IMG/VR virus record: IMGVR_UViG_3300037493_000622
Coordinates: 1-24,721 of that record
From: a virus
Strand: one strand, 5' to 3'
Length of the DNA stretch: 24,721 nt
Shown here: positions 1-24,721 of the stretch, in pieces
Numbering within the stretch: position 1 is the first letter of the stretch
Layout: each line of letters begins with the position of its first letter
Made by a program: the position numbers and the translations under genes
The notes under the pieces: generated by a model
Told to the model about the DNA's origin: nothing
Database searches by the model: none
Seen by the model: only the letters and a program-made list of their open reading frames with translations

Positions 1-141
1 TTAAAGACCGACGAAGGCGCAGTTCTAACAAACGGCAACTACACTTTGACCGAACAAGAGTTCGCAGCGTGGGGATTAGATAACGCATGGGTAACTGAAT
101 GCGTAGCAAACGCAATAGGAGTAACAATTATAACTTTCTAA
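1..141 (+). CDS. Unknown phage protein, C-terminal end only
   Basis: An open frame runs in from the left edge and stops with TAA at 139-141, giving 46 residues and no start in the window. The fragment contains TLTEQEFAAWGLDNAWV and ends in a hydrophobic VTIITF. It sits 1 base before the next small gene and upstream of a tail completion protein, so a neck or tail role is plausible from position alone. I do not recognise the family. Only the stop codon is certain. Confidence 0.6.
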   Translation, partial: LKTDEGAVLTNGNYTLTEQEFAAWGLDNAWVTECVANAIGVTIITF

Positions 142-142
142 T

Positions 143-265
143 ATGCAATTAACAGAGGAACATTTGAAGCAACTTGACGCTTTCATTCAAGAGATGCCAG
201 TCAAATTTGGCTTACCATTGATCCAATTCTTCAACAAGATAAAAGAGGAAGCTGAGAAAGAATGA
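143..265 (+). CDS. Small hypothetical protein, 40 aa
   Basis: ATG at 143 and TGA at 263-265 give a 40-residue acidic, probably helical protein that begins MQLTEEHLKQLDAF and ends KIKEEAEKE. Its start lies 1 base after the preceding stop, and its stop overlaps the next start in an ATGA junction at 262-265. This tight coupling is the main reason to believe it is a gene. It has no membrane segment or known motif. A neck or tail-assembly accessory role can only be guessed from its neighbours. Confidence 0.5.
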   Translation: MQLTEEHLKQLDAFIQEMPVKFGLPLIQFFNKIKEEAEKE

Positions 266-885
266 GCATACTTGCTGAGCTATTCGAACAGGGAGCGCTA
301 TACGATGTGCTGCTAGATTTCGGGGAGACCGTTACTGATCGCGCACGCTCTAACATTCGCATCCAGCAAACGAGATATGGCAAGAAGCGTAGAGCTAACA
401 CAACAGGCACGCTAGCAGCTTCACTCTATTATGACTTAGATGTTACAGGTAGCATCCCATCTATAGGCTTTGGCTCTACTGCTGCTTATGCAGCATGGGT
501 AGAGTATGGTAGACAAGGTAAGGAGAGTAACTATAAAGGGATAGATACACGATTCGCAGCAAGCGCAGCTAAGCCACCGGTAGAGGCTATCTTTAATTGG
601 ATGAATCTAAAGAGGATTAAGCTGAGAGCTATGGGTGAGACAGGCAAGATGACTAAGTTTGCTAAGAGCGCAGCTAACAAAGATGAGGATCAGCGTAGAA
701 GAGTAGCTAATGCAATGGCTAAAAGCATAGAGAAGAAAGGTATAGCTCCGCTGTATTATTGGAGAGATGCGTATCTTGAGACCTTACCTGAATATGGCAC
801 GCGATTGAATGAGGCAATGGCTGATGCAGTCAATGTTTACATATTAAACCAAACGAGAAAATTAACTAATATTAAACCTGCATAA
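262..885 (+). CDS. HK97 gp10-like tail completion / neck protein
   Basis: This 207-residue protein resembles the HK97 gp10 family, which closes the top of the tail tube and joins it to the head connector. The best evidence is the run AAYAAWVEYGRQGK at about residues 74-87, matching the family pattern of a tyrosine-valine-glutamate-x-G segment. An N-terminal helix with DRARSNI and a following GTLAASL segment sit where the family has its substrate-facing strand. The C-terminal half is longer and more basic than in short gp10 proteins. It overlaps the small gene upstream by 4 bases and is 2 bases from the next gene, so it is co-transcribed with the tail genes. Assignment is by motif and length only. 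Confidence 0.65.
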   Translation: MSILAELFEQGALYDVLLDFGETVTDRARSNIRIQQTRYGKKRRANTTGTLAASLYYDLDVTGSIPSIGFGSTAAYAAWVEYGRQGKESNYKGIDTRFAASAAKPPVEAIFNWMNLKRIKLRAMGETGKMTKFAKSAANKDEDQRRRVANAMAKSIEKKGIAPLYYWRDAYLETLPEYGTRLNEAMADAVNVYILNQTRKLTNIKPA

Positions 886-887
886 GC

Positions 888-2150
888 ATGGCAATTACAA
901 TACAACAGCAGCCCTACATATTTACAGCACTAAAGCAGAAGCTTATAGTAGTGGCTACATCTACCAACATAGGGCAGCCTGGCTTTCGCTATGTGATAAC
1001 GGTAAGCAATGGCACTACTACTAATAACTTATCAGGTGCGCTAGTATTTGACCTTAATCCTGTAGTTAGTCAGGCCATGGATTTAGGAGTGGATAGCACA
1101 GATGCTGTTCTTTCTTTATTCGCATCTACAACGGTGCAAGATGCTGCTACATCACGCAATATCTTAGGCATTAGCACAACTATACAAGAGGGCTATGAGG
1201 TGCTTGGCTTATTTGAAGTGCAGGCTACTGAGTATCCATTAGATGGCAGCGCATTAATCAATGCAACTTTTCAAATTAGTGATGGCTTTAATCCTAATCC
1301 TGCTACTTACTTTGCACTAAGCTCAGCAACGAGTTACATCATGAGCGACTTAGTGCAGAGCACCTACGCAATGGATGACATGTTAGCTCAGTATAGCTTA
1401 GGCGCTAACACGATAGGGATAACAGGCTTTAGTGATGATTACGGAGTGCTTACTATTCCTGCAGATGATGGCTCAACTTTAACGGGCAACGCAATAGATG
1501 ATATTCAAATACTTCAATTTGATGAATCAGGAACACTATTGCAAACTGACACATTATCTTGTGTAATAGGAGCAGGAACGCTTAACCATCTTCCTCTCTT
1601 ACCGGCTAACATAGATGAGATTTTTGTCTTGCAAGATACATGGCATCACTACTTAATTAACTTTAGAAATGCAGGAGGCTCAGCAACTGCACGATCAATA
1701 GCAGTATTTAAAGCAGATGATGAGTGCAGATTTGATAAGGTGAGATTGGGATGGACTAATAGCCGAGGTGGATGGGATTATTTCAATTTTACTAAACGTA
1801 GTGAGGACTCTTACTCAGTGGAAAGAAAGCGCTACAGAAAAGTAGTAGGTAACTACGGAATAGCAGATGAAACAACTGCCTTTGGATTTAATACGTACGA
1901 TAGAGGCTTAACTGAGCGCAGCCCATTTGTAGAGAAGATGATGCGGATTAGAACTGACTTCTTAACCGAAGGGCAGTTTGAATACCTTAAGAATCTAATC
2001 TATAGTGAATCAGTTTACATAATCAATCCTGATGGCTCAGCTACACCAGTGCTAATTGATAGCAATAACTACACAGCGGTGAAGAGCAGAAGCTCACGTA
2101 AAACAGATTTAGAATTAGTGTTAAAATTCAGTAACGATTACAACGCATGA
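888..2150 (+). CDS. Tail or baseplate structural protein, 420 aa
   Basis: The 420-residue protein has no signal peptide and is rich in beta-forming residues, Ser, Thr and Asn, as is usual for phage tail components. A distinctive block at about residues 273-310 reads ECRFDKVRLGWTNSRGGWDY followed by FNFTKRSEDSYSVERKRYRK. I associate this block with structural proteins of Bacteroidota phages, though their exact position in the particle is not settled. It overlaps the large tail gene downstream by 4 bases (ATGA at 2147-2150), so the two products probably act in one assembly, for instance at the tail tip. A distal-tail role is an inference from position beside the tape measure and the large protein. 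Confidence 0.6.
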   Translation: MAITIQQQPYIFTALKQKLIVVATSTNIGQPGFRYVITVSNGTTTNNLSGALVFDLNPVVSQAMDLGVDSTDAVLSLFASTTVQDAATSRNILGISTTIQEGYEVLGLFEVQATEYPLDGSALINATFQISDGFNPNPATYFALSSATSYIMSDLVQSTYAMDDMLAQYSLGANTIGITGFSDDYGVLTIPADDGSTLTGNAIDDIQILQFDESGTLLQTDTLSCVIGAGTLNHLPLLPANIDEIFVLQDTWHHYLINFRNAGGSATARSIAVFKADDECRFDKVRLGWTNSRGGWDYFNFTKRSEDSYSVERKRYRKVVGNYGIADETTAFGFNTYDRGLTERSPFVEKMMRIRTDFLTEGQFEYLKNLIYSESVYIINPDGSATPVLIDSNNYTAVKSRSSRKTDLELVLKFSNDYNA

Positions 2151-5100
2151 GGCCAACAGTAATATTAGTAGTAACTGCCGATAATGGCGCTCAGGTATTA
2201 GTAGACTTGTACGAGAATGAGAGCATAAGCTACTCATCTAACTTTAATAGCATATCTGAGTTTACTACCAGGGGAGCATTCTCGCGTGAGTTTAGAATAC
2301 CTGCTACAAAGAATAATGTAGAATTCTTCGGGCAGCAGTATAACGCTAATTTGCTGAATGATGACACTACGCAAATCAATGTGTTACGCAAGATTTCAGC
2401 AACGCTATCAGTAGACACTTTACCAATCGCAGAAGGACACATACAATTTAAGCAGTCAGTTACTCAGCAGGGTAAGATACATGAATTCGTTATTTCATTT
2501 TTTGGTGAGACTGTTGACTTAGCTCGCAGCATTGGAGATAAGCTGCTGAAAGAATTAGACTATACTGATTTAGCTCATGAGAATAGCTACGAAAATATAA
2601 TAGCTATTAATGATGGTGATTTATTTCAAAATGCTATTTGCTACACGCTGACTGATAAAGGGCAGAATTGGAGTGAGGATAGTGCAATAGGTAGTAGAAG
2701 AGTATTCAGCTCAGTTAATCCTATTTATACTGGTGAGCTCACGCTAGCTGTTCAGGCTAAGTGGCTGCTTAATAAGATTATCACAGAGGCAGGCTTTGCC
2801 TATAGCGGTACTACATTGAATGATGAACTTCAACACATGTACGTGCCTTACATCACTAATCCACTAACATTAGGATCTGTATCAAATGATGAGGCTAAAT
2901 TTAGCGCAAACTATACAAGTAATCAGACATTTAATTTAACTGTAATACCATTTACAGGTTTATATCGAAAGCAACTTACAGGATGGGTAGAAACTTTTGA
3001 TCCATCTAACAGCTTTGCATCTAACGTATACACTTCTCAGGGTAATTTTAACATTACATTTAATGCTGATTTATTCATAGAAGTAGCAGCAAGCACAAGT
3101 GTTAGCACGTATGATATAAATTTAGGAATAACAAGAGGAGGCATAGAGACAATACAGCCGATGACTAACGGTCAAGGTTTAACAAATATAGAGTTTGATT
3201 GGAATAATAGTAATCAGGTTTATGATCCAACAGCAGCTACAATTATACATGCAGTTTGTAATAAGACTTTAGAAATTCAAACAGGAGATGAGATAAGACT
3301 TTATATCTACGGCCATTTGGGAAGCCAACTAACAATAGATGTTAATACTGATTCTACTTTTTCAACTTCATTTGTAACGGGAGAGCTGCAGGCTCAGCCT
3401 GTTAGTTTTACACGTAACGCACCTGAACTAAAGCAAGTAGATTACTTGAGAGATATTCTTAAGATGTTTAACGCTGTATTGGTGCCTAATCCAAATACAC
3501 CTAACGCTGTTGAGATTATTCCAATGGTAGAGTATTTGGGTAGCGGTGATGATTACGATTGGACCGGTAAGCTTGACCTATCAAAAGACATTGTACTTAC
3601 TCCTGCAGCTGACATCCGAAAGAGATTGTTGAAGTGGAGCTACAAAGAGCAGGGAGATTTCTTTAACGCTAAGTACAAGAGCGGAGCGCAGAGAGTCTAT
3701 GGAGAGCTGCGCCTAACAGATGCAGGCAATGACTTTAGCACAAGTGATTACACTGTTGAGCTAACCTTTGGAGCTTCGCCATGCGACTTAATCCCTAATA
3801 CTAATTACATCATCCCTAAATACTTTAATGAAACGGGTGAATTCATGGCACCTGGGCCACGCATTCTTTACCGAAGAGCTTACGAAGAAAGTGCTGTAGT
3901 TATGGTTTATGATGAGGTAGCAGAAGATGCTAGCTTTACAGTTATTCCTTTGCTAAGCCATTACGCATCCATTCCAACTGAGATAGGTACAAATGACCTA
4001 AACTTTGGGCAGGAGATTCCTCCGCATCCAATAGAGGCCATGCCATTACATACGCTGTTTGATAGATATTGGAGGGAGTATATTGCTGAGCTTTACGATT
4101 CAGAACAAAAGATAATGGAAGCTTATTTTAAGCTATCAGTTACCGATGTATTTGGCTTAAAGTTTAACGATAAGATATGGGTTAAAGATTCTTTATGGAG
4201 AGTGATAGAGCTTACTGATTACATAGTAGCAGATGAGCAAGTAACAAAGTGTAAGCTTATCCGATTACTTGACATTGGAGCTTTATGCCAATATACTCCA
4301 TCTACGATCAGCACTACTACAGGAGCAGTTCGTTTTTTAGATTACGATGGTAATCTTAGCAATGGCTCACAAGAATGCTGCGAGTTTTACGGCTATAATT
4401 GGAACAGTGGTAAAGGCGCTTGCTTTGCATCTACAGGAACTAATGGAACAGGGGGGATAATCACCTCACCTAACAATGTAGGCGGTAGCAATATCACTAA
4501 CACAAGTGGTAATCAAAAGAGCGCTACCGGTATGGGTAATGTCAATAGAGCATCCATCGAAAATAATAACGAGCGCATCTTAGTTAGTGGCTTAGGTCAT
4601 GGCATCTCACCTAACAACAACTACAGCCAAGCGCTAGGCTATCGCAACTTTATCAGACCTAACTTAGAAGGTACTACAGTTATGGGCCGATGGGCAGAGG
4701 CTGATGTAAGAGGGGTGCACTTTGGTGGTGGTACTTGGTACGATGGAACGAGCGACTTTGGGATAACTATACCAGGTAGATCACAGCATGGATTTATTCA
4801 GCTCATGGGGTTGGGTGAATTAGAAGCTAATCCAACGAATGTAGATTTATACATAGACGGCATTGATAACGGCACTATAGCTACACCAACTGAAACGGTA
4901 TGGATGGTTAAGGTATACATTTCTATTCTTGAATATGATTACAACGTAACCGATTTTACAGGCCGAGTAGCAAGCTTAGAATATAGCGCTATGGTATGGA
5001 AAGACAAGACTACTCAAAGCGCATCTGCACCCATCTTAGTTAATCAATTTAATAGTGGGTTTGGTGCGAGTTTATTCGCTTTGTACTTGCCTATTGTAAG

Positions 5101-5209
5101 TAACAAATTAGCACCGTACATAACGTGTAAAACAACAGGCAAAACAGCGGTAATAAGCGCAACCATTCAATACACTCAATCTAAATTCCAACGTACACCT
5201 ATAATATGA
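2147..5209 (+). CDS. Large tail tip / baseplate protein with beta-roll-like C-terminus
   Basis: At 1020 residues this is the largest protein in the window. Near the N-terminus (about 37-60) is EFTTRGAFSREFRIPATKNN, a segment I recognise from large tail proteins of Bacteroidota phages. The middle is beta-rich and ends near residue 745 in a cysteine pair (QECCEF). After a low-complexity Gly/Asn/Thr linker at about 760-795, residues 805-865 show short glycine-spaced repeats such as SGLGHGIS, ALGYRNF, TTVMGRWAE and GVHFGGG. These resemble the left-handed beta-roll of trimeric adhesin heads. A likely model is an N-terminal baseplate hub and a C-terminal receptor-binding region. It overlaps its neighbours by 4 bases on each side. 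No enzymatic motif is seen. Confidence 0.65.
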   Translation: MRPTVILVVTADNGAQVLVDLYENESISYSSNFNSISEFTTRGAFSREFRIPATKNNVEFFGQQYNANLLNDDTTQINVLRKISATLSVDTLPIAEGHIQFKQSVTQQGKIHEFVISFFGETVDLARSIGDKLLKELDYTDLAHENSYENIIAINDGDLFQNAICYTLTDKGQNWSEDSAIGSRRVFSSVNPIYTGELTLAVQAKWLLNKIITEAGFAYSGTTLNDELQHMYVPYITNPLTLGSVSNDEAKFSANYTSNQTFNLTVIPFTGLYRKQLTGWVETFDPSNSFASNVYTSQGNFNITFNADLFIEVAASTSVSTYDINLGITRGGIETIQPMTNGQGLTNIEFDWNNSNQVYDPTAATIIHAVCNKTLEIQTGDEIRLYIYGHLGSQLTIDVNTDSTFSTSFVTGELQAQPVSFTRNAPELKQVDYLRDILKMFNAVLVPNPNTPNAVEIIPMVEYLGSGDDYDWTGKLDLSKDIVLTPAADIRKRLLKWSYKEQGDFFNAKYKSGAQRVYGELRLTDAGNDFSTSDYTVELTFGASPCDLIPNTNYIIPKYFNETGEFMAPGPRILYRRAYEESAVVMVYDEVAEDASFTVIPLLSHYASIPTEIGTNDLNFGQEIPPHPIEAMPLHTLFDRYWREYIAELYDSEQKIMEAYFKLSVTDVFGLKFNDKIWVKDSLWRVIELTDYIVADEQVTKCKLIRLLDIGALCQYTPSTISTTTGAVRFLDYDGNLSNGSQECCEFYGYNWNSGKGACFASTGTNGTGGIITSPNNVGGSNITNTSGNQKSATGMGNVNRASIENNNERILVSGLGHGISPNNNYSQALGYRNFIRPNLEGTTVMGRWAEADVRGVHFGGGTWYDGTSDFGITIPGRSQHGFIQLMGLGELEANPTNVDLYIDGIDNGTIATPTETVWMVKVYISILEYDYNVTDFTGRVASLEYSAMVWKDKTTQSASAPILVNQFNSGFGASLFALYLPIVSNKLAPYITCKTTGKTAVISATIQYTQSKFQRTPII

Positions 5210-5403
5210 CAAATCCACAAAAAGACATTATACTTAGTATGACTTTATTAAGGTCGGGAGTGCAGGGAAATAGCAAAGAGTTTAAGCAGGCTAGTGGTAG
5301 CTATTACGCTAAGCGTAAGGTATGGCAAATAAGAGCTATTAATTACACTATAGTTATAGGGCTACTTAGCTTAATTACATTCACAATTTACAGCATAGTA
5401 TAA
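5206..5403 (+). CDS. Small membrane-anchored protein, 65 aa
   Basis: The 65-residue protein has a hydrophilic, basic N-terminal two thirds (KRKVWQIRAINY) and a single hydrophobic helix at the C-terminus, roughly residues 46-65 (TIVIGLLSLITFTIYSIV). It starts in an ATGA overlap with the large tail gene, and its TAA shares its last A with the ATG of the tape measure gene at 5403. Its place just before the tape measure resembles tail-assembly chaperones of other phages, but a membrane helix is not expected in a chaperone. I see no slippery sequence that would fuse it to a neighbour. Function unknown. Confidence 0.6.
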   Translation: MTNPQKDIILSMTLLRSGVQGNSKEFKQASGSYYAKRKVWQIRAINYTIVIGLLSLITFTIYSIV

Positions 5404-7484
5404 TGGCTACACAAGAAATGATATTAAAGCTCCTCTTTAATGATGAGGGCACATTTGTAGGATTAGAAGAGATTAATAAAGAGCTTAATAAGGTTGATGA
5501 GTCTACAACCAAAGTAGATAAATCTACGCAGTCATTAAAAGCTCAATATAGACAATTAAATCAGGAGCTTGTTAAGTTTGATCCAAATACGAAAAAGTAT
5601 GCTGAAATCTCTCAGAAGATGGGAGAGATTAAGGATAGAATGAATGATGCATCTGATGCGGTTCGTTCTAATACAGGGCCTGCTTTTGAAAGTATGGGCA
5701 ATACTTTTTTTATTATGCGCGATCAGATTAGCAATCTTGATTTTGAAGGCTTAGGCCAAAGCCTTACCATGATGGGAAGTAATATAAAAAGGATTGATTT
5801 TAAGCTGTTTAGGGATGGTATTAAGTCTATGATAACAGGCTTAAGGAATCTTACAGCTGCAATGATTAGCAATCCTTTAACTTTATTATTTGTAATTCTT
5901 GCTGCCGCTATTGCTTTAGTGGCTACTAACTGGAAAGATTTCGCATCTTTATTTAAAGGAGAAACAACTGTACTTAATTCACTTAAAAAAGAATTAGGAA
6001 CATTAGAAGCTCAAAACGCTGCTATTAAGAATAAAATAACTTTCGCTAAAATATATGGAGATTCTTTGTACCAGCAGTATAAGCTTTCTCAGCAATTATT
6101 AGAAAATGAGATAGAGCAAGAGCGAGTAAAGATACGTATTGCTTTAATACAAGACGAATCAGAGGAAGCTGAAACATCAAAGAAAAAAATAATAGAACTT
6201 CAAAATCAGCAATTATTAGAACAGACTCAGCACATAGTAGATTATTACAATGTAATTAAAGATGCTAATTTATTGACTAACGCTGATTCTAAATTGCAAA
6301 ATGAAAAAAATGAAGCGGCAAAAAAATATAATAGTGCACTTGAAGAGACAAGGAGTAAACTTGCTCAATTAAGAACAGATAGTAAATTATCTTTAAGCGG
6401 TGTAGGTAATGCCTTTGATATATCTGTTTATGAAGATAATGAAAAAAAATTATTAGATGCAATAGATAAGAGTAATGCTGTAATAGATAAAAAATACAGG
6501 GAAGAGCAAAAAGCTATATTAGATGCGCGATTAGCTTTTGAATTAGAATTGCGAAACGAGATATTTAAATCAACTGCTACAGCGGATGAGTATGAATTTG
6601 AAATACTTAGACAGCAATATAAAAATAAATTAGATGAGGCTAAGAAAAATAAAGCTTCTTTAAAATTAGTAGAAGAGTGGTATGATACAGCTATAATTAA
6701 CTTACTTACAACACAATCTCAAAGAGATTTTGATATAGAAGATGCTAAGAATAAGAAAAAACTTGAAAAGAAAAAAGCCTATAATGATGCTGTATTAAAT
6801 TCAATAGCTGAATTAGCAGATAGAGAAGGCGCGATAGATGAAGAAATTTATAACGCTGGGTTATCTGCTCAAGACTTAGAATTAAAACAAGTAAGAGAAA
6901 ATTATTTAGCCTTAATTGCTGAAGCTGAATTTTTCGGTCTAGATTCAAAAGCTTTAAAAGAAGCGCAAGGAAAAGCTGAGTTAGCTATTACTAAAAAATA
7001 TGCTGAAGCAGAAGCTCAATTAAGAGTAGATACAGTAGCGCAAGGCTTATCTGCATTAACTGCACTTAATGAAAGCTTTACTGCACGAACAGAGAAAACA
7101 GCTAAGAGACAATTCAACGTGAATAAGGCGCTTAATATGGCTATGTCTTTAGTAGATACTTATTCAGCTATTGTTAAAGCTCTTAACTCACCTGAGACTG
7201 TTCCAACATCTGTGAAGATAGCGCAAGCTGTAGCAGTAGGTGTAATGGGATTTGCTAACGTGGCTAAGATTGCTAAGACTCAATTTGGAGGAGGTGCTCC
7301 TGATACATCTATGAATACATCAGGTGGTGGAGGAGGCAATCAGCCAAATGCACCAGCTGTAGATTTTAGCGGAGGTAACTTTAATAACAACGCACCTGGC
7401 ACAGTAGAGACTTATGTGTTAGCTGGCAACGTAGCTAACGCATTAGAGGCTAGACAAAAGATAATAGACCAATCACATTTATAG
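5403..7484 (+). CDS. Tail tape measure protein
   Basis: The 693-residue protein sets tail length and is later ejected ahead of the DNA. The N-terminal 90 residues hold a heptad-rich segment (ELNKVDESTTKVDKST, then LKAQYRQLNQELVKFDPN) that I know from tape measure proteins of Bacteroidota phages. A hydrophobic helix follows at about 151-174 (MISNPLTLLFVILAAAIALV), typical of the membrane-inserting segment. Long charged coiled coils span about 185-560. The end is glycine/asparagine-rich with GGGGGN and GGNFNNN. At about 0.15 nm per residue this would predict a tail near 100 nm, which suggests a siphovirus. Placement after rather than before the tail-tip genes is unusual. The central part is notably rich in AAA and AAT codons. 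Confidence 0.85.
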   Translation: MATQEMILKLLFNDEGTFVGLEEINKELNKVDESTTKVDKSTQSLKAQYRQLNQELVKFDPNTKKYAEISQKMGEIKDRMNDASDAVRSNTGPAFESMGNTFFIMRDQISNLDFEGLGQSLTMMGSNIKRIDFKLFRDGIKSMITGLRNLTAAMISNPLTLLFVILAAAIALVATNWKDFASLFKGETTVLNSLKKELGTLEAQNAAIKNKITFAKIYGDSLYQQYKLSQQLLENEIEQERVKIRIALIQDESEEAETSKKKIIELQNQQLLEQTQHIVDYYNVIKDANLLTNADSKLQNEKNEAAKKYNSALEETRSKLAQLRTDSKLSLSGVGNAFDISVYEDNEKKLLDAIDKSNAVIDKKYREEQKAILDARLAFELELRNEIFKSTATADEYEFEILRQQYKNKLDEAKKNKASLKLVEEWYDTAIINLLTTQSQRDFDIEDAKNKKKLEKKKAYNDAVLNSIAELADREGAIDEEIYNAGLSAQDLELKQVRENYLALIAEAEFFGLDSKALKEAQGKAELAITKKYAEAEAQLRVDTVAQGLSALTALNESFTARTEKTAKRQFNVNKALNMAMSLVDTYSAIVKALNSPETVPTSVKIAQAVAVGVMGFANVAKIAKTQFGGGAPDTSMNTSGGGGGNQPNAPAVDFSGGNFNNNAPGTVETYVLAGNVANALEARQKIIDQSHL

Positions 7485-7497
7485 ATTTTTTCCACTA
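7485..7497 (+). repeat. Intergenic motif ATTTTTTCCACTA, copy 1
   Basis: This 13-base motif directly follows the tape measure stop codon and lies 16 bases before the protease start at 7514. The same 13 bases recur at 8110-8122, and a one-mismatch copy of the last 12 is at 19309-19320. All copies are in gaps between genes. It may be a phage-specific promoter element, a processing site or a translation signal; the sequence alone does not decide. Confidence 0.55.
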
Positions 7498-7513
7498 CTA
7501 AAAAAGCAATGAT

Positions 7514-8110
7514 ATGAATGATAAATTGAAGTTAATAGAATACGGCTTAGGCGAGGAAGAGGATAACATGGGAGTATACGCTGTGAGCCTTGTATCTGAG
7601 CCTGCTATAATGGTAGACTTTGTAGCACTGTCTAAAGCTCACTTGTTATTAGCTCAAGTAGAAGATGGAGAGAAGCGCATGCTATACGGCCCTGCACTTA
7701 TTCCTAATCAGCCTATAGTTAGATTCGATGGTAATAACGAAAAGTATTTTATCACTTATTCTAAAGAGACTATAGAGCAAACTGCTCAGGAATTCCTAAA
7801 GAGAAACATGCACCATAACCATACTATCCAGCATGAGATGCCGGTAAATAATCTTACAGTAGTAGAGTCATGGGTTACTATGGGTGCTCATGATAAGAGC
7901 ATGAACTTAGGCTTTGAGCTTCCTGAGGGTACCTGGATGATAGGGGTAAAAGTAGATGACGATGCTACTTGGCAAGCTGTAAAGAATGGCGAGGTTAAAG
8001 GCTTTTCAATAGAGGGATGGTTTGCACCAATGAGTGAAAGTGATGTAACTGAGAAAGACTTAGAGAAGCTATTAGCTGAATTAGCTCAGCAGCTTGAAAT
8101 GAATTTGTAA
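7514..8110 (+). CDS. XkdF-like prohead protease
   Basis: The 198-residue protein matches the XkdF-like serine protease family (related to peptidase S78), which matures the capsid by cutting scaffold and coat protein. The C-terminal half carries the family features: VVESWVT at about 116-122, LPEGTWMIGVKVDDDATW at 136-153, and NGEVKGFSIEGW at 158-169, where Ser165 is the likely nucleophile. The histidine-rich NMHHNHTIQH at 98-107 should supply the catalytic histidine. Length is normal for a stand-alone protease. It is followed at once by scaffold and major capsid genes, the expected order within the head module. The ATG at 7514 is preferred; an ATG at 7509 opens only a two-codon ORF. Confidence 0.82.
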   Translation: MNDKLKLIEYGLGEEEDNMGVYAVSLVSEPAIMVDFVALSKAHLLLAQVEDGEKRMLYGPALIPNQPIVRFDGNNEKYFITYSKETIEQTAQEFLKRNMHHNHTIQHEMPVNNLTVVESWVTMGAHDKSMNLGFELPEGTWMIGVKVDDDATWQAVKNGEVKGFSIEGWFAPMSESDVTEKDLEKLLAELAQQLEMNL

Positions 8111-8122
8111 TTTTTTCCACTA
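8110..8122 (+). repeat. Intergenic motif ATTTTTTCCACTA, copy 2
   Basis: This copy is identical over 13 bases to 7485-7497. Its first A is the last base of the protease stop codon, and it lies 14 bases upstream of the scaffold start. The near-constant distance to the start codon (16 and 14 bases) argues for a role in initiation of transcription or translation of the head genes. Confidence 0.55.
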
Positions 8123-8136
8123 ATAAATATAACACA

Positions 8137-8712
8137 ATGAACATGATTCAAGACATTTTAAAGAAGTTCGCTCCGCAGCTTGCAAAGCATGGAGTAAAGC
8201 TATCAGTAGAAGAGACTGCACCGGAAGCTACTAAGGTAGAGATGATGGCAGAAGGCGCTTTAGCTGATGGTACTATGATCTACTCAAATGCTGATGCATT
8301 TGCTGAAGGAGTAGAAGTATTCGTAATGGATGCCGATGGCAATCCTATACCTCTTGCTGATGGAGAATATACAATGGATAACGGTATGACTATCGTTGTT
8401 GCTGCAGGGATAATCGAGTCAATGGCTGAGGCTATTACTGAAGAGCCTACTATAGAAGTAAGCATTGAGCAAGAAGTGGCTGAGACTTACTCTAAGGAGC
8501 AAGTAGAAGGCTTATTGAATAACATCATTACTGAATTCGAAGCGAAGCTTAGCGCTGCTGAAGCAAAGATTACTGAGCTTAGTAAAGCACCGGCAGCAAC
8601 AACTGTAAAGCAGTCGCGCCAAGCTACACCTCAAGCACCTTTAAACATTACAGCAATGAGTAACATCGAAGATAGAACTCGCGCTATAGTAGCAAGATAC
8701 AAAAACAACTAA
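8137..8712 (+). CDS. Capsid scaffolding protein
   Basis: The 191-residue acidic protein lies between the protease and the major capsid gene, the usual place of the scaffold. Residues about 36-95 form a beta-rich region with spaced ADG, DADGNP and LADGEYTMDNG segments. Residues 117-150 form a coiled coil (EQVEGLLNNIITEFEAKL, then SAAEAKITEL). The tail is Ala/Pro/Thr-rich and ends with a basic TRAIVARYKNN that could bind coat protein. This architecture and position support a scaffold that is removed by the adjacent protease. No cleavage site can be assigned. A second ATG two codons in (8143) is an alternative start. Confidence 0.75.
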   Translation: MNMIQDILKKFAPQLAKHGVKLSVEETAPEATKVEMMAEGALADGTMIYSNADAFAEGVEVFVMDADGNPIPLADGEYTMDNGMTIVVAAGIIESMAEAITEEPTIEVSIEQEVAETYSKEQVEGLLNNIITEFEAKLSAAEAKITELSKAPAATTVKQSRQATPQAPLNITAMSNIEDRTRAIVARYKNN

Positions 8713-8736
8713 AAACAAAAACAAAAAAACAAAAAC
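8713..8736 (+). promoter_or_regulatory. A/C-only leader before the capsid gene
   Basis: The 24 bases between the scaffold stop and the capsid ATG contain only A and C, as A runs broken by single C residues. There is no Shine-Dalgarno sequence. Bacteroidota ribosomes favour unstructured A-rich leaders, so this is probably a strong translation-initiation region for the most abundant virion protein. Confidence 0.6.
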
Positions 8737-9660
8737 ATGGCTGATAACTTGACCATCACCTCAACCTACGCTGGCGAATTAGCGCTACCGTACATTGCTG
8801 CAGCTGTCCTTTCAGGGGATACTATTGCAAACAATTACATCACTGTTAAAGAGAACGTAAAGTACAAAGCTGTACTTAAAATCTTGGCTTCAACAGGCTT
8901 AGTTAAAGCTGCAACTTGCGACTTTGACAATTCTACTTCTACTTTAGCTCTTACTGAGAAAGTATTGACTGTAACTGACCTTATGGTTAACATCCAACTT
9001 TGTAAGGCTGAGTTTACAAAAGATTGGGAAGCGGCTCAAACAGGAAGAGGCTTCATCAATGATGTTGTTCCTGCTAACTTCTCTGACTTTTTGATTTCTC
9101 ACTTGGCTGCTAAAGTAGCACAAGAGATTGAATGTAACATTTGGAAAGGTAACTGGCCATCTTCAGGATTTACAGGATTCAACGGATTGCAGTACTTAAT
9201 TGATGCTGGCAAAGGTGGTACACCTGATGTTGACTTTGCTGCTTCTTTGGATGCTACTAACGTAATTGCTAAATTGCAATTATGTACTGATGCATTACCT
9301 GCTACATTGGTAGGTTCACCTGACCTTAAGATCTACGTTAACCGTAAGACTGCACAATTATATCGTCAAGCTTTGGCTACTGCAGGATACCTTCAGACTT
9401 TCCAAGGTACTGCTCAATTCCCATTGACCTTTAACGGTTATGATGTTTATGTTTGCCCAGGTATCTCTGACTCAGTAGTTATCTTAGCTACACCTGAGAA
9501 CTTAGTATTCGGTACTGACTTAAACTCTGACTTCAACGAGGTTAAGGTTGTAGATATGAGCTTCACTGATGCATCTGACAACGTGCGCATGGCAATGAGA
9601 TTCCGCGCTGGTGTTCAGTACGCTGTACTTGGTGATATCGTTATCGGATTCGATAACTAA
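8737..9660 (+). CDS. Major capsid protein, HK97-fold type
   Basis: The 307-residue protein follows protease and scaffold and has the size of a major capsid protein. The N-terminal TSTYAGELALPYIAAAVLSG and the run VKENVKYKAVLKIL at about 37-50 are segments I recognise from capsid proteins of Bacteroidota phages. The C-terminal FRAGVQYAVLGDIVIGF fits the final strands of the axial domain of the HK97 fold. No separate N-terminal delta domain is visible, consistent with the separate scaffold gene. The gene uses more AAC, GAC and TTC codons than its neighbours, as expected of a highly expressed gene. An unstructured A/C leader precedes it and a hairpin follows it. Confidence 0.85.
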   Translation: MADNLTITSTYAGELALPYIAAAVLSGDTIANNYITVKENVKYKAVLKILASTGLVKAATCDFDNSTSTLALTEKVLTVTDLMVNIQLCKAEFTKDWEAAQTGRGFINDVVPANFSDFLISHLAAKVAQEIECNIWKGNWPSSGFTGFNGLQYLIDAGKGGTPDVDFAASLDATNVIAKLQLCTDALPATLVGSPDLKIYVNRKTAQLYRQALATAGYLQTFQGTAQFPLTFNGYDVYVCPGISDSVVILATPENLVFGTDLNSDFNEVKVVDMSFTDASDNVRMAMRFRAGVQYAVLGDIVIGFDN

Positions 9661-9677
9661 ATAATACTCCTTTGTTA

Positions 9678-9711
9678 AAAGAGTGGGTTAGCTATTAGCT
9701 GCCCATTCTTT
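9678..9711 (+). terminator. Hairpin downstream of the capsid gene
   Basis: AAAGAGTGGG at 9678-9687 pairs with CCCATTCTTT at 9702-9711 with one G-U pair, and AGCT repeats inside extend the stem. No long T run follows, so it is more likely a partial terminator or an mRNA-stabilising 3' structure. It lies 18 bases after the capsid stop and 36 before the next gene, where it could set capsid message above downstream genes. Confidence 0.5.
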
Positions 9712-9720
9712 GCAAAGAAT
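9705..9720. repeat. Perfect 16-base palindrome ATTCTTTGCAAAGAAT
   Basis: This exact palindrome shares its left half with the 3' arm of the hairpin at 9678-9711, so the two cannot form together in RNA. As DNA it could be a dimeric protein-binding site. It lies 26 bases upstream of the gene starting at 9747. Confidence 0.55.
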
Positions 9721-9746
9721 ATTTAACTAAATAATAAAAAATAACT

Positions 9747-10295
9747 ATGAGCTGTCTAACTACCGCTGGCATATTGATTGCATGTAAAGAAGCAATCGGA
9801 GGCATTAAAGCCATCTACTTAGGAGATTACGCTACATTCGCTAACACTGCTACTATTAACGGAGGAACTAACTTAGTTACTGCTCTTAATACAGGAAGTG
9901 TTTACGAATTTGAGCTACCTAAGCACACAGGATCATTCACAGAAGAGGCTGCTATCAGCATTGAGAATGGCACTGTATATTACACACAAACTGTTGTAGC
10001 TATGTTTCATGGCATGACTGCTGCACGTTCACTACAACTTCAAAACATTTCTAAAGGTCGCAATGTACTTTTCGTACAGGATAACAATGACAATATTTGG
10101 ATGTGTGGCTACAAAGATGGGGTAGAGGTTACTGCCTTTACTACAGCTTCAGGTACTGCAAAGGGAGATATGAGTGGCTACACTATCACTTTCACAGGTG
10201 AGGAGAAAGATAAAGCATACTTGTTAGATCAGGATGCAGGAGATACTCCATTTTTAGACTTCACTACAGTTACTGTAGTAGGCGCTACATTGTAA
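9747..10295 (+). CDS. Probable major tail tube or head-associated structural protein
   Basis: The 182-residue beta-rich protein starts MSCLTTAGILIACKEAIGG, with two cysteines nine residues apart (Cys3 and Cys13 by my count). Its C-terminal half has VLFVQDNNDNIWMCGYKDG followed by SGTAKGDMSGYTITFTGEE. I recognise this N-terminus and the C-terminal pattern from a common Bacteroidota phage family found next to the capsid gene. The last segment resembles the end of tail tube proteins, where a GY-T-L-T-F-G strand is typical. If it is the tube protein, it lies in the head module far from the tail genes. A capsid decoration or neck role is the main alternative. Confidence 0.5.
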   Translation: MSCLTTAGILIACKEAIGGIKAIYLGDYATFANTATINGGTNLVTALNTGSVYEFELPKHTGSFTEEAAISIENGTVYYTQTVVAMFHGMTAARSLQLQNISKGRNVLFVQDNNDNIWMCGYKDGVEVTAFTTASGTAKGDMSGYTITFTGEEKDKAYLLDQDAGDTPFLDFTTVTVVGATL

Positions 10296-10319
10296 GTAAA
10301 ATTGTGCTATATTTAAAGC

Positions 10320-10730
10320 ATGATTTACTTACTTAAAAATACAGCAGCACAGCTCCTCTACCTTAGTCTTAAGGAAGGGGAGCTTTTGCTTGCTAACACC
10401 TATACTGATTACTTGTTAGAACTAACTAACGAGCAGACACTTGAGAAGCTTTACGCTATCCCTACTCAGATAGCTCAGAATGATAGGTACACTACCATAG
10501 AGATAGGCACTAATGCAAATGTACCACTATCAGCAAGCCTACTAATTAACTATCCAGCGAGGTTTAGTTATATTATTTATGGGCAGAATAGCAATACTAA
10601 CTTAGATCCTACAGATGCTGTTGTAGAGGGAGTAATACAGATGGGTTATTTAATTGTAGAAGATATAACTACTCCCCGATTTACAGAGCCTAACCTAACT
10701 ATAGATTCAGACATTGCATACAATGGATAA
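10320..10730 (+). CDS. Unknown structural-module protein, 136 aa
   Basis: I do not recognise a named family. The 136 residues are acidic and beta-rich, starting MIYLLKNTAAQLLYLSLKEG and later TIEIGTNANVPLSASLLINY, with no membrane segment or signal. It lies between the probable tail-tube protein and the portal, and its stop overlaps the portal start, so it is expressed with virion genes. A small capsid, decoration or connector protein is plausible. A TATATTTA at 10308-10315 lies only 4 bases upstream of the start but has no upstream partner box. Confidence 0.5.
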   Translation: MIYLLKNTAAQLLYLSLKEGELLLANTYTDYLLELTNEQTLEKLYAIPTQIAQNDRYTTIEIGTNANVPLSASLLINYPARFSYIIYGQNSNTNLDPTDAVVEGVIQMGYLIVEDITTPRFTEPNLTIDSDIAYNG

Positions 10731-12492
10731 AATTAAACACGCAGCACCAATGTTAGTTAATCTTGGCGCAGCAATGCCACAAGAGGCTAACGAGAAAGAG
10801 ACACCAAAGGGATGGGTAACATTAGGTGAGGCTAACTCCTTTCCTAATTACTTAATAGATTTATACTATAGCTCACCGGTGCACTCTGCTCTTACCATGA
10901 GCATAGCGTTTATGATTGCAGGGAAGGAATTTAAGAGCTCTAATCCTGCAGCTCAGCGTGAGATAGATAGATTGAAATTAAACACCATTAGAAGGGCTAT
11001 AACGCTTGATGCTAAGATGCAAGGTGGCTACTACTTAGAAGTTATTTGGAGTGTAGATAGAAACACCGTAGCAAAGATTAATCATTTGCCTTATGAGAAT
11101 TGCCGTCTTGCCGTTGCTAATGATGAAGATGTTATACCTGGCATTTATTATTCTAAAGATTGGAATGATATGCGCAAAAAGAAGAACATTCCTGTATTTA
11201 TCCCGATGTATAATCCAACTTCAAAAGCAGATGAGCCTTCTCAGGTGCTATTTGTGGGGATAATGACTCCAGGCAGTGCTTACTATCCTAAGCCTGATTA
11301 TTATAGTGCTATCAATTACATAGAAATCACAAGAGAAATTAGCGAATTCTACCGAGCTTTCTTAAGCAATGGTATGGCACCGTCTTATTTTCTTCACATG
11401 AATAACGGTATTCCTGATCCTGAGGAGCAAATGGCTATCCGCAGAAATTGGGAAACTATGGTAGGTGCTAAGAAGGCAGGCAAAGTAGTATTTACATTTA
11501 ATGAATCTGCAGATAGAGCACCTCGTTTAGACTTGGTACCTATGTCCGATGCTGATAAGCAATGGATGGAGTTAAGCACTCAGTCAAGAGAGAATATCTT
11601 AGGCGCTCACAGAGTAACATCACCACTACTATTTGGTATTAGAGATGCAGGAGGATTAGGCAGTAACGCTGATGAAATGAAATCGGCTTATCGCATCTTC
11701 AATAGAAACATCATTGAGCCTTATCAGCAGATTGTAACTGATTCACTTGAGGAAATATTTAGAGGCATGGGCATTAGTGCTGATATCTATATTGAGAGTA
11801 ATGATATATTCGGGGAAGAAATCACTACTACAACTGTTGCACAAAATGCAACAACTCAGCTAAGCGCTGAAAAAAAAAAGATTAATTTAGAGCCACAAGA
11901 AAAGCCTCCAATCTTTACAGATGAAGATGAGAATTGGTGGTGCGAATTCTTAGAAGATAAGGGCGAGATAGTAGATGAGGAAGAGTGGGAATTGATAGAG
12001 GCTGAGCCTGTGAATCTTGCTTCAGTTCGCAGCTATGCAGATCCTGATAAGCCTTCTGAAATGGATAGCGGCTTATACAAAGTGCGCTATGCATACACAA
12101 AAAATACAAGTGCACAAAGTAGAAGATTCTGCAGACAAATGGCTAACGCTGCACAAAATGGTTATGTCTATAGATATGAAGATTTGCAAGCCATGGAGCC
12201 TGATACAAATACTTTAAATAAAGGCTTAGCACAAAGAGGCAGCACTACCTATTCGGTTTGGTTGTATAAAGGCGGAGTAAATTGCAAACATGCTTTTGAG
12301 CGCAGAGTTTATTTCCGTAAAAGAGAAAAGGGTAGATTTGTCGCTGATAATGGCTTAGAGTCATCTGATCCAATTTCGGTAGCAAAAGCTATCAGAGCAG
12401 GCATGCCTTTAAAAGATATAGCTAAAGACTTTGCTACAGCTAATACTCGCCCATTTGATATGCCGGATAATGGCCGAGTTAATCCAATCTAA
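10723..12492 (+). CDS. Portal protein with extra C-terminal domain
   Basis: The 589-residue product forms the dodecameric DNA channel at one capsid vertex. Residues about 25-350 read as a portal: LIDLYYSSPVHSALTMSIAF, then YYLEVIWSVDRN, a mid-domain PDYYSAINYIEITREI, and the wing-to-stem stretch SRENILGAHRVTSPLLFG with DAGGLGSNADEM, a pattern typical of Bacteroidota phage portals. An acidic linker near 380-430 leads to an extra domain at about 438-589 with SRRFCRQM, YRYEDLQAM and YSVWLYKGGVNCKHAFERR. The arrangement of C, E/D and C-x-H residues recalls the C-terminal part of Mu gpF-type minor head proteins. I start at the ATG at 10723; a frame-extending TTG at 10714 is less likely. It overlaps the upstream stop by 8 bases. 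Confidence 0.82.
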   Translation: MDKIKHAAPMLVNLGAAMPQEANEKETPKGWVTLGEANSFPNYLIDLYYSSPVHSALTMSIAFMIAGKEFKSSNPAAQREIDRLKLNTIRRAITLDAKMQGGYYLEVIWSVDRNTVAKINHLPYENCRLAVANDEDVIPGIYYSKDWNDMRKKKNIPVFIPMYNPTSKADEPSQVLFVGIMTPGSAYYPKPDYYSAINYIEITREISEFYRAFLSNGMAPSYFLHMNNGIPDPEEQMAIRRNWETMVGAKKAGKVVFTFNESADRAPRLDLVPMSDADKQWMELSTQSRENILGAHRVTSPLLFGIRDAGGLGSNADEMKSAYRIFNRNIIEPYQQIVTDSLEEIFRGMGISADIYIESNDIFGEEITTTTVAQNATTQLSAEKKKINLEPQEKPPIFTDEDENWWCEFLEDKGEIVDEEEWELIEAEPVNLASVRSYADPDKPSEMDSGLYKVRYAYTKNTSAQSRRFCRQMANAAQNGYVYRYEDLQAMEPDTNTLNKGLAQRGSTTYSVWLYKGGVNCKHAFERRVYFRKREKGRFVADNGLESSDPISVAKAIRAGMPLKDIAKDFATANTRPFDMPDNGRVNPI

Positions 12493-12509
12493 TTAAACAC
12501 TAAACAACC

Positions 12510-13085
12510 ATGGCAATAGCACCCGAAATACTTTTTATTAACGAGGAATTCTTAAAGAAATATACTCAGCTAAATGAAGCTGTAGATACTAACTTAATTA
12601 GACCTGCAATATACTTGGCGCAGGATAAGTACATAACACTTTGGCTTGGCACTAACTTAACTAACAAGATTAAGAATGAGATAAGCGCAGGCACATTGGC
12701 AGGAGTCTATGAGACTCTACTTAATGAATACATAGTTAAGCCTACAGCGTGGTGGACTATGGTAGAACTCTATCCTATGCTTATGTATAAGCATGATAAC
12801 GGTAACTTAGTTACTCGCCAATCTGAAAACACTACAGCTATTTCTCAAAGTGAGCTTTCAAGTTTAAGAGATATGGCACGTGAGAATGCTAACTACTACA
12901 CTCAAAGATTGGTAGATTACCTTTGTGCTAATAACTCAGATTACCCTGAGTATAGCAATAACACAAGCCCTAATATTACACCCATTCGTGTAGTTAATAG
13001 ACAGAGTCAAATCGCATTTAGCAGGACTATGAATGATACTGAGAATCCATGGAATAGATTTAGTATTCGTAACTTTACTAACTAA
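12510..13085 (+). CDS. Head-tail connector (adaptor) protein
   Basis: The 191-residue, largely helical protein follows the portal by 17 bases. It has the layout of head-completion adaptors: FINEEFLKKYTQLNEAV, then LIRPAIYLAQDKYITLWLG, LNEYIVKPTAWWTMVEL and a late helix MARENANYYTQRLVDYL. I recognise this series of helices from connector-like proteins of Bacteroidota phages. It would bind below the portal and prepare the head for tail joining. The tail is Asn/Arg-rich and probably flexible. Direct position after the portal is the strongest support; the family is not one with a familiar experimental name. Confidence 0.62.
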   Translation: MAIAPEILFINEEFLKKYTQLNEAVDTNLIRPAIYLAQDKYITLWLGTNLTNKIKNEISAGTLAGVYETLLNEYIVKPTAWWTMVELYPMLMYKHDNGNLVTRQSENTTAISQSELSSLRDMARENANYYTQRLVDYLCANNSDYPEYSNNTSPNITPIRVVNRQSQIAFSRTMNDTENPWNRFSIRNFTN

Positions 13086-13087
13086 GA

Positions 13088-13207
13088 ATGAAGCTAACAA
13101 AGGAGCAGCAAACAAGAAAAGACTATGAGCGAAAGCTTAAGGTCTATTTAACTAAACGAGATAAAGAACTTAGAAAGAATGAAAGCACCAACAATCGAAG
13201 AGCTTAA
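13088..13207 (+). CDS. Possible small basic protein, 39 aa
   Basis: An ATG two bases after the connector stop opens a 39-codon frame ending TAA at 13205-13207. The product is very charged (KEQQTRKDYERKLKVYL, then TKRDKELRKNE) and would be a single helix. It overlaps the following lysis gene by 29 bases in a different frame. It fills an otherwise unexplained 93-base gap, but its composition is simple and it could be chance. Function unknown. Confidence 0.35.
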   Translation: MKLTKEQQTRKDYERKLKVYLTKRDKELRKNESTNNRRA

Positions 13208-13724
13208 GGCTCAATTCACTGAGCTTGGCTACAAATGGCCTACTATTCACGTGGTAGGAATTAGAAGTAAAGCTAATGAGCCTAACAAATTTGATGATCT
13301 TATTGGATTGGTGCAAGGCAACGAAGTGAAATGGTATACCGGCACAACTAATCCAGGTACATTTTGGCTAAACAATCCTATTAATTCTTTAGGCACAGCA
13401 GTATTAAAGGCAGGACAATATGTCGACACTTATGTTATAGGCCTGCATCAGGGCAAGTACACTGCATTAAAGCAGTCTAAGAAGGTAACTGTATTCAGAG
13501 ATGCTGATAAGGATAGCATTGCAGAAGAGCAGGGTAAAGAAGATACGGGCCTATTTGGAATTAACATCCATCGCGCTAATGAATCTGCCGAGTCAAAGAA
13601 TATAGATAAGTGGAGTGCAGGTTGTCAAGTATTAAACAATGCAGGACAATTCAAAGAGCTTATTCAGGCATGCATCAAAAGTGGTAAGAAGTCATTTACA
13701 TACACATTACTTCATGAGCAATAA
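13179..13724 (+). CDS. L,D-transpeptidase-like peptidoglycan enzyme, candidate endolysin
   Basis: The 181-residue protein carries NIHRAN at 129-134 and WSAGCQVL at 145-152. A histidine followed by S-x-G-C is the catalytic layout of the YkuD-type L,D-transpeptidase fold (His131, Ser146 and Cys149 here), although YkuD normally has Arg soon after the Cys. The preceding DADKDSIAEEQGKEDTGLFG may bind metal or shape the site. There is no signal peptide, so release would need a holin, and two holin-like genes follow directly. A peptidoglycan-cutting role is inferred from motif plus neighbours; a virion-associated enzyme is also possible. The start at 13179 overlaps the tiny ORF upstream. Confidence 0.6.
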   Translation: MKAPTIEELKAQFTELGYKWPTIHVVGIRSKANEPNKFDDLIGLVQGNEVKWYTGTTNPGTFWLNNPINSLGTAVLKAGQYVDTYVIGLHQGKYTALKQSKKVTVFRDADKDSIAEEQGKEDTGLFGINIHRANESAESKNIDKWSAGCQVLNNAGQFKELIQACIKSGKKSFTYTLLHEQ

Positions 13725-13887
13725 TCAGCAGCAGATAGCAGAGGGAGTAACCGGTACAGTTAGCAGCATCTTACTTAGCGTGCCTGCATGGATGCTAGAT
13801 GTAGAATTTGCATTAAAGATATTTTGTTTAATGCTATCAGCTGTGGCATCCATCTATACCATCTATAAGATGCGTAAAAAAAGATGA
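13714..13887 (+). CDS. Small holin-like membrane protein, 57 aa
   Basis: I begin at ATG 13714, which overlaps the end of the endolysin candidate by 11 bases; a longer frame from 13639 would overlap by 86 and adds a poor N-terminus. The product has a polar start (MSNNQQQIAEG), one or two weak hydrophobic stretches in TVSSILLSVPAWMLD and FALKIFCLMLSAVASIYTIY, and a basic end KMRKKR. A small membrane protein with a cationic tail next to an endolysin is typical of holins. Its last base falls in the ATGA overlap with the next gene. Confidence 0.55.
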   Translation: MSNNQQQIAEGVTGTVSSILLSVPAWMLDVEFALKIFCLMLSAVASIYTIYKMRKKR

Positions 13888-14132
13888 AATGGCTTAAGAG
13901 CATATTTAGTAATGAATCAGATGCCAGCTCTAAACGAGTAGCATCTATTTTAGCACTAATAGTATGCATTAACTTATCTTACATCGGCACCTTCACTGAG
14001 TATAAAACTCCTGAATACATGTTTGATGGCTTACTACTTTTAGCAGGAGGAGGCTTGGGATTAACAGTTATAGAATCTATCTTTGCCAATAAAAAGAAAT
14101 CAAATGACACAGGAAGCCAAGAATCAAATTAA
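13884..14132 (+). CDS. Holin-like protein with two membrane segments
   Basis: The 82-residue protein has hydrophobic helices at about 19-36 (VASILALIVCINLSYIG) and 48-66 (DGLLLLAGGGLGLTVIESI), with a short loop between and a hydrophilic end KKKSNDTGSQESN. Two helices and a charged C-terminus fit class II holins. It overlaps the gene before by 4 bases and the spanin-like gene after by 29. With two small membrane proteins side by side, one may be the holin and the other an antiholin; the sequence cannot tell which. Confidence 0.6.
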   Translation: MKWLKSIFSNESDASSKRVASILALIVCINLSYIGTFTEYKTPEYMFDGLLLLAGGGLGLTVIESIFANKKKSNDTGSQESN

Positions 14133-14460
14133 AGCAGCTGCAGTTATGGTAGTGGCGCTAACCATCTGCATAACTATTCAAGTGATGTACATAGCGTTAA
14201 AGAATAGCAAGAAAGCTATTGAAGGTTATGAGCGCAGAGCAGATAGAGCTACGCATGTTATTGATTCTTTAGAGGCAACTAATGCCCAGCGCATGCTTGA
14301 AATTGAACAACTGAATGTGCAACTAGAACAAAATAAAGAAAGATATGAAGCTAACATCAGCGCTATTGATTCTCTTGACCGTAATGGGCTCAAGCGTGCC
14401 ATGCACAATCTACTCTCAAGCCTTACCTCAGAGAGATACCCTGGTCAGTTTAACGAGTGA
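14104..14460 (+). CDS. Rz-like inner-membrane spanin candidate
   Basis: From ATG 14104 the product is 118 residues. It has an N-terminal membrane helix at about 10-32 (AAAVMVVALTICITIQVMYIA) followed by a long coiled coil (YERRADRATHVIDSLEATNA, then MLEIEQLNVQLEQNKERYEA). This is the layout of an i-spanin, which crosses the periplasm and fuses inner and outer membranes in the last step of lysis. The next gene begins inside it in another frame, the same trick seen in Rz/Rz1 pairs. A start at 14083 is possible but would add only seven residues and deepen the overlap. Confidence 0.55.
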   Translation: MTQEAKNQIKAAAVMVVALTICITIQVMYIALKNSKKAIEGYERRADRATHVIDSLEATNAQRMLEIEQLNVQLEQNKERYEANISAIDSLDRNGLKRAMHNLLSSLTSERYPGQFNE

Positions 14461-14743
14461 GCAAGTTAGATCACTACTTAAGTTAAAGGCTGAGCGCGAT
14501 TATCTGCTAGAGCAAAATACCTTATTGACAAAAAGTGAGAAAATCTCAAGTTCTGTCATTAAGGATCAGGCTAAGACTATAGATGCTTGGGCCATAACTA
14601 ATGAAAAGACTTCTCAGGATTTAGTTAAAGCACAGGAGGAGCTATACAAGGAAGCTGCACGTAAAGAATCTTGGCGCAATGCAGCGCTAATAGGTATTCC
14701 TATCTCATTTGTAGGAGGTATTATCTTCAATCTACTTTTCTAA
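14345..14743 (+). CDS. Spanin partner candidate: signal sequence, coiled coil, C-terminal membrane helix
   Basis: The 132-residue protein begins inside the spanin-like gene, overlapping it by 116 bases in a different frame. It has a signal-like N-terminus (MKLTSALLILLTVMGSSVPC), a coiled-coil middle from about 40 to 108 (EQVRSLLKLKAERDYLLEQN) and a final hydrophobic helix ALIGIPISFVGGIIFNLLF. The only cysteine, Cys20, is preceded by SVP, which is not a standard lipobox, so cleavage after YSQA is an alternative. A protein anchored at both ends would resemble a single-gene spanin. The gene ends the late unit; a terminator follows within 25 bases. Confidence 0.55.
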   Translation: MKLTSALLILLTVMGSSVPCTIYSQALPQRDTLVSLTSEQVRSLLKLKAERDYLLEQNTLLTKSEKISSSVIKDQAKTIDAWAITNEKTSQDLVKAQEELYKEAARKESWRNAALIGIPISFVGGIIFNLLF

Positions 14744-14765
14744 ATTAACAAATCTTTGTTTATAA

Positions 14766-14793
14766 CTTTGCTACAATTAGCAAGGTTTCTTTT
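14766..14793 (+). terminator. Rho-independent terminator ending the virion-lysis unit
   Basis: CTTTGCTA at 14766-14773 pairs with TAGCAAGG at 14778-14785 (eight pairs, one G-U) around a CAAT loop, followed by TTTCTTTT. It ends the long unit of virion and lysis genes. Its T run runs straight into the upstream box of the next promoter. Confidence 0.7.
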
Positions 14794-14821
14794 GCATATC
14801 TAAAATATTGTAGTACATTTG
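14791..14821 (+). promoter_or_regulatory. Bacteroidota-type promoter (TTTG, 19 bases, TACATTTG)
   Basis: TTTG at 14791-14794 and TACATTTG at 14814-14821 are separated by 19 bases. This fits exactly the known Bacteroidota primary sigma factor consensus of a TTTG box near -33 and TAnnTTTG near -7. Transcription should begin near 14827, about 18 bases before the small ORF at 14845. It would drive the replication-type genes and is the best single clue to the host phylum. Confidence 0.8.
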
Positions 14822-14844
14822 CTAAAATTAAATCAATAAGCAAT

Positions 14845-14961
14845 ATGAAAAAAGCACTACTCTTCTTAGCGATGATTATCGCAGGCCTACTCATCGGAGG
14901 ATCATTCGATGCAGACACACAACAGTTAGAAAAAATAGAAATTAATCAAACATCTAAATAA
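14845..14961 (+). CDS. 38-aa membrane or secreted peptide
   Basis: The first ORF after the promoter encodes 38 residues: a basic start and hydrophobic helix (MKKALLFLAMIIAGLLIGGS) followed by a short polar tail DADTQQLEKIEINQTSK. It looks like a signal peptide or single membrane anchor. It stops 2 bases before the next ATG. Being first from a host-type promoter, it may be an early phage peptide acting at the host membrane, but that is only inference from its position. Confidence 0.55.
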   Translation: MKKALLFLAMIIAGLLIGGSFDADTQQLEKIEINQTSK

Positions 14962-14963
14962 AC

Positions 14964-15233
14964 ATGAGCCAATTTATAGAAGAGTTCTGCAATGACCTCG
15001 CAAACATTAACGAGAATTTTTTAAACGTAAACCAAATAACAAATAAACCAATGACAAGAGTATTTGAATTAGAAGAGGAGAACAGGTACGATGGCCTACA
15101 CTACTACCTTAAAATTGATGGAGTCTATCACAAAGCATTTAGCACCTATGAAGAGGCTAAAGAGGAATATGATAAGGCTCTTAATTTTACCTATCGTAAA
15201 ACTATTTTAGAATCTAAGGAGGTAGAGCTATGA
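14964..15233 (+). CDS. Hypothetical early protein, 89 aa
   Basis: I do not recognise the family. The 89 residues are acidic and soluble: MSQFIEEFCNDLANINENF at the start, YDGLHYYLKIDGVYHKAF in the middle, and a helix YEEAKEEYDKALNFTYRK. The middle looks like a small beta-hairpin fold. An internal ATG at 15048 (MTRVFELEEENRY) could also be the true start, because the first 28 residues look different from the rest. It overlaps the next gene in an ATGA junction, so it belongs to the operon driven from 14791. Confidence 0.5.
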   Translation: MSQFIEEFCNDLANINENFLNVNQITNKPMTRVFELEEENRYDGLHYYLKIDGVYHKAFSTYEEAKEEYDKALNFTYRKTILESKEVEL

Positions 15234-15466
15234 AATACCATGTAACTGTTACACCATTAGACGAGGTGCAAATCTCAATGGCCGAGCGCTTAGGTACTGC
15301 TAACTTATTCATAGCAGATACATGGGAAGTAGCTCAGCAAATGCTACCACTACTGATGAAGATCTACAAATTTGATTATACACCAGTTTGGATTGCAGAG
15401 TATAACGAAGGAGCTTTGTATGAGTGGGAAAATGACGAAGTAGTTATCAGTATAAAAAGAATTTAG
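15230..15466 (+). CDS. Hypothetical early protein, 78 aa
   Basis: A 78-residue acidic protein of unknown family starting MKYHVTVTPLDEVQISMAE and ending EWENDEVVISIKRI. It has no cysteine, signal or membrane segment. Unusually for this genome, a good Shine-Dalgarno sequence (AAGGAGG) ends 10 bases upstream of its ATG, inside the codons of the preceding gene. This supports the start and suggests translational coupling through the ATGA overlap. Confidence 0.5.
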   Translation: MKYHVTVTPLDEVQISMAERLGTANLFIADTWEVAQQMLPLLMKIYKFDYTPVWIAEYNEGALYEWENDEVVISIKRI

Positions 15467-15492
15467 TATATTAGCAACTTAATTAAATAATC

Positions 15493-15723
15493 ATGAATAA
15501 ACCAAACAACATAACCGGTAAGGTTATCGTATCTCGGTGGGATGCCGAAGGATGCGGATGGAAGCTGTACACATCAGCTCACAGTTACTCACTAACTGAT
15601 TTCTCAACTGCTAAAAAATATGGGGAGGTATTCCCTGATGATGGCACTTTTCTCTATCAATTTGAAAGCGAGGGAGAAAGCAATGTACATGACTACTTTA
15701 TGTCTGATCGCTATGTTATCTGA
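15493..15723 (+). CDS. Hypothetical early protein, 76 aa
   Basis: A 76-residue protein of unknown function with MNKPNNITGKVIVSRWDAEG and an aromatic, acidic C-terminal half. It contains one cysteine and no membrane helix. A TATATTAG at 15467-15474 lies 18 bases upstream of the ATG and resembles a weak -7 box, but I see no matching upstream TTTG. The gene overlaps the next one by 11 bases if that starts at 15713. Confidence 0.45.
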   Translation: MNKPNNITGKVIVSRWDAEGCGWKLYTSAHSYSLTDFSTAKKYGEVFPDDGTFLYQFESEGESNVHDYFMSDRYVI

Positions 15724-15868
15724 TCGCGCCAACAGCAAATTCATTTGCGTACAGAGCTCACTACCGGGAGAGGTAATTGAGTTTAATGAAATGGCTCAGA
15801 AAGTAGTATTTGAGAGCTGGCGCTCATACTTTCAAAATAACCCCGATGAGTTACACAAGAGAGCCTAA
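15713..15868 (+). CDS. Small hypothetical protein, 51 aa
   Basis: The open frame extends back to an ATG at 15620, but the first 31 residues look like out-of-frame translation of the previous gene. Starting at 15713 gives 51 residues (MLSDRANSKFICVQSSLPGE ... NPDELHKRA) and a short 11-base overlap. The C-terminal half is helical and acidic. No family is recognised. It overlaps the SSB-like gene by 23 bases. Confidence 0.4.
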   Translation: MLSDRANSKFICVQSSLPGEVIEFNEMAQKVVFESWRSYFQNNPDELHKRA

Positions 15869-16463
15869 TTGGCAGAAGCTCAAGCCTGAGATAGATTGGG
15901 ATGAGCAGGAAGAAAAGTTAGCAGATAAGTTAAATAAATACATAAATAAAAACAACACAGTTATGAATCAAGGAATCGTTAAACAGCAGAAATTCGTTAG
16001 AACATGGAATGGCCCATCAGGAGATATTTATTACTTTGATTTAGTAATGGATAATGGAGAGATAGGTCAAATAGGAGTTAAGGACATGAACAGCCCTAAG
16101 ATTCAAGTAGGTGCTACCTTGCACTATACAGTAGAAGAGCGCACTGGCCCAACGGGTAAAAAGACTACCAACTTTAAGATGCAGAATCCAATGCAATACA
16201 GTGGAACTACAGCTGCACCAAGTGGTGCGGTGAATAGCACTTCTAATTACCGCAAAGAATCACCTGATGTGCAGAATTCAATTTCTAAATCAGTAGCGCT
16301 AAATAACGCTGTGCTATTCTGCAAAGAGCAGAAAGGAAGTAAGCCAGGTGATGTATTAGATACAGCTGAGATATTCTTAGCATGGCTTAAAGGTGAGGCA
16401 GTAGAAGCAGTACAAATTAAACAAGTAGCAAATGAAAGCGCAGACGATGAAATGCCATTCTAA
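15846..16463 (+). CDS. SSB-like single-stranded DNA-binding protein
   Basis: From ATG 15846 the product is 205 residues. Residues about 40-115 read as an OB-fold: GIVKQQKFVRTWNGPSG, then YFDLVMDNGEIGQIGV and GATLHYTVEERTGPTGKK. The extreme C-terminus is ADDEMPF, closely matching the acidic tail ending in PF through which bacterial SSB recruits replication and repair partners. This tail is the strongest evidence. The first 39 residues (MSYTREPNWQKLKPEIDW...) are an unusual charged extension; an internal ATG at 15963 would remove it and give a more standard SSB start. It should coat single-stranded DNA during phage replication. Confidence 0.65.
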   Translation: MSYTREPNWQKLKPEIDWDEQEEKLADKLNKYINKNNTVMNQGIVKQQKFVRTWNGPSGDIYYFDLVMDNGEIGQIGVKDMNSPKIQVGATLHYTVEERTGPTGKKTTNFKMQNPMQYSGTTAAPSGAVNSTSNYRKESPDVQNSISKSVALNNAVLFCKEQKGSKPGDVLDTAEIFLAWLKGEAVEAVQIKQVANESADDEMPF

Positions 16464-16665
16464 GCTTACTCCTTTTCACGCATGGGTGCGCAGTCATTTT
16501 ATGACTGTTGCAGCCTTTGCGGAAGTGCTGGAGGTAAGTTACCCAACAGCTCAAAAGTTTATTAAGCAGCCATTCACTATGAAGGTAACACACATAGGTA
16601 AGCTAGCTACAATAACTGAGGAGGAGATACCATACATAATCGAATTAATGAAGGATAGCAAATGA
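16447..16665 (+). CDS. Small helix-turn-helix DNA-binding protein
   Basis: From ATG 16447 the product is 72 residues. It contains AWVRSHFMTVAAFAEVLEVS then YPTAQKFIKQP, which fits a Cro-like helix-turn-helix: helix 2 TVAAFAEVL, turn EVS, recognition helix YPTAQKFIK. Such small proteins often act as transcription regulators of the phage switch. An ATG at 16432 adds five residues and is equally possible. It overlaps the end of the SSB-like gene and joins the next gene by ATGA, so it is within the replication unit. Confidence 0.5.
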   Translation: MKCHSKLTPFHAWVRSHFMTVAAFAEVLEVSYPTAQKFIKQPFTMKVTHIGKLATITEEEIPYIIELMKDSK

Positions 16666-16853
16666 ATAAGAAAGAAACAACATTAAAATGGTTTTATGAG
16701 AATTTAAAGAATTACAAATCTTTAGATTTGAATGATAAAATTATACAAGAGTTATTTGCTCAAGGCTTAGAAAATGAAAAGCAGTACAATCAAAAATTAG
16801 CAGATGATGCCTTTAGATTAGGTTGGGAATCGCATAAAACATTTACAGCATGA
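16662..16853 (+). CDS. Small hypothetical protein, 63 aa
   Basis: The 63 residues are helical and charged: TTLKWFYENLKNYKSLDLND followed by KQYNQKLADDAFRLGWES. The end, with a Phe-x-x-Gly-Trp-Glu arrangement, is seen in many small phage proteins of unknown function. It begins and ends in ATGA overlaps, which supports translation. No function can be assigned. Confidence 0.5.
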   Translation: MNKKETTLKWFYENLKNYKSLDLNDKIIQELFAQGLENEKQYNQKLADDAFRLGWESHKTFTA

Positions 16854-17335
16854 GCCAATTAGAAAAAAAGATAGCAGATTTAATCCTGCTCATACCATCA
16901 GATCAGCAGCACTTTGCACGTAAGAGAATTGATAACATCATTAGAGTAGTTAGCGAAAGCCAAATAGCAGAGCTTAATTGGCAGTCTATTAATGGAGAGG
17001 TAGAATCAATTAATGAGAAGCTTACAAATGACATGATGAAGATTATCTGCACGCTTACCCAGGTGGATTGGAATCAGATGAAAGGCAAATGTAGAAAGCG
17101 TGAGCTAAATGATGTTAGGCAGATTGCAATGTGGATTATTCGCAGAGGAACATCTATGAGCTTTTACAATGTAGGTAAAGTATTCAACAGGCATCATGCA
17201 ACTGTACTGCACGCTGTTAAGAATGTAGAAGCTTTAGTCGAAACTGATTATAAGTACAGGGCTGATGTAGAGCAAATCTTAAACCATATTGACAACGAAG
17301 ATTTAAACCGAGCATTTAATCGTTTAAGTAAATAA
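16850..17335 (+). CDS. Protein with DnaA domain IV (DNA-binding), without the AAA+ ATPase
   Basis: The C-terminal half (about 62-146) matches domain IV of the replication initiator DnaA, which reads the DnaA box. The stretch DVRQIAMWIIRR (88-99) corresponds to the DnaA helix with R-Q-x-A-M-Y-L. FYNVGKVFNRHHATVLHAVK (105-124) matches the signature F-x-x-R-D-H-(S/T)-T-V-x-H-A, with His in place of the usual Asp. The N-terminal 60 residues show no Walker motifs, so it cannot work alone as an ATP-driven initiator. It may bind DnaA boxes on the phage genome, such as the pair at 22301-22321, or compete with host DnaA. Starts in an ATGA overlap. Confidence 0.72.
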   Translation: MSQLEKKIADLILLIPSDQQHFARKRIDNIIRVVSESQIAELNWQSINGEVESINEKLTNDMMKIICTLTQVDWNQMKGKCRKRELNDVRQIAMWIIRRGTSMSFYNVGKVFNRHHATVLHAVKNVEALVETDYKYRADVEQILNHIDNEDLNRAFNRLSK

Positions 17336-17353
17336 CATAAATCAAATAATCAA

Positions 17354-17737
17354 ATGAAGCAATTAACCATTAGCTATGATACCGGTAAGGTTACCATAGA
17401 CCGAGTAAAAAGAGTATGCGTATTAGTTAATGCTGGAATGACTCCAAGCGCAGCGCTAAGAACTGAACGAATGGGCAAGCAATATCTACAGCTTATGAGA
17501 GAGGTAGGCATTATTAAAAAAGTAGGCTCACGCGAGTGGGAGGCTATGAAGCATTTAAGGCAAGATAAGTTTAATCAGTTTATTGAGGCAAAGAATAAAT
17601 ACTACAGTGAGATTCAGGCATCAAAAGCAGATACTGATATGCTTGGATTAGTCAATATGCCAAAGACTAAACCTGTAAAAAAAGTAGTAGCATTGCCTTG
17701 GTGGAAGAGAATCTTACTATATTTGGCTAATCAATAA
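17354..17737 (+). CDS. Putative helix-turn-helix protein, 127 aa
   Basis: The basic 127-residue protein has RVKRVCVLVNAGMTPSAALR then MGKQYLQLMREVGIIKKVGS, which reads as a helix-turn-helix with a wing-like end. The C-terminus is a basic linker (KTKPVKKVVAL) and an amphipathic PWWKRILLYLANQ that might bind membrane or a partner. It lies between the DnaA-domain protein and a replication-type protein, so a role in replication or its control is reasonable. I do not recognise a named family. Confidence 0.4.
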   Translation: MKQLTISYDTGKVTIDRVKRVCVLVNAGMTPSAALRTERMGKQYLQLMREVGIIKKVGSREWEAMKHLRQDKFNQFIEAKNKYYSEIQASKADTDMLGLVNMPKTKPVKKVVALPWWKRILLYLANQ

Positions 17738-17748
17738 TCTTAAACCAA

Positions 17749-18072
17749 ATGATGACAATACTTTTAAAGCGCATAGAAGCGCTTGAGGAGAGGGTAAAAG
17801 CGCTGGAATCTAAGCGCTCTACCTCTACCAAATTCACACCCCCATCACTATCAGATGTAGTTACCTACTTAGAAGATTTAGTTTTAGCTAAGAAATTCTA
17901 CTGCCACTATGAATCTAATGGATGGAAAGTAGGTAAGAACTCTATGAAGAGCTGGCGAGCTGCTGCAGATCAGTGGAGAGCACGTGAGATTAACCAAAAT
18001 AAAAATACACAAGATGAGCAAAGAATTGGCAGGATTAGTACAGCAGAGCTTCAATCGTTCACTAAGCGCTGA
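17749..18072 (+). CDS. Phage replication-type protein with coiled coil
   Basis: The 107 residues start with a short coiled coil (LLKRIEALEERVKALESK), then a Ser/Thr/Pro linker and a domain at about 28-80. There FTPPSLSDVVTYLEDL is followed by AKKFYCHYESNGWKVGKNSM and KSWRAAADQWRAR. The pattern F-Y-x-x-Y-E-S-x-G-W-x-V-G-K-x-x-M-x-x-W-x-A-A-x-x-x-W is one I know from the C-terminal end of phage replication initiators and replisome organisers. Here it is separate from any helicase-loader part. Position next to SSB and DnaA-domain genes fits. ATG codons at 17749 and 17752 are equivalent starts. Confidence 0.5.
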   Translation: MMTILLKRIEALEERVKALESKRSTSTKFTPPSLSDVVTYLEDLVLAKKFYCHYESNGWKVGKNSMKSWRAAADQWRAREINQNKNTQDEQRIGRISTAELQSFTKR

Positions 18073-18760
18073 GGAAAGAGCTATAGCTGAGTGCATTAGC
18101 TCACCTAAGTTACACTCGTTAAATGAACAGGAATTTAGAGAGCTCATAGCACAGGCAGCTGTAATCAATTCAATTAAAGCTTTACCTTCAGACATAGAAG
18201 TAACTCTACTTCAGCAACTTACGCAAAATACGTATCGGAGTACAACTATTAAGGATTGGCAAAATGCCTTTCTCTATAATGCTATAGGCAAAGACTTCGA
18301 AAGAGTAGAAGCTTTCAACCTATTCAGCATAAGCTTTATGGCCGATGTGCTGAAGAGATACGAAGAGTATAAAGCTAAGGTATGGAGAGAGTTAAATAAG
18401 GCTCTTATCTTACCGGAAGCTGAGATAAAAAGAGCTGAGCCTACTGATCCTGTAAATGTTTTGTACGCTGATGTGGATAGATGGAATCAGCGTAAAGAGA
18501 TATGGGTAGAAATATCTGCACCGTACAACTGCCAGCGCCTCTTTAAGAGTGGCATCTATAAGAAATCTATGTGGGCACCCGAAGTATGGGCAAGATTTGA
18601 AGATATAGCTAAGCAAAAGGTAGAGGCTAAATTCAAGGCATCTAACAAAGTTATCTTAGGCGAATCTGCACAGGCTGAATTTGACGGCTTGCAAAAGATT
18701 GAGCTCAGTAGACTTATCTATATTGACATTATTAAACAAATTAACAAAGAGAAAGAATGA
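18014..18760 (+). CDS. Hypothetical protein of the replication unit, 248 aa
   Basis: From ATG 18014 the product is 248 residues, soluble and mainly helical, overlapping the gene before by 59 bases. It begins MSKELAGLVQQSFNRSLSAE, continues with a helical region including NAFLYNAIGKDFERVEAFNL, and ends LIYIDIIKQINKEKE. No Walker, nuclease or zinc motif is visible. Its place after a replication-type gene suggests a replication accessory, perhaps a helicase-loader-like protein, but this is speculative. An in-frame ATG at 17984 would lengthen the overlap. Confidence 0.5.
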   Translation: MSKELAGLVQQSFNRSLSAEERAIAECISSPKLHSLNEQEFRELIAQAAVINSIKALPSDIEVTLLQQLTQNTYRSTTIKDWQNAFLYNAIGKDFERVEAFNLFSISFMADVLKRYEEYKAKVWRELNKALILPEAEIKRAEPTDPVNVLYADVDRWNQRKEIWVEISAPYNCQRLFKSGIYKKSMWAPEVWARFEDIAKQKVEAKFKASNKVILGESAQAEFDGLQKIELSRLIYIDIIKQINKEKE

Positions 18761-18951
18761 TATCATTTCACCGAAGCATTAAATGCTATAGATTATTTTA
18801 CGGCTACAGCCAAGAATATCTCGCGTATAAATTAGGTGTTGAACAGTCTAACTACTGCCTGCGCGAGCAAGGCATAAGCAACTTTAAAGACCATGAGATA
18901 GAGATACTTAAAGAGCTATTTAAGATAGAGATAAGGGAGGGGAAGTTATGA
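18757..18951 (+). CDS. Small XRE-like helix-turn-helix protein
   Basis: The 64-residue protein shows a Cro/CI-type pattern: IKCYRLFYGYSQEYLAYKLG then VEQSNYCLREQG. The YSQEYLAYKLGVEQSNYCL stretch is a near-standard XRE helix-turn-helix, in which most members have a Ser just before the recognition helix. Small size and lack of an oligomerisation domain suggest a Cro-like regulator. It starts and ends in ATGA overlaps. A perfect palindrome at 19331-19343 is one possible target. Confidence 0.6.
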   Translation: MISFHRSIKCYRLFYGYSQEYLAYKLGVEQSNYCLREQGISNFKDHEIEILKELFKIEIREGKL

Positions 18952-19295
18952 AGGTATTTGAATTCAACGAGCAGGATGTTTGCGAGAATCCAATTCTTAA
19001 AACGCTAAAATGCCTGAAGGGATATGAGGCACAGATTAGTGTAGCTATTGTTAAAAATGGTAAGTGGAGTTATTCTATTAGATTTCAAGGTAAAGACCAG
19101 GGATGGGGGCAACCTTTAATTTATCACGCTGAGCACAACGTATTTGATACGCAAGAGGAAGCTTATAGAGCAGGCGCTGTACTTCTTTACAATCAAATAA
19201 AAGCTAACAACGATTATCAGAGATATGATAAAATTTTAGATATTCTTTTATCCGATATTAGAACTAAGGCAGAAAATCAATTAACACTATTCTGA
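18948..19295 (+). CDS. Hypothetical protein, 115 aa
   Basis: The 115-residue protein is soluble with a beta-rich first half (YEAQISVAIVKNGKWSYSIR) and a helical second half ending AENQLTLF. The last residues could be a clamp-binding type peptide (QLTLF resembles the Q-L-x-L-F motif that binds the beta sliding clamp). That is a real similarity but short. The start lies in an ATGA overlap, with a purine-rich AGGGAGGGGAAG just before it. It is the last gene before the terminator at 19347. Confidence 0.5.
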   Translation: MKVFEFNEQDVCENPILKTLKCLKGYEAQISVAIVKNGKWSYSIRFQGKDQGWGQPLIYHAEHNVFDTQEEAYRAGAVLLYNQIKANNDYQRYDKILDILLSDIRTKAENQLTLF

Positions 19296-19308
19296 TTTAA
19301 TTATCTAA

Positions 19309-19320
19309 TTTCTTCCACTA
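19309..19320 (+). repeat. Intergenic motif TTTCTTCCACTA, copy 3
   Basis: This is a one-mismatch copy of the TTTTTTCCACTA found before the protease and scaffold genes. Here it lies 13 bases after a stop codon, 8 bases before an eight-codon mini-ORF (19329-19355), and upstream of a terminator. Confidence 0.45.
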
Positions 19321-19330
19321 ACAAGTAGAT

Positions 19331-19343
19331 GTTAGTAACTAAC
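19331..19343. promoter_or_regulatory. Perfect palindrome GTTAGTAACTAAC, possible operator
   Basis: Two six-base arms flank a single central A. The site lies just before a terminator in the gap between the replication unit and the terminase unit. It is of the size bound by dimers of small helix-turn-helix regulators such as the one at 18757-18951. Binding is an inference. Confidence 0.35.
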
Positions 19344-19346
19344 TTT

Positions 19347-19375
19347 AAAAGCTGAGCTGATTGCTCGGCTTTTTT
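19347..19375 (+). terminator. Rho-independent terminator after the replication unit
   Basis: AAAAGCTGAGC at 19347-19357 pairs with GCTCGGCTTTT at 19363-19373 (11 pairs with one G-U) around a TGATT loop, running into a T tract to 19375. It is a strong intrinsic terminator and ends the unit begun at 14791. The stop codon of an eight-codon mini-ORF lies inside its left arm. Confidence 0.8.
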
Positions 19376-19389
19376 ATTAACCTTTACTT

Positions 19390-19740
19390 ATGAATCTATT
19401 TAAGAGAAAGAAGGAGCCAATAGATTTAAATGCGAAGCTGTTACCTGAGCTGTGCAGCTGCACTATTATACAGTGGAATTACTCAGAAGATATAGGCTTA
19501 GAGTCTACTTATGCTGAGGATATTCCTTTTATGTTTGATGCAAGAAAGTGCGTGGGCATCCAGGCAGAAGTAGAGTTTAGAAAGGATGGTACATACTACG
19601 TAGGGGAGCGCACCTTAGCTCTGATGCAGGGCATAGATAATGCTATAGTCATAGACGTACCTTATAACGAATTCAAAAAGCATTTTCAGGAGTTAAAATC
19701 TAACATAATCACAAATGATTACATCATATCGCGAGGGTAG
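19390..19740 (+). CDS. Hypothetical protein upstream of the phosphoesterase, 116 aa
   Basis: The 116-residue protein begins MNLFKRKKEPIDLNAKLLPE and contains LCSCTIIQWNYSED and FRKDGTYYVGERTLALMQG. I do not recognise a family. It is soluble and without clear catalytic motifs. It follows a terminator by 14 bases and overlaps the metallophosphoesterase gene by 26 bases, so it is probably co-expressed with packaging genes. Whether it acts in packaging, for instance as a small terminase partner, cannot be judged; it shows no helix-turn-helix. Confidence 0.5.
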   Translation: MNLFKRKKEPIDLNAKLLPELCSCTIIQWNYSEDIGLESTYAEDIPFMFDARKCVGIQAEVEFRKDGTYYVGERTLALMQGIDNAIVIDVPYNEFKKHFQELKSNIITNDYIISRG

Positions 19741-20593
19741 AAATGTCATAATCACTACTTGCAAGAGTGGAGATAAATTCTTAATGATGAGTGATATCCA
19801 TTGGGATAATCCCCATTGCGATAGAAAGCTTCTTAAAGCTCACTTAGATAAGTGCTTAGCAGAAAATATCAGCTTTGCTGTTAATGGAGATTTATTCTGC
19901 TGCATGCAGGGCAAGTATGATCCGCGTAGAAGTAAGCAGGATATTCTACCGGAGCACAACGTAGCAAATTATTTAGATGCTTTAGTGAACACCGCTATAG
20001 ATTGGTGGAAGCCATACGCTCACTTACTTGTATTTGTGGGATATGGCAATCACGAGACTGCTATAATAAAGAACTGTGAGACTGACTTAATAGAGCGCTT
20101 TGTTAGTGGCCTTAACCGAGAAGCTGGCACTAATGTATTAGTAGGTGGATATGGTGGGTGGTGGATTCATAGAGTAATGAAAAACGAGAAGAGCGCGATG
20201 GTGTTTAAAACAAAATACTATCACGGATCAGGAGGAGGAGGAGTAGTTACGAAGGGAGTAATTCAAAATAACCGTATGGGTGTAATGATAGATGGAGCTG
20301 ATTGCATTTGGGCAGGCCACGTGCATGAACTTTACCATCACTCTGATATGGTCGAAGAGTTATGCTATGCTGCTAATGGAGGCTATAGAATCAATATGAG
20401 ATACGTGCATCACATTCGTACAGCATCTTACAAAGAAGAGTATGACGAGGGCTTTATGGGCTTTCACGTAGAGCGCATGAGACCTCCTAAACCTTTGGGC
20501 GCTTATCTATTGCAGTTAGATTTGGAAAGAATAACTAAACCCGTTGACACTACATTAGTAATACCTACTTTTGTGCAATGGAGAGACAAATAG
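19715..20593 (+). CDS. Calcineurin-like metallophosphoesterase
   Basis: The 292-residue protein holds the full set of metallophosphoesterase motifs in order: SDIHWD (Asp27, His29), NGDLF (Asp59), GNHE (111-114), YYHGSG (His170) and GHVHE (201-205). These bind two metal ions and cut phosphoester bonds. Substrate is not predictable; related phage enzymes may act on nucleotides, RNA or DNA ends. It overlaps the large terminase gene by 16 bases, a pairing I associate with Bacteroidota phages, so a role in processing DNA ends during packaging is possible. The start at 19715 is an ATG inside the preceding gene. Confidence 0.85.
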   Translation: MITSYREGRNVIITTCKSGDKFLMMSDIHWDNPHCDRKLLKAHLDKCLAENISFAVNGDLFCCMQGKYDPRRSKQDILPEHNVANYLDALVNTAIDWWKPYAHLLVFVGYGNHETAIIKNCETDLIERFVSGLNREAGTNVLVGGYGGWWIHRVMKNEKSAMVFKTKYYHGSGGGGVVTKGVIQNNRMGVMIDGADCIWAGHVHELYHHSDMVEELCYAANGGYRINMRYVHHIRTASYKEEYDEGFMGFHVERMRPPKPLGAYLLQLDLERITKPVDTTLVIPTFVQWRDK

Positions 20594-21897
20594 ACTACAA
20601 CTTTAAGCCTCTTTCAAGGCAATCTGAAGCTCTTAAATTCTTATCAGTAGATTCAAATGTAGAGACTATACTTTACGGAGGAGCTGCAGGCGGTGGCAAG
20701 ACTATGTTAGGCTGCATGTGGCAGATTCTTAGGCGCTTAAAATACCCAGGTACACGCTCACTTATTGGCCGAGCTAAGTTAGATACTCTTAAAAAGACTA
20801 CCATGAATACATTTTTTCAAGTAGCTAATGATATTGGTCTAAGAGCTGGAGAGGATTTCAGCTATAATCAGCAGAGTCATATTATTAAGTTTAGTAACGG
20901 CTCAGAGATAATCTTAGCCGATTTATTCCTGTATCCATCAGATCCTCACTTTCAAGACTTAGGAGGCCTTGAGCTCACTGATGTATTTTTAGATGAAGCT
21001 ACTGAAATAAGTGAGAAGGCTTATAGTGTAGTGTGCTCACGTATCCGGTACAAGCTTAATGAGTTTGGACTTAAGCCAAAGATTCTACTCACGTGCAATC
21101 CTTCTAAGGGATGGATCTATAACCAATTCTATCTACCTTATAAGAATCAGAATCTGCCTAAGCATCTTGCATTCGTGCAAGCTTTGCCAGGTGATAATAT
21201 ACACTTACCGGATGCTTATGTTACAAGCTTAAGCAGATTGCCCGAAGCAGATAGAAAAAGACTCTTAGAGGGAGATTGGGAATTTGATAATAGCAGTGAT
21301 AGACTTTATCTTTATGATGAGCTTATGCGCTGCTTTAGGGAGCCAATGAATGTAGGAGAGGGATACATCACAGCAGACATTGCCCGACTTGGAAAGGATA
21401 GAACAGTGCTTTGTGTATGGAAAGGATTAAGCTGCATTGATATAGTAGTGCTAAGGCAAAAGCGACAAGATGAAGTTAAGGCAGAGATTCAGCGCTTAAT
21501 GAATCAGTATAGTGTTAGGCTATCTAATGTGCTGGCAGATGCTGATGGGGTGGGCGGTGGCTTGGTAGACAGTTTGCGCTGCAGAGAATTTATGAATGGC
21601 AGTAAAGCTGTAAGAGGCACTCAGTACATGAATCTAAAAGCAGACTGTTACTTTAGACTTGGCGAGCTAATAGATAAAAATGAGATAACGCTACCTATTA
21701 AATGGCAAGAAGATATCTGCAAAGAGCTTGAGTTAATTAGGAGAGTAGATCCTGATAAAGAAGGGAAGCTAAGAGTAACATCAAAAGATACTATCAGCCA
21801 GCGCACCGGAGGAATCTCTCCCGATATAGCAGATGCTATCATGATGAGAGCTTACTTTGAGCTGAATAGGAACTACACTAAGTACGCATTCATCTAA
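20578..21897 (+). CDS. terL: Terminase large subunit
   Basis: The 439-residue protein is the DNA-packaging motor. Its ATPase half has Walker A at 34-42 (GGAAGGGKT), Walker B with catalytic Glu at 135-140 (DVFLDE) and a coupling-type TCNPSKGW. The nuclease half has ITADIARLGKDRT with Asp267, LADADGVGGG with Asp321 and Asp323, and SPDIADAIMM with Asp416 and Asp419, forming an RNase H-like metal site. All expected catalytic groups are present. It overlaps the phosphoesterase gene by 16 bases. No small terminase gene is obvious nearby. The unit ends in the repeat-rich gap that follows. Confidence 0.93.
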   Translation: MERQIDYNFKPLSRQSEALKFLSVDSNVETILYGGAAGGGKTMLGCMWQILRRLKYPGTRSLIGRAKLDTLKKTTMNTFFQVANDIGLRAGEDFSYNQQSHIIKFSNGSEIILADLFLYPSDPHFQDLGGLELTDVFLDEATEISEKAYSVVCSRIRYKLNEFGLKPKILLTCNPSKGWIYNQFYLPYKNQNLPKHLAFVQALPGDNIHLPDAYVTSLSRLPEADRKRLLEGDWEFDNSSDRLYLYDELMRCFREPMNVGEGYITADIARLGKDRTVLCVWKGLSCIDIVVLRQKRQDEVKAEIQRLMNQYSVRLSNVLADADGVGGGLVDSLRCREFMNGSKAVRGTQYMNLKADCYFRLGELIDKNEITLPIKWQEDICKELELIRRVDPDKEGKLRVTSKDTISQRTGGISPDIADAIMMRAYFELNRNYTKYAFI

Positions 21898-21909
21898 GAT
21901 AACTCCATT

Positions 21910-21948
21910 AAAGTGTTATTTAGCACACTTTATCGTACTTAAAAGTGT
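21910..21948 (+). terminator. Weak terminator with three interchangeable arms
   Basis: AAAGTGT at 21910-21916 can pair with ACACTTT at 21925-21931, which in turn can pair with a second AAAGTGT at 21942-21948. The first hairpin lies 13 bases after the terminase stop. The T run is short, so termination strength is uncertain. Two alternative hairpins sharing one arm are possible. Confidence 0.45.
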
Positions 21949-22004
21949 ATTATAAGGGATATTGCATACTATAATATGGATTAGATGCTATTAATAACAT
22001 CTTT

Positions 22005-22031
22005 GTCGCAAGTATAGTAGACTTTTGCGAC
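22005..22031. repeat. Inverted repeat GTCGCAA / TTGCGAC
   Basis: GTCGCAA at 22005-22011 and TTGCGAC at 22025-22031 are perfect inverted copies separated by 13 bases. The spacer contains the first TATAGTAGA element of the direct-repeat series. It could be a protein-binding site or a hairpin. Confidence 0.5.
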
Positions 22032-22086
22032 AGCTATAGTAGAAAATAATCTACAGAATGAGGCTTATAGTGGAAAACAATCTACA
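22013..22086. repeat. Three iteron-like TATAGTRGA direct repeats
   Basis: TATAGTAGA occurs at 22013-22021 and 22035-22043, and TATAGTGGA at 22066-22074. The second and third copies extend to 21 bases (22035-22055 and 22066-22086) with two differences. Start-to-start distances are 22 and 31 bases, close to two and three helical turns. The 21-base copies also contain GTAGA or GTGGA pairing with TCTAC, forming small hairpins. Confidence 0.6.
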
Positions 22087-22102
22087 AAACTATACCCGAT
22101 AA

Positions 22103-22136
22103 CGTATAATATCCGCTAATATCTGCAAATTATACG
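22103..22136. repeat. Inverted repeat CGTATAAT / ATTATACG around a tandem 10-mer
   Basis: Perfect 8-base arms lie at 22103-22110 and 22129-22136. Overlapping the left arm and filling most of the spacer are two adjacent copies of TAATATCYGC (22107-22116 and 22117-22126, one mismatch). One 10-base unit is about one helical turn. Confidence 0.55.
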
Positions 22137-22198
22137 CAAAAGGGTACATATTACAGTAAGATTATCAGGTTTAAACTGACGTAATTGATATAAACAAA

Positions 22199-22224
22199 AT
22201 AGCCCTACACGTTTGTAGAGCTAT
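22199..22224 (+). repeat. Stable hairpin in the intergenic region
   Basis: ATAGC and CTAC at 22199-22203 and 22205-22208 pair with GTAG and GCTAT at 22215-22218 and 22220-22224, with one C/A mismatch and a six-base loop. No T run follows, so it is not a typical terminator. A second, smaller hairpin AGCCT/AGGCT lies at 22248-22265. Confidence 0.5.
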
Positions 22225-22298
22225 CCTGTAATCAAATAATCAATATAAGCCTAAACCAAAAGGCTGAAATGGATAGCCAAATATATCACACTTAATAC

Positions 22299-22322
22299 TA
22301 TGTGCATAAGTATGTGAATAAG
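22299..22322 (-). promoter_or_regulatory. Two perfect DnaA boxes in a tandem 12-base repeat
   Basis: TGTGCATAA at 22301-22309 and TGTGAATAA at 22313-22321 are the reverse complements of TTATGCACA and TTATTCACA. Both fit the DnaA box TTATNCACA with no mismatch. They are part of a 12-base unit TATGTGNATAAG repeated exactly twice, differing only at the free base. They lie upstream of the nuclease/sigma operon and may serve origin binding or repression. Confidence 0.65.
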
Positions 22323-22325
22323 ATG

Positions 22326-22357
22326 TTGAAACGAAGTAAGTTAATAGTCTAATTTTG
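22326..22357 (+). promoter_or_regulatory. Candidate promoter for the nuclease-sigma operon
   Basis: TAATTTTG at 22350-22357 fits the Bacteroidota -7 box TAnnTTTG exactly. A TTG at 22326-22328 lies 21 bases upstream, slightly more than the usual spacing. Transcription would begin at or next to the ATG at 22363, implying a leaderless message. The DnaA boxes end 4 bases before the TTG, so a bound protein would affect polymerase. Confidence 0.45.
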
Positions 22358-22362
22358 AGCAC

Positions 22363-22710
22363 ATGAAAAATGAAGAGGCGCTAATTCAAGAGGCTGTTAT
22401 TAACTATGTTAATGCTCAGTATCCTGGCACTCTTTACTGTGCGAGTGCTGGAGGTGTTCGTACTTCCATGAGACAGGCTGTAATGATGAAGCGCACAGGA
22501 TATGTTAAAGGCTTCCCTGATATCTTTATCTATGAGCCTCGTGATGCCTTCCATGGTTTAGCTATTGAGATGAAACGTGAGAAGGGAGGAGTAGTAAGCT
22601 TACATCAGAAAGAGTGGCACAAGAAGCTAACTGAGAGGGGATATTTCTGCGCTATTTGTAAAGGCTTTGATGAGGCTAAAGTAATTATTGATGAGTACTT
22701 ACACCTCTGA
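22363..22710 (+). CDS. VRR-NUC domain nuclease
   Basis: The 115-residue protein is a minimal VRR-NUC endonuclease of the PD-(D/E)xK superfamily. It shows the family elements in order: EALIQEAVINYVN with Gln9, ASAGGVRTS at 27-35, GYVKGFPDIFIY with Asp53, LAIEMKREKGGV with Glu69 and Lys71, and SLHQKEWHKKL with Gln82. Asp53, Glu69 and Lys71 are the likely catalytic residues. Phage members may resolve branched DNA or aid repair and replication; the substrate is not predictable. It heads a four-gene operon with a sigma-like factor, overlapping it by 20 bases. Confidence 0.85.
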   Translation: MKNEEALIQEAVINYVNAQYPGTLYCASAGGVRTSMRQAVMMKRTGYVKGFPDIFIYEPRDAFHGLAIEMKREKGGVVSLHQKEWHKKLTERGYFCAICKGFDEAKVIIDEYLHL

Positions 22711-23191
22711 AATAAATAGATGCTATGCCGAATGGCGCAGAGTAGCAGCAACTGTTACAAGGTTAGATTTAGCTGATGAGCTTTTACATGACACGCTACT
22801 TAAGATATTAGAAAGTGATAAAGATAAATTACAGGATATTCATAACCGAGGTAAGCTAAACAATTACGTTAGCAACGCTATTAGACTATCTGCAAGGTGC
22901 AGTAACAGCTCATTTAACTACACTCGTTTAAGATTCGAAAAGATACGCAACGATCTAAAAGATGATATCATTGATGATGTGAATAAAAGCGTAGGAATGA
23001 GACTTGAGAATGAGCAGTTAGATATATTTATTAGTAGGCTGCCATACTTTGAGCGTGAGCTATTCTTTCTTTATGCCTTAGACGATTTCAGCTACCAAGA
23101 GTTAGCTAAAGAAACAGGCATACCTTTGAACTATCTTTACCGTACAATTAAGAAAGCTAAAGTAACACTTAGAAATTCGTTACAAATATGA
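22691..23191 (+). CDS. Sigma-70-family RNA polymerase sigma factor (small, region 2 + region 4)
   Basis: From ATG 22691 the product is 166 residues. Residues about 24-66 resemble sigma region 2 (RLDLADELLHDTLLKILESD, then NNYVSNAIRLSA, like the core-binding and melting helices). Residues about 108-164 resemble region 4: LPYFERELFFLYALDDFSYQ followed by ELAKETGIPLNYLYRTIKKA, a clear helix-turn-helix. The two-domain layout without region 1 or 3 is that of ECF-type factors. It probably directs host RNA polymerase to phage promoters. A TTG at 22688 adds one residue and is less likely. It overlaps both neighbours and is co-transcribed with the nuclease. Confidence 0.75.
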   Translation: MSTYTSEINRCYAEWRRVAATVTRLDLADELLHDTLLKILESDKDKLQDIHNRGKLNNYVSNAIRLSARCSNSSFNYTRLRFEKIRNDLKDDIIDDVNKSVGMRLENEQLDIFISRLPYFERELFFLYALDDFSYQELAKETGIPLNYLYRTIKKAKVTLRNSLQI

Positions 23192-23706
23192 CTAAAGAAA
23201 ACTACGCTGCGAGGATTGAAATCTGCAATAACTGCGAAGTATTTAACACTCGCTATAAGACATGTGGGCCTCCTACTAATGCAATCAATCCATTTGCTAA
23301 ACCAACTGAGCTTAATGGCATTACATTCAAGCCATGTGGCTGCCCTATAGATCACTTAGCAATGTATGCTGTCAAAGATTGCCCTGCAAAGAAATGGCCT
23401 ATCTTAGATGATAGATTAGTTATTGAGAATATGCTGGCCTTTATTGAATCTTTAAAAAGAAAGAATCAGGTAACGAGTCAAGATATGAAAGTAGTAGGTG
23501 AGCTGAGAAAGAAGTACACTAACTTAAATTACCCTGGTACAAGCTGTGGCCCATGTGCTAAGAAGTACGTAGATGATGTAGAGCAGCAGCTAATCTCCGA
23601 ACTAACTAAATTAGAATCAGCTCAAGCACTGATAGAATTAACTAACTTAGAGCTCACTCCTGAGCCAATACAAAAGAAAAGAAAAGCTAAACGTAAAAAA
23701 CTATGA
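23188..23706 (+). CDS. Cysteine-rich, probably zinc-binding protein, 172 aa
   Basis: The 172-residue protein has two cysteine clusters. The N-terminal one holds Cys13, Cys16, Cys26, Cys50, Cys52 and Cys65 (ICNNCEVF, YKTCGPP, KPCGCPIDH, KDCPAKKW) and looks like a zinc ribbon. The second is SCGPCAKKY at 119-127. The end is strongly basic (KKRKAKRKKL), suggesting nucleic acid binding. I have seen similar proteins in Bacteroidota phages but know no function. Sharing an operon with a sigma factor makes a role in transcription plausible. It overlaps the sigma gene by 4 bases. Confidence 0.6.
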   Translation: MTKENYAARIEICNNCEVFNTRYKTCGPPTNAINPFAKPTELNGITFKPCGCPIDHLAMYAVKDCPAKKWPILDDRLVIENMLAFIESLKRKNQVTSQDMKVVGELRKKYTNLNYPGTSCGPCAKKYVDDVEQQLISELTKLESAQALIELTNLELTPEPIQKKRKAKRKKL

Positions 23707-23894
23707 CTATATTAATTATCTACTTAGTAGGCTTCCTACTGCACACTGGCATACTCTGCCTAAACATTTACAGACATCAGAGGCACTTAGATTCATTCCA
23801 TTGGTATGCTTATGTGGGTGTTATCTTTACAGGCTTTGTATGGTTGCCATTTTGGATATACATTACTGCGCTACGTTTTCAACAGAAAAAATAG
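23703..23894 (+). CDS. Small membrane protein with two helices, 63 aa
   Basis: The 63 residues contain two membrane helices, at about 2-22 (TILIIYLVGFLLHTGILCLN) and 36-57 (YAYVGVIFTGFVWLPFWIYI), with a basic loop YRHQRHL and a basic end RFQQKK. It begins in an ATGA overlap with the cysteine-rich gene and is the last gene before the terminator. It might alter host membranes or block superinfection, but nothing in the sequence shows this. Confidence 0.5.
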   Translation: MTILIIYLVGFLLHTGILCLNIYRHQRHLDSFHWYAYVGVIFTGFVWLPFWIYITALRFQQKK

Positions 23895-23904
23895 TTTTGC
23901 ACAA

Positions 23905-23949
23905 ATGAATCTCGTAACAATTTTACTTATAGATTTGTCACATGTGTGA
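23905..23949 (+). other. 14-codon mini-ORF, possible leader peptide
   Basis: ATG at 23905 to TGA at 23947-23949 encodes MNLVTILLIDLSHV, in which eight of fourteen residues are Leu, Ile or Val. It lies five bases after a TAGTTTTG sequence (23892-23899) and 28 bases before a strong terminator. Its last three codons, CATGTGTGA, are perfectly complementary to the loop of that terminator. A leader-peptide role is a hypothesis. Confidence 0.3.
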
Positions 23950-23977
23950 AGTTAATTATAGAATGATTTAAGGTTTT

Positions 23978-24026
23978 ATATGCCTCCTTAGCGTCTCACA
24001 CATGCGCTTTGGGGGCTATATTTTTT
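23978..24026 (+). terminator. Strong rho-independent terminator with long loop
   Basis: The left arm at 23978-23993 pairs ATATGCCTCC with GGGGGC and ATAT at 24011-24021 (one bulge). AGCG at 23990-23993 pairs with CGCT at 24005-24008 across a symmetrical TT/TT internal loop. A run of six T follows to 24026. The 11-base loop is TCTCACACATG. It ends the nuclease-sigma operon. Confidence 0.8.
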
Positions 24027-24300
24027 ACAGAGGGAAGCGATTAACAGCAGTGTAAAGAATGAATTGAGCTACTGCGGGATAGTAACACAGCTCAGGAGTA
24101 TGGCTAAGGTATAAGCTCCAGGTTACTTAGGGTAGGCAATTACTCTAAAAGATAGATACCATGTTAGTGCACATTGCTGATGACACTAATTCATAATGGC
24201 GAAAGAACTCAAGCGACAAGCAGAGAGATAGTCATTTTAATGAGAGCCCAACACTTAGAGAAATCTTTGTGCTGGATACTTCTATCTCTCATTAGCTCAG
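24027..24300 (+). ncRNA. Candidate structured non-coding RNA
   Basis: No gene is supported here, but complementary pairs are frequent. The clearest element is a three-way junction at 24223-24290. GAGAGATAG (24223-24231) pairs with CTATCTCTC (24282-24290) and encloses a small TCAT/ATGA hairpin. Beside it is a second hairpin in which CCAACAC (24248-24254) pairs with GTGCTGG (24269-24275), topped by AGA-GAAA-TCT. Upstream are TTAGTG/CACTAA (24164-24169 and 24184-24189) within CCAT/ATGG, plus crossing pairs GCAGT/ACTGC and GAGCT/AGCTC that would form a pseudoknot. I do not recognise a known RNA class, and no promoter is clear. Confidence 0.4.
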
Positions 24301-24325
24301 AATCTAAGCTCTAAGCATAGAGTTA

Positions 24326-24389
24326 ATTAGCTAAAGCTATTAGCTAATAAGCAAAAGCTTAAAGTTAATTACACTAATAGATGTAATTA
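24326..24389 (+). repeat. Two tandem hairpins before the last operon
   Basis: ATTAGCTA (24326-24333) pairs with TAGCTAAT (24341-24348), and TAATTACA (24366-24373) pairs with TGTAATTA (24382-24389). Both have perfect 8-base arms and loops of 7 and 8 bases. They lie 16 bases before the ATG at 24406. They may be operators or leader structures that affect expression of the following genes. Confidence 0.5.
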
Positions 24390-24405
24390 CTAAACTAACT
24401 AACTT

Positions 24406-24555
24406 ATGAATGATAATAAGTATAACTTTTTGAGGGCTCAAGTCAAATTGTTTAATCCTAATATGACTGACTTAGAAATTGATAAGGAGTGCGAGAAGAT
24501 TCTAAATGCAGGAGAGGGTGGAGAGGATGAGAGCTGCCTTTATTGTGGATCTTAA
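24406..24555 (+). CDS. Small hypothetical protein, 49 aa
   Basis: ATG 24406 to TAA 24553-24555 gives 49 residues: MNDNKYNFLRAQVKLFNPNM, an acidic helix TDLEIDKECEKILNAGEGGE, and an end SCLYCGS with two close cysteines that might bind metal. It follows two hairpins and lies 9 bases before the next gene. I do not recognise the family. Codon use and length are reasonable for an early phage gene. Confidence 0.5.
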   Translation: MNDNKYNFLRAQVKLFNPNMTDLEIDKECEKILNAGEGGEDESCLYCGS

Positions 24556-24564
24556 ATAACTAAT

Positions 24565-24721
24565 ATGATATTAATACCAGCACAGCTTGAATCAGTAGGC
24601 ACAAGGAAAGATAAGACTCTTAAACTTACCTTTGGTACTAATGAGCTCACACCGGCACAGGCAGCTGAATTATTTGGCACAGCTAATCAGTTCGGTTATC
24701 TTGCATTTAAAGATGAGAGCT
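24565..24721 (+). CDS. Hypothetical protein, truncated by the window end
   Basis: ATG 24565 opens a frame still open at 24721, giving 52 residues. It starts MILIPAQLESVGTRKDKTLK followed by LTFGTNELTPAQAAELFGTA. The layout (strand, R-K-D-K-T-L-K-L, then a helix with L-T-P-A-Q-A-A-E-L-F) is one I recall from small unknown proteins near the replication or recombination genes of Bacteroidota phages. The function is unknown. Its 3' end is missing. Confidence 0.55.
   Translation, partial: MILIPAQLESVGTRKDKTLKLTFGTNELTPAQAAELFGTANQFGYLAFKDES

Follow-up and report, generated by a model that had tools for sequence, protein, structure and literature searches.

Phage pseudo-ToxI RNA repeats neutralise ToxIN. 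AbiE is an abortive-infection system of the type IV toxin–antitoxin class, in which AbiEi represses its own promoter (PMC3985639, PMC7319586); in S. agalactiae, AbiEi binds inverted TGTTGC..GCAACA repeats in the abiE promoter (PMC3985639). The -7 box motif of Bacteroidota sigma-A is TAnnTTTG (PMC9723704). T4-type phages exchange PeSLs, mobile promoter-stem-loop cassettes (Arbiol 2010 and Comeau 2014, cited in PMC4503421).

Here, we analysed a linear IMG/VR phage record, IMGVR_UViG_3300037493_000622, over its whole length of 24,721 nt (hereafter, the window). By its sequence, the phage is of the Bacteroidota type, as indicated by a terL 46% identical to that of Flavobacterium phage 11b and by a TAnnTTTG box before the gene behind the gap that follows terL. 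This gap, which extends to a VRR-NUC gene and spans 21898-22362, contains a mosaic of dyads and hairpins of ~300 nt, in which we distinguished the modules B-C-D-E-F-G-P (Table 1).

Table 1. Positions of the array modules, core elements, and genes in the window
Feature	Position	Strand	Description
DnaA domain IV protein	16850..17335	+	Bac_DnaA_C, E 5e-18
terL	20578..21897	+	Terminase_3; left flank of the array
Module B1	21910..21931	.	Palindrome AAAGTGT-TATTTAGC-ACACTTT; compensatory variation in relatives
Module B2	21965..21978	.	Small dyad CATACTATAATATG; relatives have CACA..TGTG and CATA..TATG forms
Module C	21983..22002	.	Near-perfect palindrome AGATGCTATTAATAACATCT
Module D	22003..22032	.	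Dyad TTGTCGCAA-N12-TTTGCGACA; holds the first TATAGTAGA; -7 box broken
Module E	22035..22055	+	TATAGTAGAAAATAATCTACA
Module F	22066..22086	+	TATAGTGGAAAACAATCTACA; 31 nt after E
Module G	22093..22146	.	Nested inverted repeat TACCC..(CGTATAAT-N18-ATTATACG)..GGGTA around tandem TAATATCYGC
Module P	22164..22179	.	Small dyad ATCAGG..TTTAAAC..TGA; closes the array on its 3' side
Hairpin H	22199..22224	-	U-rich minus-strand tail; core element, conserved in relatives with and without an array
DnaA-box pair	22301..22321	-	12-bp direct repeats TATGTGCATAAG/TATGTGAATAAG; core, not array
Sigma-A -7 box	22350..22357	+	TAATTTTG; 5 nt before the VRR-NUC ATG
VRR-NUC	22363..22710	+	VRR-NUC/Holliday-junction-resolvase-like gene; right flank

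Results

Repeats and the adjoining core

The repeats named in the original prediction are present in the window. Three TATAGTRGA copies were located at 22013, 22035, and 22066 on the + strand, with spacings of 22 and 31 nt, and these are the only copies in the window. Their number exceeds chance: in 300 dinucleotide shuffles, two or more copies within 62 nt were never seen. Two of the copies extend beyond 9 bases, as E and F run for 21-24 nt and are 88% identical. The exact inverted repeat CGTATAAT/ATTATACG (22103-22110 and 22129-22136) and the 10-base tandem TAATATCCGC/TAATATCTGC (22107-22126) were likewise found. The description of the three copies as iterons was only partly upheld: E and F, 31 nt apart, form a conserved unit, but the first copy belongs to a different element. 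This copy of TATAGTAGA is the spacer of dyad D and the other two are the 5' parts of E and F, indicating that the set of three is in part a coincidence. The DnaA boxes, which had been counted as part of the same dense array, exist as exact TTATNCACA copies at 22301 and 22313, but they belong to a separate conserved core, ~165 nt past the inverted repeat and ~120 nt past the last array module. A third exact box lies at 22978.

The terL-to-VRR gaps of the relatives consist of two layers, a variable array of palindromic modules followed by the conserved core. In all relatives with a complete gap, the core comprises hairpin H, a sigma-A promoter with almost no leader, and 12-bp repeats that hold either a single DnaA box or two. 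The near absence of a leader in the VRR-NUC mRNA is predicted from the position of TAATTTTG, only 5 nt before the ATG; this promoter box is conserved in 73 relatives. In the relatives with a complete gap, hairpin H is always interrupted by a single mismatch, which reads C-A on the + strand and G-U on the minus strand; the hairpin resembles a minus-strand terminator, yet all genes lie on the + strand. A close pair of exact DnaA boxes before VRR-NUC was observed in 8 of the 22 family genomes, the window included, as the sole such pair in each genome; the second box reads TGTTAACAA in the remaining ones. Compared by eye, the type of the second box and the type of the DnaA domain IV protein (DnaA-IV) showed no clean relation. 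This protein is 50-91% identical in 23 of 23 family genomes tested, and it also occurs in several unrelated array-bearing phages.

Spacing, divergence, and folding

The analysis supports sites of a protein-binding type at helical spacing. When spacings of 17-47 nt were allowed, all but one of 37 cases across unrelated phages (36 of 37) showed an E-F distance of exactly 31 nt (30 nt in the remaining one), and the 18-nt spacer occurred in 40 different sequence versions. For D, we scanned IMG/VR with the pattern TTGTCGCAA-N{2..32}-TTTGCGACA; among the matches listed, the spacer measured 12 nt in 61 of ~80 loci, and every other length was represented by 1-4 loci. A second dyad specificity, D2 (TTGTCACAA..TTTGTGACA), showed spacers of 11-13 nt in 72 of 81 loci (43 at 12, 16 at 11, and 13 at 13 nt). 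The arms of D, with spacers of 12-14 nt, covary as Watson-Crick pairs (G-C, A-T, C-G), almost without wobble.

The location of the array after terL, the compensatory changes in its hairpins, and folding that is better than that of shuffled sequences (mean z ~ -3) would be compatible with a structured noncoding RNA or with hairpins that act on the late transcript by protecting or terminating it. However, the z values are equal on both strands, E and F pair poorly (~57% at two positions), and the wobble bias favours opposite strands in different modules. TAnnTTTG was found on the + strand in 0 of 44 arrays, and the array matched no Rfam family. The orientation relative to the neighbouring genes is also free: the array is inverted in three cousins (L086, L089, and L105; terL 76%), in which it lies reversed within the same gap, and it occupies divergent and convergent sites elsewhere. 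The exact spacings, the nearly wobble-free covariation of D, the poor pairing of E/F, and the strand-equal folding form a pattern that fits DNA-protein sites better than RNA, and we consider an RNA improbable. The RNA role proposed in the original prediction is weakened. A packaging role, suggested as well, is unlikely because phages whose terminases are unrelated carry the modules too, at sites far from terL.

Module D and host AbiEi-type genes

The exact D dyad was detected in 5 of 395 Bacteroidota genomes, at one site each; the reversed-pattern control gave 1. Four of the five sites lie directly upstream of the same gene family, which was assigned as DUF6088 (PF19570, E 7e-71) and, by PADLOC, as AbiEi (E 3e-68). 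In L448, an AbiEii toxin gene is next after the DUF6088/AbiEi gene. The TTGTCACAA variant dyad in L463 likewise precedes DUF6088, and a TTGTCCCAA variant dyad in L459 precedes a DUF6577/AbiEi_4-like gene; the dyads in L457 and L465 did not fit the antitoxin-gene pattern. At all five DUF6088 loci (the four exact ones and L463), TAnnTTTG lies in the gene-facing arm, with the ATG ~15-20 nt onward. In half-sites and spacing, module D matches the dyad of the host DUF6088/AbiEi promoter-operator, and this identity is well supported. Its TGTCGC..GCGACA half-sites are also similar to the TGTTGC..GCAACA repeats bound by S. agalactiae AbiEi. Among the modules sought, a host counterpart is known for D alone: none was found for the E-F pair in 395 Bacteroidota genomes, with up to 3 mismatches allowed, or for module C in 61.

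In the window, TAnnTTTG is absent from D on both strands, the matching strand reading TATACTTG instead of the host TATATTTG (host ACTATATTTGCGACA vs phage ACTATACTTGCGACA). Furthermore, an HMM search for the DUF6088 gene gave no hits in 45 phage genomes, 70 D loci, or 80 TTGTCACAA (D2) loci, and PADLOC detected no AbiEi among the 20 window proteins scanned. With its -7 box broken on both strands and no DUF6088 gene in the phages checked, the window D looks like a promoter-dead copy of the host regulator's operator. Elsewhere, TAnnTTTG is still found at 17 of 39 distinct phage D sites, several of them directly before genes, and some could therefore be live promoters. Such sites would suit a working operator, at which host AbiEi represses a phage promoter or reports on it and so acts as a host-sensing switch. 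In the window, the broken box and the distance to the nearest promoter (>300 nt from D) argue against a switch, which we regard as the least probable of the alternatives weighed here.

D was also seen inside protein-coding genes (L353, L357, L360, L364, L393; L376/L384; L375; L382), one of which, shared between loci, encodes a lipoprotein-like product of ~162 aa, with variable spacers. The TTGTCGCAA and TTGTCACAA dyads are both present in L340, ~0.9 kb apart, and the family arrays L015, L067, L069, and L081 also combine the two specificities.

Gain and loss among close relatives

Close relatives were retrieved through their terminase (n=80; terL 87-99% identical), and 74 of them could be scored for the array. 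It was missing in 20 of the 74. Such absence is an outcome that the original prediction itself had named as refuting a replication origin. On the terL tree, gain and loss of the array required at least 11 flips, every one forced by well supported branches, and individual modules flipped 8-16 times. The available sequence of the array-free relatives was scanned whole, and no array was found at any other place. One array-free relative, G011, is circularly closed with a 127-nt end overlap; G020 and G004, which carry arrays, are also circularly closed, with differing permutations. DnaA-IV is retained in array-free relatives, and an essential origin is rejected on the basis of the array-free complete relatives.

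A less demanding proposal is an iteron-type origin, or an accessory origin or primosome site, bound by the phage DnaA-IV or by host DnaA. Read on the other strand, the E/F motif gives TTTTCCAC-A/T, which is similar to the relaxed DnaA box TTWTNCACA; the E-F spacing equals three helical turns, and two exact DnaA boxes stand in the adjoining core. The window encodes DnaA-IV, as do 17 of 32 array-bearing records, compared with 0 of 7 array-free control records over 14 kb, and the array lies <3 kb from the GC-skew minimum in the 82-123-kb phages and one 60-kb phage (three lineages). Against this proposal stand the array-free relatives described above, the 61-67-kb lineage, in which 11-14 kb separate the array from the skew minimum, and the 120-kb lineage, in which no DnaA-IV was found. 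The GC-skew analysis, which the original prediction had also called for, was uninformative inside the window and inconsistent across array-bearing phages; skew largely tracks the gene strand, and a distinct contribution of replication did not emerge from it. Such an origin appears unlikely.

In L011, L013, L014, L017, and L018, the terL stop codon is supplied by array sequence, implying that array deletions extend into the end of terL. G013 (61,462 bp) has about twice the family genome length and a terL identical to that of G011, and may be a concatemer or chimera. A search for a trans-acting phage gene that tracks the presence of the array gave no convincing candidate (best of 48 families, p=0.036).

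The same modules in unrelated phages

Pattern scans of IMG/VR recovered these modules from eight protein-sharing groups of phages, 30-123 kb in size, with the order B - C - D/D2 - [I, J, M] - E,F - [K] - CR - TG - [N] kept across phages. Each genome carries one array, confined to a single locus in 25 of 28 records; dispersed REP/REPIN elements, for which many copies per genome are expected, were excluded on this basis. The array is inserted at tandem, divergent, or convergent gene junctions, and in G047 (terL 60%) it resides at another place. The free orientation, the free neighbours, and the constant order together imply that the internal order matters and that orientation and neighbours do not. 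Modules are exchangeable and singly dispensable, and the array occurs in either orientation. Isolated phages and plasmids gave no array match, and the 25 E/F matches in 85k bacterial genomes were all attributed to chance by their chromosomal context.

Several arrays have nuclease genes beside them, VRR-NUC in the window being one. A GIY-YIG nuclease-HTH fusion-like gene lies upstream of the array in L085, L090, L190, and L194, and an HNH/endonuclease VII-like gene downstream in L149. A parS-like palindrome, GTTTCACGTGGAAC, is found near the array in L128 and L147 (G060). In G024, G026, G028, G035, and G037 (114-123 kb), the array coincides with the GC-skew minimum, in most of them at a junction of divergent genes, and >88% of the larger genes are directed away from it.

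The gains and losses on the terL tree and the boundaries inside terL stop codons could also be produced by a non-functional mosaic, whose similarity is maintained by frequent recombination among co-infecting phages. Yet the E-F and D spacings are exact despite diverged spacers in unrelated phages, there is a single array per genome, and the array is much less diverged than either flank (4-6% between phages that differ by 16-59% at the third positions of terL and VRR). We consider a mosaic of this kind quite unlikely.

Discussion

Our preferred interpretation, to which we give about an even chance, is an exchangeable array of regulator-binding sites, in which D is a promoter-dead copy of a host AbiE-type operator and probably a decoy. 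The accessory origin, the RNA, and the recombination mosaic are weaker rivals and rank below it. Under the decoy interpretation, a host AbiEi-type protein would bind module D, and B, C, G, P, the CR/H-type modules of relatives, and the E-F pair would be recognised by further DNA-binding proteins of the host or the phage. The array would titrate or reposition these regulators during infection, and the gain and loss of modules would follow the host repertoire of defence and toxin-antitoxin systems. We infer the decoy function, the binding of AbiEi at D, and the operator nature of the other modules from the patterns described above. Several points weigh against this interpretation. Only D has a host counterpart, some phage D sites elsewhere could be live promoters, and the array is frequently absent. 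Moreover, if an antitoxin that represses its own promoter were titrated away, the toxin operon would be expected to become derepressed, which leaves no obvious gain for the phage.

To our knowledge, no phage array of host operator copies has been described. As a tentative generalization, Bacteroidota phages may widely carry exchangeable operator-decoy arrays that are reshuffled as host defences change. Such arrays would consist of promoter-dead copies of the control sites of host toxin-antitoxin and defence regulators (AbiEi in the case of D) and would interfere at the DNA level. If this is true, phages could interfere with abortive-infection and toxin-antitoxin control by DNA only, in a manner that can be read from noncoding DNA, and the array would be a record of the regulators carried by uncultured hosts. 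A decoy would represent a new class of counter-regulation. Even without a decoy, the analysis provides a testable, single-copy, order-conserved set of noncoding modules and a predicted DUF6088/AbiEi operator motif.

Comparison with known systems

The abiE promoter-operator shares with phage D the inverted TGTYGC..GCRACA half-sites, and the five Bacteroidota dyads stand before DUF6088/AbiEi, over a -7 box. In contrast, phage D lacks the antitoxin gene, has a broken -7 box, and is set among other modules, and its inner half-site gap is 12 nt, not 27 nt. Iteron origins of plasmids and phages resemble the array in their direct repeats at helical spacing, AT-richness, and nearby DnaA boxes; the array differs in being dispensable in complete relatives and in having two direct repeats only, its elements being mostly dyads. 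PeSL cassettes are similar in being noncoding stem-loops exchanged between phages, whereas the array has no promoter, occurs once per genome, and holds several modules in fixed order in unrelated phages. With no + strand promoter motif in the 44 arrays and one array per genome, a T4-type PeSL cassette was rejected. Pseudo-ToxI is alike in that a phage bears a regulatory element copied from a host toxin-antitoxin system of the abortive-infection kind; it copies an RNA antitoxin, whereas the phage array copies a putative DNA operator.
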